Position numbers and translations under genes: made by a program. Shown piece after piece: positions 1-64,000 of a stretch of DNA of 64,000 bases. The DNA is taken from assembly GCF_029893325.1 (NCBI RefSeq), contig NZ_JARXWL010000006.1:62001-126000 (forward strand). Reading direction: 5' to 3'. The DNA is from Enterococcus sp. PF1-24. GTDB lineage: Bacteria; Bacillota; Bacilli; Lactobacillales; Enterococcaceae. The stretch's first letter is position 1. Each line of letters opens with the position of its first letter. The notes beneath the pieces were generated by a model. It ran no database searches. It was not told the origin of the DNA and worked only from the letters and a program-made list of their open reading frames with translations.

Positions 1-50
1 TATTATACTCTACCAAAAAAAAGCTGCAACTAGAATTGAAGACTTTCTTT

Positions 51-79
51 TTGCACTCCGTATGTTTATGGAGTATAAT
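51..79 (+). promoter_or_regulatory. Sigma-A-type promoter with an overlapping dyad
   Basis: TTGCAC (51-56) and TATAAT (74-79) are separated by exactly 17 bases. ACTCC (55-59) and GGAGT (70-74) form an inverted repeat spanning the spacer, so a repressor site is possible. The transcript would start near 86 and meets a hairpin at 158-184 before the acyltransferase gene. Confidence 0.6.
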
Positions 80-157
80 AATATTATTTACTAGAAAAAA
101 TACTTGTCAAATAAATGGATTTTAGGCATATTAAGGAATAGTTAAGATTTTAATACA

Positions 158-185
158 AAAGCTCAGCCTGTGGGTTCAGCTTTTT
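158..185 (+). terminator. Intrinsic terminator or attenuator before plsC
   Basis: AAAGCT pairs with AGCTTT, and the stem continues with AGCC against GGTT across one C-C mismatch. A run of five T follows. It lies between the promoter at 51-79 and the start of plsC. Confidence 0.5.
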
Positions 186-203
186 AAGAAAAGGAAGAAA
201 AAT

Positions 204-821
204 ATGTTTTATCGCTTTATTCGAGTCGTTGCGCGGGTGGTTTTATTTATCGTCAACGGCAATGCTCATTATGAGAACCGTGAAGCTTTACCGCAAGACG
301 AAAATTATATTTTAGTCGCTCCTCATCGAACCTGGTGGGAACCTGTTCATATGGCTGTAGGCGCTTCGCCGAAGAAGTTCAGTTTTATGGCAAAAGAAGA
401 ATTATTTAAAAATCCAATTTTGCGTTATATTTTAGTTCACGCCAATGCTTTCCCAGTAAAACGGGATAATCCTGGCCCGAGCGCCATTAAAACGCCAGTT
501 AAACTTTTAAAAGATACTGATTTAAGTTTAATTATGTTTCCTAGTGGTACGCGCCATTCCACTGCTTTAAAAGGCGGTATGGCACTGATTGCTAAAATGG
601 CGAAAGTTAAAATTGTTCCTTGTGTTTATCAAGGTCCCTTAACTTTTAAAGGGGTTTTAAAACGAAAACGAATTACTGTCCGTTTTGGAGAAGCCATTGA
701 TATTAGTGATATTAAAAAAATGGATAAAGATGGCTTAGCAGAAGTTGAAACGCGCTTGCAAGGGGCCTTTGATCAACTGGATACAGAAATTGATCCAAAT
801 TTTAAATACGAACCAAAATAA
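204..821 (+). CDS. plsC: 1-acyl-sn-glycerol-3-phosphate acyltransferase (PlsC family)
   Basis: Lysophosphatidate acyltransferase-type enzyme of 205 residues. It would acylate 1-acyl-glycerol-3-phosphate to phosphatidate at the inner face of the membrane. The N-terminus (about 2-18) is hydrophobic. Motif I is H41-RTWW-E46, motif II is AFPVKRD (82-88), motif III is FPSGTR (112-117), and motif IV is the IVPCVYQGP stretch. The usual catalytic motif is H-X4-D, so the glutamate at 46 is unusual and worth checking. The start ATG follows an AAGGAAG ribosome site. An intrinsic terminator closes the gene, so it looks monocistronic. The family assignment is firm; the exact acyl acceptor is inferred. Confidence 0.88.
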   Translation: MFYRFIRVVARVVLFIVNGNAHYENREALPQDENYILVAPHRTWWEPVHMAVGASPKKFSFMAKEELFKNPILRYILVHANAFPVKRDNPGPSAIKTPVKLLKDTDLSLIMFPSGTRHSTALKGGMALIAKMAKVKIVPCVYQGPLTFKGVLKRKRITVRFGEAIDISDIKKMDKDGLAEVETRLQGAFDQLDTEIDPNFKYEPK

Positions 822-829
822 TTTAAAGG

Positions 830-866
830 AACAAGCTAAGAGAGAAAATCTTTTAGCTTGTTTTTT
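830..866 (+). terminator. Intrinsic terminator of plsC
   Basis: AACAAGCTAA (830-839) pairs perfectly with TTAGCTTGTT (853-862) and runs into T residues. Confidence 0.85.
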
Positions 867-899
867 AGGCAATAAGCTTTATTTTTCTTTAGTTAATCT

Positions 900-929
900 T
901 TGAATAAATTTATTTAGAAATGTTATAAT
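900..929 (+). promoter_or_regulatory. Promoter of sbcDC
   Basis: TTGAAT (900-905) and TATAAT (924-929) are 18 bases apart. The -10 is extended by TG at 921-922. It lies 37 bases before the sbcD start codon. Confidence 0.6.
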
Positions 930-965
930 GGTTAGAAGGGCTTTTTTTATGGAAGGTGGGAGAAA

Positions 966-2090
966 GTGCGTTTTTTACATACGGGAGATTTACATATTGG
1001 CAAAAAATTACATGGTTATGATTTATTAGCGGATCAAAGAAAAATTTTAGCGGATATAGTGGCACTGGCTAAAGCTGAAAAAATTGATGCGTTAGTGATT
1101 GCTGGTGATTTATATGACCGTTCTGTGCCGCCATTAGAAGCCATTGAATTGTTAAATCAATTTGTGGAAGAAGTCAATTTACAGGAGAAAATTCCGATTT
1201 TAGCAGTTTCTGGTAATCACGACAGTGCTACCCGTTTAGCAGCTGGCAGCCGTTGGTATCAAATGACGGATTTTTATTTACATACTCAATTGGCGCAGGC
1301 TTTTCAGCCAGTTGAAATCGAAGATACGCAATTTTTCCTATTACCTTATTTTGAACCGATTGCAGCCCGTCTTTATTTTCAAGACGATAGTATTCGTACG
1401 CTAGCACAGGCGTTAGAGCGAGTTGTTCCGGAAATGGAGCAGCAGTTTGCTGCCGATAAAAAACAAGTCTTAGTGGCTCACTTTTTTGTTGCTGGTAGTG
1501 AGAAAAGTGATTCAGAAACGAAAATTGAAGTAGGAGGCTTAGATAGTGTTCCTAGTTATTTGCTGCAAAATTTTGATTATGTGGCGCTAGGGCATTTGCA
1601 TAATCGTAACGCCTTACAAGAAGAAAAAATGCGGTATAGCGGCTCGCCTTTGAAATTTTCTCTTTCAGAAATGCAACAAGAAAAAGGCGTGTGGTTAGTG
1701 GACCTACCAGATTTTAAAAAAGAATTTATGCCTTTAACCCCTTTGTTTGAAATGGGGCAATTAAAAGGTAGTTTTCAAGAGCTGCTAAATCCGGATTTTT
1801 ATCAAAATAACAATCGTGAAGATTATTTAGAAATTTGTTTAACGGACCAAGGCGCTATTCCTAATATGATGAATCAACTGCGGCAGGTTTATCCGCGGAT
1901 TTTAAGTATTACTCGTGAGAACGGTCGAGAAATTGAACAAGCGAAAATTACTGAGCAAGTGAAACGTCGGGATTTGAAACCCCAAGAATTAATGACGACT
2001 TTTTTTGAAGAAATGACCGACCATGAGTTAACAACCCAACAAAGCAATTGGCTACAAGAAATTTTAGGAGAAGTTCAAGGGAGGGAGTAA
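966..2090 (+). CDS. sbcD: Exonuclease SbcD (Mre11-type nuclease subunit)
   Basis: Nuclease subunit of the SbcCD complex, which cleaves DNA hairpins and processes double-strand ends with Mn-dependent activity. It has 374 residues. The calcineurin-like phosphoesterase motifs are clear: GDLHIG near residue 7, AGDLYDR near 46, SGNHDS near 82, then VAHFF and the GHLHNR metal-binding motif in the second half. The start is GTG behind a GGAAGGTGGGAG ribosome site. The sbcC start lies two bases after the stop, so the pair is co-transcribed and probably translationally coupled. Length and motifs match the family. Confidence is high. Confidence 0.95.
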   Translation: MRFLHTGDLHIGKKLHGYDLLADQRKILADIVALAKAEKIDALVIAGDLYDRSVPPLEAIELLNQFVEEVNLQEKIPILAVSGNHDSATRLAAGSRWYQMTDFYLHTQLAQAFQPVEIEDTQFFLLPYFEPIAARLYFQDDSIRTLAQALERVVPEMEQQFAADKKQVLVAHFFVAGSEKSDSETKIEVGGLDSVPSYLLQNFDYVALGHLHNRNALQEEKMRYSGSPLKFSLSEMQQEKGVWLVDLPDFKKEFMPLTPLFEMGQLKGSFQELLNPDFYQNNNREDYLEICLTDQGAIPNMMNQLRQVYPRILSITRENGREIEQAKITEQVKRRDLKPQELMTTFFEEMTDHELTTQQSNWLQEILGEVQGRE

Positions 2091-2092
2091 GT

Positions 2093-5000
2093 ATGCGACC
2101 ACTACGATTGAAATTGAAAAATTTTGGTTCCTTTATTGATGAAGAAATTGATTTTTCTCAGTTAAGTAGTGCTACATTATTTTTAATTAGTGGCAAAACG
2201 GGAACCGGTAAGACGACCATTTTTGACGGCATGACTTATGCTCTTTTTGGAGAAACTTCTGGTAAATTGCGGACGGGGAAAGAAATGCGTTCGGCTTTTG
2301 CGCAACCAACGGAAGAAACTTATGTGACGTTTACTTTTGAGCATCAGGATTTAGTTTATCAAGTGATGCGGATGCCAGAGCAAATTGTCATGAAAAAAAG
2401 AGGGGCTGGCGAGCGTTCACAAGCTGCTAAAGTCAGCTTAACCGTCATGGATTTGGCTGGCAAAGAATTGCGTCAATACAATAAAAACGGTGAAGTGGCT
2501 CAACAAATATTAGAGTTGGTTCATTTGACTGCCGAGCAATTCACGCAAATCGTGTTATTACCACAAGGCAAATTCCGCACGTTTTTAAGTGCGAAAAGTG
2601 ATGAGAGAGAAGTAGTTTTACGCCAATTATTTGGTACGCAAATGTTTCGTGATTTTGCAGAAAAATTAAAAGAGCGCGTGAAAGAAGCCAGTAAAGAGTG
2701 GACTGCTTCCGAAGAAAAATTAAAACTGTTGCAAGAAAATTTTGCAAGTGAAGTGGCTCTGTCAGAATTACCTAACCAAGAATTTATCGCTGAAGCACAT
2801 GCTGCTATCACTTTACAGCAAGAAAAAATAGCCGTTGCCAAAACAATGTTGGCTGAGTTGCAAGTTCAAGAGCAGCAAGCAGAAAAAGCTTTTTATCAAG
2901 CACAAGAAATCAGTAAACTTTTTGCCCAGCAAGCTGACTTACTTAATCAGCAGCAACAATTACTGGCGAAAGAACCTGAAATAAAACAGCAAGAACAAAG
3001 ATTGCAACAGCTAGAATGGGCGCTTGAGCAAAAGCCTTTAGTGGATAAATTGGCAGAAGCCCAAACAGAAGCCGCTAAATTAACAGCTAAACAACAAACT
3101 TTACAGACGGAAATTAATGAAAATCAGCAAGCACAGCTTGATTGGCAAAGTAAAAATCAGCTATTTCAAGAAAAATTACCAAGCTATCAAAATTGTCAGT
3201 CACAATTACAAACCGTACAACAACAGCTGCCATTAGCAGAAAAATTAGCAGCCGACCAAAAGCAGCTAACCGAAGTTACCGCAGCCATTGCGAAAACGGC
3301 AGCGGAAATTGCTGAAAACAAGCAAGCTCAGGATACTTTAGCCCAGCAACAACTAGCTATCACAGAAATAGTTGTTGGTGGAGAAACTTTGCAGCAAACA
3401 ACGAATTTTTTAGCTTTATTTCAAGAAAAATTAAAACAATTGACCAAGCGAAAACAAGAGCAAGAAAAACTTCAAGGACAGGCTGAGCAAAATAAAAGAG
3501 CATCAGCTACTACTGCTGAAAAATTGACCGCGGTTGAAGCCAGCGTTGCAACAAAAACTATTGCTTATACCGCAGTTAAAAATGACTGGTTAAAAATGCA
3601 AATTGCCCGTTTAAGCTTGGAGCTCACTGACGACGAACCGTGCCCAGTTTGTGGTGCGCTAGAGCATCCGCAACCTTTTGCTAAAGAGGCTGATTATTCC
3701 AGCGAGAGCATTCGACAGCAAGAAGCAAGTCTGGCTTTGTTAGAAGAAGAGCTTGAAAAATTAAAACAAGAACAAACGACTTTGCAGGCTGAAAGTCAGC
3801 ATTTATTGGCGGAAGAGCAAAATCTTGTACAACAAATTTTAGTTGCTGAAGCTGAAGCAGAAAATTTATTAGCAGAGTTAACTACTTTATTAGTAGCAAA
3901 TAGCCAATCACCAATCGCTACCTTAGCTGAAGGCGAGCACCTCCTGCTACAGTTGCGAAGTGAAATTACTTTGCAAGAGCAGGAATTAGCAGATGCTAAA
4001 AACCAATTGCAAACAGTTCAGCAGCAACAACGAGTTTTAGTTGAAGAACAAAAGTCAGCTGATTTAGCGCAACACGAATTGAAGCAACAACAAGCTAGTT
4101 TAGCTGGAGGCATCAGTAGTTTACAAGCGCAAGGGGTGTCAGCCTCTTATCAAGAATTAGCGGAATTACAACAACAATTGACGCTAGAAATCAGCGTTTA
4201 CCAAAAAGAAGAGAGCTTGTTAGCTGAAGAGTCAACACAGCTGAAGCAACAAGAAATTCGCTTAGAGGAACAACTAACTTATAATCTGCAAGCTTTAAAG
4301 ACGGCTGAGAGCACGAGCGAACAACAGCATCAACTGCTACAACAAGAATTAGCCACCGCTGAAATGGCAGGAAATTTAACGGTGCTTCAAGCGTGGCTAC
4401 AAGATACTGCAGAAATCAGTAGCATGCGTCAGGAAATTCAAGCTTATCAATTACAAAAAAATCTCAATCAGCAACAGCTTCAAACGTTGGCAGAACAACT
4501 GACGCAAAAAGCACCACCGCAATTAACAGAATTTGAAACAGCTTTAGCGCTGAGTCGTGAAAAAGTGCAAAATCAACAAGCTGAAATTTATCAATTGGCA
4601 AGTCAGCTGACGCAAAATCAAGAAACTTTGGCTAATTTTACGCAACTTTATCAAAAAAATCAGCAAAAACTGGATGAATTTAAACAGTTATCTGAGTTGA
4701 GTCAAGTGATGAATGGTGATAACGCCATGAAAACCAGTTTGGAACGCTATATTTTGCAAAGTTATTTGCAGGAAGTTTTACAAATTGCCAATCAGCGTTT
4801 AGGGCTTTTAACACGGAATCGTTATCAGTTTGAACTTTCTACGGCAATTGGTAGTCGCCGCAATGTTACTGGCCTAGAGATTAATATTTATGACGATGAT
4901 GCCGGAAATAGTCGCAGTGCCAATACGCTTTCGGGTGGTGAGAGCTTTATTGCTGCTTTGGCGTTAGCTTTATCTTTAGCGGAAGTCATTCAAAATCAAA

Positions 5001-5221
5001 GTGGTGGAATTTCAATTGAGGCGCTATTTATTGATGAAGGCTTTGGTTCTTTAGATGAAGAGTCGTTAAATATGGCGATGGAAGCTTTAGAAACCATTGA
5101 AAGCGATGGTCGCATGATTGGCATTATCAGTCATGTCGGCGAGTTGAAAGAGCGAATTCCACAACAAATTTTAGTGACGGGGAATGGCAGCGGGCAAAGC
5201 GAGATTACCTATCAATTATAG
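2093..5221 (+). CDS. sbcC: Exonuclease SbcC (Rad50-type ATPase subunit)
   Basis: SMC-like ATPase partner of SbcD, 1042 residues from ATG at 2093. A longer TTG-initiated reading frame begins at 2048 inside sbcD, but the GGGAGGGAG site at 2079-2086 and the family N-terminus (MRPLRLKLKNFGSF) favour 2093. Walker A is GKTGTGKT (34-41). Two very long glutamine-rich coiled-coil arms flank the zinc hook CPVC at 517-520. The ABC signature LSGGES is near 946-951 and Walker B is LFIDEGFGSLDE near 980. The protein has the complete Rad50 layout: ATPase head, coil, hook, coil, head. Co-operonic with sbcD. Confidence 0.95.
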   Translation: MRPLRLKLKNFGSFIDEEIDFSQLSSATLFLISGKTGTGKTTIFDGMTYALFGETSGKLRTGKEMRSAFAQPTEETYVTFTFEHQDLVYQVMRMPEQIVMKKRGAGERSQAAKVSLTVMDLAGKELRQYNKNGEVAQQILELVHLTAEQFTQIVLLPQGKFRTFLSAKSDEREVVLRQLFGTQMFRDFAEKLKERVKEASKEWTASEEKLKLLQENFASEVALSELPNQEFIAEAHAAITLQQEKIAVAKTMLAELQVQEQQAEKAFYQAQEISKLFAQQADLLNQQQQLLAKEPEIKQQEQRLQQLEWALEQKPLVDKLAEAQTEAAKLTAKQQTLQTEINENQQAQLDWQSKNQLFQEKLPSYQNCQSQLQTVQQQLPLAEKLAADQKQLTEVTAAIAKTAAEIAENKQAQDTLAQQQLAITEIVVGGETLQQTTNFLALFQEKLKQLTKRKQEQEKLQGQAEQNKRASATTAEKLTAVEASVATKTIAYTAVKNDWLKMQIARLSLELTDDEPCPVCGALEHPQPFAKEADYSSESIRQQEASLALLEEELEKLKQEQTTLQAESQHLLAEEQNLVQQILVAEAEAENLLAELTTLLVANSQSPIATLAEGEHLLLQLRSEITLQEQELADAKNQLQTVQQQQRVLVEEQKSADLAQHELKQQQASLAGGISSLQAQGVSASYQELAELQQQLTLEISVYQKEESLLAEESTQLKQQEIRLEEQLTYNLQALKTAESTSEQQHQLLQQELATAEMAGNLTVLQAWLQDTAEISSMRQEIQAYQLQKNLNQQQLQTLAEQLTQKAPPQLTEFETALALSREKVQNQQAEIYQLASQLTQNQETLANFTQLYQKNQQKLDEFKQLSELSQVMNGDNAMKTSLERYILQSYLQEVLQIANQRLGLLTRNRYQFELSTAIGSRRNVTGLEINIYDDDAGNSRSANTLSGGESFIAALALALSLAEVIQNQSGGISIEALFIDEGFGSLDEESLNMAMEALETIESDGRMIGIISHVGELKERIPQQILVTGNGSGQSEITYQL

Positions 5222-5285
5222 TTAAAAGTTAAGTAGCTAGCAAAATGAGGTTTCCCTCACTTTGTTAAAGGAAGAGGTGATAAAA

Positions 5286-8200
5286 TTGAAATGGACAATT
5301 CCAGAAAAAATTATTGAGCTAGGCCGCAATTATGTACAAAAAGGCCGCGTTTTATCAGCGGAACCAGATTATAATGAACGAATTTGGCATGCAGAAGTGA
5401 TGGGAAGTAAATTATATGAAGTCCGTCTTGATGGTTCACCCTTGGAAAAAGATTGGTGCACTTGCGCTTACTGGCAAGATCATCAGTATTGTCGGCATAC
5501 CGTAGCCGTTGAACTGTATTTAAAACAAAAAGGCATTTCGCGAGTAATTGATAAACCAACTACTGAATTTATCGCTTCCCGTTCAGAAGTCTTTACCAAA
5601 GGTTTTTCCCGAATTTTAGCAAAGCCAGCTGCGACAACAGTGCCAGCTTTAGCTTTAGAATGCCAAGTGGAGATGGTGGCAGAAAATCTTTTCCGCCCAG
5701 AAGAAAATTTATTTAGTTTACAATTAAAAGTTGGCTTTTTAGCGAATAAGAAGCGACTTTATGTAGTTAAAAATATTTATGATTTCTTAGAAATGTGGTT
5801 TCTTGAAGGGAATTATGAAATTAATCAAGAAAAAGTTCACTTAGCCCGTTCGGCTTTTGATGAAGAAATCAATGGTTTGCTGCTAGAGCTATATGGTTTA
5901 GCAAAAACGCAACAACTTGGTGGTAGCAACGCCAACTTAGATCGTACCCGATTTGCAAAACGGGCTTTATTACTGCCGCCACAACAGGGTGGCAGATTGT
6001 TAGAAGAAATGAGTCGTTTGCGAGTTTTGCAATTGAAATTAGATAAAAAAATAACCCGCAAAATTTCTTTTAGCGAAAATAAACGCCCTTTGGATTTTTC
6101 TGTGGAAAGTAAAGCCGGTGGTTATTGGTTAAAATTTCAAACTTTATTTGATTATTACTTGGCTAATTATCATTGGGGCGTTATCGGCAATCATTTTTAT
6201 AGCTTTGATAATCAGCAAGAAGAAATTTATTTGACCTTACAACAATTGCTGAAACGGTTTAAAGAACAAGCGATTGCTTATGATAAATCAGAACTGCTGC
6301 CTTTATTTAAAGAAGTGGTGCCATTGCTTAAAAAAATCGGGACAGTGACGGTGGTTGAAGAAATTTTAGCTGAATTGGTGGATGAGCCTTTAGCTTTAAA
6401 AATGTATTTCCACCGTGAAAAAGCCGAAATTACTTTGCGGATTGATGCCCATTATGGCACAGCTATTTATTCTACCGATAAAAAGCATCAACAATTACCT
6501 ACAACGAAAAAAGTTTTACGAGATACTAAAGAAGAAAAACAGTTGGCTCAGCGCTTTTTGGCGTTAGGTTATCAAGAAACAGCAACTGGGATGGCGAAAA
6601 CTTTACCGCAAGGGTCAGCTTTATATCAATTTTTCACGCAAGAACTGCCGTTTTTCAGACAATTTGGAGAAGTAGTATTATCTAAAGCTTTACGAGAACT
6701 ATTTTTAGATGCCCAGCAGTTTCGTCCGCAACTATCCATTAAGGAAAGTGATTCTTGGTTGGATATTCATTTTGATATTTCAGGAATTGATGATGATGAG
6801 ATTGATGCAATTTTACAGCGTTTACTAAACCAAGAAAATTTTTATACTATGAAAAATGGCGAGATACTGTCTTTGGAATCCGAGAGTTTCCAGCAAGCCA
6901 GTCAGTTTTTACAACAACTTCGTCATCGTTTGCAAAAAGATACTGTTGAATTAAAAGTGCCTAAATATCAAGCGCTATTTCTGAAAGAGCAAGAACAAGA
7001 TTTTGACATTCCAATTGATTGGGCACCGAGCTTGCAACAATTAACGCTGGATTTAATTCATCCAGAAAACTATCAGGTTGATTTGCCAACTGCTTTACAA
7101 GCAGAATTACGACCTTATCAGCTAACGGGTTTCCGTTGGTTAAAAATGCTAAGTGACTATCATCTTGGTGGGATTTTAGCTGATGAAATGGGTTTAGGGA
7201 AAACTTTACAAGCCATTACCTATTTATTAGCAGAAAAAGAAAGCACAGATAATCAGTTGTTAAGAGCTGTAATCGTTGCACCCGCTAGTTTAATTTATAA
7301 TTGGCAGGCAGAATTGAAAAAATTTGCGCCAAGTTTACAAGTTTGCGTGGTTTCCGGCAGTAAAGCCGAGCGGCAGCAATTGTTAACAGCAGCCGCGGAT
7401 GTTTTTATCACTTCTTACGGGACGTTACGACAAGACAGCCAAATTTATGAAGAAGCCCAATTGAATTATTTAATCTTAGATGAAGCACAAATGGTTAAAA
7501 ATAGTGCCAGCAAAACAGCGCAAGCCTTGCGGGATTTAACGATTCCTAAGCGCTTTGCTTTAAGCGGCACGCCGATTGAAAATAATTTAGGGGAACTGTG
7601 GTCGCTTTTCCAAATTATCATGCCAGGCTTTTTCCCTAGCAAAGAAAAATTCAATCAACTAAGTACTGCCATGGTTGCGCAAATGATTCGACCTTTTGTT
7701 TTACGGCGAGCAAAAAGCGATGTCTTAGATGATTTGCCAGAAAAAATTGAAATGAATATTTACAGTGATTTAACAGAAGAACAAAAAACAGTTTATCTAG
7801 CTCACTTGCGGCAAATGCAAGAGCAAGTGGCGGGCATGGATAGCAATGCCTTTAAACAAAATCGGATTGGTATTTTAGCGGGCTTAACCCGCTTGCGCCA
7901 AATTTGTTGTCATCCAAAATTATTTATTCCTGATTATGTTGGGGACTCTGGAAAATTAGAGCAGCTAAAAGAATTAGTGGTAACTGCCAAAGAAAATAAT
8001 CATAAAATTTTATTATTTTCACAGTTTACTTCTATGTTGACGATTATTGAAGAAGAATTTCAAAAATTGGGGATTAGTACTTTTTATTTACGAGGGAGTA
8101 CCAACCCGAAACGGCGTTTAGAGATGGTTAATGCTTTTAATGAAGGGGAAAAAGATGTCTTTCTAATTTCTCTAAAAGCTGGTGGCACGGGGCTAAACTT

Positions 8201-8471
8201 AACCGGTGCCGATACCGTTATCTTGTACGATTTGTGGTGGAATCCCGCGGTTGAAGAACAAGCAGCCGGCAGAGCCCATCGAATTGGTCAAAAAAACGTG
8301 GTAGAAGTTTGGCGTTTATTGGCAGAAGGCACTGTAGAGGAACGGATTGACTTATTGCAAAATGAAAAACGTAAATTGTTCCAACAAGTCATTCAAGGGG
8401 ACGAAGAGCAGTTACAACGTTTGACAGAAGACGATATTCGCACGATTTTAAGTATCGGGGCGGAGAATTAA
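5286..8471 (+). CDS. SWIM-domain Snf2/RapA-family DEAD-like helicase
   Basis: Large Swi2/Snf2 ATPase of 1061 residues. I chose TTG at 5286 because GGAAGAGGTG sits six bases upstream; another TTG at 5262 precedes that site and is less likely. A SWIM zinc finger is near residues 50-70 (CTC...CRH pattern). The first RecA-like lobe has DEMGLGKT with Lys639, and motif II is DEAQ at 732-735, followed by SGTPIENN. The second lobe has LKAGGTGLNL and the AAGRAHRIGQ motif VI. Family members translocate on duplex DNA and remodel bound proteins; the exact bacterial role is unsettled. It follows sbcC by 64 bases in the same direction, suggesting a shared DNA-repair transcription unit. Confidence 0.9.
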   Translation: MKWTIPEKIIELGRNYVQKGRVLSAEPDYNERIWHAEVMGSKLYEVRLDGSPLEKDWCTCAYWQDHQYCRHTVAVELYLKQKGISRVIDKPTTEFIASRSEVFTKGFSRILAKPAATTVPALALECQVEMVAENLFRPEENLFSLQLKVGFLANKKRLYVVKNIYDFLEMWFLEGNYEINQEKVHLARSAFDEEINGLLLELYGLAKTQQLGGSNANLDRTRFAKRALLLPPQQGGRLLEEMSRLRVLQLKLDKKITRKISFSENKRPLDFSVESKAGGYWLKFQTLFDYYLANYHWGVIGNHFYSFDNQQEEIYLTLQQLLKRFKEQAIAYDKSELLPLFKEVVPLLKKIGTVTVVEEILAELVDEPLALKMYFHREKAEITLRIDAHYGTAIYSTDKKHQQLPTTKKVLRDTKEEKQLAQRFLALGYQETATGMAKTLPQGSALYQFFTQELPFFRQFGEVVLSKALRELFLDAQQFRPQLSIKESDSWLDIHFDISGIDDDEIDAILQRLLNQENFYTMKNGEILSLESESFQQASQFLQQLRHRLQKDTVELKVPKYQALFLKEQEQDFDIPIDWAPSLQQLTLDLIHPENYQVDLPTALQAELRPYQLTGFRWLKMLSDYHLGGILADEMGLGKTLQAITYLLAEKESTDNQLLRAVIVAPASLIYNWQAELKKFAPSLQVCVVSGSKAERQQLLTAAADVFITSYGTLRQDSQIYEEAQLNYLILDEAQMVKNSASKTAQALRDLTIPKRFALSGTPIENNLGELWSLFQIIMPGFFPSKEKFNQLSTAMVAQMIRPFVLRRAKSDVLDDLPEKIEMNIYSDLTEEQKTVYLAHLRQMQEQVAGMDSNAFKQNRIGILAGLTRLRQICCHPKLFIPDYVGDSGKLEQLKELVVTAKENNHKILLFSQFTSMLTIIEEEFQKLGISTFYLRGSTNPKRRLEMVNAFNEGEKDVFLISLKAGGTGLNLTGADTVILYDLWWNPAVEEQAAGRAHRIGQKNVVEVWRLLAEGTVEERIDLLQNEKRKLFQQVIQGDEEQLQRLTEDDIRTILSIGAEN

Positions 8472-8482
8472 GATTGATTAAT

Positions 8483-8519
8483 AAGCAAGCAGGGGGAAAA
8501 AATCTCTTGCTTGTTTTTT
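8483..8519 (+). terminator. Intrinsic terminator after the Snf2 helicase
   Basis: AAGCAAG (8483-8489) pairs with CTTGCTT (8506-8512), followed by six T. The loop is 16 bases. Confidence 0.75.
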
Positions 8520-8620
8520 GATATTTTTATTAATCAATATATTTTATTACTAAAATTGAAAATATTTTTTTGGAAAGATGGGTGACATTTTCTTTAAAAA
8601 CTTTCGTTTATAGAGTGGAG

Positions 8621-8648
8621 TACAAAAATGAATTCTTTCATTTTTGTA
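8621..8648. promoter_or_regulatory. Perfect 12-bp inverted repeat, possible operator
   Basis: TACAAAAATGAA (8621-8632) and TTCATTTTTGTA (8637-8648) are exact complements around a 4-base centre. No T-run follows on the plus strand, so it is not a typical terminator. It lies about 85 bases before the extended -10 of the ABC exporter. The 8520-8804 stretch contains no gene that I can see. Confidence 0.45.
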
Positions 8649-8729
8649 GAAAATTGATATCGGAAAAACTTAAAATGAAATACTGATTGTTCAAGAAAGT
8701 GGTGTTTCCCCCTTTTCCTTGCCAATTTA

Positions 8730-8738
8730 TGTTATAAT
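8730..8738 (+). promoter_or_regulatory. Extended -10 promoter of the ABC exporter
   Basis: TGTTATAAT has the TGn extension, but no good -35 lies 17 bases upstream. It is 67 bases before the start codon. Confidence 0.45.
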
Positions 8739-8804
8739 TTTTTCTAACTGTGAAAATTGTGAAAGAACTTGGTTTTGCCAAGTTTAAAGATAGGATGGGG
8801 ATTT

Positions 8805-10523
8805 ATGTTAAAACGTTTTTTTAGTTATTATCGTCCGTATAAAAAATTATTTATTTTGGACTTTACTTGTGCGGTAATTGCTGGAGTTTTAGAGTTGGCT
8901 TTTCCGGTGGTGGTTAATCAGGTGATTGACACGATTATGCCGCAAGGGAATTTTCGTTTAGTGGCTTTGGTGGCTTTCGGCTTGTTTGGTTTTTATATTT
9001 TAAATACTATTCTGCAATATATTGTGGTTTTCTATGGTCATAAGCTGGGAGTTAATATGGAAACTGATATGCGCCGCGAGTTGTATCAGCATTTACAAAC
9101 GCAACCTTTTGAATATTATGATAATCAAAAGACCGGCAAGTTAATTAGCCGCTTAACGACGGATTTATTTGAAATTTCAGAAGTCGCCCATCATGGACCG
9201 GAAGATATCTTTATTACGATTATGACGCTGTTAGGTTCGTTTTTATTGATGATGAGAATGCACGTTAAGCTAGCTTTAGCAACTTCTATTTTGGTTCCCT
9301 TTATCACAATTGCCTTGGTTTTCTTTAATAAAAAAATGACTAAAGTCAACACGCAAATTTACGATAATTTAGGAGAATTTAATTCAGGAATTGAAGCGAC
9401 GGTTAGCGGCATTCGTGTGACGCAATCTTTTGCCAATGAAAAATTTGAACAAAAACGTTTTGAAAAGTTAAATCAAATGTATCGCCAATCAAAAATTTTA
9501 TTTTATAAAATTATGGGGTATAGTTCTTCTTTTAACTATTTAATGATTCGCTTAATTAATTTATTTACCTTAATCTTTGGGGCTTATTATGTTATTTCAG
9601 GAGAAATTACTAGTGGTCAGTTTGTGGCTTTTATTTTATTGGCAAATGTTTTTGTGCGACCGATTGAAAAAGTCAACAATATGATTGAAAGTTATCCTAA
9701 AGGAATTGCTGGTTTTAAACGCTTTATTGATGAAATTGACCGACCTTCAACAATTGTTGATGCTGCCGATGCGCAAGTTGTGGAGCACCTAAATGGAGAA
9801 ATCGTTTATAACCAAGTTTCCTTTGCATATGCTGATTCTAGAAAAGTTTTAAGCAACTTAAATTTAGAAATTCATCAAGGGGAAACCGTCGCCTTTGTTG
9901 GTCAAAGCGGTTCTGGGAAAACGACTCTTTGCAATTTATTACCCCGCTTTTATGAAGTGACTGAAGGGAAAATCACGATTGATGGCATCAATATTAAAGA
10001 GATGACGTTGGCTTCTTTGCGAAGTCAAATCGGGACTGTTCAGCAAGATGTCTTTTTATTTCCTGGCAGTATTCGTGAAAATATTGCTTACGGTAAATTA
10101 GATGCGACAGAATCGGAAATCTTGCAAGCAGTGAAATTAGCCCATTTAGAAGCGGTTATTGAAAATATGAGTGAAGGTTTAGATACCGTAATTGGTGAGC
10201 GTGGCGTGAAATTATCTGGTGGTCAAAAGCAACGAGTGGCGATTGCCCGCATGTTTTTAAAAAATCCACCGATTCTAATTTTAGATGAAGCTACTTCAGC
10301 TTTAGATACAGAAACAGAACAAGTCATTCAAGAGTCTTTAAATTCCTTAGCAGCAGGCAGAACGACTTTAATTATTGCTCATCGTTTAGCGACGATTAAA
10401 CATGCCACGCGGATTATTGTAGTGAGTGAAGCGGGGATTCTGGAAGAAGGCACTCATGAAGAATTAATGGCTAAAAAAGGACACTACCGTAAATTGTATG
10501 ATGCCCAGTTTCGTTTCAGTTAA
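8805..10523 (+). CDS. Half-size ABC exporter (fused membrane and ATPase domains)
   Basis: Type IV ABC exporter of the MsbA/BmrA/Sav1866 kind, 572 residues. The start is ATG at 8805, five bases after the AGGATGGGG site; a TTG 36 bases upstream has no ribosome site. About six membrane helices occupy residues 15-300. The ATPase domain follows: Walker A GQSGSGKT (366-373), signature LSGGQ (470-474), Walker B ILILDEATSALD and the switch histidine in IIAHRL. It should work as a homodimer, because no partner half-transporter lies beside it. Substrate cannot be told from sequence; drugs, lipids or peptides are possible. It is apparently a single-gene unit. Confidence 0.88.
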   Translation: MLKRFFSYYRPYKKLFILDFTCAVIAGVLELAFPVVVNQVIDTIMPQGNFRLVALVAFGLFGFYILNTILQYIVVFYGHKLGVNMETDMRRELYQHLQTQPFEYYDNQKTGKLISRLTTDLFEISEVAHHGPEDIFITIMTLLGSFLLMMRMHVKLALATSILVPFITIALVFFNKKMTKVNTQIYDNLGEFNSGIEATVSGIRVTQSFANEKFEQKRFEKLNQMYRQSKILFYKIMGYSSSFNYLMIRLINLFTLIFGAYYVISGEITSGQFVAFILLANVFVRPIEKVNNMIESYPKGIAGFKRFIDEIDRPSTIVDAADAQVVEHLNGEIVYNQVSFAYADSRKVLSNLNLEIHQGETVAFVGQSGSGKTTLCNLLPRFYEVTEGKITIDGINIKEMTLASLRSQIGTVQQDVFLFPGSIRENIAYGKLDATESEILQAVKLAHLEAVIENMSEGLDTVIGERGVKLSGGQKQRVAIARMFLKNPPILILDEATSALDTETEQVIQESLNSLAAGRTTLIIAHRLATIKHATRIIVVSEAGILEEGTHEELMAKKGHYRKLYDAQFRFS

Positions 10524-10705
10524 TTTTTAATTTGCTATGAAAGTTAGCGATTGATAAACAGATTTTACTAAATAATAATACAGTTTTTTTACTATTGTAT
10601 AGGTAAAAAGGGTGGCTTATAAAAATTCTGGTTTTGCTATTTTTTAGAAAAAGAGATGAACAAATTTAAGCCTTTAACTGCTTTTTTTAGAAAAAATAAT
10701 TATTT

Positions 10706-10741
10706 AATAGGCTAGCTTTTATGGCCTATTTTAGGTATAAT
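10706..10741 (+). promoter_or_regulatory. Promoter region of spx with hairpin upstream of the -10
   Basis: TATAAT (10736-10741) is a good -10, but the -35 region is weak. AATAGGC (10706-10712) and GCCTATT (10724-10730) form a 7-bp dyad covering the -35 and spacer, so an activator or repressor could act here. Otherwise 10524-10705 holds only AT-rich sequence. Confidence 0.4.
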
Positions 10742-10812
10742 AACAACAGACGCCAAAACAGCGAAAGTTGTTTGGAAAAGTAATAGGATTCACGAAAAGG
10801 GAGTGAAGTACG

Positions 10813-11211
10813 ATGTTAACTTTGTTTACATCTCCTAGTTGTACCTCTTGTCGCAAAGCACGTGCTTGGCTGCAAGAACATGAGATTCCTTTTGTTGAGA
10901 GAAATGTTTTTTCCGACCCTTTAGATATTGATGAGTTGACTCATATTTTGACAATGACTGAGAATGGTACTGAGGACATTATTTCTACTCGTTCTAAAGT
11001 TTTTCAAAAACTGAAAGTAAATCTTGATGATTTACCTTTAAAAGAACTATTGAAACTCGTTCAAGAAAACCCAGGACTATTAAGAAGACCGCTTTTAGTT
11101 GATGATAAGAAGTTACAAGTTGGCTTCAATGAAGATGAAATTCGTCGCTTTTTACCTAGAGACGTTAGACAGATGGAGTTGCGTCGAGCACAATTGATGG
11201 CAGGCTTATAA
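10813..11211 (+). CDS. spx: Transcriptional regulator Spx
   Basis: Redox-stress regulator of the ArsC-like family, 132 residues, the usual Spx length. It binds the C-terminal domain of the RNA polymerase alpha subunit and redirects transcription during thiol stress. The redox switch CTSC is at residues 10-13. The conserved RRPLLVDDK segment near 90-100 and the C-terminal [13 protein letters not shown] segment fit Spx rather than arsenate reductase. The GGGAGTG ribosome site precedes ATG. The next gene, mecA, is the classical neighbour, and MecA-type adaptors and ClpXP control levels of this family. Confidence 0.93.
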
Positions 11212-11236
11212 TTAGGCATGAATGATAGATAAATTA

Positions 11237-11263
11237 AACCTCGCTAACTTGGCGAGGTTTTTT
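11237..11263 (+). terminator. Intrinsic terminator of spx
   Basis: AACCTCGC (11237-11244) pairs with GCGAGGTT (11252-11259), followed by further T residues. Confidence 0.9.
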
Positions 11264-11408
11264 GCTAGCTTGTTTTGAATCTTTGTAACTCTTGTGAAAG
11301 GGGCGGTTAAGTTTCTTAACATTTCTTATTTTTTACTTTACTTTTATAGTCTTTAGGCTACAATTAAGCTATAGTTTATTATCCTTTCCAAAAGCGAGGT
11401 GTTGAAAG

Positions 11409-12065
11409 ATGGAAATGGAACATATTAATGAAAATACTATTCGGGTGGTTATTCGCAGCGACGATTTAGCAGCTCGCGGGGTTACTTTTTTAGATTTATT
11501 AGGCAGCCAACGAGATATTGAAAATTTTTTCTATTCAATTTTGGAAGAAGTTGATATTGAAGAAGAATTTCAAGGCAGTGAAAGTGTTGTTTTCCAAGTG
11601 ATGCCAAAAGGTGATGGCATTGAACTATTTATTAGTAAAAATCCTCACGGGGAAGATTTAAATAGCTTTGAAGCAGGCGAGAATTTCAAAAATGATATTG
11701 CTGAATATTTGAAAAATCAATTTGGCACAGTTAATGAAGAAGAGGCAGAGGTCGAGCCAGAAACTTTTTCTAAATTAGCTAATATGTATGTTTTTGAATT
11801 TTACGATTTTGAAGATTTGATTCAAATGGCACAAGAATTGGATTTAGAGGCTGTTTGGACCAATGTTTATTCTTTTGAAGAGCAGTACTTCTTACAACTG
11901 ACTTTCTTAGAAGAAGAGCTTGTTTTGGAAACACAAGAAACCACGTTAGCGAGAATTTTGGAGTTTGCTGATTTTTCAACGGTTACGCCAGAATTTTTAA
12001 CAGAATATGGTCATTTAATTATGGAGCGGACAGCTTTAGAGCAGTTGCGACATTATTTTAAGTAA
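11409..12065 (+). CDS. mecA: Adaptor protein MecA
   Basis: ClpC adaptor of 218 residues that delivers substrates such as competence regulators to the ClpCP protease. The N-terminal MEMEHINENTIRV block is diagnostic and belongs to the substrate-binding domain (about 1-80). An acidic linker near 110-120 leads to the C-terminal ClpC-binding domain (about 125-218). The ribosome site GAGGTG lies eight bases before ATG. A strong terminator after the gene separates it from coiA. This is not the methicillin-resistance gene that shares the symbol. Confidence 0.93.
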   Translation: MEMEHINENTIRVVIRSDDLAARGVTFLDLLGSQRDIENFFYSILEEVDIEEEFQGSESVVFQVMPKGDGIELFISKNPHGEDLNSFEAGENFKNDIAEYLKNQFGTVNEEEAEVEPETFSKLANMYVFEFYDFEDLIQMAQELDLEAVWTNVYSFEEQYFLQLTFLEEELVLETQETTLARILEFADFSTVTPEFLTEYGHLIMERTALEQLRHYFK

Positions 12066-12081
12066 GCAAATAGCAATTAAG

Positions 12082-12132
12082 AAAAGCGGTTTGAAGGATT
12101 AAGGAAAAACTTAATGTTTCAGCCGCTTTTTT
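12082..12132 (+). terminator. Long intrinsic terminator between mecA and coiA
   Basis: AAAAGCGG pairs with CCGCTTTT, and an inner ATTAAG/CTTAAT stem extends the hairpin; T residues follow. An in-frame ATG upstream of coiA at 12114 lies inside this structure, which argues against it as the coiA start. Confidence 0.8.
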
Positions 12133-12161
12133 GCGTACTCTTTTTTAAAGGGAGTGAGCAG

Positions 12162-13244
12162 ATGTTAATTGCTGAAACAACGAGTGGTGAAATTATTAAT
12201 TTGCTAGATTTTTCTGGAAGGCAAGAGCTTTTGCAAGGGCAATTTTATTGTCCAACTTGTCATAGTCCGTTAATTTTTAAAAATGGCAAAATCAAAATGC
12301 CCCATTTCGCTCATTATCCCCAAGCAGATTGCCATAGTTTTAGTGAAGGAGAAACGTTGGAACATTTGATAGGGAAACGTTTGTTTTACCAGTGGGGAGC
12401 AGGGGCGGCACTTTTAGAAGCAGCCTTACCTGATTTACCTCAGCGACCAGATTTGTTATTTCCTCAGCGCTTAGTGATTGAGTTTCAGTGTTCACCTTTA
12501 AGCAGTCAACGCCTGCAAGAACGGGTCGCAGGTTACCACGCTAAAAAATATCAGCAGTGGTGGTTATTAGGGGGACGTTTGGCAGCTGCAAATAAATTAA
12601 CCCCATTAACCCGCAATTTTTGCTATTTTAATCAACGTTTAGGCTTTCATTTTTGGCAACTGCTCTGTCAAAGAAAACAGGTGATTTTGTATTATCATCT
12701 GCAAGAATTATGGCAACATCAACAACTTGCTGAAAAAGTTGTCTTTTCTTTTGAAAAAGAATCTTTAAACAGTGTGTTGCAGTTTCTACAAACTTTTCAG
12801 CCAAAGCATCGTTGGTCTTATCAGCAAGGCTTAACCACGGCTTATCAGCAACAACTAATGAAAAAATTAGGCTTGAGAGATAAGAAAATTTTGACGATTC
12901 AAGGTTTGCTATATCAGCGACAAGGGCATTTATTACAATTGCCGGCTATTTTATATAGCAGCAGTCAGTTTTATTTATACTTTGGCGACTGGCTTTTGTA
13001 TTTTCGTTTTTTGATTTATCAATTATTTTTGAAAAAAGCTGGACATTCTCTTAAAAGTTTATATCAACTTTTTTTAGCAGAAGTTGAGCCCTTTTCGGAA
13101 GCCAGTCATTTTCCTTTAGTAAATCAGCAATTAGTCTGGGCTTGTTTTTTCACAGAAACTTGGTTGTTATTAACGACAGGAGCGAAAAACCAAGGAAAAC
13201 TAGACAATATTTATCAGCTTCCTTTAAAAAATATGGTAAGATAA
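12162..13244 (+). CDS. coiA: Competence protein CoiA
   Basis: CoiA-family protein of 360 residues. ATG at 12162 follows GGGAGTG by five bases and gives the expected MLIAETTSGE N-terminus. An N-terminal zinc-ribbon-like segment carries C30-P-T-C33 and a conserved HFAH. A PD-(D/E)XK-type nuclease core follows, with D97 in QRPDLL and E107-F-Q109 in IEFQCS. The C-terminal half is rich in aromatic residues and poorly conserved. CoiA promotes DNA uptake or recombination during natural transformation in streptococci and B. subtilis. Its presence shows competence potential but does not prove the strain is transformable. Confidence 0.9.
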   Translation: MLIAETTSGEIINLLDFSGRQELLQGQFYCPTCHSPLIFKNGKIKMPHFAHYPQADCHSFSEGETLEHLIGKRLFYQWGAGAALLEAALPDLPQRPDLLFPQRLVIEFQCSPLSSQRLQERVAGYHAKKYQQWWLLGGRLAAANKLTPLTRNFCYFNQRLGFHFWQLLCQRKQVILYYHLQELWQHQQLAEKVVFSFEKESLNSVLQFLQTFQPKHRWSYQQGLTTAYQQQLMKKLGLRDKKILTIQGLLYQRQGHLLQLPAILYSSSQFYLYFGDWLLYFRFLIYQLFLKKAGHSLKSLYQLFLAEVEPFSEASHFPLVNQQLVWACFFTETWLLLTTGAKNQGKLDNIYQLPLKNMVR

Positions 13245-13317
13245 AGCTAAAGTTATTTTCCTTTATTCTGTATCAAACAGAAAGGTTAAAATTTTTATAG
13301 GATTGGAGTGTTTCACC

Positions 13318-15135
13318 ATGTCAGAACCAAAACAATTACCATTACGTTCAGAAGTTCCCGAAGCTTCAACTTGGGACTTAACCACCATTTTTGCTAGTGA
13401 TGCCGCTTTTGATGAAAGCTTTGCTGCTTTGGCAGAAGAAATCAAATCTGCTAAAGATTATCAAGGAACCTTAGCTGAAGGCCCACAAGCATTTCTAGCA
13501 GCAATTGAGTATTTACTAAAAATTTATCGTCAGATTGAATCTTTGTATGTATACACGCATTTAAAGAATGACCAAGATACCGCTGATGCTACTTATCAAG
13601 GACTATACGCGCGAGCTAGCAGTTTATACGCCCAAGTGAGTGAAAGCTTAGCTTGGTTTGAACCAGAAGTTTTAACGCTATCTGATGAAAAGATTTGGGG
13701 TTATTTTACGGAAGAGCCTAAATTAGAAATGTATCGTCATTTTGTAAAACAAATGGTGGACAATCGTCCTCATGTGCTTTCGGCTGAACAAGAAGCTTTA
13801 TTAGCCGGTGCTGGTGAAATTTTTGGAGCAGCTGGCGATATTTTCTCAGTATTAAATAATGCCGATTTGAAATTCCCTGTAATTGAAGATGAAAATGGCG
13901 AAAAAGTGCAACTTTCTCACGGGGTATATGGTCAGTTAGTTGAAAGTACCGATCCTAAAGTTCGTGAAAACGCCTTTAAAGCTTTATACGGCGTGTATGA
14001 TCAATTTAAAAATACTTTTGCCAGCACTTTATCAACGAATGTTAAAAAGCATAATTATCAAGCGAAAGTCCATAACTATCCGTCTGCGCGGGCGGCAGCT
14101 TTAAGTGGCAACCATATTCCAGAAAGTGTTTATGATACTTTAGTGACGGTTGTTAATAAAAATCTACCTTTATTGCATCGCTATATCGCTTTAAGAAAAC
14201 GTCTTTTAAAACTAGATGAGTTGCATATGTATGATTTATACACACCAATTTTAGGTGAAGTGGGTATTAGTTATTCTTATGAAGAAGCGGCTGAAAAAAT
14301 GAAGCTAGTTTTACAACCATTAGGGGCGGAATATTTAGAAGTGGTTGAAACTGCTTTGAAGAGCCGTTGGATTGATGTGGTTGAAAATCAAGGGAAACGC
14401 AGTGGTGCGTATTCTTCCGGCGCTTATGATACAGCGCCATACATTTTAATGAACTGGAACGACCGTTTAGATCAATTGTATACACTAGTTCATGAAATGG
14501 GCCATAGTGTGCATAGCTATTTCACAAGAAACAATCAGCCATATGTTTACGGTGACTATTCAATTTTCTTAGCAGAAATTGCTTCAACAACTAATGAAAA
14601 TATTTTAACCGAATATTTACTGCAAACAGAAACTGATCCAAAAGTGAGAGCCTATGTCTTAAATCATTATTTAGATGGCTTTAAAGGCACGATTTTCCGG
14701 CAAACTCAATTTGCGGAATTTGAATATTTCATTCATAAAGAAGATGCCAAAGGAGTACCTTTAACGAGCGAATATTTAAGTGAAAGTTATGGTAAATTAA
14801 ACACTAAATATTACGGTCCAGATGTGGTTGAAGACCCAGAAATTAAATTAGAGTGGAGCCGGATTCCTCATTTCTACTATAATTATTACGTTTATCAATA
14901 TGCCACTGGTTTTTCTGCGGCATCAGCTTTATCTAAAAAAATTCTGACTAAAGAGCCGCAAGCGTTAGAGAATTATTTGAATTACTTAAAAGCTGGTAGC
15001 AGTGACTACCCAATTGAAGTTATGAAAAAAGCCGGTGTCGATATGACTCAAGCCGCTTATATTGAAGATGCCATGAGCGTCTTTGAAACTCGCTTAAACG
15101 AATTAGAAGCTTTAGTTGCTGAATTAGAAGCTTAA
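13318..15135 (+). CDS. pepF: Oligoendopeptidase F
   Basis: M3B zinc metallopeptidase of 605 residues that cuts oligopeptides of roughly 7-17 residues in the cytoplasm. The start is ATG at 13318, seven bases after GGATTGGAGTG. The active site is H392-E-M-G-H396 in LVHEMGHSVHSYF, with the third zinc ligand E420 in FLAEIAS. Length and motif position match PepF. It follows coiA as in many Firmicutes and ends at a bidirectional terminator shared with yfhO. Expected to act in peptide recycling. Confidence 0.95.
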   Translation: MSEPKQLPLRSEVPEASTWDLTTIFASDAAFDESFAALAEEIKSAKDYQGTLAEGPQAFLAAIEYLLKIYRQIESLYVYTHLKNDQDTADATYQGLYARASSLYAQVSESLAWFEPEVLTLSDEKIWGYFTEEPKLEMYRHFVKQMVDNRPHVLSAEQEALLAGAGEIFGAAGDIFSVLNNADLKFPVIEDENGEKVQLSHGVYGQLVESTDPKVRENAFKALYGVYDQFKNTFASTLSTNVKKHNYQAKVHNYPSARAAALSGNHIPESVYDTLVTVVNKNLPLLHRYIALRKRLLKLDELHMYDLYTPILGEVGISYSYEEAAEKMKLVLQPLGAEYLEVVETALKSRWIDVVENQGKRSGAYSSGAYDTAPYILMNWNDRLDQLYTLVHEMGHSVHSYFTRNNQPYVYGDYSIFLAEIASTTNENILTEYLLQTETDPKVRAYVLNHYLDGFKGTIFRQTQFAEFEYFIHKEDAKGVPLTSEYLSESYGKLNTKYYGPDVVEDPEIKLEWSRIPHFYYNYYVYQYATGFSAASALSKKILTKEPQALENYLNYLKAGSSDYPIEVMKKAGVDMTQAAYIEDAMSVFETRLNELEALVAELEA

Positions 15136-15146
15136 CAATAACTAAG

Positions 15147-15191
15147 AAAGCACGCCAGAAAAGTTATTTTCACTTTTCTGACGTGCTTTTT
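15147..15191. terminator. Bidirectional terminator between pepF and yfhO
   Basis: AAAGCACG (15147-15154) pairs with CGTGCTTT, and the inner CAGAAAAGT pairs with ACTTTTCTG. T-rich tails are present on both strands. It serves the converging pepF and yfhO genes. Confidence 0.88.
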
Positions 15192-17832
15192 AATGATTTA
15201 ATTTTCTTTTTCGAGCTCGCTGTCTTTGGCGCTGTTTCAGCATTTGTTGTTTTAAATGCCAACAATACAACCAGAAGATAGCATTACAAATAATAAATAA
15301 GCATAAGCCGATTTTAAAGCCTTGGGGTAAAAATTTAAATTCCACTTGATGGCGCCCCGCCGGAATAGGAATACTTAAAAAAGCATCTTCAAAAGGAACA
15401 ATTTCTACTTTTTTACCATCCACATAAGCTTGCCAGCCTTGGTCATAAGGAATGGTTGTTAAAAGCACTTGTTTTTGTGGTGTTTCAACCGTAGTAGTGA
15501 CTTTGCGACCGGGATTTTCTGCAATCGTAAGTCCTTGGCTATTAATCGCATCCATTGCAGCTTGATAAGCTACTGTATCTAAGGCCAAAACTTTTGGTTT
15601 CAGCAAAGTGATAGAAGGTGTGCCATAAAAGCTGACAGTAAATTCAACGGTCGTTTGTTCAGCGTAATAACCTAAATTATAATATTGACCAGTAATGTTG
15701 ATTTGTGATTTTTGACTTTCGCCATTGACTGACACAGTAGCAGTAGAACTTTTTAATTCGCCAAAATCAGTAGGGAAAAGACTGATATAAGCTTGCGTGT
15801 GGGCTGGTACGACAACTTCCCAGCTGATATCTTTGGCAATGTTGCCCTCTAATTCTTTGTAAGTAACATTAGCCACTGTTTCAATGACTTCGGTATTATT
15901 GGTTTCAATAATATAAGGTTCGTAAAAAGTATAGTAATTTAAATCTAAGCCCGCTACCGTGTTAATCAAATCGGTTTGAGTGCCTAAATTATCATTAGGC
16001 AATTCTGCAAGTTGATAAATATGTTCGCTAGTTAAAAAGGCTAACGGCAAAGCGGCTTGGTTTTGATATAAATTGTAAGTGTTGGCACTATCAATTTTAT
16101 TAAAACCATATTTGCTAATATCATCTTGACTAATATTATATTTAAAACCGAAAAAGCTATCCATTAACAAAGTATTGTTAGCATAACGCATATTTAAGTT
16201 AGTTCCTCGCGAACGAAAACCTAGCTGATTCAAATAGCTAGAAGAATTACGATTACGAATGGAAGAGAAAAAACTCAAACCGTTATAACCGTAGTTCAAA
16301 CTGTCGTTGGAAGAAACCGGATTTAGATTTTCTAAGCGGAAAAACTCATCTTCTTCCTGCTGAGCCGTGGTGACTAATTGTTTAATATCAGGATAAGGCT
16401 CAGTAAACAAGCTACGGGAAGCATAATTCCAGTCATCTAAAATCCCTTGAATCATGGAATTAGTATTAATAAAAGCTTCTGCCGTCATAAATAACAAGAG
16501 TAAAGCAGTCATTTTTTTCAAAGAAAGAACTTTTATTTGATAAAGGCTAAAAGTAGCAAAATAGAGTAGCAGAAAAGCAATCGTTAAAATAAAAGAAAAG
16601 AGACTAACATAAGGATATTGATTTTTAGCAACACCATAAACAATACAGAATATAGCCGCCACCAATAAAATAAAAGGACGAAGACTAAAAGCTTTTAAAA
16701 CATTGACGACTTCTAAGGCGTAACCAGCTAATAAAACAACTAAAAAGGAAAACAAATAAGCATAGCGGAATAAAAACATATTTGGCGCATGCATTCCGTG
16801 CCAAAAGAGATTTAAAGGATTTAAATAGAAGCTAGCAATTAAAATAGCAAACAAGCTAGCAAAAGCTAATTTATTACGCCAAGCAATTTTCTTAGTGACG
16901 AAGTAAAATAAGCAAAGCACAAAAGGCAGTAAACCAACATAAATAAAGGGGATTGAGCCATATTTTGTAGTATCGTAAACGCCAATCATGTTTTTCATGA
17001 TGATATCCCAAACGTTAGTGGCAGCCGTTTTTAAAGTGCTGACATCTGATAAGGTTTCGCCATTATTTCGTAAATCTAAAACTGTTGGCAAAATGATAAC
17101 CATGGAAGCGCCAGTTGCTAAAAGGGCTGTCAAACTATAGCGAAAGATACTATGACGGTGTTTTTTCCAATTGCTAAATAAGCGAGCCAAATAATAAAGA
17201 CCTGAAAAAATGGCTACCATAAAACCCATATAAAAATTGGAAGTAAATAATAGTAAATAGCTGATAAACAACAGCGTCGGTCGTTTTTTCGCCAACACTT
17301 GATTGATGCCTAAAATGACTAAGGGTAAATAAATAAAGGCATCTGACCACATGATTAATTCTGAATGGGCGGTTGCAAAAGACATTAAGGCATAAGCGAC
17401 CGATAAAGCGGTTTGCTGCCAAGGGGGAATTTTAAAAGTTCGTTTGGCTAAATGATAAAAAGCTAAACCTGCCAAAGCGATTTTAATAATCGTAATAAAA
17501 TAAAGAGCATCAGGCATCCATTGATTAGGAAAAAGGAAAACTAAAAAAGTAAAAGCCCCACCTAAATAATAAGAAACTAACGCCAAATAATTTAAACCTA
17601 AAGCGGCTGTCCAAGTATAAAAGATATTTTGCTGTCCACTTAAAACATTGCGAAAGCTAGCGTAGAAATTTGAAAACTGTGAAAAAGCATCACTTGCCAA
17701 AATACTACGGCTACTGCCGGGATAAATCCCTGTAAGCAAGTAGACGATAATCATCACTAAAAGGGGAATCAAGAAACTAGCTAACATGGGCCAGTCGGCT
17801 TTTTTTATGGAAAAAAAGTTTTTAAGCTTCAT
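15190..17832 (-). CDS. yfhO: YfhO family multi-spanning membrane protein
   Basis: Large polytopic protein of 880 residues. The first 500 or so residues hold about a dozen membrane helices. A soluble extracytoplasmic region follows (about 510-840), and a last helix near 850 precedes a basic tail (KQRQRQRARKRKLNH). This matches YfhO family proteins, GT-C-fold-like enzymes linked in Bacillus and Listeria to glycosylation of lipoteichoic acid from undecaprenyl-phosphate sugar. No CsbB-like partner glycosyltransferase is adjacent, so the substrate is inferred. An AGGTG ribosome site lies 11 bases before ATG. It is alone on the minus strand between pepF and rpmB. Confidence 0.82.
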   Translation of the reverse strand: MKLKNFFSIKKADWPMLASFLIPLLVMIIVYLLTGIYPGSSRSILASDAFSQFSNFYASFRNVLSGQQNIFYTWTAALGLNYLALVSYYLGGAFTFLVFLFPNQWMPDALYFITIIKIALAGLAFYHLAKRTFKIPPWQQTALSVAYALMSFATAHSELIMWSDAFIYLPLVILGINQVLAKKRPTLLFISYLLLFTSNFYMGFMVAIFSGLYYLARLFSNWKKHRHSIFRYSLTALLATGASMVIILPTVLDLRNNGETLSDVSTLKTAATNVWDIIMKNMIGVYDTTKYGSIPFIYVGLLPFVLCLFYFVTKKIAWRNKLAFASLFAILIASFYLNPLNLFWHGMHAPNMFLFRYAYLFSFLVVLLAGYALEVVNVLKAFSLRPFILLVAAIFCIVYGVAKNQYPYVSLFSFILTIAFLLLYFATFSLYQIKVLSLKKMTALLLLFMTAEAFINTNSMIQGILDDWNYASRSLFTEPYPDIKQLVTTAQQEEDEFFRLENLNPVSSNDSLNYGYNGLSFFSSIRNRNSSSYLNQLGFRSRGTNLNMRYANNTLLMDSFFGFKYNISQDDISKYGFNKIDSANTYNLYQNQAALPLAFLTSEHIYQLAELPNDNLGTQTDLINTVAGLDLNYYTFYEPYIIETNNTEVIETVANVTYKELEGNIAKDISWEVVVPAHTQAYISLFPTDFGELKSSTATVSVNGESQKSQINITGQYYNLGYYAEQTTVEFTVSFYGTPSITLLKPKVLALDTVAYQAAMDAINSQGLTIAENPGRKVTTTVETPQKQVLLTTIPYDQGWQAYVDGKKVEIVPFEDAFLSIPIPAGRHQVEFKFLPQGFKIGLCLFIICNAIFWLYCWHLKQQMLKQRQRQRARKRKLNH

Positions 17833-17924
17833 TGTAATTTCAGCACCTGATTTCTGGAAATTTTTAACTGGTTATTAGTTTACCATATCCTCGCTGGTTT
17901 ATAAAATCGCATCAGCTTAAAAAA

Positions 17925-17969
17925 AGGCAAAAAAAAGAAACTGTCAGATGCATTTAAACAATGCAACTG
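17925..17969 (-). terminator. Probable terminator of rpmB
   Basis: TGCATT (17949-17954) pairs with AATGCA (17960-17965), extended by CAG/CTG across an A-A mismatch. Reading the minus strand, a T-rich run follows (A-rich at 17925-17940 on plus). Confidence 0.6.
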
Positions 17970-18004
17970 CAGCTTCTGGATTCATCTTGTCGTTTTAATT
18001 AAAA

Positions 18005-18193
18005 TTAAACACGCTCAACTTTTCCTGATTTCAAAGCACGAGTTGACACCCAAACTTTTTTAGGTTTTCCGTCGATTAATACGCGAACTTTTTGTAAGTT
18101 AGGTTTAACTGTACGTTTTGTTGCGTTCATAGCGTGAGAGCGGTTATTGCCGCTTTGAGTTTTACGACCTGTAAAGTAACAAACTTTAGCCAT
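18005..18193 (-). CDS. rpmB: 50S ribosomal protein L28
   Basis: Ribosomal large-subunit protein of 62 residues, full length for bacterial L28. The [21 protein letters not shown]-terminus and the [15 protein letters not shown]-terminus are typical. Only one of the cysteines found in zinc-binding L28 variants is present, so this is the zinc-free type. It has a GGAGG ribosome site and its own promoter, and diverges from yloU as in many Firmicutes. Confidence 0.97.
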
Positions 18194-18250
18194 TAATTTT
18201 TTCCTCCTTTGCCTTGATGTTGGAGCGTATTCTTTAGCTCATACTAAAAT

Positions 18251-18279
18251 AATTTATCATAAACTGTTACTTTTAGCAA
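18251..18279 (-). promoter_or_regulatory. Promoter of rpmB
   Basis: On the minus strand TTGCTA (plus 18274-18279) and TAAATT (plus 18251-18256) are 17 bases apart, with a TG just upstream of the -10. Confidence 0.65.
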
Positions 18280-18298
18280 GAATTTTTTTCGTAAATAA

Positions 18299-18327
18299 TT
18301 GACTTTCTTGCCGAAAGCGTGTAAATT
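18299..18327 (+). promoter_or_regulatory. Promoter of the yloU-fakA run
   Basis: TTGACT (18299-18304) and TAAATT (18322-18327) are 17 bases apart. TATAAT at 18344-18349 and an extended TGATAAAAT at 18383-18391 may be further start points. The 318-base divergent region between rpmB and yloU holds these promoters and no gene. Confidence 0.6.
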
Positions 18328-18511
18328 ATACGAAGTTATCAGATATAATTAAGGGAACTTTCTTTTATTTGAATTGTTGCTATGATAAAATAAACTAAGT
18401 AGCGTTTGCTTGTTCGTAAAAGCAAATAGTAGATTTAATAACTCTTGAGATGATGAAGTCCTTTATCGTGCAAGAAATGATTATTTAATATGAATAAGGA
18501 GGCACAAAATT

Positions 18512-18874
18512 ATGGCTGTGAAAATTAAAACTGCAGCAGGTACAATCGAAATCACAAATGAAGTTATTGCAACTGTCGTTGGCGGTGCAGCAACTGATGT
18601 TTTTGGGATTGTTGGTATGGCTAGCAAAAACCAAATTAAAGATAACTTTAACGAAATCTTAAGAAAAGAAAATTATGCCCGTGGTGTAATTGTTCGTCAA
18701 GAAGAAAATGGCGTAGCGGTAGATGTATATACAATAGTAAGTTATGGTACAAAAATTTCTGAAGTTTCTCGTAACGTACAAGAAAAAGTGAAATATAATT
18801 TAGAAAATTTATTAGGTGTTACCGCTAATTCAGTTAATGTTTTTGTTCAAGGTGTACGCGTTTTACCAGACTAA
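18512..18874 (+). CDS. yloU: Asp23/Gls24 family envelope stress response protein (YloU)
   Basis: Small cytoplasmic protein of 120 residues of the DUF322/Asp23 family. It shows the conserved start (ITNEVIATVVGGAATDVFGIVGM) and the VNVFVQGVRV end. Staphylococcal Asp23 is anchored at the membrane and linked to envelope stress; the molecular role of YloU remains unclear. It starts with ATG behind AAGGAGG. It lies directly upstream of the fatty-acid kinase gene, a conserved pairing. A 189-base gap with a duplicated segment separates the two genes. Confidence 0.9.
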   Translation: MAVKIKTAAGTIEITNEVIATVVGGAATDVFGIVGMASKNQIKDNFNEILRKENYARGVIVRQEENGVAVDVYTIVSYGTKISEVSRNVQEKVKYNLENLLGVTANSVNVFVQGVRVLPD

Positions 18875-18898
18875 AGAAATAGTCAGGATATATTTATC

Positions 18899-18945
18899 AA
18901 ACTAATTTTTCAAAAGAAAAATTAACACTATGAAATGAACTAGGA
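18899..18945 (+). repeat. Direct repeat copy 1 (yloU-fakA leader)
   Basis: This 47-base segment matches 19005-19051 with about three mismatches. Inside it TAATTTTTC and GAAAAATTA form a hairpin. It ends with the ACTAGGA part of a ribosome site, but no reading frame follows this copy. Confidence 0.85.
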
Positions 18946-19004
18946 TGTCAGTTCGACTTAACCCCAAAAAATAAACTAGTCGAATGATATACGTGGTGAA
19001 GATA

Positions 19005-19051
19005 AAACTAATTTTTCGAAGGAAAAATTAATACTATGAAATGAACTAGGA
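19005..19051 (+). repeat. Direct repeat copy 2 (yloU-fakA leader)
   Basis: Second copy of the 47-base unit, offset by 106 bases. Here the unit runs into ACTAGGAGGAAAA and supplies the functional ribosome site of fakA. Between the copies TTCGACT (18952-18958) pairs with AGTCGAA (18978-18984). Confidence 0.85.
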
Positions 19052-19063
19052 GGAAAATTCCAA

Positions 19064-20743
19064 GTGAGTGTTACAAAAATTAGCGGTGGTCAGTTTCAAG
19101 AAATGGTTCAGGCCGGTGCACAACGTTTACAAGTAAATGCAGAATATGTTAATTCATTAAATGTTTTCCCAGTGCCAGATGGCGATACTGGAACAAATAT
19201 GAATTTATCAATGACTAGTGGTGCGAAAGCAGTAGCTGATTCAGCTTCTCAAAAAGTGGGAGAATTAGCAACGATTCTTTCAAAAGGTTTATTGATGGGT
19301 GCCCGTGGAAATTCTGGCGTTATTTTATCACAATTATTTAGAGGATTCTCGAAAGAAATCCCTGAAATTGAATTTTTAGATGCTAAAACTTTAGCAGCCG
19401 CTTTTACCCATGGTGTTGAAACAGCTTATAAAGCTGTGATGAAACCAGTTGAAGGCACAATTTTAACAGTTGCCAGAGAAGGTGCTAAAGCCGGAAATCG
19501 TAAAGCGCAACAAAGTGATGACTGTGTTGAAGTTTTGACTGCTGTAGTTGAAGGTGCCAAAAAAGCTTTAGCCAATACCCCTAACTTATTGCCTGTTTTA
19601 AAAGAAGTCGGCGTTGTTGATAGTGGTGGCCAAGGTTTGCTTTATATTTATGAAGGATTCTTATTTGCTTTAAATGGTGAATATGAAGCCGGCGTTGATT
19701 TTGAAGCAACACCAGCTGTTATGGATGAAATGATTAATGCAGAGCATCATCGTAGTGTGCAAGGTCAATTAGCAACTGAAGATATCACTTTTGGTTACTG
19801 TACTGAAATCATGGTGAAAATTGGCGAAGGCCCAACAGTTGATAGCAAATTTGACTATGACACTTTCCGTAATTATTTAAATGAACTTGGTGATTCATTA
19901 TTAGTTGTTAATGATGATGAAATTATCAAAGTCCATGTTCATACTGAGCATCCAGGTGAAGTTATGAATTATGGTCAGAAATTTGGCTCATTAATCAAGA
20001 TTAAAGTTGATAACATGCGTTTACAACATGAAACAATTCTTGAACATGATCAACAACCAGCTGCTCCTGTAGCACCAAAAGCCCGCAAAGCTTTTGCGAT
20101 TATTGCAATTGCTGCCGGTGAAGGTGTTCAAAAACTATTTACTAGCTTAGGTGCTGATTATGTAATTAGTGGCGGACAAACAATGAATCCTAGTACCGAA
20201 GATATTTTGAAAGCAATCAACGAAGTGAATGCTGATCAAATTATTCTTTTACCTAATAATAAAAATATTTTCATGGCGGCGGATCAAGCAGCTGAAGTTG
20301 CTGAGATGCCAGTAGTGGTAGTTCCTTCTAAAACAATCTCTCAAGGGATGACAGCGATGTTGGCCTTTAACGATCAAGCAACTTTAGAAGAAAATAAAAA
20401 TGCCATGATTGAATTAATGGCAACCGTTGTGAGTGGTCAAGTCACTCATGCGATTCGCGACACTGCCATTGATGGCGTAGAAATTACTGAAGGTGATTTC
20501 TTAGGCATGATTGATGGCAAAATCATTTTATCAAAAGCTGATTTATTTGAAACAGCCTTTGAAACCCTAGAAAAAATGATTGGTGAAGATACAGAAATCA
20601 TTACCATCATTCACGGTGAAGGTGGTTCCCAAGCGCAAGCCGAAGAATTAGCAGCCGCTTTAGAAGAAAAACATGCTGATTTAGAATTAGAGATTCATGC
20701 CGGCGAACAGCCTGTATATCCCTACTTATTCTCAGCAGAGTAA
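19064..20743 (+). CDS. fakA: Fatty acid kinase subunit A (DAK2/YloV family)
   Basis: DhaK/DhaL-related protein of 559 residues, formerly YloV. It phosphorylates fatty acids carried by a FakB (DegV-like) protein, so that exogenous fatty acids can enter phospholipid synthesis through PlsX and PlsY. The DhaL nucleotide-binding motif is PDGDTGTNM at 38-46, with the metal-binding aspartates. A central domain and a C-terminal EDD-like domain follow (about 330-559). The start is GTG, supported by AGGAGG. It shares the region with recG, plsX and acpP, which fits lipid metabolism. No fakB lies in this window. Confidence 0.88.
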   Translation: MSVTKISGGQFQEMVQAGAQRLQVNAEYVNSLNVFPVPDGDTGTNMNLSMTSGAKAVADSASQKVGELATILSKGLLMGARGNSGVILSQLFRGFSKEIPEIEFLDAKTLAAAFTHGVETAYKAVMKPVEGTILTVAREGAKAGNRKAQQSDDCVEVLTAVVEGAKKALANTPNLLPVLKEVGVVDSGGQGLLYIYEGFLFALNGEYEAGVDFEATPAVMDEMINAEHHRSVQGQLATEDITFGYCTEIMVKIGEGPTVDSKFDYDTFRNYLNELGDSLLVVNDDEIIKVHVHTEHPGEVMNYGQKFGSLIKIKVDNMRLQHETILEHDQQPAAPVAPKARKAFAIIAIAAGEGVQKLFTSLGADYVISGGQTMNPSTEDILKAINEVNADQIILLPNNKNIFMAADQAAEVAEMPVVVVPSKTISQGMTAMLAFNDQATLEENKNAMIELMATVVSGQVTHAIRDTAIDGVEITEGDFLGMIDGKIILSKADLFETAFETLEKMIGEDTEIITIIHGEGGSQAQAEELAAALEEKHADLELEIHAGEQPVYPYLFSAE

Positions 20744-20757
20744 TAAAAAATATTGAG

Positions 20758-20822
20758 GCTAGAACATTAACTTTCTTTTAGAGGCTCAGGCACTATGGGA
20801 ATTTGCGGATGTTCTAGCTTTT
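20758..20822 (+). terminator. Long-loop hairpin after fakA, probable terminator
   Basis: GCTAGAACAT (20758-20767) pairs perfectly with ATGTTCTAGC (20809-20818), followed by TTTTC. The 41-base loop is longer than normal for an intrinsic terminator. Confidence 0.55.
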
Positions 20823-20939
20823 CAGTTTCCTAAGCCTGTGATGCTAGTTGTTTGCCGTTGTTTTTTTACAAGCGAGCTAACAATTATTCTGCAGGCTTTT
20901 GTCAATTTTATAAAAAAATTAGTGAAAGGAAGATAAGTT

Positions 20940-22976
20940 ATGCCGAGTTTATCTGATAGCGTTAGTGTTTTAGCTGGTGTGGGACCGAAAAGAGCTGAAA
21001 ATTTAGCCAGTTTAGGAATTATCACCATTGAAGATTTGCTGACTTATTATCCTTTTCGCTATGAGGATATTCAAGAAAAAAATTTATTAGAGATTCAAGA
21101 TCAAGAAAAAGTGACTTTAAAGGGGATTGTCGTCTCTGAACCGGTGGTTACTCGCTATGGTTATAAAAAAAGTCGTTTACAATTTCGCTTAATGCAAGAC
21201 CATGATGTGTTCAATGTTTCTTTTTTTAATCAGCCTTATTTAAAAGATAAAGTTGTTTTATCAGAAGAAATTGCAATTTATGGCAAGTGGGATGCTAAGC
21301 GTAAAGCTTTAACTGGTATGAAAATTTTAGGTAGTAAGTCGGCGGAAGATTTTGCGCCAATTTATCATGTAAGTAAAGCGATTCGCCAAAGCACGCTAGT
21401 TGATTTAATTAAAGTAGCGCTGCCTTTATATCAAGAAGAAATTGTTGAAATTTTACCTGATTTTTTATTAGAGAAATATCGTTTGATTTCTCGCGAAGCA
21501 GCGATTGTGGCTATGCATTTTCCTAAAAATAATGAAGAAAGCCATCAAGCGAAACGACGAGTGGTTTTTGAAGAATTTTTCTTATTTCAAATGCGAATTC
21601 AAGGTTTGAAAGCAACTGAAAAATCAGAGATTAATGGCATTCCGGTTTTATATGATGTGCCCCAACTGAAAAATTTTATTAGCCAACTGCCTTTTGAATT
21701 AACCGCTGCCCAAAAAAAAGTAACCAATGAAATTTGTCGGGACTTACGCAACCCTAAACATATGCAGCGCTTGTTGCAAGGGGATGTGGGGAGCGGCAAA
21801 ACTGTGGTTGCGGCGATTGCTTTATATGCCGTGGTAACGGCTGGTTTCCAAGGGGCTTTAATGGTGCCGACGGAGATTTTAGCGCAACAGCACATGGAAA
21901 GTTTAAGTCAGCTGATTCAGCCTTTTGATGTGCGGATTGCTTTATTAACCGGTTCTACGAAAACAAAAGAGCGGCGGGAGCTTTTAGCTCAGTTAGCTAG
22001 TGGTGAATTAGATTTAGTAGTGGGAACCCACGCTTTGATTCAAGAAGATGTACAGTTTAATCGGTTAGGTTTAGTGATTACCGATGAGCAACACCGCTTT
22101 GGTGTGAATCAACGGAAAGTTTTACGGGAGAAAGGGCAACAGCCAGATGTGCTCTTTATGACCGCTACGCCAATTCCGCGAACATTAGCGATTACCGTTT
22201 ATGGGGAAATGGATGTTTCGATTATTGATGAACTACCAGCTGGTCGGATTCCCGTTGAAACTCGCTGGGTGCGGCATCCACAATTAAATAATGTTTTAGA
22301 TTGGACGAAAGCAGAATTGCAAGCCGGTCATCAAATGTATGTGATTTGTCCTTTAATCGAAGAATCCGAAGCGCTAGATGTGAAAAATGCCACGGAGATT
22401 TTTGAAAAATTGCAAAGTTTTTATGGTACTGATTATCAAGTGGGCCTATTACACGGCAAAATGAAAAATCAGGAAAAAGAAGCGATTATGCAAGAGTTTA
22501 AAGAACAAGAGTTACAGATTTTAGTTTCCACCACCGTAATTGAAGTCGGGGTGAACGTTCCTAATGCCACTGTGATGCTGATTATGGATGCCGACCGCTT
22601 TGGTTTAGCCCAGTTGCATCAATTGCGTGGCCGTGTAGGGCGGGGAGCAGAAGCTTCTTATTGCATTTTGGTAGCCAACCCGAAAAATGAAATGGGCGTC
22701 GAGCGCATGAAAATCATGACTGAAACCAATAATGGTTTTGTTTTAAGTGAAAAAGATTTAGAATTAAGAGGCCCAGGTGAAGTTTTTGGTTTTCGCCAAT
22801 CAGGAGTGCCGCAATTTTTAGTGGGGGACTTAGTCAATGATTTTAATGTGTTAGAAGTTGCCCGTGAAGAAGCTGAAAAAATTTGGCAGGATTCAAGCTG
22901 GCAAGTTTTACCAGAATATAGTAGTCTAGTAGAGACATTAAAATTAGATCAAACCGAAAGTCGCTTTTTTGATTAG
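20940..22976 (+). CDS. recG: ATP-dependent DNA helicase RecG
   Basis: Branch-migration helicase of 678 residues that reverses stalled forks and processes Holliday junctions. The N-terminal wedge/OB domain covers about 1-250, beginning with a helix-hairpin-like LAGVGPKRAENLASLGI. Walker A is GDVGSGKT (281-288) and motif II is DEQH (382-385), then TATPIPRTL and the QLHQLRGRVGRG motif VI. The GAAAGGAAG site precedes ATG. All helicase motifs are intact. It sits between fakA and plsX, the usual Firmicute order. Confidence 0.97.
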   Translation: MPSLSDSVSVLAGVGPKRAENLASLGIITIEDLLTYYPFRYEDIQEKNLLEIQDQEKVTLKGIVVSEPVVTRYGYKKSRLQFRLMQDHDVFNVSFFNQPYLKDKVVLSEEIAIYGKWDAKRKALTGMKILGSKSAEDFAPIYHVSKAIRQSTLVDLIKVALPLYQEEIVEILPDFLLEKYRLISREAAIVAMHFPKNNEESHQAKRRVVFEEFFLFQMRIQGLKATEKSEINGIPVLYDVPQLKNFISQLPFELTAAQKKVTNEICRDLRNPKHMQRLLQGDVGSGKTVVAAIALYAVVTAGFQGALMVPTEILAQQHMESLSQLIQPFDVRIALLTGSTKTKERRELLAQLASGELDLVVGTHALIQEDVQFNRLGLVITDEQHRFGVNQRKVLREKGQQPDVLFMTATPIPRTLAITVYGEMDVSIIDELPAGRIPVETRWVRHPQLNNVLDWTKAELQAGHQMYVICPLIEESEALDVKNATEIFEKLQSFYGTDYQVGLLHGKMKNQEKEAIMQEFKEQELQILVSTTVIEVGVNVPNATVMLIMDADRFGLAQLHQLRGRVGRGAEASYCILVANPKNEMGVERMKIMTETNNGFVLSEKDLELRGPGEVFGFRQSGVPQFLVGDLVNDFNVLEVAREEAEKIWQDSSWQVLPEYSSLVETLKLDQTESRFFD

Positions 22977-23021
22977 TGGTAAAAAGCACTTGAAGATAGC
23001 ACAAGGAGGATACATTTAATT

Positions 23022-24029
23022 ATGACAATGAGAATTGCTGTAGATGCGATGGGTGGCGACAACGCCCCACAAGCAATTGTAGAAGGCGTGATGCTTGCTC
23101 AAAAAGATTTTCCAGAGATTGAATTTCAATTATATGGTAAAGAAGCTGAAATCAAAAAATATTTAACCAATGAAAAAAATATTAAAATCATTCACACGGA
23201 TGAAAAAATCGCCAGTGATGATGAGCCAGTTAAAGCGATTCGTCGCAAAAAAACAGCTTCGATGGTTTTAGCGGCCCAAGCGGTCAAAAACGGCGAAGCC
23301 GATGCGATTTTTTCAGCTGGGAATACAGGCGCTTTGTTAGCAGCTGGGTTATTTATCGTTGGTCGTATTAAACAAGTAGAACGACCTGGTTTAATGACGA
23401 CTTTACCAGTGATTGGTCAGCCAGATGGTGGCTTTGATATGTTGGATTTAGGGGCTAATGCTGAAAATAAAGCGGAGCATTTATTGCAATACGGTATTTT
23501 AGGCTCTTTTTACGCAGAAAAAGTTCGGAATATCAGTCAACCAAAAGTCGGTTTACTCAATAATGGTACCGAAGCAAGCAAAGGTAGCGAGGTTACGAAA
23601 AAAGCTTATGAATTATTAAGCGCCGAAGCGAGCTTGAATTTTATTGGTAACGTAGAAGCGCGAGATTTATTAAGCGGAGTCTGTGATGTGGTAGTTACGG
23701 ATGGCTTTACTGGTAATGCAGTTTTGAAATCAATTGAAGGCACAGCTTTAGGAATTATGGGCTTGTTAAAAAAATCAATTTCAGATCAAGGTTTAACTGG
23801 TAAATTAGGAGCATTGCTATTAAAAGATTCTTTACGGAATATTAAAAATGAAATGGATTATTCTTCTCATGGGGGCGCAGTTTTATTTGGCTTGAAAGCG
23901 CCAGTGATTAAAACCCATGGAGCAACTGGTCCAGAAGCGGTCCGCTATACGATTCGCCAAATCCATACAATGTTAGAAACTGACGTTGTGGGCCAATTAG
24001 TTGAATATTTTGCGGAACAAGAGGCATAA
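23022..24029 (+). CDS. plsX: Phosphate acyltransferase PlsX
   Basis: Makes acyl-phosphate from acyl-ACP for the PlsY acyltransferase, the first step of phospholipid synthesis in Firmicutes. It has 335 residues. [14 protein letters not shown] is the family N-terminus, followed by [13 protein letters not shown] and [21 protein letters not shown] kept ATG at 23022 because AGGAGG (23004-23009) is closer to it than to the second ATG at 23028. The next gene encodes acyl carrier protein, its substrate partner. Confidence 0.95.
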
Positions 24030-24188
24030 GTTTAGCTAAGAAAAAAATATTTCAAGTCTTTTACTCAAAAAGACTAAAACAATCACTGGGAAAGCTTTAA
24101 AAAAAGCTAGACAAGTAATTGCTTTGTAAGTAAAATAAAAGATGGCACTTGAGAAAAGTGGTTAAGGATAATTGGAGGTGAGATCCAG

Positions 24189-24428
24189 ATGACACGGGAA
24201 GAAGTATTTAGCAAAGTCGCAAATATTATTGCCAAACATTTTGACATGGAAGTTGAAAAAATTACGGATCAAATCAGTATCAAAGATGACCTGAACGCAG
24301 ATTCAATCAGTGTTATGGAATTTGTTTTGGAACTTGAAGATGAGTTCGGAACTGAAATTTCTGATGAAGATGCAGAAAAAATTGAAACAGTCGGTGCAGC
24401 AGTCGATTATATCACTGGTAATTTGTAA
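24189..24428 (+). CDS. acpP: Acyl carrier protein
   Basis: Small acidic carrier of 79 residues. The phosphopantetheine attachment site is Ser39 in NADSIS; the motif is DSI rather than the usual DSL. The four-helix pattern and the C-terminal VGAAVDYITGNL are typical. A GGAGGTGAG ribosome site precedes ATG, and a strong terminator follows. Being next to plsX supports a role in phospholipid synthesis, possibly as one of two ACPs in the cell. Confidence 0.95.
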   Translation: MTREEVFSKVANIIAKHFDMEVEKITDQISIKDDLNADSISVMEFVLELEDEFGTEISDEDAEKIETVGAAVDYITGNL

Positions 24429-24449
24429 AAAAAATTTTTATGAAATGAG

Positions 24450-24500
24450 AACTTACAAACAACTTTTCTTTTTGAAAAAATGTTTGTAAGTTTATTTTTT
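24450..24500 (+). terminator. Intrinsic terminator of acpP
   Basis: AACTTACAAAC (24450-24460) pairs perfectly with GTTTGTAAGTT (24482-24492), with an inner CTTTTC/GAAAA stem and a T-run. A second hairpin, CCTTGAAAAA (24503-24512) with TTTTTCAAGG (24537-24546), follows. Confidence 0.9.
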
Positions 24501-24651
24501 CGCCTTGAAAAAGAGGGTTACTTGATTTTTTCAAGGAATCAGAGATTATCCGAAATGAAGTGTTTCAAAAAAAGGCAAAAAACAGTATAATAGATAGAGC
24601 TATGGCGTTAACTTAGCGAGTATGCAAATCTTTAAAAAAGGAATGTGGCAA

Positions 24652-25344
24652 ATGAATAATCTGTTAGCCAAAGAATTACAAGAGAAATATCAAATTGTCT
24701 TTCATAATGTAGATTTATTGGAGCAAGCATTTACCCATTCATCCTATGTGAATGAGCATCGTCATTTAAATTTATCTGATAATGAACGATTAGAATTTTT
24801 AGGAGATGCGGTGTTGGAGCTATTAATTTCCAACCATTTATATCACCTGTTCCCTAAATTACCTGAAGGAAAGTTAACTAAATTACGAGCAGCGATTGTT
24901 CGGGAAGATAGTCTTTCTAAATTTGCTAAAGAATGTCATTTTGATGTTTATGTGCAATTAGGTAAGGGCGAAGAAAATTCTGGTGGTCGTAATCGACCTG
25001 CACTACTTTGTGATTTATTTGAAGCTTTTTTAGGAGCTTTATATTTAGATCAAGGAATTGAAGCTGTCAAAGGCTTTTTAGCCACAGTTGTTTTTCCTAA
25101 AGTTGAGAATGGTGCTTTTTCACATGAGATGGATCATAAAACCCGCTTGCAAGAAGTTTTGCAAAAATCAGGGGATGTAACGATTGATTATCAGCTAGTT
25201 AAAGAAGTGGGGCCTGCCCATGAGCGGGAATTTTGGTCCGAAGTTTTAGTTGATGGCCAAGTCATCGGTGAAGGCCATGGTAAATCCAAGAAGTTATCAG
25301 AACAAGCCGCGGCAGCGAAAGCTTTAGCGGATATTCAAAAATAG
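24652..25344 (+). CDS. rnc: Ribonuclease III
   Basis: Double-stranded-RNA endonuclease of 230 residues that processes rRNA precursors and structured mRNAs. ATG at 24652 is chosen for AAAGGA nine bases upstream and for family length; two earlier in-frame ATGs at 24622 and 24643 lack this spacing. The catalytic signature is NERLEFLGDAVLELLIS near residue 38. The C-terminal double-stranded RNA-binding domain (about 155-230) ends KKLSEQAAAAKAL. A TATAAT at 24596-24601 may be its -10. smc follows closely, the classical rnc-smc-ftsY order. Confidence 0.95.
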   Translation: MNNLLAKELQEKYQIVFHNVDLLEQAFTHSSYVNEHRHLNLSDNERLEFLGDAVLELLISNHLYHLFPKLPEGKLTKLRAAIVREDSLSKFAKECHFDVYVQLGKGEENSGGRNRPALLCDLFEAFLGALYLDQGIEAVKGFLATVVFPKVENGAFSHEMDHKTRLQEVLQKSGDVTIDYQLVKEVGPAHEREFWSEVLVDGQVIGEGHGKSKKLSEQAAAAKALADIQK

Positions 25345-25446
25345 CTGTGAGTGTTTAAACAGAGTGTAAAGCCGCTTTTCCAAAGAAAAGGACTTTATTC
25401 TCTGCTTGTTGTGTTTTTTAGCGTTGAAACAAGGAAGGAAAGTTTA

Positions 25447-28400
25447 GTGCATTTAAAACGAATTGAGATAGCTGGCTTTAAATCTTTTGCTGATCGTACA
25501 GTAATTGATTTTGAAAATAGTGTGACCGCTGTAGTGGGACCAAACGGAAGTGGTAAAAGTAATATTACTGAAGCGATTCGTTGGGTTTTAGGTGAGCAGT
25601 CGGCGAAAAGTTTACGTGGGGGAAAGATGCCCGATATTATTTTTGCGGGTTCAGAATCTCGTAAACCATTAAATATTGCGGAAGTAACGATTATTTTAGA
25701 TAATAGCGATGCTTATTTACCGCTAGATTTTAGTGAAATCAGCGTGACCCGCCGTTATCGTCGTAGTGGTGAAAGTGATTTTTACATTAATAAGCAAAGT
25801 TGTCGTTTAAAAGATATTAATGATTTATTTATGGACTCTGGATTGGGAAAAGAATCTTTTTCAATTATTTCTCAAGGGAAAGTTGAAGCGATTTTTAGCA
25901 GTAAACCGGAAGAACGCCGGGGGATTTTTGAAGAAGCTGCCGGAGTTCTAAAGTATAAACAGCGGAAGAAAAAAGCCGAACAAAAGCTTTTTGAAACGGA
26001 AGACAATTTAAGTCGTGTGCAAGATATTATTTATGAGCTGGAAGATCAGCTAGCGCCTTTAGAGAAACAAAGCCAAGCTGCTGAACAGTTTTTAACTTTG
26101 AAAAAACAACTAACAGAAGTGGATGTTAGCGCCCAAGTGACCGAGATTCAAGAAACTAAAGAACAATGGGATCAACAGGCGGCACTGTTAACTGATTTAA
26201 ATCAAGAATTAACTAATTTAGTAACGGAAATTCAAGGAAATGAAAGCCGTCTATTTGATTTTCGGCAAAAGCGTAGTCAAGCAGATGAAAAAATCGAAGA
26301 ATACAATCAACAAATTTTACGCTTAGCAGAAGCGGCTAAACAGGCAGAAGGCCAAAAAGAAGTTCTGTTAGAGCGCTCAAAAAATACTTTGAAAAACACC
26401 CAAGAATATCAAGACGCTTTAAGTGAAGCGGAAGAACGAATCGCTAATATTCAAGGAGAAATTCAAACAGTTTCAGAAAAAATTACCGCTAAAAAGCAAG
26501 AAATTAACGATTTAGCCGCTGAAGTTGCGGAAACAGAAGCAAGCTTAGTAAAATATCAAAAATCTTCAAAAGAGATTATTGCTGAATTACGTGTGCAATA
26601 TACTGAAGTTTTACAAGAGCAAGCGCAAACCAACAATGATTTAAAACATTTAGAACGCCAATATCAACAAGAAACAGCTAAAAATCAGCAAACCCTTGAA
26701 AAAGCTGAAGAACTTGAAAATAATTTGCAAACTTTAAAAGCAAAATCTGTCGATTTAGCGGAGCAGCATCAAGGAATGGCGACTCAATTACAAGAGCGCC
26801 GTCAACAATATGTAGCGATGCAACAGACTTTAGGGAATGCTGAAGCGCAATTTAAAACCGAGCAACAAAGTATGTATCAATTAATGAGCCGCGTGCAACA
26901 AGTCCGCGCTCGCCAAAAGAGTTTGCAAGAAATTCATGATAACTATACTGGTTTTTATCAAGGAGTACGTTTAATCCTGCAAAATAAAAATCAGTTAAGT
27001 GGTATTTTAGGCGCTGTGGCAGAATTAATTGAAGTACCAACAGAATATACTTTAGCGATCGAAACAGCTTTAGGGGGCGCTGCCCAACATATCGTTGTAG
27101 AAAGCGAAAAAGATGCCCGTCAAGGAATTACTTTCTTAAAAGAACGTAAAGGTGGCCGGGGAACTTTCTTACCGCTAACGACGATTAAAGGTCGCTATTT
27201 AAATATTAACCATGAAAAGAAAGCTGCTGAAATTCCAGGTTATTTAGGAGTTGCCAGCAAATTAATTAGTTATCCGCAAAATATTGCTAATATTGCCGAA
27301 AGCTTATTAGGAAATATTATTATTGCTAAAGATTTAGCTAGCGCCAATCAAATCGCTAAAGCTATTCAATATCAAGCCCGCGTGGTTTCTTTAGAAGGCG
27401 ACGTTATGAATGCCGGCGGTTCCATGACTGGTGGGGCAACTAAGCGAGGGAATCAAGGTAATTTATTTAGTCAAGGGCAAGAGTTGCAACAATTGACAGA
27501 TGAATATCAACGCTTAAATCAACAATTAGCGCAAAAAGAACAGCTAGTGAAACAGTTGGAAGAAAAAGTTCGCCAAGCTTCTACGAAATTAGAAGAATTG
27601 CGAACAGCAGGCGAGCAAGCCGGCTATCAAGAACAAGAATTAGCCAATCGCTTGAGCAACAGCCAAGAGTCTTTACAACGAGGAGAAAAAGAATTACAAC
27701 TTTTCCAATATGAATCACGGGAATTACAACGTTTCTTAGAGGAATATCAAGTTGATAAGGAAAAACTAGAGGCGCAAAGACAGCAGTTAGAAACAAATCG
27801 TCAAGCAGTAGATGAAGAAATTCAGCTGTTAACTCACGAAAGTGAAAAAGTTGAAGAAATGCGCCAACAATTGTTGGAAACCCGCAATCAACAACAAGCA
27901 GCGTTAGGAATTGCGAAAGAGCAAGAAAATCATTTGCAAATTCAATTACAAGGTTTCCACCAACAATTAAGGGAAGCTGAAAATCGCCAAGAAAGTTTAC
28001 AACGCCAAATTGAAGCCTTAACTAGCGATTCCACTGTTTTTGAAACAAATGAAGAAACTTTAAATAAACAAGTGGCTAATTTGCAAGATGGTTTAACAAA
28101 CGCCAAAGACGCTTGGCAAGCAGAAAAAGAGCAACGCCAAAGCTTGCAAGAGCAAGTGGATGCGTTAGACCAACAGCTAACAGCCAAAAATAAACAACAA
28201 AAAGAATTACTTTCAAAACAAACCCAAATGGAAGTGCAAAAAAATCGTGCTGAAATTCAGTTAGATACCGCTTTAGCTTATTTACAAGAAGAATATAATT
28301 TAACTTACGAAGGTGCTTTAGCGCAATATCCATTAACAGCCGATTTAACCGAAGCTAAACGGGAAGTGCGTGAATTAAAACGCCAAATCGAACATTTAGG

Positions 28401-29022
28401 CCCAGTCAATTTAAATGCGATTGAGCAATATCAACAAGTTTCTGAGCGCTATGAATTTTTAACTAGCCAAAGAGACGATTTATTATCTGCAAAAGATCAA
28501 CTTTTTGAAACAATGGCCGAAATGGATGAAGAAGTGAAACACCGCTTTAAAGAAGTTTTTGAAGCTATCCGTAGCAAATTCCAAGTCATTTTTCCAAAAA
28601 TGTTTGGTGGTGGTCGCGCTGAGCTGCGTTTAACTGACCCAACTGATTTATTAAACACCGGCATTGAAATTGAAGCACAACCGCCAGGGAAAAAATTACA
28701 AAGTTTAAGCTTATTATCTGGTGGAGAAAGAGCGTTAACGGCGATTGCCTTACTATTTTCAATTATTCAAGTCCGCACCGTACCGTTTTGTGTTTTAGAT
28801 GAAGTGGAAGCGGCTTTAGATGAAGCTAATGTTGCCCGTTTCGGTCACTATTTAAGCCAATTTCAAAGTGATACACAATTTATCGTTGTCACTCACAGAA
28901 AAGGCACTATGGAAGCTGCCAATGTTTTATATGGGGTAACCATGCAAGAATCTGGCGTTTCAAAAATCGTTTCTGTTCGACTGGAAGATGTTTCTGATGA
29001 TGGCAGAATCGCAATTTCATAA
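25447..29022 (+). CDS. smc: Chromosome condensation ATPase SMC
   Basis: Structural maintenance of chromosomes protein of 1191 residues, the ATPase of the SMC-ScpAB condensin. The start is GTG at 25447 after AAGGAAGG, giving MHLKRIEIAGFKSFADRT; the reading frame is open for 96 bases upstream but without a good site. Walker A is GPNGSGKS (31-38). Long coiled coils flank the hinge (about 490-660, with the glycine-rich GGRGTF). The signature LLSGGERAL is near 1090 and Walker B is FCVLDEVEAALDEAN. The full family layout is intact. Confidence 0.96.
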   Translation: MHLKRIEIAGFKSFADRTVIDFENSVTAVVGPNGSGKSNITEAIRWVLGEQSAKSLRGGKMPDIIFAGSESRKPLNIAEVTIILDNSDAYLPLDFSEISVTRRYRRSGESDFYINKQSCRLKDINDLFMDSGLGKESFSIISQGKVEAIFSSKPEERRGIFEEAAGVLKYKQRKKKAEQKLFETEDNLSRVQDIIYELEDQLAPLEKQSQAAEQFLTLKKQLTEVDVSAQVTEIQETKEQWDQQAALLTDLNQELTNLVTEIQGNESRLFDFRQKRSQADEKIEEYNQQILRLAEAAKQAEGQKEVLLERSKNTLKNTQEYQDALSEAEERIANIQGEIQTVSEKITAKKQEINDLAAEVAETEASLVKYQKSSKEIIAELRVQYTEVLQEQAQTNNDLKHLERQYQQETAKNQQTLEKAEELENNLQTLKAKSVDLAEQHQGMATQLQERRQQYVAMQQTLGNAEAQFKTEQQSMYQLMSRVQQVRARQKSLQEIHDNYTGFYQGVRLILQNKNQLSGILGAVAELIEVPTEYTLAIETALGGAAQHIVVESEKDARQGITFLKERKGGRGTFLPLTTIKGRYLNINHEKKAAEIPGYLGVASKLISYPQNIANIAESLLGNIIIAKDLASANQIAKAIQYQARVVSLEGDVMNAGGSMTGGATKRGNQGNLFSQGQELQQLTDEYQRLNQQLAQKEQLVKQLEEKVRQASTKLEELRTAGEQAGYQEQELANRLSNSQESLQRGEKELQLFQYESRELQRFLEEYQVDKEKLEAQRQQLETNRQAVDEEIQLLTHESEKVEEMRQQLLETRNQQQAALGIAKEQENHLQIQLQGFHQQLREAENRQESLQRQIEALTSDSTVFETNEETLNKQVANLQDGLTNAKDAWQAEKEQRQSLQEQVDALDQQLTAKNKQQKELLSKQTQMEVQKNRAEIQLDTALAYLQEEYNLTYEGALAQYPLTADLTEAKREVRELKRQIEHLGPVNLNAIEQYQQVSERYEFLTSQRDDLLSAKDQLFETMAEMDEEVKHRFKEVFEAIRSKFQVIFPKMFGGGRAELRLTDPTDLLNTGIEIEAQPPGKKLQSLSLLSGGERALTAIALLFSIIQVRTVPFCVLDEVEAALDEANVARFGHYLSQFQSDTQFIVVTHRKGTMEAANVLYGVTMQESGVSKIVSVRLEDVSDDGRIAIS

Positions 29023-29026
29023 AGAA

Positions 29027-29089
29027 AAGGCGAAGAGCGCTAGCTCACGCAACTAGACAAAAAGAAAAGCGGAGTGACTTGCTCTACCC
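29027..29089 (+). repeat. Dispersed intergenic repeat, copy at the smc-HAD gap
   Basis: The segment contains CTAGACAA (29053-29060) followed by AAAAGCGGAGTGACTTG. The same two blocks, reverse-complemented, occur at 60183-60222, and the second block again at 60307-60336. No reading frame of note lies here. Confidence 0.6.
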
Positions 29090-29132
29090 TTGAATAAAAT
29101 GAAAAACAAAGAACTAAATAAGGAGTTGAAAC

Positions 29133-29960
29133 ATGATTAAATTGGTTGCAATTGATTTAGATGGTACCTTATTAAATAATCAAAAAGAAATCTCCCCCCG
29201 TAACAAAACCGCTTTATTAAAAGCCAAAGCTGCTGGGGTGAAAGTCGTAATTTGTACAGGGCGCCCCCTAAAGGCGATTGATTTGTATTTACAAGAGTTA
29301 AATTTGGAAGAAGCTGGCGATTACAGCATTACTTTTAACGGTGGTTTGGTTCAAAAAAACGACACTGGTGAAATCATGGCTAAGGCTGCTTTAACTACGC
29401 AAGATGTTTTAGATTTATATCAATTAGGAATGCAGTTAGATTTACCAATTGATGTGGTTTCTGAAGGCACAGTTTACCAATTGCCTTCTTCTGCAAAAAA
29501 TAAATCAATTTATAACGTGCTAAATGGCTTATTAACTTTTAAAGAGTTAGCGGTAACTGAAATTACGGAGGAAAAGCTGTATAATAAAGTTGTTTCAGCT
29601 TTTACGCCAGCAGTTTTAGATGAACAAATTCCTAAAATTCCCCAAAGTTATCAGGAGCGTTTTGAAATTATTAAAACCCGCGATTGCTTATTGGAATTTA
29701 TGCCAAAAGGCGTAACTAAAGCTTATGGGGTGGATTTGTTAGCCAAAGAATTAGGGATTTCAAAAGCTGAAATTATGACGATTGGTGATGAAGAAAATGA
29801 TTTGCCAATGATTAAATACGCTGGTTTAGGTGTGGCGATGGCTAACGGGGTTGCCCCGGTTAAAGCCGCCGCTGATTATATCACCAGCAGCAATCAAGAA
29901 GATGGGGTAGCTGAAGTTGTCGAGCGTTTTATTTTAGCCCCTTTAGCAAATAACGATTAA
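29133..29960 (+). CDS. Cof-type HAD-IIB family phosphatase
   Basis: Haloacid-dehalogenase hydrolase of 275 residues, probably a sugar-phosphate or flavin-phosphate phosphatase. Motif I is DLDGTLL at residues 8-14 with the nucleophile Asp8 and Asp10. Motif II is in ICTGRP, a C2-type cap lies in the middle, and motif IV is IGDEENDLPMIKYAG, followed by GVAMANG. The GGAGTTGAAAC site precedes ATG. It stands between smc and ftsY as in enterococci. Substrate is unknown; family members are promiscuous. Confidence 0.88.
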   Translation: MIKLVAIDLDGTLLNNQKEISPRNKTALLKAKAAGVKVVICTGRPLKAIDLYLQELNLEEAGDYSITFNGGLVQKNDTGEIMAKAALTTQDVLDLYQLGMQLDLPIDVVSEGTVYQLPSSAKNKSIYNVLNGLLTFKELAVTEITEEKLYNKVVSAFTPAVLDEQIPKIPQSYQERFEIIKTRDCLLEFMPKGVTKAYGVDLLAKELGISKAEIMTIGDEENDLPMIKYAGLGVAMANGVAPVKAAADYITSSNQEDGVAEVVERFILAPLANND

Positions 29961-29975
29961 AAATGGAGGATGACT

Positions 29976-30989
29976 ATGGGATTTTTTGATAGAGTCAAAA
30001 AAGCTTTTACTGGTAAAGAGGAAGAGCAAACACCGGAAGAAGTCGAGGTTCAGCAGAAGTATGAACAAGGTTTAGAGAAAACCCGTAAAACTTTTGGGGA
30101 AAGAATGAATGAGCTTTTTGCTAATTTTCGTTCAGTAGATGAAGACTTTTTTGAAGAGTTAGAAGAAACTTTAATCGGAGCGGATGTTGGTTTTGAAACA
30201 GCGATTAAAATCACTGAATCTTTACGACAAGAAGTTAAATTGCGGAATGCTAAAAAGCCCGCTGAAGTTCAAAATACGATTATTGAAAAATTAGTTGATT
30301 TATACGAATCAGAAGGTGTCGATGAAGTAAACACTTTAAATCTGCAACCGGATGGTTTAACGATTATGCTTTTTGTTGGTGTTAATGGCGTGGGAAAAAC
30401 CACCAGTATTGGCAAATTAGCTCACGAATACAAACAAGCTGGTAAAAAAGTGCTGTTAGCGGCGGCTGACACGTTCCGGGCTGGCGCAATCGACCAATTA
30501 GTCGTTTGGGGCGAAAGAGCCGACGTTGAAGTCGTACGGGGCAATGCCGGTGGCGACCCTGCCGCAGTAGTTTATGATGCAGTAGCCAAAGCTAAAGCAG
30601 AAAATGCCGATGTTTTATTGGTGGATACTGCTGGGCGTTTGCAAAATAAAGTCAACTTAATGAATGAGTTAGAAAAAATCAAACGAATTATTCAAAGAGA
30701 AGTACCTGATGCCCCACATGAAGTTTTATTAGTGCTAGATGCAACAACTGGGCAAAATGCGATGGTGCAAGCGAAACAGTTTAAAGAAACCACTGATGTT
30801 ACTGGCTTGGTTTTAACTAAACTAGATGGTACTGCAAAAGGTGGGATTGTTTTAGCCATCCGTAATGAATTACATTTACCAGTGAAATTAGTTGGTTTAG
30901 GCGAAGGTATTGATGATTTAGAAGCTTTCAACCCTAATGATTTTGTTATCGGTTTATTTAAAGATTTATTAAATGAAGAAACAGCTTAA
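29976..30989 (+). CDS. ftsY: Signal recognition particle receptor FtsY
   Basis: SRP receptor GTPase of 337 residues that docks ribosome-SRP complexes at the membrane. I chose ATG at 29976 because GGAGG (29965-29969) is six bases upstream; the ATG at 29970 overlaps that site. A short acidic A region (about 12-35) precedes the N and G domains. G1 is GVNGVGKT (135-142), then DTFRAGA, DTAGR and [10 protein letters not shown]. The C-terminus IGLFKDLL is standard. A strong terminator closes the cluster. Confidence 0.96.
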
Positions 30990-30999
30990 AAATTAACGA

Positions 31000-31028
31000 A
31001 AGCAAGTAGCTTAGCTACTTGCTTTTTT
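31000..31028 (+). terminator. Intrinsic terminator of ftsY
   Basis: AAGCAAGTAGC (31000-31010) and GCTACTTGCTT (31014-31024) pair perfectly around TTA, followed by T residues. Confidence 0.95.
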
Positions 31029-31140
31029 GTTTTGATAAAATAATTTTTAAACATAAAACTATTCTTTTTTTCTTCTTTAGGTATAATTAATTTGAAGATA
31101 AAGAAAAATTGCCAGAGAAAATCTTGGAGGAAATAGCGTC

Positions 31141-33417
31141 ATGAATTTTAAAGAACTATTAAGTTGTCAGCAAGTCCAACCCTATTTATTAGAGGTGCGC
31201 TTAGGCTTGGAGAAAGAGAGTCAGCGGGTCGATTTACAAGGACATTTAGCGACGACCGAGCATCCAGCGGTATTAGGTTGTCGTTCTTATCATCCTTACA
31301 TTCAAACGGATTTTAGCGAAACCCAGCTGGAGTTGATTACGCCAGTTGTGAATAGCCGTCAAGATTTAATGCGTTCTTTGGCAGCGATTCACGATGTTAC
31401 TTTACGCTCGATGGCAACCACAGAAATGCTGTGGCCTTTGAGTATGCCGCCAGCTTTGCCGGAAAATGAAGCGGCGATTCAAATTGCTAAGTTAGCTAAG
31501 TTTGAAGATGTGTTGTATCGCCGCTATTTAGCTAAAACGTATGGTAAAAGAAAGCAAATGGTTAGCGGCATTCATTTTAACTTTGAGTTCGCTGAAAGCT
31601 TGATTCAGGCCTTGTTTAAACAGCAAACAGAAATCGCGGAAATTGAAGTTTTTAAAACACAAGTTTATATGAAAGTTTCCCGAAATTTTTTACGCTATCG
31701 TTGGTTGATTACCTATCTTTATGGCGTTGCACCGCTTAGTGAAGCCAATTATTTTGCAGCAGGCGAAGGCCCGAAAGAACCTGTCCGCAGTATTCGTAGC
31801 AGTCAATATGGCTATACAAATCATAGCGATGTTAAGGTTTCTTATGCTTCTTTAGAAAAATATATCGCTGATATTGCTTTGATGGTAGAAAGTGGGAAGT
31901 TATCAGAAGAAAAAGAATTTTATGCACCGATTCGTTTACGGGGTGGGCATAAAATGTCAGAACTAGCCGCTAGCGGCATTCGTTATGTTGAATTACGAAA
32001 CATTGATTTAAATCCTTTTGAAAGAATTGGCATTCAAGAAGAGCAGCTGCATTTTCTACAGTTATTTATGCTTTATTTATTGTGGACGGAAGAAAAATTG
32101 TCAGCAGATGAATGGGTGGCGTTAGGAGACCAGTACAACAATCAAGTTGCCTTGGAGCAGCCACAACAGCCAACCGCTTTACAAGCCGAAGGAGAACTGA
32201 TTTTTGAAGAAATGTTAGCAATGTTAAAAGCTTTGGATTTAACAGAAGAATTGCCATTTATTGAAAGCTTACAAAAACGTTTAACGCAACCAGCGGAAAC
32301 TTTAGCTGCTCGTTGGTTAGCCGCTGTTGAAGAAACTTCGCAAGCCGAAGTAGCCACAAAATTTGCTGAAAAATATCAGCAAAAAGCTTATGAAAAACCT
32401 TATCAGCTAGCTGGTTATCGGGGAATGGAATTGTCCACGCAAATCTTTTTATTCGATGCTATTCAAAAAGGGATTACCGTGGAAATTTTAGATGAGTCAG
32501 AGCAATTTTTAAAATTGAGATTTGCTAGCCGAACAGAGTACGTGAAAAATGCCAATATGACTAGTCGTGATAATTATATTGTACCTTTAATTATGGAAAA
32601 TAAAACAGTCACTAAAAAAGTTTTAGCAACAGCTGGTTTTCGAGTGCCGGCGGGGGCAGAATTCAATGATATGGCATTAGCTGAAAAAGCTTTTCCACAA
32701 TTTGCCGCTAAAGCTTTTGTGATTAAACCTAAAACGACAAATTATGGCTTAGGAATTACGATTTTTAAAGATGGCGCCTCGTTTGCTGATTATCAAGCAG
32801 GCTTAGCCATCGCTTTTCAAGAGGACCAAGCGGTGTTAGTAGAAGAATTTTTACCAGGTACAGAGTATCGCTTTTTCGTTTTAGACGGAGCAGTTCAGGC
32901 GGTGATGTTGCGAGTACCCGCTAACGTAATTGGCGATGGACAGCAGACAATTGCACAATTAGTCGCTGAGAAAAACCAAGACCCATTGCGAGGCAGTCAT
33001 CATCGGGCACCACTAGAGTTAATTCAATTAGGGGAAGTTGAAAAACTGATGTTAAAAGCCCAAGGATTTACGGTAGAAAGTGTTCCTGCTAAGTCAGAAG
33101 TCGTTTACTTGCGGGAAAATTCAAATATCAGCACAGGTGGCGATTCAATCGACATGACAGATGAAATGCCAGCAGTTTACAAAGAAATTGCCGTTGCTGC
33201 GGTCAAAGCCTTAGGCGCTGAAATTTCCGGGATTGATTTAATTATTCCTGATTATCAACAACCAGCAACAATTGATTCAGATAATTACGGCGTCATCGAA
33301 GCCAACTTTAATCCGGCGATGCATATGCATATTTATCCTTACCAAGGCAGCAGTCGCCGGTTAACTATGGCAGTTTTAAAATTACTATACCCAGAAGCTT
33401 TCAATCAAAAATGTTAA
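31141..33417 (+). CDS. gshF: Bifunctional glutamate-cysteine ligase/glutathione synthetase GshF
   Basis: Fused glutathione-forming enzyme of 758 residues, also called GshAB. The N-terminal gamma-glutamylcysteine ligase covers about 1-460, with LGLEKESQRV near residue 23 and METQ-type QTDFSETQLELITP. The C-terminal ATP-grasp domain (about 490-755) shows FVIKPKTTNYGLGITIF, LVEEFLPGTEYRFFVL and the metal-binding GVIEANFNPAMHMH. This fused form is typical of streptococci, enterococci and listeriae. TTGGAGGAAATAGCGTC precedes ATG. A converging terminator separates it from the minus-strand genes, so it is probably monocistronic. Confidence 0.95.
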   Translation: MNFKELLSCQQVQPYLLEVRLGLEKESQRVDLQGHLATTEHPAVLGCRSYHPYIQTDFSETQLELITPVVNSRQDLMRSLAAIHDVTLRSMATTEMLWPLSMPPALPENEAAIQIAKLAKFEDVLYRRYLAKTYGKRKQMVSGIHFNFEFAESLIQALFKQQTEIAEIEVFKTQVYMKVSRNFLRYRWLITYLYGVAPLSEANYFAAGEGPKEPVRSIRSSQYGYTNHSDVKVSYASLEKYIADIALMVESGKLSEEKEFYAPIRLRGGHKMSELAASGIRYVELRNIDLNPFERIGIQEEQLHFLQLFMLYLLWTEEKLSADEWVALGDQYNNQVALEQPQQPTALQAEGELIFEEMLAMLKALDLTEELPFIESLQKRLTQPAETLAARWLAAVEETSQAEVATKFAEKYQQKAYEKPYQLAGYRGMELSTQIFLFDAIQKGITVEILDESEQFLKLRFASRTEYVKNANMTSRDNYIVPLIMENKTVTKKVLATAGFRVPAGAEFNDMALAEKAFPQFAAKAFVIKPKTTNYGLGITIFKDGASFADYQAGLAIAFQEDQAVLVEEFLPGTEYRFFVLDGAVQAVMLRVPANVIGDGQQTIAQLVAEKNQDPLRGSHHRAPLELIQLGEVEKLMLKAQGFTVESVPAKSEVVYLRENSNISTGGDSIDMTDEMPAVYKEIAVAAVKALGAEISGIDLIIPDYQQPATIDSDNYGVIEANFNPAMHMHIYPYQGSSRRLTMAVLKLLYPEAFNQKC

Positions 33418-33430
33418 GCCAAATATAAAA

Positions 33431-33480
33431 AAACTAAATTATCCTATCGTAAGTTAGATAAGGATAATTTAGTTTTTTTT
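33431..33480. terminator. Bidirectional terminator between gshF and the minus-strand pair
   Basis: AAACTAAATTATCCT (33431-33445) pairs perfectly with AGGATAATTTAGTTT (33461-33475) and runs into T residues. It ends three bases before the stop of the converging gene. Confidence 0.9.
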
Positions 33481-33483
33481 CAT

Positions 33484-33891
33484 TTAGTATTCAAATTCGG
33501 CAATCTCAATCGTTTGCTTGGTTTCTTCGACTTGCAAACCAGTGTGTTCTTCCCACCAAGCTTTCATTTCTTTTTCGTAAGTGGTGGGGAAGGTTTCAAC
33601 GATTGTTAGTAAGCTTCGTTTTTGCAGTTTTGCATAAGGAAAGCTCAAGGTTAAATTATATTTTAATTCCGTCAGCAAGCTGTAATATTGAAACATCATG
33701 TAATTCATTTCTAACAAGTCATCAACCGCTAAAACTTGTGGTGCTCGGTCAAAAATAAAACCAAAACTGCGCATCATAAACAAAAAGCCATCTAAGCTGT
33801 CTGCCTCAATCATTTCAACTTCCCGCAAAATATCAATGTGGCAATCTAAAGCTGCCAGCAACTCCTGTGATAATTCTTGATAAGTTGGCAT
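33484..33891 (-). CDS. Hypothetical small acidic protein
   Basis: A 135-residue protein that I do not recognise. ATG at 33891 is preferred over a GTG nine bases further upstream because GAAGGTG overlaps that GTG and is six bases from the ATG. The sequence is acidic and mostly helical in appearance, without signal peptide, membrane helix, cysteine pair or nucleotide-binding motif. A methionine- and leucine-rich centre (LLEMNYMMFQYYSLLTEL) suggests a packed helical core. It lies 46 bases downstream of the YueI gene on the same strand and is probably co-transcribed with it. Codon use resembles its neighbours, so it looks like a real, lineage-specific gene. Confidence 0.75.
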   Translation of the reverse strand: MPTYQELSQELLAALDCHIDILREVEMIEADSLDGFLFMMRSFGFIFDRAPQVLAVDDLLEMNYMMFQYYSLLTELKYNLTLSFPYAKLQKRSLLTIVETFPTTYEKEMKAWWEEHTGLQVEETKQTIEIAEFEY

Positions 33892-33937
33892 TTTTTTCAC
33901 CTTCTTTATTAGTTTGAAAAAAATTTTAGTGGTTTAT

Positions 33938-34393
33938 TTAGTTAAAAAGTTTCCTCCAGAAGCCTTTTTTACTCTTCTTTTCGGGGATGTTTGCTGAGAT
34001 AGTCGGTTTGCTTAAAGGATATTTTTCCTCAACATCAATGATAGCTGCACTCACAGCTGTTGTAGCGATTAAAATCCCGCCAAAATCATCAGGATTATCG
34101 CCAGCAAAATCATTAACTATGGTAAAAGGTAATTGATTTTTAGTGGCTAATTGGAGATAAGTTGTTTGCAAATCTTCTGAGATTTTACCGTTTAACAGCA
34201 GCTTGCTATCAGGATGCTGTTGAAATTCCTTGATTAAGGCTTGTTGATTATGGTCGCTAGCCATTTGGCGAACCATAAGTGTTAAATAGCAGCGTTCTCG
34301 AAAAGTCCCCAAGTAGCAATGTTGCTCATCAGGATTTAATTTGCGTCCAAATTGACTATCATTTATTCGTTGTTGAATTTTATCTTTCCCCAT
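33938..34393 (-). CDS. yueI: YueI family protein (DUF1694)
   Basis: A 151-residue cytoplasmic protein resembling Bacillus YueI. The N-terminus IQQRINDSQFGRKLNPDEQHCYLGTFRERCYLTLMVRQM is the recognisable part, with a Rossmann-like middle region. The C-terminus is basic (KKSKKGFWRKLFN) and may touch membrane or nucleic acid. Function is unknown in the family. AGAGGTATTTC precedes ATG. It probably forms a two-gene unit with the unrecognised protein downstream. Confidence 0.78.
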   Translation of the reverse strand: MGKDKIQQRINDSQFGRKLNPDEQHCYLGTFRERCYLTLMVRQMASDHNQQALIKEFQQHPDSKLLLNGKISEDLQTTYLQLATKNQLPFTIVNDFAGDNPDDFGGILIATTAVSAAIIDVEEKYPLSKPTISANIPEKKSKKGFWRKLFN

Positions 34394-34510
34394 GAAATAC
34401 CTCTTTTTTTATTATCTAGCTTCATTTTTAGTATAGCAAAAATTCGTGATTTTCCCAAGTCAGACGATAAATAAAAGCACCACAATTCATTAGTAAAAAT
34501 AAAAAAAGAC

Positions 34511-34539
34511 TTGCAATTTTTGTGATATTCTCATAAACT
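34511..34539 (+). promoter_or_regulatory. Promoter of the siderophore uptake operon
   Basis: TTGCAA (34511-34516) and TAAACT (34534-34539) are 17 bases apart. The Fur-like dyad lies immediately downstream. Confidence 0.6.
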
Positions 34540-34546
34540 AGCACTT

Positions 34547-34565
34547 GGAATGAAAATCATTCTCA
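34547..34565. promoter_or_regulatory. Fur-box-like operator
   Basis: GAATGAAAATCATTC is a perfect dyad (GAATGA and TCATTC around AAA). By eye the 19 bases match about 14 of 19 positions of the classical Fur box. It overlaps the expected transcription start, which would allow iron-dependent repression. Confidence 0.7.
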
Positions 34566-34594
34566 ATTGCAAAAAGGTGATAGGAGTAAAAGTT

Positions 34595-35542
34595 TTGAAA
34601 AAAGTCGGTCTTTTTATACTTTTAATATTACTTGTTCTGATTTCTTTATTTGTTGGAGTTAAGGATATGGATTTTAGCGGCGTATTAAATGACGTCGGGC
34701 AGCAACGACTGATTTTTTTTACAACGCGGATTCCCAGAACGATTAGTTTAGTTTTAGCTGGTGCAACCATGAGCGTTTGCGGTTTAGTGATGCAACATTC
34801 GACGCAAAACAAATTTGTTTCACCAACAACAGCGGGAACCATGGCAAGTGCCCGCTTAGGGATTGTTTTTGTGATGATTTTTTTACCTAGTGCTTCGACG
34901 CTGTTGCGTTCTTTGGTGGCTTTTCTGTTTGCTTTTTTAGGAACGTTAGCTTTTTTAGGTCTGAGTCGTTTTTTACCTGGTAAAAATCAAATGATGTTAC
35001 CGCTAGTTGGTGTGATGTTTGGTAATATTATCGGTTCAATCGCAACTTTTTTTGCTTACCAGTTTCAAGTGGTTCAAAATATGTCCGCTTGGTTACAAGG
35101 GAATTTCGCCACCGTCATGAAAGGCAATTATGAGTTACTTTATCTGACCATTCCCGTTTTTATTGCGGTTTATGGCTTTGCATATGCTTTTACAATTGTC
35201 GGCTTAGGGGAAGATTTTGCTAAAAATTTAGGTTTAAATTATCGCATGATTCAACTGCTGGGCATTTTGTTAATTGCTATCGCTAGTGGGATTGTTTTAA
35301 TTATGGTAGGAACGGTGACTTTTTTAGGTGTGGTGGTTCCTAATATTATTGCGCAATTTTACGGCGATCATATGCAGAAAACGTTAGGTTTAACGGCGCT
35401 AGCCGGCAGTATTTTTTTGCTTAGCTGCGATATTATCGCTCGTTTGGTGATTGCTCCTTATGAAATTCCGGTGAGTGTGGTAGTGGGCATCATTGGTAGT
35501 TTGCTTTTTATCTTACTTTTAACAAAGGGGAAAAAAGCATGA
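34595..35542 (+). CDS. Iron-siderophore ABC transporter permease 1 (FecCD family)
   Basis: First of two permeases, 315 residues from TTG at 34595, eight bases after AGGAG. An upstream in-frame ATG at 34550 lies inside the Fur-like box and is unlikely. It has eight to ten membrane helices typical of the FecCD/BtuC family, including FTTRIPRTISLVLAGATMSVCGLVMQ near the N-terminus and the GTVTFLGVVVPNI segment that forms the ATPase-coupling region. Its stop overlaps the start of the second permease (ATGA). The order permease-permease-ATPase-binding protein resembles yclNOPQ, a petrobactin-type system; the ligand here is inferred to be a catecholate or similar siderophore. Confidence 0.88.
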   Translation: MKKVGLFILLILLVLISLFVGVKDMDFSGVLNDVGQQRLIFFTTRIPRTISLVLAGATMSVCGLVMQHSTQNKFVSPTTAGTMASARLGIVFVMIFLPSASTLLRSLVAFLFAFLGTLAFLGLSRFLPGKNQMMLPLVGVMFGNIIGSIATFFAYQFQVVQNMSAWLQGNFATVMKGNYELLYLTIPVFIAVYGFAYAFTIVGLGEDFAKNLGLNYRMIQLLGILLIAIASGIVLIMVGTVTFLGVVVPNIIAQFYGDHMQKTLGLTALAGSIFLLSCDIIARLVIAPYEIPVSVVVGIIGSLLFILLLTKGKKA

Positions 35543-36501
35543 AAAAATCATCTTTATGGTTAAAACTTCTGCCGTTACTAGTAGTAGCTGCGGGCTTAAT
35601 TTTTCTTTATTTAACCTATAACACTTATGGTAATTGGCAATTTGCTTTGAAACTTCGCGGAAAAAAAGTTGTGGCACTGATTTTAGTCGCTATAGCCAGT
35701 AGCTTTTCAACGATTACTTTTCAAACCTTGACGCAAAATCATTTTTTAACCCCGAATATTTTAGGGTTGGATTCTTTATATGTCTTAGTTCAAACGCTGC
35801 TGTTCTTTTTCGTAGGCGGAGTTACAATGCTCTCGCAAGAAAGTTTAGGGATGTTTCTCGGTAATATTATTTTGATGGCTTGCGGTAGCTTACTGTTATC
35901 TCGCTGGCTGTTAGCGAAAGCTCAAAATAATTTATTTTTACTTTTAATGGTGGGCATGATTTCAGGGACGTTGTTTAGTAGTTTAAGCACTTTTTTACAA
36001 GTGGTGATGGATCCGAATGAATATGATTTATTACAAGGAAAATTATTTGCCAGCTTCGGTAATGTGAATAGTTATCATTTGCTGTGGGCGCTAGGAAGTA
36101 TTTTGCTGGTAGTGGTGTTGCTCTTTAAACAGCGCCACACGCTTGATGTGTTGCATTTAGGGCGAGATCAAGCATTGGCGTTAGGGATTAATTTATCAAG
36201 CTTACAAATTTGGTTGCTATTGGCAGTTAGCCTACTAACAGGAACGGCGACGGCGTTGATGGGCCCGATTACTTTTTTAGGCTTTGTGGTGGCGAATGTT
36301 AGCTATCAATATGCGGCGACTTATCGTCATGATTGGTTGTTTGCAATTGCCACACTGCTGGGAATTATTTTTTTAGTAGGGGGCCAATTTTTAGTGGAGC
36401 AAGTTTTTGCTTTACGAACGACTTTAAGTATTGTCATCGAATTTTCTGGAGGACTATATTTTGTCGCTAAAATTATTCGTGAAAGGAAAAAAGCTTCATG
36501 A
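35539..36501 (+). CDS. Iron-siderophore ABC transporter permease 2 (FecCD family)
   Basis: Second permease, 320 residues, heterodimer partner of the preceding gene. The motifs FSTITFQTLTQNHFLTPNILGLDSLY and GPITFLGFVVANVSYQ correspond to the same conserved helices as in its partner. It overlaps both neighbours by four bases (ATGA at each junction), showing tight translational coupling. About nine membrane helices. Ligand uncertain; the context shows ferric-siderophore import. Confidence 0.88.
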   Translation: MKKSSLWLKLLPLLVVAAGLIFLYLTYNTYGNWQFALKLRGKKVVALILVAIASSFSTITFQTLTQNHFLTPNILGLDSLYVLVQTLLFFFVGGVTMLSQESLGMFLGNIILMACGSLLLSRWLLAKAQNNLFLLLMVGMISGTLFSSLSTFLQVVMDPNEYDLLQGKLFASFGNVNSYHLLWALGSILLVVVLLFKQRHTLDVLHLGRDQALALGINLSSLQIWLLLAVSLLTGTATALMGPITFLGFVVANVSYQYAATYRHDWLFAIATLLGIIFLVGGQFLVEQVFALRTTLSIVIEFSGGLYFVAKIIRERKKAS

Positions 36502-37256
36502 TTGAAATGCATCATGTCACAAAAAAATATGGCGAAAAATTAGTCGTTACCGATATTAATTTGCCGATTACCCCCCAAAAGTTGACCGCCTTTATTGGTC
36601 CTAATGGTGCTGGCAAAAGTACGCTGTTAGCGATGATTAGCCGCTTGTTACCACAAGATATCGGTGAAATTTATTTAGATCATAATGAAGTTAAAACTTG
36701 GAAAGCCAACGAGTTAGCGAAAAAATTATCAATTTTAAAACAAAGCAACGGTATTGCCTTAAAAATTACCGTGCGGGAGTTAGTTAATTTTGGGCGCTTT
36801 CCTTATAGTAAAGGGCGCTTAACTGCTGAAGATGAGGTGTTAGTGACGGAAGCCTTGAATAATTTAGGTTTATTAGAGCTGGCGGAAGAAACGATTGATA
36901 CTTTATCTGGTGGCCAATTACAAAGAGCCTATATCGCAATGGTTTTAGCACAAAACACCGATTATATCTTGTTAGATGAGCCTTTAAATAATTTAGATAT
37001 GAATTACGCGGTGCAAATGATGCAAACATTACGGCGGTTGGTTGATGAACTGGGCAAAACTATTATTATCGTCTTGCATGACATTAATTTTGCTGCTAGT
37101 TATGCGGATGAAATTGTTGCCATGAAAAAAGGGCAAGTTTTCGCTCATGGAAATGTAGATGAAATGATTCAAACGGCAGTTTTGAATGACTTATATGACA
37201 TGGAGATTAAAATTTGTGAAATTGAAGGCAAACGTTTCTGTATGTATTTTAGTTAA
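36498..37256 (+). CDS. Iron-siderophore ABC transporter ATP-binding protein
   Basis: ATPase of 252 residues in the FecE/FepC class. Walker A is GPNGAGKS near residues 34-41, the signature is LSGGQLQR near 136, Walker B is YILLDEPLNNLD, and the switch histidine is in VLHDINFA. It powers the two permeases encoded upstream. Start overlaps the second permease stop. The binding-protein gene follows after 73 bases. Confidence 0.92.
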   Translation: MIEMHHVTKKYGEKLVVTDINLPITPQKLTAFIGPNGAGKSTLLAMISRLLPQDIGEIYLDHNEVKTWKANELAKKLSILKQSNGIALKITVRELVNFGRFPYSKGRLTAEDEVLVTEALNNLGLLELAEETIDTLSGGQLQRAYIAMVLAQNTDYILLDEPLNNLDMNYAVQMMQTLRRLVDELGKTIIIVLHDINFAASYADEIVAMKKGQVFAHGNVDEMIQTAVLNDLYDMEIKICEIEGKRFCMYFS

Positions 37257-37329
37257 AAAGTAATAAATTAAGTTATTTACTACTGATTTCAGTAGTTAAA
37301 ATATAAAAAAAGTTAGGATGGGGAAAGAT

Positions 37330-38298
37330 ATGAATAAATTAGTTAAGAATTTAGGGCTTTTATTAGCTGTAGGTGCATTAGCAGGTTGTAGCGGAGGTAA
37401 CACAAAAGATTCTGAAACAGCAGTTTCTACACAAGCTAGTTCAAGCGTGGCGGAAGTGACCGCCGTGACAGTGACGGATAGCCAAGGCGATAGCGTTGAA
37501 ATAACTAAAAATCCGGAAAAAGTGGTGGTTTTTGATAATGGTTCACTAGATACTCTGGATGTTTTAGGTGTGGGAGATTCAGTAGTAGGTGCTGCAGTGG
37601 ATAATTTACCAGAATATTTAGCAGAATACCGTGATGTTGAATCAGCTGGGGGCATTAAAGAGCCTGATATGGAAAAAATCAATGCAATGGAGCCCGATTT
37701 AATTATTATTTCTGGTCGTCAAGGAGATTATAAAGAAGAACTATCAGCGATTGCGCCAACTATCTTTTTAGGTGTCGATAATGCAGATACTTGGAATTCA
37801 ATCGAAAACAACGTTGAAACATTAGCAACAATTTTTGATAAGACAACCGAAGCAGAAAAAGCTTTGGCTGATTTAGAAACAAAAATTGCTGATGTTAAAG
37901 CGCAAGCCACTGAATCAGGCGAAAAAGCTTTAGTAACTTTAGTCAACGAAGGGGAGTTATCAGCTTATGGCTCTGGTTCACGTTTTGGGATTGTGCATGA
38001 TGTCTTTGGTTTTGCTTTAGCTGATGAAAATATTGAAGCTTCAACTCATGGTCAAAACGTTTCTTATGAATATGTTTTAGAAATGAATCCGGATATTTTG
38101 TTTGTAGTTGACCGTACGCAAGCAATTGGTGGCGATACAACTGAGAATCAAGTTGCTGACAATGAATTAGTTAAAGAAACCAATGCGGGTAAAAATGGAA
38201 AAGTCTACACACTTACACCAGATGTATGGTATTTAAGTGGTGGTGGCTTGAAGTCGGTTGAATTAATGATAAACGATGTACAACAAGCTTTAAAATAA
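37330..38298 (+). CDS. Iron-siderophore substrate-binding lipoprotein
   Basis: Extracellular receptor of 322 residues, class III (FatB/YclQ-like). ATG at 37330 follows AGGATGGGG; an ATG at 37318 is inside that site. The signal peptide ends with lipobox LAGC, so Cys20 should be lipidated. A short Ser/Thr-rich linker precedes the periplasmic-binding fold. Segments such as NPEKVVVFDNGSLDTLDVLGVGDSVVG and MNAMEPDLIIISGRQ-like text are typical of siderophore-binding proteins. It is the last gene before a strong terminator. Confidence 0.9.
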   Translation: MNKLVKNLGLLLAVGALAGCSGGNTKDSETAVSTQASSSVAEVTAVTVTDSQGDSVEITKNPEKVVVFDNGSLDTLDVLGVGDSVVGAAVDNLPEYLAEYRDVESAGGIKEPDMEKINAMEPDLIIISGRQGDYKEELSAIAPTIFLGVDNADTWNSIENNVETLATIFDKTTEAEKALADLETKIADVKAQATESGEKALVTLVNEGELSAYGSGSRFGIVHDVFGFALADENIEASTHGQNVSYEYVLEMNPDILFVVDRTQAIGGDTTENQVADNELVKETNAGKNGKVYTLTPDVWYLSGGGLKSVELMINDVQQALK

Positions 38299-38326
38299 AT
38301 CAGAACTAAATAAGAAATTTTATTAA

Positions 38327-38369
38327 GCAATCAAGGGACGATTCAGAAATGTTCCTTGATTGCTTTTTT
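38327..38369 (+). terminator. Intrinsic terminator of the siderophore operon
   Basis: GCAATCAAGGGAC (38327-38339) pairs with GTTCCTTGATTGC (38351-38363) with one G-T pair, then six T. Confidence 0.92.
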
Positions 38370-38402
38370 CTTTTTGAAAAGCTAATGATAGCAATAAAAT
38401 TC

Positions 38403-38416
38403 TGTTATCGGTAACA
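38403..38416. promoter_or_regulatory. Operator-like dyad, cre or LacI-family site
   Basis: TGTTATCGGTAACA fits the cre pattern TGWNANCGNTNWCA at every defined position. It is also palindromic enough to be the site of the LacI-type regulator encoded at 43344. Confidence 0.65.
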
Positions 38417-38419
38417 CGA

Positions 38420-38433
38420 AGAAACCGTTTGCT
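38420..38433. promoter_or_regulatory. Second cre-like operator overlapping the -35
   Basis: AGAAACCGTTTGCT resembles cre sites with two departures. It covers most of the -35 at 38429-38434, so binding should block RNA polymerase. Confidence 0.5.
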
Positions 38434-38457
38434 TTAAAGGGTTTAGGGTAGCATAAT
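38429..38457 (+). promoter_or_regulatory. Promoter of the alpha-glucoside operon
   Basis: TTGCTT (38429-38434) and CATAAT (38452-38457) are 17 bases apart, 33 bases before the start codon. Confidence 0.6.
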
Positions 38458-38489
38458 AAGGCTATGAAATGAAATAGGGGGTCAGCAAA

Positions 38490-39800
38490 ATGACAAACAT
38501 TTTTTTGAAAAAGATCAGTTTAGCTTTTGTTACTTTAGGAGCAGTCGCTAGTTTAGCGGCTTGTGGCAATGTCGGTGAAACTAGTAAAGGTTCTGATGGA
38601 GATGCAGCTGGTAAAACAGAAATTAGTATTTTTCAGTTTAAGGTAGAATTTAAAGATCAGTTTGAGGCTTTAGCCAAAAAGTATGAAGAAGAAAATCCAG
38701 ATATTAAAATTAATATTGAAACTGTTGGTGGTGGCTCGGATTATGGTGCAGCTTTAAAATCGAAGTTTTCTTCAGGTAATGAACCAAATATCTTTAATAT
38801 TGGTGGTCCAGAAGACGTAAATATGTGGCTGGATAGTTTAACTGATTTAAGTGATACGGAAGCCGCTAAGCAAGCTTTGGATGGCACTTTAACCGGTGCA
38901 ACCAAAGACGATAAAGTTTTAGGCCTACCTTATAATATTGAAGGCTACGGGATTTTATATAACAAAGAAATTTTTGAAGAAGCGGGAATCGATGCAACTA
39001 CAATTACTACTTTAGCTGATTTAGAAAAAGCAGCGGAAACATTAGAGAAACAAAAAGCTGAGTTAGGAATTGAAGCACCTTTTGCTTTAGCAGCCAAAGA
39101 ACAATGGATTACTGGTTTACACTCTGCTAACGCCTTTTTAAATGCTGAGTTTAATAATGATGTAATGCAGGCTTTTGAATCAAAAGAAGTAGCTTTTGAA
39201 TATGGCGATGCCTTCAAAAAATATATTGACTGGATGAATAAATACTCTGTGCAACCAGCGAATAGTTTAGATTATTCACAACAAATTGAACAGCTATTTG
39301 CTAACGGCAAAGTAGCCATGACCCAACAAGGAAATTGGGTTTATCCAACCATTGAAGGAATTGATGAAACGTTAGCTAATGAAAAAATTGGTTTATTGCC
39401 AATTCCGATTGACGGCGTAGTTGAAGGCAAAATACCGGTTGGTGTGCCAATGTACTGGGGCGTTAACAGCAACGGATCAGAAGAAGAAATTCAAGCTGCA
39501 AAAGATTTCTTAGATTATTTATACACTTCAGAAGAAGGCAAACAAATCGTTTTAGAAGATTTCAAATTTGTTCCTGCTTATCAAGGTTATGATACGGATA
39601 AAATTTCAGATCCTTTATCTAAAGATGTCTATACTTACTACACTGAAGGCAATACAACTGGTTGGGTCTTCATGGGTTATCCAGCTGGCTGGGGAGAACA
39701 ATCTTTAGGAGCGGAAATTCAAAAATATGTAGCAGGCGATGCTTCTTGGGAAGAAGTTATCAGTACCGTTCAGAAAAAATGGGCTGAAGAAAGAAAATAA
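38490..39800 (+). CDS. Sugar ABC transporter substrate-binding lipoprotein
   Basis: Carbohydrate receptor of 436 residues, family 1 extracellular binding protein (MalE-like). The signal peptide ends in lipobox LAAC with Cys25. A conserved ISIFQFKVEFKDQFEALAKKYEEENPDIKI start leads into the two-lobe fold, and the C-terminal helix contains the usual WEEVISTVQKKWAEE. Neighbouring permeases and an alpha-glucosidase suggest maltose, maltodextrin or isomalto-oligosaccharide as ligand. A stable hairpin at 39811-39843 follows, which may favour the abundance of this receptor over the permeases. Confidence 0.9.
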   Translation: MTNIFLKKISLAFVTLGAVASLAACGNVGETSKGSDGDAAGKTEISIFQFKVEFKDQFEALAKKYEEENPDIKINIETVGGGSDYGAALKSKFSSGNEPNIFNIGGPEDVNMWLDSLTDLSDTEAAKQALDGTLTGATKDDKVLGLPYNIEGYGILYNKEIFEEAGIDATTITTLADLEKAAETLEKQKAELGIEAPFALAAKEQWITGLHSANAFLNAEFNNDVMQAFESKEVAFEYGDAFKKYIDWMNKYSVQPANSLDYSQQIEQLFANGKVAMTQQGNWVYPTIEGIDETLANEKIGLLPIPIDGVVEGKIPVGVPMYWGVNSNGSEEEIQAAKDFLDYLYTSEEGKQIVLEDFKFVPAYQGYDTDKISDPLSKDVYTYYTEGNTTGWVFMGYPAGWGEQSLGAEIQKYVAGDASWEEVISTVQKKWAEERK

Positions 39801-39810
39801 TTTGAAAAAT

Positions 39811-39843
39811 TTGGGGCAAAAGGCGACTAAACTTTTGCCCCAA
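39811..39843 (+). other. Stable hairpin between binding-protein and permease genes
   Basis: TTGGGGCAAAAG (39811-39822) pairs perfectly with CTTTTGCCCCAA (39832-39843). No T-run follows, so partial termination or 3-prime mRNA protection is more likely than full termination. Confidence 0.8.
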
Positions 39844-39914
39844 CTGTATTTAAACCAAAAAGAGATAGCTCTTGTAGCTAGCTTAATAAAAGTAAAGATA
39901 GGGAGAGAACAGTA

Positions 39915-40778
39915 ATGGTAAAACAGAAGAAAAGCTGGTTTTATATATTTGCGGCGCCAGTTACTTTGGCTTTGATTGCAGTCGTCATCGTTCCGTTTAT
40001 CTATGGGATTTATTACTCTTTTTCACAGTGGAATGGCGTTTCAAAAGAAACTTTTGTTGGCTTAGATAATTATATTCAACTATTTTCTGATAAAAATTTT
40101 TGGTCAGCGATGATTTTTACAGTGAAATTTGCGGTTATTTCGATTATTTTAACCAATATTATTGGTTTAGGCTTAGCGATGTTAGTTACGAGTAAATTTA
40201 AAGGGGCTAATTTTTTAAGAACGATATTTTTCATGCCCAATTTAATTGGTGGACTTATTTTAGGGTTTATTTGGCAATTTATTTTTATTAATGCATTTAG
40301 TGCGATTGGCGATGTTATCGGTAATCAAGGCTTAAAAACATGGCTTTCAACTACTCAAACAGGTTTTTGGGCGCTAATTATCGTCATGTGTTGGCAGATG
40401 TCGGGTTATATTATGGTAATTTATATCTCTTATTTACAAAGTGTTGATGAATCTCTATTAGAAGCAGCTGATTTAGATGGCGCAAGCACTTGGCAAAAAT
40501 TTTGGAATATTAAATTGCCTTTAATTATGCCTGGTTTCACAGTTAGTTTATTTATGACTTTATCAAATAGCTTCAAATTATATGATCAAAACTTATCATT
40601 AACAAATGGTGGACCATATAACTCTACTCAAATGGTAGCTATGAATATTTATAATACAGCCTTTGGAGAAAATAAAATGGGTTATGCACAAGCAAAAGCA
40701 GTGGTATTCTTTGTTATTGTTGCTGCCATTTCATTAACGCAAGTTTATTTGACGAAAAGAAAAGAGGTTGAAGCATAA
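39915..40778 (+). CDS. Sugar ABC transporter permease (MalF type)
   Basis: Membrane permease of 287 residues with six predicted helices. The EAA loop that contacts the ATPase is LLEAADLDGASTWQKFWNIKLP near residues 176-197. It pairs with the next permease. Its TAA stop shares a base with the ATG of the next gene (TAATG), so translation is coupled. GGGAGAGAAC precedes the start. CUT1-type sugar importer; substrate inferred from the alpha-glucosidase downstream. Confidence 0.92.
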   Translation: MVKQKKSWFYIFAAPVTLALIAVVIVPFIYGIYYSFSQWNGVSKETFVGLDNYIQLFSDKNFWSAMIFTVKFAVISIILTNIIGLGLAMLVTSKFKGANFLRTIFFMPNLIGGLILGFIWQFIFINAFSAIGDVIGNQGLKTWLSTTQTGFWALIIVMCWQMSGYIMVIYISYLQSVDESLLEAADLDGASTWQKFWNIKLPLIMPGFTVSLFMTLSNSFKLYDQNLSLTNGGPYNSTQMVAMNIYNTAFGENKMGYAQAKAVVFFVIVAAISLTQVYLTKRKEVEA

Positions 40779-41602
40779 TGAAACAAACGAAAGCGAAAAG
40801 CCAGTTAATTCGAAGCTTGCTGGGGCTTTTATTAGGTCTAGTTTGGCTGATTCCTTTTTATTTAATGATTAGCAACTCTTTTAAATCAAAACAAGAAATT
40901 TTTACTAACCCATTAGGGATTCCTAAAGATTTTACTTGGGGAAATTATCCAGAAGCTTTTAGTCAGCTGGATTTTATTAAAACCTTAATGAATTCTTTGG
41001 TGATTACGATTATTAGCGTGGTAGTGATTGTGATTTTCTCTGCCTTATGTGCCTATGCATTAGAGCGCAACAAAACAAAAATCAGTACGATTATTTTTAT
41101 GATTTTTGTGGCAGCAATGTTAGTGCCTTTTCAATCAGTGATGTTGCCTTTGGTTTCTTTATTTGGTAAAGCCCAATTGTTAAATCAAGCAGGGATTATT
41201 TTCATGTATTTAGGTTTTGGTGGAAGTATGTCGATTTTCCTTTATCATGGGGCGTTAAAAAGTATTCCTAAAGCTTTAGATGAAGCAGCAATTATTGATG
41301 GCGCCAATCGTTTTCAAGTTTTCTGGCATGTGATTTTCCCGATGCTAAAACCGACAACGGTGACCGTGATGGTTTTAAATACCATGTGGATTTGGAATGA
41401 TTATTTATTGCCATCATTGGTAATTAATTCACCAACCACGCAAACGATTCCTTTGAAAATGTTTTTCTTCTTTGGTCAATACACCAAACAATGGCATTTG
41501 GCTTTAGCCGGTTTAGTAATTGCGGTTTTACCAGTAATTATTTTCTATTTTGTCATGCAAAAACAAATTATCAAAGGTGTGGCTGATGGCGCAGTGAAAT
41601 AA
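40778..41602 (+). CDS. Sugar ABC transporter permease (MalG type)
   Basis: Second permease, 274 residues, six predicted helices. The EAA motif is ALDEAAIIDGANRFQVFWHVIFP near 165-187. The C-terminus KQIIKGVADGAVK matches the MalG tail that interacts with the ATPase. No ATPase gene is found in the cluster, so a shared MsmK/MalK-like ATPase elsewhere must energise the importer. Confidence 0.92.
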   Translation: MKQTKAKSQLIRSLLGLLLGLVWLIPFYLMISNSFKSKQEIFTNPLGIPKDFTWGNYPEAFSQLDFIKTLMNSLVITIISVVVIVIFSALCAYALERNKTKISTIIFMIFVAAMLVPFQSVMLPLVSLFGKAQLLNQAGIIFMYLGFGGSMSIFLYHGALKSIPKALDEAAIIDGANRFQVFWHVIFPMLKPTTVTVMVLNTMWIWNDYLLPSLVINSPTTQTIPLKMFFFFGQYTKQWHLALAGLVIAVLPVIIFYFVMQKQIIKGVADGAVK

Positions 41603-41619
41603 GGATGTTGGAGGTTTAG

Positions 41620-43269
41620 ATGATGAAACGTGTATGGTGGAAAGAAGAAATTGGCTATCAAATTTATCCGAGAAGTTTTAAAGATAGCAATCAAGATGGT
41701 ATTGGTGATATTAATGGGATTCGTGAAAAGATTCCCTATTTAAAAGAATTAGGCGTTGATTTTTTATGGTTGAATCCGATTTATCAATCCCCTAATGTTG
41801 ATAATGGCTATGATATTAGTGACTATCAAAAAATTCAGCCAGAATTTGGGACGATGGCGGATTTTGATTTACTTTTAGCAGAAGCGCATAATCACGGTTT
41901 AAAAGTGATTATGGATTTAGTAATTAATCATACTTCAGATCAGCATTATTGGTTTCAAGAAGCGAAAAAAAGTATGGATAATCCTTATCGCGATTATTAT
42001 ATTTGGCGTGAAGGTGTGGAGGGAGCTTTACCGAATAATTGGCAATCAATCTTTGGTGGTTCCGTTTGGGAGTTCGATCAACAAACTAACGAATATTATT
42101 TTCACGCATTCGCCAAGGAACAACCCGATTTAAATTGGGAGTCGCCAGCTTTGAAACAAGAAATTTTTGATATGATTCGTTGGTGGCTTGATAAAGGAAT
42201 TGATGGCTTTAGAGTGGATGCCATTTCGCATATTAAAAAGGAACCCTTCGATTTGCCAGCCGATTCTGAAAATCCTTCTCAGCGCTATCAAAATATTACT
42301 GGGATTGATAGCTATCTGAAAGAATTGCAACAAGTTTTTGCTGAATATGAAATCATGACTGTTGGAGAAGCCAATGGAGTCAGTGCTGATGAAGGAATTT
42401 TATGGGCTGGTGATGACGGCTATTTTAATATGATTTTTGAATTTGAACATATTCGTTTGTGGCGTCAATCAAAAGACGAGGGCTTTGATGTGCCGGCTTT
42501 TAAATCGGCTCTTTCTCGTTGGCAACAATCCTTAGATGGAAAAGGCTGGAATGCTTTATATATGGAAAATCATGATATTCCCCGCTCTGTTTCAGTGGCG
42601 GGTGATGATACCAGTGCCTATCGAGAAATTTCAGCGAAAGCTTTAGCGATTAGTTATATGTTGCTACAAGGGACACCTTTTATTTATCAAGGTCAGGAAT
42701 TAGGCATGACTAACATGGCTTTCAATGATATTTCCGAGATTGATGTGGTAGATTCCAAAAATCTTTATCAAGAATTATTAGCTAAAGGAACTTCGGCAGC
42801 AGAAGCGTTAGAGATTGTAGCGGAAACCACGCGGGATAACGCTCGGACGCCGATGCAATGGAGCAATGACGAGTTTGCTGGTTTTTCTGAAGGGACACCT
42901 TGGTTAAAAGTCAATCCTAATAAAGAAAATATCAATGTTGCAAAGGAAATGGCAGATGAAAATTCAGTCTATCATTTTTATAAAAAGTTGATTCAATTAA
43001 GAAAGCAGCATGAAACTTTGATTTATGGTACTTATCAAGAAATTTTAGCAGAGAATCAACAAATTTTTGCTTACAAAAGAATTTCTGAAACCGCAGAATT
43101 TCTGATTGTTAGTAATTTATCTAAAATGCCCGCTGATTTTTCACTGGCAAGTGAAATAGCGACTAATAATTGGCAGCGATTGTTGAGTAGTTATCCTGAA
43201 GAATCAACTAATAAAGGAGAACTACGACCATTTGAAGCAAATGTCTATTATAAGAAAATAAAATCGTAG
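41620..43269 (+). CDS. GH13 alpha-glucosidase (oligo-glucosidase, subfamily 31 type)
   Basis: Cytoplasmic glycoside hydrolase of 549 residues. It begins WWKEEIGYQIYPRSFKDSNQDGIGD, the family start. The nucleophile is D200 in GFRVDAISH, the acid/base is E250 in TVGEANG, and the stabiliser is D319 in ENHDIPR. The residue after the nucleophile is Ala201. In characterised GH13 alpha-glucosidases, valine at this position goes with alpha-1,6 preference and smaller residues with alpha-1,4, so I infer alpha-1,4 preference (maltose or maltodextrin). Possible alternatives are dextran glucosidase or trehalose-6-phosphate hydrolase. GGAGG precedes two tandem ATG codons; the first is used here. Confidence 0.88.
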   Translation: MMKRVWWKEEIGYQIYPRSFKDSNQDGIGDINGIREKIPYLKELGVDFLWLNPIYQSPNVDNGYDISDYQKIQPEFGTMADFDLLLAEAHNHGLKVIMDLVINHTSDQHYWFQEAKKSMDNPYRDYYIWREGVEGALPNNWQSIFGGSVWEFDQQTNEYYFHAFAKEQPDLNWESPALKQEIFDMIRWWLDKGIDGFRVDAISHIKKEPFDLPADSENPSQRYQNITGIDSYLKELQQVFAEYEIMTVGEANGVSADEGILWAGDDGYFNMIFEFEHIRLWRQSKDEGFDVPAFKSALSRWQQSLDGKGWNALYMENHDIPRSVSVAGDDTSAYREISAKALAISYMLLQGTPFIYQGQELGMTNMAFNDISEIDVVDSKNLYQELLAKGTSAAEALEIVAETTRDNARTPMQWSNDEFAGFSEGTPWLKVNPNKENINVAKEMADENSVYHFYKKLIQLRKQHETLIYGTYQEILAENQQIFAYKRISETAEFLIVSNLSKMPADFSLASEIATNNWQRLLSSYPEESTNKGELRPFEANVYYKKIKS

Positions 43270-43282
43270 CTCGCTTAAATTT

Positions 43283-43311
43283 TTGGAGTAAAAAGCTTTT
43301 TCCTGTATAAT
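43283..43311 (+). promoter_or_regulatory. Promoter of the LacI-family regulator
   Basis: TTGGAG (43283-43288) and TATAAT (43306-43311) are 17 bases apart. The regulator can therefore be made separately from the sugar operon. Confidence 0.6.
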
Positions 43312-43343
43312 AAAAATAGTGAAAAATGAAATGAGGTGAGGTT

Positions 43344-44291
43344 GTGGCGACACTTTCTGATGTAGCGAAGTTGGCAAATGTTTCAAAAATGACGGCATCG
43401 CGGGTGATTAATCATCCAGAAAAAGTAACTGATGAGCTGAAAGAATTAGTTTTTAAAGCGATGGCCGAGTTGGATTATCATCCCAATATTGCCGCCAAAG
43501 CTTTAGCGAAAAATCGCTCACAAATCATTAAGCTTTTCATTTTGGAAGAAATTGACACGACTGAACCTTATTACATGAATTTATTAATGGGAATTGCTAA
43601 AGCAGTAGGGGAGGAACATTATTCCTTGCAGCTAGTTACTAAAGGCGGATTTGATACCGGGACTTGTGATGGCTATATCATAACTGGCTTTCGTGATGAC
43701 GATTTTCAATGGATTAATAGCTTGGAAAAACCAGTTGTTTTATTTGGTGAAAATAAATATAATATTGATTTTGTAGATAGCGATAATTACTACGGTACCA
43801 CGATGACCACCAAGTATGCGCTGGAAAGAGGCTATGATTCAATTATTTATATTGGGATTGATGTTGATGAGCCTTTTGAGCGCTCACGAGAATCTGGTTA
43901 TTTAGCAGTGATGGAGCAGCAAGGTCTGCCTGCCAGAATTGAGCGCTTTAATAATCGCTCTACTTTAGCCAAATTATTTATCGAAACTTATTGGGAAGAT
44001 TTCCCTAAAAATACTTGTTTTATTTGTAGTTCCGATCGTTTAGCGATTGGGATTGAACGGGGAATTATTAACTGTGGCGGAAAGGTGCCAGAGGATTTTG
44101 GCATCATTGGTTTTGACGGTGTTTTTCTTGATCAAATTGGTTCGCCAAAATTAACCACAGCCAAACAAGCGATTATTAAAATGGGTGAAGTTTGTGGTGA
44201 AATGTTAACGAAGAAGATTGAAGAAGAAGGCAAGAGCCAAGGCTACCGCCGTTTTTTACCAGAATTAATTATGCGGGAATCAACTAAATAA
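43344..44291 (+). CDS. LacI family transcriptional regulator
   Basis: Repressor of 315 residues. The helix-turn-helix LSDVAKLANVSKMTASRVIN is at residues 4-23, followed by the hinge helix NIAAKALAKNRS. The C-terminal periplasmic-binding-like effector domain contains CFICSSDRLAIGIERGI and IIGFDGVFLDQIGSPKLTT. The start is GTG behind GAGGTGAGG. It lies just downstream of the alpha-glucosidase and most likely controls the sugar operon, in which case the dyads at 38403-38433 are its candidate targets. It resembles MalR-type regulators, but the inducer is unknown. Confidence 0.9.
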   Translation: MATLSDVAKLANVSKMTASRVINHPEKVTDELKELVFKAMAELDYHPNIAAKALAKNRSQIIKLFILEEIDTTEPYYMNLLMGIAKAVGEEHYSLQLVTKGGFDTGTCDGYIITGFRDDDFQWINSLEKPVVLFGENKYNIDFVDSDNYYGTTMTTKYALERGYDSIIYIGIDVDEPFERSRESGYLAVMEQQGLPARIERFNNRSTLAKLFIETYWEDFPKNTCFICSSDRLAIGIERGIINCGGKVPEDFGIIGFDGVFLDQIGSPKLTTAKQAIIKMGEVCGEMLTKKIEEEGKSQGYRRFLPELIMRESTK

Positions 44292-44295
44292 CTAT

Positions 44296-44343
44296 AAAAA
44301 GCAAAGTAAAGCCATAAATTTAATGGAATACTTTGCTTTTTTT
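44296..44343 (+). terminator. Intrinsic terminator of the LacI-family gene
   Basis: AAAAAGCAAAGTA (44296-44308) pairs with TACTTTGCTTTTT (44329-44341), with further T residues. Confidence 0.88.
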
Positions 44344-44444
44344 CAAAAAATAAAGCAATAAATTTTTATGCTTTCCTGAATTTTCAATTATTTTCCTGAC
44401 AAACTGTGTTAAAATAAAAAGGAATCTTACTTTTGGAGGAAATT

Positions 44445-45413
44445 ATGGAAAAGACAGCCCATGATGGGACACTCAAGATTTTTAGCTTAAATGCCAATCA
44501 ACCATTAGCTGAAAAAATTGCTAAAGTTTTTGGTACAGAATTAGGGAAATGTCATGTAAAACATTTTAGTGATGGGGAAATTGCCATTAATATTGAGGAA
44601 AGTGTGCGGGGAGATGATGTCTTCGTGATTCAATCCACGAATGCACCAGTTAACGATCATTACATGGAATTAATGATTATGATTGATGCTTTAAAACGCG
44701 CCAGCGCTAAAACGATTAATATTGTTTTACCTTACTATGGCTATGCTCGTCAAGATCGGACCGCAAATCCCCATGAACCGATTACCGCTAAATTAATTGC
44801 TAATATGTTGGAAGAAGCCGGTGCTACTAGAGTTTTAACGCTAGATTTGCATACTGTGCAGGTGCAAGGATTCTTTGATATCCCAGCTGATAATTTATAT
44901 ACTTTACCATTATTTGTCCGTTATTATTGGGATAAAGGAATGACAGGCGATGATTTTGTCGTTGTTTCTCCAAAAAATAGTGGCGTAAAACGCGCTCGCG
45001 GCTTAGCTGAATATTTAGATGCGACTTTATCAATTGTTGAACAAGTTGATGTTGATGGCGCTGAAAATGGCTATGTGATTGGCGATGTTAAAGGGAAAAC
45101 CTGTATCATGATTGATGATATTTTAACAACCGGCCAGACTTTAGCGAATGCTGCCGAAATTTTAGCAGCAGCTGGGGCCAAAGAAATTTATGCCTGCGCT
45201 TCTCACGGTTTGTTAATTCCACCTGCCAAAGAAATTTTAGAGCAATCAAAAATTAAAGATATTTGTATTACGGATTCTGTAGAAACCCCTGCTGAAGGAC
45301 GACCAGATAATTTAACGATTATTACTTGTTCCGAATTAATGGGTGAAGCCATGAAACGGATTCACGAAGAACGACCAGTCAGTCCGTTGTTTGTTGCCGA
45401 ACGACCAAATTAA
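44445..45413 (+). CDS. prs2: Ribose-phosphate pyrophosphokinase paralogue (Prs2 type)
   Basis: PRPP-synthetase-like protein of 322 residues. ATG at 44445 follows GGAGG; a TTG at 44433 precedes that site. The N-terminal half is very close to canonical Prs: [32 protein letters not shown], and [17 protein letters not shown]. In the C-terminal half, the canonical SPDHGG is SPKNSG, the catalytic flexible loop with KRR is replaced by an acidic [10 protein letters not shown] stretch, and the DTAGT ribose-phosphate loop reads TTGQT. These changes match the second Prs of lactic acid bacteria and may alter activity or regulation. A full canonical prs is expected elsewhere in the genome. Confidence 0.87.
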
Positions 45414-45453
45414 ATTATTAATAGCTAAAAATATTCAGAAAGTTGGTTAAAAG

Positions 45454-45711
45454 ATGATTACTTCAACTTTGGATAGTTACCCAGGTAAGAAAGTGGTTCA
45501 GCAATTAGGGATTGTTACGGGTTATGATGATTCAATCAGCTTAGTGCGCACCGGAAGTTACTCTGAAGCATATTTTAAATTGGCTATCAAGGATATGGAA
45601 AAAGCTGCAAAAACCTTAGGAGCTAATGGGATTTTAGGAATTTCTTTTAGTTTAGGTGATCGCACACGTCCTTTTGTTATGGGAACTGCAGTTATTTTGG
45701 AAGATGAATAA
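45454..45711 (+). CDS. YbjQ-like protein (UPF0145 family)
   Basis: An 85-residue protein with the YbjQ pattern: strand GKKVVQQLGIVTGYD, helix with KDMEKAAKTLGANGILGISFSL, and final strand TAVILE. YbjQ proteins form pentamers and are annotated as possible heavy-metal-binding folds, but function is not established. It is shorter than the usual 100-110 residues because the central loop is reduced. It lies 40 bases after prs2 and ends at a strong terminator, so the two are probably co-transcribed. Confidence 0.75.
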   Translation: MITSTLDSYPGKKVVQQLGIVTGYDDSISLVRTGSYSEAYFKLAIKDMEKAAKTLGANGILGISFSLGDRTRPFVMGTAVILEDE

Positions 45712-45720
45712 AAAATTAGT

Positions 45721-45763
45721 GAGGGAAAGCAGCTCAAGTAGCCTTGAGTTTCTTTCCCTCTTT
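45721..45763 (+). terminator. Intrinsic terminator before the cysteine desulfurase
   Basis: GAGGGAAAG (45721-45729) pairs with CTTTCCCTC (45752-45760), and inside it CTCAAG pairs with CTTGAG. TTT follows. Confidence 0.88.
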
Positions 45764-45767
45764 GTCT

Positions 45768-45782
45768 GTGCTAAAATAGCAC
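45768..45782. promoter_or_regulatory. Perfect dyad over the -10 of the cysteine desulfurase gene
   Basis: GTGCTA and TAGCAC are exact complements around AAA. The dyad contains an extended -10 (TGCTAAAAT, 45769-45777). It is well placed for a repressor. Confidence 0.55.
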
Positions 45783-45816
45783 CTATAAACTTTGATTTCA
45801 GAAAGGACTGGCAGCT

Positions 45817-46953
45817 ATGCAGTCAATATATTTAGACCATGCAGCAACAACACCCTTACATCCAGAAGTAATTGCTGAAATGAACCAATTGATGACAGGC
45901 AATTTTGGGAATCCTTCAAGTGTGCATCATTTTGGCAGAAAAGCCCAAGAGAAATTAACCGCTGCTCGTAAAGTTGTAGCGGATTCTTTACAAGCGAAAA
46001 CTCACGAAATAATTTTTAACAGTGGTGGTACAGAAGGGGCGAATACCGCAATTTTAGGGGTGGCTCAGTCGCGAAAACAGGAAGGCAAACATATTATTAC
46101 GACTGCGATTGAACATCATGCAGTTTTAAATACGATGAATTTTTTAGAAACGCAAGGTTTTGAAGTAACCTATTTACCAGTTAATCAACAAGGTCAGCTG
46201 GAATTAGCAAACTTTGAAGCAGCTTTGCGGGCGGATACGATTCTTGTTTCGATAATGTTTGTCAACAATGAAACCGGTAATTATTTGCCGATTAAAGAAA
46301 TTGGGGCGCGTTTAAAAGAGCATTCGGCTTATTTTCATACCGACGCGGTGCAAGCGTATGGCTTACAAGAGATTGTTCCACAAGAATTGGGGATTGATTT
46401 ATTAAGTGCCTCAGCTCATAAAATTAATGGCCCCAAAGGTGTGGGATTTTTATATAAAGCTGATTATGTTCAATTGCCGACTTTATTTCACGGCGGTCAA
46501 CAAGAAGAAAAAAGACGTCCGGGAACCGAAAATCTAATTGGCATTGCTGGCTTAGGTCAAGCGGTGACGATTTTAACTAAAGCCGAAAAAGCAGATCGAG
46601 CTGCTAATCATTTACAATTTCAAACAGCAATTTTACAAGCTTTAGACGAAGCGCAGGTAGCTTATCAGGTTAATGGGGATTTAACGACTAAATCGTCCCA
46701 TATTTTAAATTTGCGCTTTAATGGGCAGCGCAATGATTTATTGCTGATGAAACTGGATTTGCAAGGGATTGCGGTTTCCACAGGCTCTGCTTGTACAGCG
46801 GGGGCAGTGGAGCCCTCTCACGTGATTACAGCTATGTATCCTAACGATGCAGCGGCGGCTAAAGAATCTGTGCGGATTAGTTTTGGTTACGAGAACACAG
46901 CTGCTGAAATTGATAGCTTTATAGCAAGCTTGCTACAAATTTTACAAAAATAA
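45817..46953 (+). CDS. Cysteine desulfurase (NifS/IscS family)
   Basis: PLP enzyme of 378 residues that removes sulfur from cysteine to give alanine and a protein persulfide. The PLP lysine is K202 in SASAHKINGPKG. The active-site cysteine is C326 in TGSACTAGAVEPSHV, in a flexible-loop context typical of group I (IscS/NifS) enzymes. YLDHAATTP is the family N-terminus. No mnmA, thiI or iscU lies beside it, so the sulfur acceptor (tRNA, thiamine or clusters) cannot be assigned. An acetyltransferase gene follows four bases after the stop. Confidence 0.92.
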   Translation: MQSIYLDHAATTPLHPEVIAEMNQLMTGNFGNPSSVHHFGRKAQEKLTAARKVVADSLQAKTHEIIFNSGGTEGANTAILGVAQSRKQEGKHIITTAIEHHAVLNTMNFLETQGFEVTYLPVNQQGQLELANFEAALRADTILVSIMFVNNETGNYLPIKEIGARLKEHSAYFHTDAVQAYGLQEIVPQELGIDLLSASAHKINGPKGVGFLYKADYVQLPTLFHGGQQEEKRRPGTENLIGIAGLGQAVTILTKAEKADRAANHLQFQTAILQALDEAQVAYQVNGDLTTKSSHILNLRFNGQRNDLLLMKLDLQGIAVSTGSACTAGAVEPSHVITAMYPNDAAAAKESVRISFGYENTAAEIDSFIASLLQILQK

Positions 46954-46965
46954 GGAGTGTTGGTA

Positions 46966-47547
46966 ATGGCGGAAAAAATTGATTATGGCTTGATTTTTGC
47001 AGAAAATCAACAGTTGGAAACGGCAAGATTAATACTTCGGCCTTTAACTTTAGCAGATGCGGATGAGATGTTTGCTTTTGCTGGTGATGTTGAAGTGGCC
47101 CGCTATGTTTCCTATGAACCTCATGCCGACGTTAACACGACACGTTCAGTGATTGCCAATTATTTTATGAAGGAATCTTTTGGCAAATTTGCAATTACGT
47201 TAAAAGCTTCTGGGAAAATGGTGGGGACGATTGATTTACGGGTTGATGAAAATAATCAAGTTGCGGAAATCGGTTACGCCTTACATCGAAATTATTGGCG
47301 TCAAGGAATTACCACCGAAGCAGCTAAGGTGCTGATTGATTTCGGTTTTGGGAAACTAAATTTATTACGAATTTTTGCAGTTTATAATGAAAAAAATCCT
47401 AATTCTGGCGGCGTAATGAAGAAATTAGGGATGTTGCAAGAAGGCCGAATAGTGGATGCCAAAATTTTGAAAGGTGAAAAAATCACCTTGATTCAATGGG
47501 GAATCACACAAGCAATGTGGCAAATCAATCAAAAAAATGAGGTTTAG
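46966..47547 (+). CDS. GNAT family N-acetyltransferase (RimJ/RimL-like)
   Basis: Acetyl-CoA-dependent acetyltransferase of 193 residues. ATG at 46966 is preferred; a GTG nine bases upstream lies in the AAGGAG site. ETARLILRPLTLADADEMF is the RimJ/RimL-type start, and the acetyl-CoA motif A region is IGYALHRNYWRQGITTEAAKVLIDFGF. The acceptor could be a ribosomal-protein N-terminus or a small molecule; it cannot be told. It sits tightly between the desulfurase and phosphoesterase genes, so it is likely in their operon. Confidence 0.85.
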   Translation: MAEKIDYGLIFAENQQLETARLILRPLTLADADEMFAFAGDVEVARYVSYEPHADVNTTRSVIANYFMKESFGKFAITLKASGKMVGTIDLRVDENNQVAEIGYALHRNYWRQGITTEAAKVLIDFGFGKLNLLRIFAVYNEKNPNSGGVMKKLGMLQEGRIVDAKILKGEKITLIQWGITQAMWQINQKNEV

Positions 47548-47553
47548 CAAGTA

Positions 47554-48453
47554 ATGAGGAAGTTAGCGATTATTAGTGATTTGCATGCTGATATTAATCA
47601 GCTACAAGAAGCTGAATTATTATTGTTGGTGGAAGTTTTACAGGATCAGGCGGTTACTCATGTGCATTTAGCTGGCGATACCGCCAATCATTTGCAGCAA
47701 TTATTGGAAATCGTGATGTTTTTGGAGCAACAAGCTTTTACGGTGACTTACAATTTTGGGAATCACGAAATGCCTAGTTTAGCTGGTGAGGAAGAGATTG
47801 AAGGTTTTGCTGATGCTAACTTTTTGAATCAACGCTGGTTACCGCTAAATGAAAAGCAAGTGTTGCTGTCAATCAACGGCTGGTACGATTATAGTTTCGC
47901 GCTTGAAAAAGATCCTGCTAAAATTTTGCGAACTAAAAATGTATATTGGTATGATCGCTCGATTCAACGAAGTGGCAGTGATCCGCAAGTGGAAGCAAGA
48001 ATTTTGGCAGAGTTAACGGTTAATTTAACGAAATTAGCCGCTGCTAAAAAACAAGTGATTTTAGCCACCCATTTTGTACCGAAAAAAGAATTTATTGTTT
48101 ATCAAACGGGGAAATATCAGCGCTGGAATCAGTTAAATGCTTTTTTAGGTTCTGAAAAATTAGGGGCTGTGCTAGATCAATTCAATCATGTACAACAAGT
48201 CATTTTCGGGCACACTCATCGCCGTTTTGAAGATAAACTGATTCACGGTACCCGTTATAGTTGTCGGCCTTTTGGTTATTATTATGAATGGCAATTAACG
48301 CGAGATTTTGTATTAAAAAATCATTTAGTTGAAAAATATAATCCGTTAAAAATTCGGACGATTTTAAAAAATAATCAAGCCGCGTTTCAAACTTATCGGA
48401 AAAAACATTTGAAAGCTGAGTTTGCCCAAGGTATGACTTTGATTGAGTATTAA
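47554..48453 (+). CDS. Calcineurin-like metallophosphoesterase
   Basis: Binuclear metal phosphoesterase of 299 residues. Motifs in order: ISDLHAD (7-13), LAGDTANH, FGNHEM, ATHF and FGHTHRR. The N-terminal half reads as a full catalytic core; the C-terminal 60 residues are lysine-rich and specific. Substrate unknown; family members cleave phosphodiesters or phosphomonoesters. The weak GAGG site lies at the end of the preceding gene. Confidence 0.85.
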   Translation: MRKLAIISDLHADINQLQEAELLLLVEVLQDQAVTHVHLAGDTANHLQQLLEIVMFLEQQAFTVTYNFGNHEMPSLAGEEEIEGFADANFLNQRWLPLNEKQVLLSINGWYDYSFALEKDPAKILRTKNVYWYDRSIQRSGSDPQVEARILAELTVNLTKLAAAKKQVILATHFVPKKEFIVYQTGKYQRWNQLNAFLGSEKLGAVLDQFNHVQQVIFGHTHRRFEDKLIHGTRYSCRPFGYYYEWQLTRDFVLKNHLVEKYNPLKIRTILKNNQAAFQTYRKKHLKAEFAQGMTLIEY

Positions 48454-48454
48454 T

Positions 48455-48507
48455 AAAAATAGCGAATACCGCCAAGTTTTAAAATTGGGGGGATTCGCTA
48501 TTTTTTT
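48455..48507. terminator. Bidirectional terminator between the phosphoesterase and carboxypeptidase genes
   Basis: AAAAATAGCGAAT (48455-48467) pairs perfectly with ATTCGCTATTTTT (48493-48505). Poly-A and poly-T flanks serve both strands. Confidence 0.9.
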
Positions 48508-48508
48508 A

Positions 48509-49978
48509 TTAAAATAAGAAAGTTGCCAGCAGGATTAAAACAACTCCACCGACTGAAAAAATACCAGCTAAACCTAACAAAATAGGTTTGATAGAGACTG
48601 ATTCTCGTCGCTCATCTCTTAGTGAGGCAGTCTTTTTATGCTCTTTGCTAGGAAATGCTAAGGAAGCTAGTGCCAAAACGATGCCGATAATTAGGAAAAT
48701 AATCCCAATAAGATTCTTTTTGCAGAACTCTTTAACGCTAGTAAAAGTATTCAGCAAACGATATCTTGGATCGTTTGCCATTTCAGGATTATTAGCAACT
48801 TGTGCTGCCACTTCGGATTTATGATAAGCTAAAGCAGCTGGTTCAATTGTTCCAGCGACAATTTCTGGTGAATTCGCTAAAACCACTTGACCATCTTTTA
48901 AAGCCAACTCAGGCTTAGCATCTTTTTTTACAACAGCAGAAAAAGGTTGATCTAAATAAATTGTTTCATCAGCAATTTTATGTTCACCCACAGGTAAAAT
49001 TTCTTGAAACTCATACTCGGCAAATACTTTTTCTAATAAAGCATTGCCAAAAGGATGCCGATAATATTCTCCTTGTTGATCTGACCAATCACCTACCCCT
49101 AAAATAACTTCAATCAAACGGGTTTCACCACGTTTGGCTGTAGCGATGTAGTTAAAGGCAGCCGCTGAGCTAGAACCAGTTTTTAGACCATCTACACCTT
49201 CGATTCCGTAAGCAGCACCAGGTAATGAATAGTTATAAGTTTCAAAATGCTCTTCATAAGGTGTTCCTGCCATCACGGTAACTTCTGGTTTACTAGTAAA
49301 ATCTAAAATTTGCGGATAACGATTAATTAAATGAAAAGTCATGGTTGCTAAGTCACGAGCAGTCGATTGGTTAGTGGCATGGATATCATAGCCATCAGGG
49401 TTATAATAATCTGCAAAATTATCAGCAGAAGCACCACTACAATTGTTGAAATAAGTATTTAACATTCCTAACTCTACCGCTTTTTCATTCATACGACGGA
49501 CAAAACCAGTTGCATCGTTTTCTGATAAATAATTGGCAATCATCACAGTTGCGGCATTTGAAGAAGGCACCACAATCATCGTTAATAACTCATGAACCGG
49601 GTATTCAACACCATTGACGATATTATTATTACTAATTTCATAAATATCAGCAATCGCTTCATCAGTTTCTGAAGCGGTAATAGTTGTATCTAAAGATAAT
49701 TTACCTGCAGCAATATCTTCAAATAGTAGAAAAACAGTCATCATTTTTGAGATACTAGCTGGATCTCGGGGCATATCAGGTTCTTGCGCCCAAAGGATTT
49801 GGCCATTGTTGCCATCAATAATAATAGAAGATTGCGGTTTATTAATTTCTAGGACGTCAGTATAGCCAGCATCCTGAGTAATTTTCATAATATCATCTTC
49901 AGCGTCAACGAAAGAGCCGAAGCCAAATAGAAAACTGGTTAAGATAATAATTGAGAAAAATCCTTGTATCTTTTTCAA
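48509..49978 (-). CDS. dacA: D-alanyl-D-alanine carboxypeptidase (PBP5/DacA-like)
   Basis: Penicillin-binding carboxypeptidase of 489 residues that trims the last D-Ala from peptidoglycan stems. A signal peptide ends near FVDA-ED (about residue 26). The active site has S75-I-S-K78, S139-S-N141 and K266-T-G268, the three serine-transferase motifs. Two C-terminal membrane helices (about 405-430 and 465-487) are separated by a charged loop, unlike the single amphipathic anchor of classical PBP5. The start is TTG, seven bases after AAAGGGTG. It is alone on the minus strand. Confidence 0.9.
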   Translation of the reverse strand: MKKIQGFFSIIILTSFLFGFGSFVDAEDDIMKITQDAGYTDVLEINKPQSSIIIDGNNGQILWAQEPDMPRDPASISKMMTVFLLFEDIAAGKLSLDTTITASETDEAIADIYEISNNNIVNGVEYPVHELLTMIVVPSSNAATVMIANYLSENDATGFVRRMNEKAVELGMLNTYFNNCSGASADNFADYYNPDGYDIHATNQSTARDLATMTFHLINRYPQILDFTSKPEVTVMAGTPYEEHFETYNYSLPGAAYGIEGVDGLKTGSSSAAAFNYIATAKRGETRLIEVILGVGDWSDQQGEYYRHPFGNALLEKVFAEYEFQEILPVGEHKIADETIYLDQPFSAVVKKDAKPELALKDGQVVLANSPEIVAGTIEPAALAYHKSEVAAQVANNPEMANDPRYRLLNTFTSVKEFCKKNLIGIIFLIIGIVLALASLAFPSKEHKKTASLRDERRESVSIKPILLGLAGIFSVGGVVLILLATFLF

Positions 49979-50193
49979 AAGAACACCCTTTCATTCAAAT
50001 GCTAAATTATTATTGCTTCCATTTTATCATAAATTGCCTGACAAATTAATACTATTGAAAAAATTGCCCCAAAGTTCCGCAAGCAGATTTCTTTTTTTGC
50101 AGAATTGACTGTGTTAAAGTGAAATTAAGCAAGCAGAGTAATTGAGAAAATTCACTGAAATCTTAAAAAATGAATCTCAATAATCAATCTTTT

Positions 50194-50233
50194 ATTCTCA
50201 ATTAGTTGTTGTTAACTAACAATAACTGAGAAT
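50194..50233. promoter_or_regulatory. 40-bp imperfect palindrome upstream of ahpC
   Basis: The arms ATTCTCAATTA and TAACTGAGAAT pair with one mismatch, and the centre is GTTAAC. It lies about 65 bases before the ahpC -35. A possible additional operator, or an RNA structure if an upstream promoter exists. Confidence 0.45.
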
Positions 50234-50297
50234 TATTATTTTTTACGAAAAAGGGTGGTTTTCAATGGAAATATTTTCATTTTTTTAGAAATGGTTA

Positions 50298-50326
50298 TTG
50301 ACATTTGGTGAGTTTTTTATAATAAT
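50298..50326 (+). promoter_or_regulatory. Promoter of ahpCF
   Basis: TTGACA (50298-50303) is a perfect -35. AATAAT at 50321-50326 is at 17-base spacing; TATAAT at 50318-50323 is better in sequence but spaced 14. The 392-base gap from dacA to ahpC carries this promoter and its operators. Confidence 0.6.
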
Positions 50327-50331
50327 TATTA
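50317..50331. promoter_or_regulatory. PerR-box-like operator
   Basis: TTATAATAATTATTA matches the PerR consensus TTATAATNATTATAA at all but one defined position. It overlaps the -10 of ahpC, the position expected for peroxide-responsive repression. Confidence 0.75.
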
Positions 50332-50370
50332 ACAGAGAGTTATTAAATTTAAATTATTGGAGGAATTATT

Positions 50371-50934
50371 ATGTCATTAGTAGGAAAAGAAGTCGAAGCT
50401 TTTACAGCAAATGCTTATCATAACGGTGAATTTATTGAGGTAAGTTCAGAAGATTTTAAAGGAAAATGGAACGTAGTTTGTTTTTACCCAGCAGATTTTA
50501 CTTTTGTTTGTCCAACTGAGCTTGAAGATTTACAAGGTCAATATGCAACATTAAAAGATTTAGGAGTTGAAGTTTATTCTGTTTCAACAGATACTCATTT
50601 CACTCATAAAGCTTGGCATGATCATTCAGATGCAATTAGCACAATTGAATATATTATGATTGGTGATCCATCACAAAAAATTTCACGTATCTTTGATGTG
50701 TTAGATGAAGAATCTGGCTTAGCTGGTCGTGGCACTTTCATTATTGACCCAGATGGCGTAGTTCAAAGCATTGAAATCAACGCAGATGGCATTGGCCGTG
50801 ATGCTAGTATTTTAGTGAATAAAATTAAAGCTGCTAAATATGTTCGCAATCATCCAGGGGAAGTTTGCCCTGCTAAATGGAAAGAAGGCGAAGAAACGCT
50901 TAAACCTAGCTTAGACTTAGTCGGCAAAATCTAA
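50371..50934 (+). CDS. ahpC: Alkyl hydroperoxide reductase subunit C (peroxiredoxin)
   Basis: Typical 2-Cys peroxiredoxin of 187 residues that reduces hydrogen peroxide, organic peroxides and peroxynitrite. The peroxidatic cysteine is C47 in FVCPTE and the resolving cysteine is C166 in [10 protein letters not shown]. Length matches AhpC1 enzymes. GGAGGAATT precedes ATG. AhpF, its reductase, follows. The PerR-like site upstream shows likely peroxide induction. Confidence 0.97.
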
Positions 50935-50944
50935 AACATATTTT

Positions 50945-51022
50945 AAAGGGATGGGCCTTACAAATGTCCATCCCTTTAATTAAAAAAATAGTAATCACGG
51001 TGGAAATTTCCGTGGATTTTTC
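50945..51022 (+). terminator. Two hairpins in the ahpC-ahpF gap
   Basis: AAAGGGATGG (50945-50954) pairs with CCATCCCTTT (50968-50977). A second stem CACGG/CCGTG around 50995-51015 is followed by ATTTTT. They probably reduce read-through so that AhpC exceeds AhpF. Confidence 0.65.
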
Positions 51023-51041
51023 ATAAAGAAGGAGTAGTTAT

Positions 51042-52574
51042 ATGGCATTAGAAGCAGATATTAAAGGTCAATTGGCTCAATATCTTGAATTATTAGAGCA
51101 AGATATTGTTCTTGAAATAAGTTTAGATAGTAGCGAAAACTCTAATAAAATGAAAGAATTTGTGGCAGAAATTGCTGCCATGTCAGCAAAAATTAGTATG
51201 CAAGAAGTGCAATTAGCACGTACCCCAAGTTTTCAAGTAACCCAACCTAATCAACAATCAGGCGTGGTTTTCGCAGGGATTCCTTTAGGTCATGAATTTA
51301 CGTCATTAGTATTGGCTTTACTGCAAGTAAGTGGTCGTCCACCGAAAATTGAAAATGACTTAGTAGCGCAAATTAAAAAAATTGATAAAAAATTAGCTTT
51401 TGAAACTTATGTTAGTTTAACTTGTCATAACTGTCCGGATGTCGTGCAAGCTTTAAATATTATGAGTGTTTTAAATCCTAATATCTCACATACCATGATT
51501 GAAGGTGGGATGTTTAAAGAAGAAGTTGAAGCCAACGAAATTATGGCTGTTCCTGCTGTTTTCTTAAATGGCGAGTTCTTTGAAAGTGGTCGAACTACTT
51601 TAGAAGATATTTTAGCGAAAGTTGGCGAAGTTGCGGATCCAACAGAATTTACTGAAAAAGAACCTTTTGATGTGTTAGTTATCGGTGGCGGACCAGCGGG
51701 TTCAAGTGCGGCTATTTACGCTGCCCGCAAAGGTATTCGCACAGGTTTGCTGGCGGAAACTTTTGGCGGTCAAGTGATGGAAACGCTGGGGATTGAAAAC
51801 ATTATCGGTACCAAATATACAGAAGGCCCTAAATTTATGGCTTCTGTAGAAGAGCATGTCAATGAATATCCAGTTGATGTGATGAAAGCCCAAAAAGTTG
51901 TTACCCTTGAAAAGAAAGATTTCATTGAAGCTACTTTAGAAAATGGTGGCGTCCTAAAAAGTAAAACCGTTGTGTTAGCTTTAGGTGCTCGCTGGCGAGA
52001 TATCGGCGTACCTGGCGAAAAAGAATTTAAAACTAAAGGTGTGGCTTATTGTCCCCATTGTGACGGGCCGTTGTTTGCTGGCAAAGAAGTTGCGGTTGTC
52101 GGTGGCGGAAACTCTGGGATTGAAGCAGCAATTGATTTAGCTGGTATTGTGAAACACGTAACGGTTTTAGAATTTTTACCAGAATTAAAAGCCGATCAAG
52201 TATTACAAGAACGCGTTGCGGCTTTACCAAATGTTACCGTGTTAAAAAATGTTCAAACAAAAGAAATCACAGGTGATACTAAAGTAAATGGCTTAACCTA
52301 TATTGACCGGGAAACCAATCAAGAAACCCATATTGATTTAGCCGGTGTCTTTATTCAAATTGGTTTAGTACCAAATACAGCTTGGTTAGGCGATACTTTA
52401 GAGAAAACTCGCATGGGTGAACTTGTCGTCAACAAACATGGTGAAACAAGTCTTCCAGGCGTTTTTGCGGCAGGGGATTGTACCGATAGTGCTTATAAAC
52501 AAATTATTATCTCTATGGGTTCAGGGGCGACTGCAGCTTTAGGTGCTTTCGATTACTTGATTAGAAATAAATAA
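51042..52574 (+). CDS. ahpF: Alkyl hydroperoxide reductase subunit F
   Basis: Flavoprotein disulfide reductase of 510 residues that passes electrons from NADH to AhpC. The N-terminal tandem thioredoxin-fold domain holds C128-H-N-C131. The C-terminal thioredoxin-reductase part has the FAD motif [19 protein letters not shown], the redox pair C337-P-H-C340, an NAD(P)H motif [12 protein letters not shown] and the final [19 protein letters not shown] precedes ATG. It is co-operonic with ahpC. Confidence 0.97.
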
Positions 52575-52586
52575 TTCATGACTGAT

Positions 52587-52631
52587 ATCATATGAAGGGA
52601 ACTTTTAAAGTTGGCTTCATATGATTTTTTT
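52587..52631 (+). terminator. Intrinsic terminator of ahpCF
   Basis: ATCATATGAAG (52587-52597) pairs with CTTCATATGAT (52615-52625), then seven T. Confidence 0.92.
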
Positions 52632-52770
52632 GTTTGCTTCGCTTTTCTTATCATCTATTAAGATTTATTGTGAGTTTTGCTATTTTTTGATGATTAACAA
52701 GTTTTCGATTTATAAAAAGTGCTAGAATATTTTATAAAGGGTTAATCAGTTAGATGATTGGAGGATTTGT

Positions 52771-53838
52771 TTGTTGTTGATAAAAATACTTTTAACGTTG
52801 GTGGTTGGTTTATTAGGCAGCTTGATTGCAAGAAGAATGCGTTTGCCAGCAGCTTTTATGACTGGGAGCATGATTGCAGTGGCAGTTTTTTCTATGGTTA
52901 CTGGGGAAATGTATATGCCGCGAACTATGAAGATTTTTGCACAAATTGTCAGCGGAGCATATATTGGTCAGCAAGTTTCTAAAGCTGATTTGCTGAATTT
53001 TCCTAAATTAGCTAAAGCGATTGCGTTGTTAATGCTCTTTTTTACTATTAATACTTTTGCTATGGGTTGGCTATTTAGTAAATTTTTTCATTTGGATCAA
53101 ATCACAGCTTTGCTATCTTGCTTGCCAGGGGGAATTATGGATGTTTCCTTAATCAGTATTGATATGGGGGCTCAAGCTGAAATTGTCGCAACTATGCAAT
53201 TAGCTCGTTTAGTGGGAATGTTAATTATTTTACCGTACTGGATTCAGTTTTTATTGAAGAGATTTCAAAAGAATCAAGACTCGGAAACAAGTGAAAAGCC
53301 AGTGGAAAATGAACTGCAGAAAAAAATCCCTTTTGGTGTGCAACGACAATGGGCGAATAATTTGTTGATTTTATTAGTCTCATCATTAGGTGGCTTGTTA
53401 GGATTATTTATAGGGATACCAGCCGGAACGTTAATCTTTGCATTACTCTTCTCTTGTGCTTTGAAAATCACAAAAAATACTGCGCCGTTATCAAATTATA
53501 TTCGTTTTGTCGCTCAGATTTTTGCTGGTTCAATTATTGGCTGTACTTTTAATCAAGATAGTCTAGCGCAATTAGGTAAATTGATAGTTCCAGCTTGTTT
53601 ATTGTTAGCGAGTTATTTAGTTATTAATGTGTTGTTTGGTTTTATTGTCTATAAACGAGGTATTTTAGATTTGAAATCAGCGCTATTTGCTTCTTCACCC
53701 GCTGGTGCTACCGATATTTCCTTAATTGCTGGTGAGTTAGGTGGCGATATGCCGAAAATCGCAGGGATTCAAATTTGCCGGACGTTATATACAGTAATTG
53801 TTTTGCCTAATTTAATTCGTTTGTTTTTGAGTTTTTAA
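52771..53838 (+). CDS. AbrB/AmoA-like membrane protein
   Basis: Integral membrane protein of 355 residues of the AbrB family (PF05145 type; not the AbrB DNA-binding regulator). Two similar halves each carry a GS-I-A pattern and a conserved LPGGIMDVSLIS or SPAGATDISLIAGELGGD segment, suggesting an internal duplication. About ten membrane helices. Such proteins are sometimes annotated as regulators of ammonia monooxygenase or putative transporters, and function is unknown. The start is one of three tandem TTG codons (52771, 52774, 52777) after TTGGAGGA, so the first residues are uncertain. Apparently single-gene. Confidence 0.75.
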   Translation: MLLIKILLTLVVGLLGSLIARRMRLPAAFMTGSMIAVAVFSMVTGEMYMPRTMKIFAQIVSGAYIGQQVSKADLLNFPKLAKAIALLMLFFTINTFAMGWLFSKFFHLDQITALLSCLPGGIMDVSLISIDMGAQAEIVATMQLARLVGMLIILPYWIQFLLKRFQKNQDSETSEKPVENELQKKIPFGVQRQWANNLLILLVSSLGGLLGLFIGIPAGTLIFALLFSCALKITKNTAPLSNYIRFVAQIFAGSIIGCTFNQDSLAQLGKLIVPACLLLASYLVINVLFGFIVYKRGILDLKSALFASSPAGATDISLIAGELGGDMPKIAGIQICRTLYTVIVLPNLIRLFLSF

Positions 53839-53850
53839 TTCAATAATAGA

Positions 53851-53889
53851 AAAAAATCCAACTTTTCATTGAATGGGTGGGATTTTTTT
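53851..53889 (+). terminator. Intrinsic terminator of the AbrB-like gene
   Basis: AAAAAATCC (53851-53859) pairs with GGATTTTTT (53880-53888). Confidence 0.75.
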
Positions 53890-53908
53890 ATGGATTTTAC
53901 TAGAAGAT

Positions 53909-53930
53909 AGAACAAGCCGTTCAGTTTTTC
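53909..53930 (+). repeat. Dispersed intergenic repeat, short variant
   Basis: AGAACAAGCCGTTC followed by a pyrimidine run resembles 55545-55567 and more distantly the GAACAAGCTC units near 60.2-60.3 kb. Confidence 0.4.
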
Positions 53931-54199
53931 AATTTTAGAATTCGTTTTCTTTTTCGTAATATTTCAGTTATTTTGTAATATAACATTTGTCTTTAAATGA
54001 TAAGATTTTAAAATTTGCCATTTTTTATTGCAAATCGTTATTTTTTAACAGTAGTAATACACTGGTATATTAATGTTTGAACTCTTTAATTACAGTTTGT
54101 AATGAAATTTTTTGGGATGTAAAGAATTGTCATCAACCTTTTACCTATGAAATATTCTTTGGTGTTAAAGTAAGTATCGTTGTTAAAACAAATACTTAT
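53931..54199 (+). promoter_or_regulatory. Long AT-rich upstream region of the LysM gene
   Basis: No gene is visible here. TGTAAT occurs at 53974-53979 and 54098-54103, the latter as the dyad ATTACA-GTT-TGTAAT (54089-54103), and TGTAAA at 54118-54123. These resemble half-sites of WalR, a regulator of wall hydrolases, but without the standard 5-base spacing. Confidence 0.3.
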
Positions 54200-54247
54200 T
54201 TCTAAAATGCGTTTCACAGAGAAACGAGAATATTCAACATTTTAGAA
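54200..54247 (+). other. Structured 5-prime leader of the LysM gene
   Basis: TTCTAAAATG (54200-54209) pairs with CATTTTAGAA (54238-54247). Directly inside, CGTTTC (54210-54215) pairs with GAAACG (54221-54226). An 11-base bulge lies on the 3-prime side. The ribosome site begins about nine bases after it. Confidence 0.65.
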
Positions 54248-54272
54248 AAATCAACAAGGAGCGTAATTGATT

Positions 54273-54845
54273 ATGAAGACAATAAAATTTTTAATAGGAA
54301 CATTAACTCTAGCAGGTGTTAGTTTATGGATGGGTACAAATCAAGCGGAAGCAGCGACTGCTTATAAAGTAAACAGTGGTGATACCTTATCTTCGATTGC
54401 TGAAAGATATTTTGATAACTCAATTGATGGCATTAATCAGATTGCCGCAAACAATCAAATTGCTGATGTGAACTTAATTTATGTGGGTCAAGAATTATTG
54501 ATTCCGGCAGAAGGTGAAGTAATTACAACTTCACAACCACAAGTAAATGATGTTGTAGTTAATGTAGTAACAAATGAAACACCAGCAGTTGTTGAAGAAA
54601 GCCCAGTGGTTACAACAAGTGGCTCTGATGCTGAAGCGAAAGAATGGATTGCCATGAAAGAATCTGGTGGCTCTTACACAGCAGTCAACGGTCAATATTA
54701 TGGTCGTTATCAGTTGACTGATTCATATTTAGGTGGCGATTATTCAGCAGAAAATCAAGAACGGGTGGCTGACGCTTATGTAGCAGGGCGTTATGGTTCA
54801 TGGAGTGCAGCGCAAGATTTTTGGTTAGCTAACGGCTGGTATTAA
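54273..54845 (+). CDS. Secreted LysM protein with transglycosylase-like C-terminus
   Basis: Secreted wall protein of 190 residues. ATG at 54273 follows AAGGAG; a TTG six bases upstream is less likely. The signal peptide ends QAEA-AT near residue 27. One LysM domain (about 30-75, YKVNSGDTLSSIAERYF to IYVGQELLIP) binds peptidoglycan. A Val/Thr-rich linker leads to a C-terminal domain (about 118-190) with EWIAMKESGGSYTAVNGQYYGRYQL, the lysozyme-like module of Apf/SceD/IsaA-type proteins with candidate acid E123. The region ends with a conserved FWLANGWY. Expected in cell-wall turnover or surface integrity. Confidence 0.88.
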   Translation: MKTIKFLIGTLTLAGVSLWMGTNQAEAATAYKVNSGDTLSSIAERYFDNSIDGINQIAANNQIADVNLIYVGQELLIPAEGEVITTSQPQVNDVVVNVVTNETPAVVEESPVVTTSGSDAEAKEWIAMKESGGSYTAVNGQYYGRYQLTDSYLGGDYSAENQERVADAYVAGRYGSWSAAQDFWLANGWY

Positions 54846-54860
54846 AAAAGTAGTTATTAA

Positions 54861-54899
54861 AAAACAAGGTTAGAGATTTTTCTCTAACCTTGTTTTTTT
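54861..54899. terminator. Bidirectional terminator between the LysM and CYTH genes
   Basis: AAAACAAGGTTAGAGA (54861-54876) pairs perfectly with TCTCTAACCTTGTTTT (54881-54896). The stop codon of the minus-strand CYTH gene lies inside the right arm. Confidence 0.95.
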
Positions 54900-55468
54900 G
54901 TTGCGTAGCAAGCTCTGGCAATTTTATTGGCAGCGGGTTTATATTGAATTGCTAATTGTTGAAGTAAATTTTCAAAAGCAACTTTGCCTGTTGCGGCATC
55001 GCTGACTTCCATTTCTAATTCATAATCGTGATTTTCTGCATACCAGCTTTCATCAATCGCCAGCAAACCGTCAGCTAACGGCACTTCAGCTCGTTTAGTA
55101 GTTAACTGAGCGAGAATTTTTAATTGGTCAGCCGCCACATTGAGTTGGGCTAATTTAGCGACCACCACACCTGTTGTTAAAAATTGTTGTTGAGCAATTA
55201 ATTCATTGGCTGCTGTTAAGGTTAATTCATCGTTAGTTTCCAACAAACCCGTAGCTAATGGTGTTTTTAAAGTAGCTTCTGCTTTGGTAGGATAAAGACG
55301 AATCCGCAACCCAGCCCCTAATTTTTGTAAAGCATTGTCAGAAGTATCATAATAAACATTGGTTTGTTGGAAAAAATCAGCTTCCTTCACTTGAAAATGC
55401 TGACAAACTCTTTGATATTCAGTTTCTGTTAGTAAAGTTTTAAATTCGATTTCAATATTTTCAGACAA
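54884..55468 (-). CDS. CYTH domain-containing protein (YjbK-like)
   Basis: CYTH (triphosphate tunnel metalloenzyme) protein of 194 residues. The EIEFK signature at residues 5-9 and alternating charged residues along beta strands (RIRLYP, ATLKTP, ELEMEV) line the expected tunnel. Family members hydrolyse triphosphate or act on nucleotide substrates; B. subtilis YjbK sits next to the same relQ-ppnK-rluD genes. The start is TTG after AAGGAG. It diverges from relQ across a 348-base leader region, so functional linkage to (p)ppGpp metabolism is possible but only inferred. Confidence 0.85.
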   Translation of the reverse strand: MSENIEIEFKTLLTETEYQRVCQHFQVKEADFFQQTNVYYDTSDNALQKLGAGLRIRLYPTKAEATLKTPLATGLLETNDELTLTAANELIAQQQFLTTGVVVAKLAQLNVAADQLKILAQLTTKRAEVPLADGLLAIDESWYAENHDYELEMEVSDAATGKVAFENLLQQLAIQYKPAANKIARACYATKKQG

Positions 55469-55538
55469 GGGAATTCTCCTTTTTGATGAGTTGTAGAATA
55501 GTTTATGTAATCCAGCTATATGGTTTTATGCATTGCAC

Positions 55539-55575
55539 GGGTGCAGAACCAGCCGTTCCGCTTTTTCTATTTTCC
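55539..55575 (+). repeat. Dispersed intergenic repeat, variant upstream of relQ
   Basis: AGAACCAGCCGTTCCGCTTTT followed by a pyrimidine-rich tail resembles 53909-53930 and the GCGCTTTT/TCGCTTTT ends of the 60.2-60.3 kb copies. Confidence 0.4.
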
Positions 55576-55657
55576 AACAAGATTTTTTTTTCGTCAAGTT
55601 TTTAGGAAAAGTTGTTTGAAGTGGGTGTTAGTTTAGTGGTTAATTGCGCTTGCTTTA

Positions 55658-55666
55658 TGGTAAAAT
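55658..55666 (+). promoter_or_regulatory. Extended -10 promoter of the relQ operon
   Basis: TGGTAAAAT has a TGn extension. The -35 region at about 55635-55641 is poor. It gives a leader of roughly 140 bases before relQ. Confidence 0.45.
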
Positions 55667-55679
55667 AAAACAGTGTGCT

Positions 55680-55792
55680 ATGCTGTCGTTTTTGTGAGTT
55701 TTTAAAAATTGACAGACAGCTAGTTAAAGTAGAAAAACATCGTTTTTCTACCAATTATTAAATAAATCAACTGAAAAAGGAAACTTTTTCAG
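55680..55792 (+). other. Multi-hairpin leader of relQ
   Basis: GTAGAAAAAC (55729-55738) pairs with GTTTTTCTAC (55742-55751). CTGAAAAAG (55771-55779) pairs with CTTTTTCAG (55784-55792) around a GAAA tetraloop. A weaker GCTGT/ACAGC pairing lies upstream. No terminator T-run follows the last stem. Confidence 0.6.
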
Positions 55793-55816
55793 TATTTAAT
55801 CAAGGATGAGATAAGT

Positions 55817-56482
55817 ATGGAGAGAGATTGGAATCTTTTTTTAGCACCTTATGAACAAGTGGTTTCTGAGTTGAAAGTTAAATTGCGCGGGATTCGTAAG
55901 CAATATCGCGAGCAAAATGGCCATGTACCGATTGAATTTGTTACGGGGCGAGTGAAGCCGGTTGATAGTATTTTAGCGAAAGCTAAATTGCGGGGGCTTT
56001 CAGTGGAGCGCTTAGAAGAAGAAATGTCGGATATTGCCGGTTTAAGAATTATGTGCCAATTTGTTGATGATATTCATCAAGTGGTGCAAATTCTCCGCAA
56101 TCGCAAAGATATGAAAGTCATTCAAGAACGAGATTACATTACTAATAAAAAAGAAAGTGGCTATCGCTCGTATCATTTGGTGATTGAATATCCGGTACAA
56201 TTAGTGACGGGTGAAAAGAAAATTTTAGCGGAAATTCAAATTCGGACTTTAGCGATGAATTTTTGGGCAACGATTGAACACTCGCTAAATTATAAATATC
56301 AGGGAGTTTTCCCGGAACAAATGAGTGAACGTCTGCAAAGAGCAGCTGAAGCGGCTTATCAATTAGATGAAGAGATGTCAAATATTCGTGAAGAGATTCA
56401 AGAAGCCCAACGTTTGTTTTCTCACGGGAAAAAACGGCAGTATTATCAGCAACAAAATCCTAAGCCAGAAGAAAGGACCTGA
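55817..56482 (+). CDS. relQ: Small alarmone synthetase RelQ (GTP pyrophosphokinase)
   Basis: Small alarmone synthetase of 221 residues that makes (p)ppGpp from ATP and GDP/GTP, homologous to B. subtilis YjbM. It lacks the HD hydrolase and TGS/ACT domains of full RelA/SpoT proteins. The synthetase core contains RGLSVERLEEEMSDIAGLRIMCQF, the substrate loop ESGYRSYHL and EIQIRTLAMNFWATIEH. The C-terminal helices (about 175-221) support tetramer formation. It leads an operon with ppnK, rluD and mgtE; ppnK starts three bases after its stop. Confidence 0.95.
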   Translation: MERDWNLFLAPYEQVVSELKVKLRGIRKQYREQNGHVPIEFVTGRVKPVDSILAKAKLRGLSVERLEEEMSDIAGLRIMCQFVDDIHQVVQILRNRKDMKVIQERDYITNKKESGYRSYHLVIEYPVQLVTGEKKILAEIQIRTLAMNFWATIEHSLNYKYQGVFPEQMSERLQRAAEAAYQLDEEMSNIREEIQEAQRLFSHGKKRQYYQQQNPKPEERT

Positions 56483-56484
56483 AT

Positions 56485-57282
56485 ATGAAAGTTGCAATTG
56501 TTCATAATCAAGGAGAAAAATCACAACAAGTCGCTCAAGAATTAAAGACGCTCTTGGCAGCTGCTAAAATTGAAATTGATGAAGTGCAACCAGAATTAGT
56601 GATTTCCATTGGGGGCGATGGCACGCTGTTATCAGCCTTTCATCATTATAGCGATCAATTAAATGAAGTCAGTTTTTTAGGCGTCCATACTGGTCATTTA
56701 GGCTTTTATACGGATTGGCGAGATTATGAATTGGCGGAATTGGTCGATAGTTTAAATAATGATCGGGAAAAAAGTGTTAGCTATCCATTATTAGATGTGG
56801 TTATTCGCTATAGCGATGGTAAAGCTGATGATCATTTTTTAGCTTTAAATGAATCAACAATTCGTCATGGCATTCATACAATGGTAGCAGATGTATATAT
56901 AAAAGAAGATTTGTTTGAACGTTTTAGAGGTGATGGCTTATCTATTTCAACGCCTACTGGTTCAACGGCTTATAATAAGAGTATTGGTGGGGCAGTCTTG
57001 CACCCTAGTATCAATGCTTTTCAGTTAACGGAAATTGCTTCTTTAAACAATCGCGTTTTCCGAACGCTAGGTTCGCCAGTTGTGGTAGCCGATACTGAAT
57101 GGGTAGAAATTCGCGTGAAGGATTTGGAAAATTATTTAGTAACGGTGGATCAATTAGAAATTCGCGAAGAAAATATTCAATCAATTTACTATCGGATTGC
57201 TAAAGAGCGGATTCATTTTGCTTCCTATCGTCATACCCATTTTTGGCAGCGGGTTAAAGATGCCTTTATTGGGGAAAGTTAG
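56485..57282 (+). CDS. ppnK: NAD kinase
   Basis: NAD kinase (NadK) of 265 residues that makes NADP from NAD and ATP. The GGDGT motif is at residues 43-47, followed by the conserved RGDGLSISTPTGSTAYNKSIGGAVLHP. GAAAGGACC precedes ATG. Located between relQ and rluD, the standard Firmicute arrangement. Length is typical. Confidence 0.96.
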   Translation: MKVAIVHNQGEKSQQVAQELKTLLAAAKIEIDEVQPELVISIGGDGTLLSAFHHYSDQLNEVSFLGVHTGHLGFYTDWRDYELAELVDSLNNDREKSVSYPLLDVVIRYSDGKADDHFLALNESTIRHGIHTMVADVYIKEDLFERFRGDGLSISTPTGSTAYNKSIGGAVLHPSINAFQLTEIASLNNRVFRTLGSPVVVADTEWVEIRVKDLENYLVTVDQLEIREENIQSIYYRIAKERIHFASYRHTHFWQRVKDAFIGES

Positions 57283-57283
57283 C

Positions 57284-58183
57284 ATGGAGTTTACTTGGAT
57301 TTATCAAAAAGCAGAATCACAATTACTGCGAAATTTTTTAAAAGAACAAGGAATGTCAAAAGGTTTATTGGCAAAAGTTAAATTTCAAGGTGGCAAAATT
57401 TTTGTTAATCAGCAAGAAGAAAATGTCTTGTTTTCTTTGCAAGCAAATGATAAGGTAACAGTTGTGATTCCTGATGAAGGGGAGCATGAAACCTTATTGC
57501 TGGATGAAACGCCCATCGAAATTGTTTTTGAAGATGAACATGTTTTAGTGGTGAATAAACCAGCGGGAATTTCTTCTATTCCCGCTCAATATCATCCTAA
57601 CGGTACAATGGCTAATCGCGTGAAAGCTTATTATAAAAAGCAAAATTACGTCAATCAAGTGATTCATGTGGTGACTCGTTTAGATCGCGATACTTCTGGT
57701 TTGATGCTTTTTGCAAAACACGGCTTTGCCCATGCCAAATTAGATGTACAACTGCGGCAAAAGCAATTTATCAAAAAATATCAAGCTTTAGTTACTGATG
57801 AAATGCAGCAACTGGAAGCTCACGGCGAAATTAATTTGCCGATCGGTCGGGATTTAACTTCTTTATTAAAACGTCAAATTATAGATACTGGTAAACAAGC
57901 CATTACTGAATACTGGTTATTACAACGCAAAGGAAATACGGCGTTAGTAGATATTCAATTGCATACTGGCCGAACCCATCAAATTCGGGTTCATTTTGCA
58001 GCGCTCTCTTGTCCGTTATTAGGAGATGAGCTGTATGAGGGAGATTTACAACAAGGAATTACCCGCCAAGCCTTACATTGCTATTATTTATCTTTTAAGC
58101 ATCCTTTTACAAATGAAAAACTAGCTTTTCAATTACCTTTAGCTACGGATATGGCGGAGATAGTTAAAAAGTTAACAGATTAA
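57284..58183 (+). CDS. rluD: RluA/RluD family pseudouridine synthase
   Basis: Pseudouridine synthase of 299 residues, YjbO-like. ATG at 57284 starts one base after the ppnK stop; a longer frame begins inside ppnK but lacks a ribosome site. An S4-like N-terminal segment (about 12-65) precedes the catalytic domain with R132-L-D134-RDTSG, where Asp134 is the catalytic residue. The end of the fold shows TGRTHQIRVHF. It modifies uridine in rRNA or tRNA; the exact position is not determined by sequence. Confidence 0.9.
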   Translation: MEFTWIYQKAESQLLRNFLKEQGMSKGLLAKVKFQGGKIFVNQQEENVLFSLQANDKVTVVIPDEGEHETLLLDETPIEIVFEDEHVLVVNKPAGISSIPAQYHPNGTMANRVKAYYKKQNYVNQVIHVVTRLDRDTSGLMLFAKHGFAHAKLDVQLRQKQFIKKYQALVTDEMQQLEAHGEINLPIGRDLTSLLKRQIIDTGKQAITEYWLLQRKGNTALVDIQLHTGRTHQIRVHFAALSCPLLGDELYEGDLQQGITRQALHCYYLSFKHPFTNEKLAFQLPLATDMAEIVKKLTD

Positions 58184-58200
58184 AGCTGAGGTGAAGATTG

Positions 58201-59565
58201 ATGGACGAAACTGAAGAATTGCAGGAGCAGTTTGAACGATTACTGACTGATTTAAGAGAGAATAATATTCAGGAGTTTAGGGAACGTTTTTTAGGACTGC
58301 ACATTTACGAGCAAGGACAATTCTATCAATCATTAACTAAAGAAGATCGTCAACTAATGTATACTTATTTATCTCCGAAAGAATTAGCCGATATGTTTGA
58401 TGTGATTGAAGAAGATAATGAAAACATGAAAGATTATCTATCGGAAATGCGGCCTAATTATGCAGCTGATATGCTTTCGGAAATGTTTACCGATAACGCG
58501 GTGGATTTATTAAACACTTTAGGCAAAAAGCAAATTGCTAAATTTTTAAGTTTAATGAATAGCGAATCTGCTAGCGAAATTAAAGAACTTTTGCATTATG
58601 AAGATGATACAGCCGGTTCTTTAATGACAACGGAATATGTTTCTATCGTTGCTAACCAAACCGTTCGTTCCGCTATGTATGTATTAAAAAATGAAGCTAC
58701 CGTGGCGGAAACGATTTATTATGTTTACGTGGTGGATACCGATAATCAGCTAGTGGGGGTTATTTCTTTACGGGATTTAATTGTCAATGAAGATGATGCG
58801 ATGGTCGCAGACATCATGAGTGAACGGGTTTTATCTGTTCATGTAGGCGATGACCAAGAAGATGTCGCGCAAACTTTCCGGGATTACGATTTCTTAGCAT
58901 TACCCGTAACGGATTATGACGACCATCTATTAGGGATTGTGACTGTCGATGATATCATTGATGTTATTGATGACGAAGCGGCCAGTGATTATTCTGGTTT
59001 GGCAGGGGTTAACGTTGAAGAAATTAGTGAAAATCCTGTGCGAGCAGCCAGTCGCCGTTTGCCATGGTTAATTACTTTGCTATTTTTAGGAATGATTACC
59101 GCAAGTTTAATTAGTCATTATGAAAGCTTAGTGAGTGAAGCCAGTATTTTAGCGGTTTTTATTTCTTTGATTACCGGCACCGCCGGCAATGCCGGCACGC
59201 AATCTTTAGCGGTGGCAGTGCGGCGCTTAGCGGTTTCTGATGAGAAAAATAATTTCTTTAAACTTGTGATAAGTGAAGTAATCACTGGTTTAGTGACAGG
59301 TTTAGTGACGGGGCTGACGATTTTAATAATTGTTGGAATTTGGAAACAAGATTTTATTTTAGGTTTTGTCATTGGTATGGCGATGTTAGGGGCGATTACG
59401 GTGGCAAATTTAGCGGGGAGTTTAATTCCGGTTTTAATGGATAAACTTGGCTTTGATCCAGCGGTTGCCAGTGGCCCTTTTATTACAACTTTAAGTGATT
59501 TAACCAGTGTTTTAATTTATTTCAATATTGCTAGCTTATTTATGAGTTACTTTATTGGGAAATAA
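58201..59565 (+). CDS. mgtE: Magnesium transporter MgtE
   Basis: Magnesium channel/transporter of 454 residues. ATG at 58201 is preferred to the adjacent TTG at 58198 because GAGGTG is seven bases upstream. The N-terminal superhelical domain (about 1-125) and two CBS domains (about 130-255) form the Mg-sensing gate. Five membrane helices follow (about 280-454), with the selectivity-filter segment FISLITGTAGNAGTQSLAVAVRR. It closes the relQ operon and is followed by a terminator. Confidence 0.94.
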   Translation: MDETEELQEQFERLLTDLRENNIQEFRERFLGLHIYEQGQFYQSLTKEDRQLMYTYLSPKELADMFDVIEEDNENMKDYLSEMRPNYAADMLSEMFTDNAVDLLNTLGKKQIAKFLSLMNSESASEIKELLHYEDDTAGSLMTTEYVSIVANQTVRSAMYVLKNEATVAETIYYVYVVDTDNQLVGVISLRDLIVNEDDAMVADIMSERVLSVHVGDDQEDVAQTFRDYDFLALPVTDYDDHLLGIVTVDDIIDVIDDEAASDYSGLAGVNVEEISENPVRAASRRLPWLITLLFLGMITASLISHYESLVSEASILAVFISLITGTAGNAGTQSLAVAVRRLAVSDEKNNFFKLVISEVITGLVTGLVTGLTILIIVGIWKQDFILGFVIGMAMLGAITVANLAGSLIPVLMDKLGFDPAVASGPFITTLSDLTSVLIYFNIASLFMSYFIGK

Positions 59566-59574
59566 TTTGTTTGT

Positions 59575-59604
59575 AAAGCTATCTCTGAAAAGAGATGGCT
59601 TTTT
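59575..59604 (+). terminator. Intrinsic terminator of the relQ-mgtE operon
   Basis: AAAGCTATCTCT (59575-59586) pairs with AGAGATGGCTTT (59591-59602) with one G-T pair, around GAAA, then T. Confidence 0.9.
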
Positions 59605-59641
59605 GAAGCGATAAGAATATATTTAAAGCAAAGGAGAAGTT

Positions 59642-60136
59642 ATGATGAAAGTAATTGTGATTGGTTGTCCTGGTGCGGGGAAAAGCACTTTTTCACGGAA
59701 GTTAAGAGAGCAGACTGATATGCCTTTACATTATTTGGATAGGTTATGGCATAACGATGATCGAACAACTGTCTCTGAAGCAGAATTTGATCAAGACTTA
59801 ACAGCAATTTTACAACAAGAAAATTGGATTCTTGATGGTAACTATCTGCGCACCCTTGAACTTCGCTTGCAAGCCTGTGATACAGTTTTCTTTTTAGATT
59901 ATCCTGTAGAAGTTTGCCTTGCTGGCGTAGAAACCCGGATTGGTAAAGACCGCGAAGATCTTCCCTGGGTAGAAACGGAATTTGAAGCAGAATTTAAACA
60001 ATGGATTCTTGATTTTGCCAAAGATCAAAGACCACAAATTTGTCAGCTGTTGGATAAGTATCAAGCAACTAAAAATATTTTCATTTTCAAAACAAGAGAA
60101 GCAGCAACAGCTTATTTAAATGCTGACAAAAAATAA
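59642..60136 (+). CDS. P-loop small-molecule kinase-like protein (topology-modulation family)
   Basis: P-loop protein of 164 residues resembling proteins annotated as DNA topology modulation protein FlaR or adenylate-kinase-like. Walker A is GCPGAGKS at 8-15. HYLDRLWH near 30-37 and WILDGNY near 67-73 are the family's substrate-region motifs, and FFLDYP follows. Natural substrate is unknown, and the topology name is historical. AAGGAGAAGTT precedes tandem ATG codons. Monocistronic, with its own terminator. Confidence 0.8.
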   Translation: MMKVIVIGCPGAGKSTFSRKLREQTDMPLHYLDRLWHNDDRTTVSEAEFDQDLTAILQQENWILDGNYLRTLELRLQACDTVFFLDYPVEVCLAGVETRIGKDREDLPWVETEFEAEFKQWILDFAKDQRPQICQLLDKYQATKNIFIFKTREAATAYLNADKK

Positions 60137-60176
60137 AAAGGAAAAACATGACAGTTTAAGGTCATGTTTTTTCTTT
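60135..60176 (+). terminator. Intrinsic terminator of the P-loop kinase gene
   Basis: AAAAACATGAC (60142-60152) pairs with GTCATGTTTTT (60161-60171), with flanking A- and T-runs. Confidence 0.9.
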
Positions 60177-60182
60177 TTATTG

Positions 60183-60222
60183 GGGCGTTGAACAAGCTCA
60201 TTGCGCTTTTACTATTGTCTAG
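60183..60222 (-). repeat. Dispersed intergenic repeat, left copy of composite element
   Basis: The plus strand reads GTTGAACAAGCTCATTGCGC then TTTT and, five bases on, TTGTCTAG. Reverse-complemented it matches the CTAGACAA plus AAAAGCG blocks at 29053-29089. Confidence 0.65.
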
Positions 60223-60245
60223 CTGCGAGCGTTTGCACCACTCGA

Positions 60246-60303
60246 TAAAGTGAAAAAGAAATTCGCGATATAAAGCATCGCTATAATTTATTTTTGCACT
60301 TTA
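60246..60303. repeat. Long imperfect inverted repeat inside the composite element
   Basis: TAAAGTGAAAAA (60246-60257) pairs with TTTTTGCACTTTA (60291-60303). Further inside AAATT pairs with AATTT and GCGAT (60265-60269) with ATCGC (60277-60281). It is flanked by two direct copies of the dispersed repeat. Confidence 0.65.
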
Positions 60304-60306
60304 CTC

Positions 60307-60336
60307 GGGAGTTGAACAAGCTCACTTCGCTTTTAA
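60307..60336 (-). repeat. Dispersed intergenic repeat, right copy of composite element
   Basis: GTTGAACAAGCTCACTTCGC then TTTT matches the left copy at 60187-60210 with three differences in 24 bases, in the same orientation. Confidence 0.65.
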
Positions 60337-60340
60337 TACA

Positions 60341-60373
60341 AAAATTTACCCCTTAGCTGAAAGGGCTAAGGGG
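60341..60373 (-). terminator. Hairpin, candidate argGH terminator
   Basis: CCCCTTAGC (60349-60357) and GCTAAGGGG (60365-60373) pair perfectly. On the minus strand the stem is followed by TAAATTTT, fitting a terminator about 125 bases after argH. Confidence 0.5.
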
Positions 60374-60387
60374 CGAAAGGAGTAAAA

Positions 60388-60459
60388 ATGAAAAAGTGTT
60401 TAAGGGTTTGTTTGTTGGTATGTATCTACTATAGGCCAGATACCTTAAGGCAAACATAA
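60388..60459 (+). CDS. Possible 23-residue cysteine-containing peptide
   Basis: A short frame starts ATG AAA AAG TGT behind GAAAGGAGTAAAA, a very good ribosome site. It encodes 23 residues with three cysteines (positions 4, 8 and 12) and a basic, hydrophobic first half, then ends TAA. I do not recognise it. The frame faces the 3-prime end of argH, so it cannot be an arg leader peptide. It may be a small protein or chance; no plus-strand promoter is obvious. Confidence 0.25.
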   Translation: MKKCLRVCLLVCIYYRPDTLRQT

Positions 60460-60498
60460 GAAAGTATGTCCATTTTGTGAAAAAAGGTTAAGAAAGTT

Positions 60499-61872
60499 TT
60501 AAGACAACTCTTCTTTTGCTTTAGCTAGCGCTTGTTTAATTTGCTCAAATCCTGTGCCGCCTAATGAATTTCGGCGTTGCACCGCGGTTCTTGAAGCTAA
60601 GGCTTGATAAATATCGCTTTCAATTAGCGGTGTAATGGCTTGATATTCAATTAAAGGAATATCTTGTAAATAAGTGCCTTTTTTCGTGCAATCTAAAACT
60701 AACTTACCAACCACTTCATGAGCTTGACGGAATGGCATGCCTTTTGTTGCTAAATAGTCAGCTAATTCAGTAGCGTTTGAAAAGTCTTTTTCAGTTGCTT
60801 GTTCCATTCGTTCGGTATTAATTTTCATAGAAGCAATCATACCAGCCATAATTTCTAAACTAGTTAAAATGGTTTCAGCGGAATCAAACATGCCTTCTTT
60901 ATCTTCTTGGAAATCTTTATTATAAGCTAAGGGCAGACCTTTCATAACAGTTAATAAACCAAATAAATTACCGTAAACCCGGCCTGTTTTACCGCGAATT
61001 AATTCTGCCATGTCAGGATTTTTTTTCTGAGGCATAATCGAACTGCCGGTTGAAAAGGTATCCGTTAATTCTACAAATTGAAATTCATAACTACACCACA
61101 AAATGATTTCTTCGCAAAAACGTGAAAGATGCATCATTAACAGAGATGCGTTACTTAAAAATTCTAAAATGAAATCACGATCACTAACGCCATCTAAGCT
61201 GTTTTCGTAAATTTTAGCAAAACCTAATTCCTTTGCCGCAAATTCACGGTCAATTGGGAAAGTGGTGCCAGCTAAGGCGGCAGAACCTAAAGGCGAAATA
61301 TCAATTCTGCTTAAACTTTCTGTAAAACGAGCTTTATCCCGGGCTAACATGCCATAATAAGCCAATAAATGATGGGCAAAAGAAATTGGCTGGGCATGCT
61401 GCATATGAGTATAACCGGGCATGATCGTTTCAACATTGGCTTCCGCTTGTTGAAGTAAAACTTTTTGGAAATCGGCAATTTTTTCAATTACTTGTTGGAC
61501 GATTTCTTTTAAATATAAATGCATATCTGTCGCTACTTGGTCATTACGGCTACGAGCGGTATGCAATTTACCAGCAACGGGTCCAATTTCTTCGTGTAAG
61601 TATTTTTCGATATTTAAATGAATATCTTCGTTTTCAATGGTAAAAGTTAGTTCACCATTAGCTAATTTTTCCGCAAGGATATTTAAACCCGCTGTAATGG
61701 TGGCACCTTCATCTTCAGTAATGATGCCAGTAGCAGCTAACATTTTTACGTGAGCCAAACTGCCAATAATATCTTGTTTGGCCAGTTTTTGATCAAAAGA
61801 AATGGAAGCGCCAAAAGCGTCAATCCAAGCTTCATTTTTGCCATCAAAACGGCCACCCCAAAGTTTTGCCAT
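60499..61872 (-). CDS. argH: Argininosuccinate lyase
   Basis: Last enzyme of arginine synthesis, 457 residues, splitting argininosuccinate into arginine and fumarate. It belongs to the aspartase/fumarase superfamily. MAKLWGGRF is the family start, [13 protein letters not shown] carries a catalytic-site block, and the signature is [19 protein letters not shown] lies 11 bases before ATG. It is downstream of argG by 75 bases on the same strand. Confidence 0.96.
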
Positions 61873-61947
61873 AAATTAATTACTCCTTCATTTTACGAAA
61901 TACCAAATAGCTGGTCTCCTGTTCGTTAACAACCATTTGTTTTTGTG

Positions 61948-63147
61948 CTATTTTTTTAATTGACTTTGAACTTCTGCATGAACTTTTGTTGGTAAGCCCC
62001 AAAGTTTAATGAAACCAACGGCAGCGGCTTGATCAAAGGTATCAGCTGAAGTATAAGTTGCCAGATTTTCATCGTAAAGGCTGTTGGCTGATTTCCGTCC
62101 TTCAACAATACAATGACCTTTAAATAATTGAACTCTAATCACGCCGTTGACATATTGTTGCGTAGATTTTAAAAAGGCGATTAAGGCATCAGTTAAGGGA
62201 TTAAACCATAAGCCATCATAAATGATTTGACTTAGTTGTTGTTCGATAATTGGTTTGAAATGGGCCATTTCACGTACGAAAGTTAAATCTTCTAGCGCTT
62301 TATGAGCGGTGATTAAAGTAACAGCACCGGGACATTCATAAACTTCCCGAGATTTAATGCCAACTAAACGATTTTCGATATGATCAATTCTACCAACCCC
62401 GTGTTTACCTGCCAGTACATTAATCTCCTGAATTAGTGGGTATAGCGCTTGTTTTTCACCGTTCAAGGCTACCGGAACGCCAGCTTCAAAAGTAATTTCA
62501 ATAATATCTGGCGTATTTGGCGTGTCTGCTAATTCGGCAGTTAATTCATAAGCGCCTTTTGGTGGTGTTGCCCAAGGATCTTCTAAAGCACCACACTCAC
62601 AAGCACGCCCCCATAAATTTTGATCAATTGAATAAGGATTATCTAAATTTGCAGGAATTGGCACACCTTTTTCTTTAGCGTAAGCAATTTCTTCTTCCCG
62701 CGACCATTTCCACTCTCTGACAGGTGCGATAACTTTTAAATTAGGATCTAAAGCAGCGATAGCTACTTCAAAACGAACTTGATCGTTGCCTTTACCAGTA
62801 CAACCGTGAGCAATCGTGGTGGCGCCAGTTTTATGGGCTAATTCAACCAATTTTTTTGAAATCAAAGGACGTGAAAGGGCAGAAACTAAAGGATACGTTC
62901 CTTCATAATAAGTATGGCCTTGTAAAGCAATCAAAGCAAAGTCTTCAGCAAATTCAGCTTTTGCATCAATGGCATAAGATTCGCTAGCGCCAACAGTTAA
63001 AGCTTTCTCCTTAATAAAATCCATTTCTTTGCCTTCACCGATATCTAAACAGCAAGCGACGACATCATAACCTTCATCTACTAACCATTTAATTGAAACC
63101 GAAGTATCCAAACCACCAGAATAAGCTAAAATAATTTTTTCTTTCAT
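61948..63147 (-). CDS. argG: Argininosuccinate synthase
   Basis: Converts citrulline and aspartate to argininosuccinate using ATP; 399 residues. ATG at 63147 follows AAGGAGTC; the frame stays open upstream but that stretch is AT-rich leader. The ATP pyrophosphatase P-loop is [10 protein letters not shown] near residues 7-16. [14 protein letters not shown] and [17 protein letters not shown] are conserved. It heads the argGH operon. No argininosuccinate precursor genes lie here, so citrulline must come from elsewhere. Confidence 0.96.
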
Positions 63148-63167
63148 AATTAAAGACTCCTTATGTG

Positions 63168-63177
63168 TTTTATTCAT
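63168..63177 (-). promoter_or_regulatory. ArgR-box-like half-site, promoter-downstream
   Basis: The minus strand reads ATGAATAAAA, the core of Firmicute ARG boxes, between the argG promoter and its ribosome site. Confidence 0.45.
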
Positions 63178-63226
63178 AATAAAAGTATAAAAACTTATTT
63201 TTTTGCATAAGATTTTTGTTGTTTTT

Positions 63227-63255
63227 ATCTTATCATTGTTTTTATACGGAATCAA
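63227..63255 (-). promoter_or_regulatory. Promoter of argGH
   Basis: On the minus strand TTGATT (plus 63250-63255) and TAAGAT (plus 63227-63232) are 17 bases apart. ATAAGAT (63207-63213) and ATCTTAT (63227-63233) form a dyad that includes the -10. Confidence 0.65.
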
Positions 63256-63282
63256 GTTGTTTTGTAAATAAATATACACAAA

Positions 63283-63292
63283 ATGAATAAAA
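63283..63292 (+). promoter_or_regulatory. ArgR-box-like half-site, promoter-upstream
   Basis: ATGAATAAAA on the plus strand, identical to the half-site at 63168-63177 but inverted, with the argG promoter between them. Confidence 0.45.
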
Positions 63293-63330
63293 TGTTTTTG
63301 CGGTAGGTAATAAGCGGGATTGAGGGCAAC

Positions 63331-63362
63331 AAAAAAGCTGCAGAGGTTAAGCTGCAGCTTTT
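63331..63362 (-). terminator. Terminator of the MFS transporter gene
   Basis: AAAAGCTGCA (63333-63342) pairs with TGCAGCTTTT (63353-63362). On the minus strand the stem is followed by six T, directly after the MFS stop codon. Confidence 0.85.
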
Positions 63363-63366
63363 GAAA

Positions 63367-64000
63367 TTAAGCTTTAATCGCTAGTTTTTTCTTGAGTTTT
63401 GTATAGGCCCAAATGCTGATTAATGAGAATAAAATCATTAAAGCACCTGAAACAGCAAACCAAAAGGCGATACCTTTTTTATCAGAAACTGGTCCAGCAA
63501 TTAATAAACCAATCGGCATAGAAGCCGACATGACGCTACCAAATAACGAGAAAACCCGCCCTAATTTTTCTTGGGGAACATTTTCTTGAAGATAAGCGTT
63601 GAAAGGAATATTGTATAAATTTCCAAATCCGCCCATTAAACAACTCATAACAACGAATAAACCAAAGCCCCAATGGTTACTTGGTGCTAAGCCGCTAACT
63701 AAAACGGTAATTGCTAAGCCTAAATTCCCTACTTGAGCCGCCCATAATTTATCTTTCCAATTCGTTTTCAAGCCAATAATAAAAGCACCAGCCATCATAC
63801 CAACCGCATAAGCAAATTCAAGCAAGCTAGCGAACCAAGCGGACATTGAAAAATGAACATTGGTCATTAAAGGAAATAGTGAAGCTAGCGGAAAGAAGAA
63901 AATCATTGTGAAAAATGAAAAAATAGTCACTGTTAATAGTGGCTTGTTTTCTTTGAAGACCGCTAAGCCCTCTTTTAACTCTTGTAAATAATGGGCACTT
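63367..64000 (-). CDS. MFS transporter, partial (C-terminal half)
   Basis: Major facilitator superfamily protein whose 5-prime end lies beyond the window. The frame is open from 64000 to the stop at 63367. The visible 210 residues begin in the central cytoplasmic loop (HYLQELKEGLAVFKENKPLL) and contain about six helices, so they form the C-terminal bundle. The LQENVPQEKLGRVFSLFGSVMSASMPIGLLIAGPVSDKKG segment is typical of MFS drug-efflux-like families (MefA/MdrA type). Substrate unknown. An internal GTG near 63930 is not the true start. Confidence 0.85.
   Translation of the reverse strand, partial: SAHYLQELKEGLAVFKENKPLLTVTIFSFFTMIFFFPLASLFPLMTNVHFSMSAWFASLLEFAYAVGMMAGAFIIGLKTNWKDKLWAAQVGNLGLAITVLVSGLAPSNHWGFGLFVVMSCLMGGFGNLYNIPFNAYLQENVPQEKLGRVFSLFGSVMSASMPIGLLIAGPVSDKKGIAFWFAVSGALMILFSLISIWAYTKLKKKLAIKA

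Follow-up and report, generated by a model that had tools for sequence, protein, structure and literature searches.

The intergenic element and its neighbours

The window analysed here is a stretch of 64,000 nt, taken from positions 62001-126000 of contig C6 in a 2.89-Mb assembly of 74 contigs. The features discussed below are collected in Table 1. Between a small kinase-like ORF and argH there is an intergenic element that no ORF of 50 aa or more overlaps, so the earlier sequence-only reading was right to say that it holds no gene. That reading had also described two similar direct copies around a long imperfect inverted repeat with nested stems, and its coordinates were correct. The inverted repeat is present at 60246-60303, GTTGAACAAGCTC occurs in exact copies at 60187-60199 and 60311-60323, and around these copies there is a longer direct repeat of 48 nt (81%) covering 60167-60214 and 60291-60338. 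The two direct repeats around the hairpin are of different standing: the first is an orphan right-arm module, which we call R0, and the second is the right arm of the repeat unit itself.

A consensus scan of 60100-60500 gave no promoter within the element, its single match falling outside, and an Rfam search of the 1501 bp from 59500 to 61000 gave no family at E<=0.01 or with a score above its gathering threshold. The genome is that of an enterococcus: the best named relative of the ArgH protein is that of E. phoeniculicola, at 81% identity (the window's own record was possibly left out of this search). In that species argH is followed by a Dps-like ORF, as judged by eye, so the gene order of the window is not kept, and a search of 80 argH loci found the kinase-like ORF near argH in none of them.

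Table 1. Coordinates, in the window, of the element, its parts, its neighbours and two relics of the same family
Feature	Position	Strand	Basis
Core-less family relic with R0, linker and left arm, immediately adjacent to an SMC-like ORF's stop codon	29022-29092	-	nhmmer hit 29031-29072, 16 bits; sequence; ends by eye
Miniature relic, arms with almost no core	55509-55565	+	nhmmer hit; weak covariance hit, E 0.14
Upstream neighbour, small P-loop kinase-like ORF	59642-60136	+	kinase likeness by eye
Intrinsic-terminator-like hairpin in the gap between upstream ORF and element	60132-60181		arms 60132-60152 and 60161-60181 of an inverted repeat, 95% complementary; minus-strand hit 60171-60142 in the terminator scan
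Orphan right-arm module R0 (GGGCGTTGAACAAGCTCATTGCGCTTTT), the first direct repeat	60183-60210	+	sequence; 12/14 compared positions equal to the element's own right arm
7-nt linker from the R0 T-run to the unit	60211-60217	+	sequence; junction table
Complete repeat unit: left arm, hairpin core, right arm	60218-60334	+	window match to covariance model R1, 118.6 bits, E 7.3e-29
Left arm, TTTGCACC sequence type	60218-60239	+	alignment of units; motif rule
Apical hairpin core, the inverted repeat of the sequence-only reading, intact	60246-60303	+	sequence, folds, alignment
Right arm, GGGAGTTGA sequence type, mismatched to the window left arm; the second direct repeat	60308-60334	+	sequence, alignment, motif rule
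Terminator-like hairpin beyond the element, towards argH	60348-60374	-	terminator scan
Downstream neighbour argH	60499-61872	-	

A dispersed family with a common unit

When we searched the genome by blastn with a 211-bp query, 59 matches were returned at E<=10, and 56 of them, the query included, had E<=1.6e-7, an outcome well beyond chance. Iterated nhmmer gave 78 hits in 47 groups on a first set of stretches, rising to 106 hits in 66 groups once another 17 stretches were included; both counts include partial hits, and the second includes at least one antisense duplicate (C27 21700). The copies share a unit of 117 bp, which consists of TCTAGC, the left arm, the core hairpin, the right arm and GCTTTT, in that order. 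Units stand singly or in tandem behind a 7-nt linker, and they are often headed by R0.

We built a covariance model of this unit, R1, with 117 positions and 38 pairs, from 64 full units, a 65th being left out; the window unit is itself one of the 64, which applies to its score in Table 1. On this genome the model gave at least 106 matches at E<=0.1 and at least 90 at E<=6.9e-7, the window copy included. These counts are lower bounds, with 150 of 3608 first-look candidates scored, and seven of the 16 weaker matches are antisense shadows of good hits. None of 64 groups is located inside an ORF, as judged with a crude ORF caller, and a group holds one to three hits in this genome and up to six in a relative. 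Positions 60183-60336 of the window are one copy of a dispersed intergenic family, and the whole-genome search that the sequence-only reading had proposed, with its at least 90 strong matches, answers the question of whether the feature is local only. Of the two relics in Table 1, the core-less one was not recovered by the covariance model at E<=1. The model and the unit register can now be used for annotating the family.

Presence and absence across relatives

In a survey of 105 Enterococcaceae genomes, 38 had R1 matches at E<=0.01, with a patchy distribution: all 22 genomes of genus g14 (G072-G093), nine of 20 in g3, five of ten in g5, one in g12, and the genome studied here. The survey used stricter filters and scored at most 35 candidates per genome, so that the per-genome numbers are lower bounds. 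The sole other genome of the same genus gave no match to the model. In a set of 25 genomes reached through named loci, nine have matches at E<=0.001 and 16 have none, the negative ones including E. phoeniculicola, E. cecorum, E. durans and Tetragenococcus halophilus. E. termitis has 53 matches, E. hulanensis 28, E. diestrammenae 12 and E. avium six, and there is one match each in E. pallens, E. florum, E. raffinosus, Enterococcus sp. 665A and E. mundtii (weak in E. pallens, 665A and E. mundtii). This EFAR-like family, a term we return to below, spans several enterococcal genera of the genome taxonomy that we used. Plasmid and phage records contained no match to the window element or to three units from a relative, and none of 58 pattern matches in viral contigs was confirmed by the covariance model.

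Two relatives (G085 and G086) were compared over 400 kb each. This yielded 34 arrays; for 28 of these each flank had a hit in the other stretch, though the hits were not collinear in every case. There is one clean empty orthologous site, located between ORFs that resemble PTS components by eye, where G086 has two units and G085 has none in a gap of 86 bp; no stem-loop or terminator was evident there by eye. Four other short orthologous gaps in this pair hold remnants or a divergent copy, again by eye, and several orthologous places are filled in both relatives, some with different unit numbers (six versus one, and one versus four). The sequence-only reading had reasoned that an element conserved at the same place in all relatives and found nowhere else would be a local feature. 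This is not what we see, given the lack of a match in the other genome of the genus and the empty site and copy-number differences in the two enterococci. Its proposal of a non-autonomous mobile element is supported by dispersal together with presence and absence, rather than by witnessed transposition.

The arrays from these two relatives (L278-L317) have another core consensus and the same ends, so cores vary between species while ends are kept. One array locus is orthologous between g14 (L151, L156, L161, L163) and g3 (L197), with DNA about 78-80% identical across roughly 3 kb, which suggests either old inheritance or transfer of the region.

Matching of the arms within units

On a plain MAFFT alignment of the units RNAalifold retained 24 pairs, and 14 of these showed double changes. 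We then added the outer stem manually and shifted a one-base gap in those rows that belong to the shorter type, after which 90% of cells pair and double changes occur in 23 of the 38 pairs, a number also obtained without the gap shift. At one outer stem position all four Watson-Crick pairs occur in numbers. We compared the two arms of each unit at six variable positions (alignment columns 10-15, with G-T counted as a pair): in 81 units own-arm pairing is 0.889, against a permuted mean of 0.615 and a highest value of 0.673 in 2000 permutations. Two related genomes, whose core is different, gave 0.78 versus 0.49 with Watson-Crick pairs only, on a list of 50 rows that includes several mis-anchored ones. 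An alternative register, in which a left arm would pair with the preceding right arm, is unsupported (0.609 versus a permuted mean of 0.585, p 0.09, 75 cases). The two arms of a copy are complementary to each other, and their sequence differs from copy to copy. Inside this covarying stem two mismatches are conserved, T7.C114 in 54 of 62 and C9.T112 in 53 of 62.

If selection acted on a single RNA strand, G-U should be tolerated more readily than A-C. Across 36 pairs, with the two conserved-mismatch pairs left out, we counted 53 G-T and 60 A-C mismatches (p 0.57), and at six positions in the two related genomes there were 15 and 17. Since the two kinds are equally common, the mismatches favour neither strand and point to selection on DNA rather than RNA. 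The family also has no orientation bias, the left-hand gene being on the plus strand in 29 of 64 groups, on the minus strand in 30 and unknown in five.

The window copy is less well matched than most. Folding had been proposed as a check on it, and the inner hairpin proved real, but the copy as a whole folds only modestly better than shuffled sequences: the z-scores of its 154 nt as RNA are -1.5 and -2.9 on the two strands, and that of the unit as DNA is -1.9. Seven other copies chosen by hand, six from this genome and one from a relative, gave z-scores of -4.6 to -7.5. The modest folding of the window copy arises because its outer arms do not match each other. A motif rule applied to the 64 units finds arm types that agree in 57 (30 with both arms of the TTTGCACC type and 27 with both of the other type), a TTTGCACC left arm with a right arm of the other type in four, the window copy included, and other classes in three. 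By eye, one of the four mixed-arm units (C53_299) is only partly mixed, and of the three in other classes one (C21) is a misclassified matched unit and two have lost part of the left arm by deletion. The window copy is chimeric, with a left arm of one type and a right arm and R0 of the other, and from this we infer that it is best read as a collapsed two-unit array. On the simplest reading, the original array would have been R0-La-core-Ra-Lb-core-Rb, and Ra-Lb would have been lost by recombination between the two cores.

Comparison with known elements and candidate enzymes

EFAR, the Enterococcus faecalis repeats, were reportedly described by Venditti et al. in FEMS Microbiol Lett in 2007 as palindromic miniature insertion sequences. 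They are said to be 42-650 bp long, most of them about 170 bp, to be modular, and to be inserted at stem-loops, as shown by empty sites; their insertion reportedly deletes most of the target stem-loop. Our family is like EFAR in being enterococcal, dispersed, palindromic, gene-free, intergenic and modular. Its sizes are also EFAR-like, with 35 bp for R0 and linker, 152 bp for R0 and one unit as in the window (near the 170 bp or so of most EFAR copies), and about 124 bp for each further unit. In contrast to this, the target hairpin in our family seems to be kept in those cases where it can be recognised, and a short duplication accompanies it. EFAR appears to be the closest kind, and since the two were compared by anatomy we file the family as EFAR-type, a new member of that kind, and not as EFAR itself.

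PMC3733652 names EFAR among the MITEs of enterococci, and its title and abstract give the REP unit as 20-40 bp with a GTAG or CGTC tag. Our family is like a generic MITE in its lack of coding capacity, its many copies, its inverted ends and its one clean empty site between two related genomes, but unlike in the usual MITE its inverted arms are copy-specific. Arms that are variable yet complementary within a copy, combined with symmetric mismatches, are unusual for a MITE. The REP/BIME-like character proposed by the sequence-only reading stands only loosely, insofar as these are intergenic imperfect palindromes that occur singly and in arrays. Membership is rejected: the unit is 117 bp and not 20-40 bp, its ends TCTAGC/GCTTTT are unequal, it has no GTAG or CGTC tag, and it shows no association with a Y1 transposase.

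The last point comes from the element-bearing genomes, 14 of 38 of which have no Y1_Tnp match at E<=0.001, and a Y1/RAYT transposase was rejected as the mover. This genome has three Y1_Tnp matches, and one of them (G000:C12:57962-58318) carries two in-frame stop codons. An IS1182-type transposase was likewise rejected as the mover; such enzymes carry the DUF772 domain, which has no match in this genome. Searches with these two transposase domains, Y1_Tnp and DUF772, found no autonomous relative of the family. Integron attC sites have the consensus core sites RYYYAAC and GTTRRRY. These sites resemble our units in having variable self-matching stems with unpaired bases and in forming arrays with direct repeats. 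The units are not attC sites, as GTTRRRY occurs in five of 64 right arms, RYYYAAC in two of 64 left arms and both in none of the 64, and there are no cassette genes. IS1272, of the IS1182 family, is described in PMC5678879 as using inverted-repeat-replacing transposition, in which the stem-loop target is replaced and no duplication is left. Our family may be like IS1272 in having stem-loops as targets, and is unlike it in the short duplication and in the lack of DUF772 in the genome.

Explanations of the element

Our reading, in which we are fairly confident, is that the feature represents one copy of an enterococcal mobile element that carries no gene and is non-autonomous, MITE-like and of the EFAR type. 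No host function is needed to account for the window copy. That the element sits between two terminator-like hairpins might have suggested a local tandem or inverted duplication around the terminators of the two neighbours, with no dispersal at all, but the unit-model matches elsewhere in the genome refute this, and we give it practically no chance. A structured RNA element, such as a 3' UTR hairpin, a bidirectional terminator or an RNase-processing signal, that was dispersed long ago and is now maintained by its function under selection on the transcript, would explain the strong covariation, the hairpin followed by TTTT on the plus strand, the intergenic position, and the fact that 26 of 36 groups end within 7 nt of the stop codon of a convergent gene. 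The symmetry of the mismatches, both in this genome and in the two relatives, speaks against such an RNA, as do the lack of orientation bias, the lack of an Rfam family in the 1501 bp searched and the varying unit numbers at orthologous places. We hold it to be quite improbable.

The matching of the arms could also come from intrastrand template switching at replication (quasi-palindrome correction) and not from the needs of a recombinase, which is compatible with a mobile element. Template switching would account for copy-specific matching without selection and for the symmetric mismatches, and in a few units, L014 and L026 among them by their folds, the match is almost perfect as far as the outer stem. 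Correction should, however, erase the conserved T7.C114 and C9.T112 mismatches and the recurring bulge and internal loops, and chimeric copies with unmatched arms exist; we consider this origin of the matching rather unlikely. A further proposal, which we put forward tentatively and with a low expectation that it is correct, is that a folded single DNA strand is recognised. A recombinase would read its shape, that is, the fixed ends, the fixed mismatches and a GANC-like bulge, while about six stem pairs would be free to vary as long as they match each other, giving copy-specific 'barcode' arms. The fold and its T-run would mimic a terminator and so become the next target, which would give arrays. 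Both template switching and folded-strand recombination predict symmetric mismatches, and the conserved mismatches favour the latter. If true, folded-strand recombination would be a mechanism between those of REP/RAYT and attC systems and would rely on a putative enzyme.

Arrays, junctions and target sites

For 48 arrays with a usable left module we compared R0 with the right arms of the array. Similarity was 7.81/14 to the last right arm and 7.19 to the first, against 6.64 when permuted (highest of 2000 permutations, 7.60). In the 17 multi-unit arrays the values were 8.29/14 for the last and 6.53 for the first right arm, and in the 31 single-unit arrays 7.55; the permutation test was run on all 48 arrays and not per subset. 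Because R0 resembles the last right arm and not the first, an array seems to grow by new units placed between R0 and its last unit.

Both junctions were obtained for 56 of 66 groups, and 52 arrays were used, four being dropped where the right end was not found at TTT; one row that was kept (C2 8630) is mis-anchored. In these arrays the first linker has the same base as the right flank at positions 1, 2 and 3 after the T-run in 0.75, 0.67 and 0.62 of cases, versus 0.39, 0.42 and 0.39 when permuted. No permutation of 2000 was as high at any of positions 1-3, while position 4 is marginal (p 0.04) and later positions are not significant. With 77 of 81 units tested, linker/flank positions 4-6 were also above chance. 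These values fit a short duplication behind the T-run that probably includes the T-run itself. The target-site duplication for which the sequence-only reading had suggested looking is thus partly supported by the agreement of the first three bases; it is partial, and biased sequence behind T-runs could contribute to it.

About six arrays start, by eye, directly behind the T-run of a recognisable terminator (C16 25237, C20 38000, C23 47127, C25 46119, C26 140 and C44 4194). In a crude terminator scan of 64 groups there were hits on the left in 20, and on the right in 17 on the plus strand and 11 on the minus strand, compared with 8.9% of 1095 control positions, which were not limited to intergenic DNA. 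The scan missed the terminator beside the window copy, and by its measure adjacency to a terminator is not a general rule.

For the mobile element that we favour, the following course of events may be proposed. An enzyme acting in trans would recognise the conserved, unequal ends TCTAGC and GCTTTT, and the unit would insert just behind a hairpin and T-run, which could be a terminator or the end of an existing unit. Insertion would duplicate roughly the T-run and three to four further bases. Arrays would form by insertion behind an existing unit, and they would shrink by recombination between similar cores. The origin of R0 is a gap in this model; it may have arisen by duplication of a right arm, or be what is left of a lost unit or of the target. 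The mode of movement of such elements becomes testable by comparing strains.

Two further observations concern the junctions. Where the right-hand gene is convergent, groups end so close to its stop codon in the 26 of 36 cases given above that it is as if a site behind stops were preferred; one of the 36 is an antisense duplicate row, and in two of the 26 the distance is slightly negative. In 0.69 of 77 units the linker ends in a base complementary to the one that directly follows the unit's own T-run, versus 0.45 when permuted, the pairs being mostly A/T or G/C.
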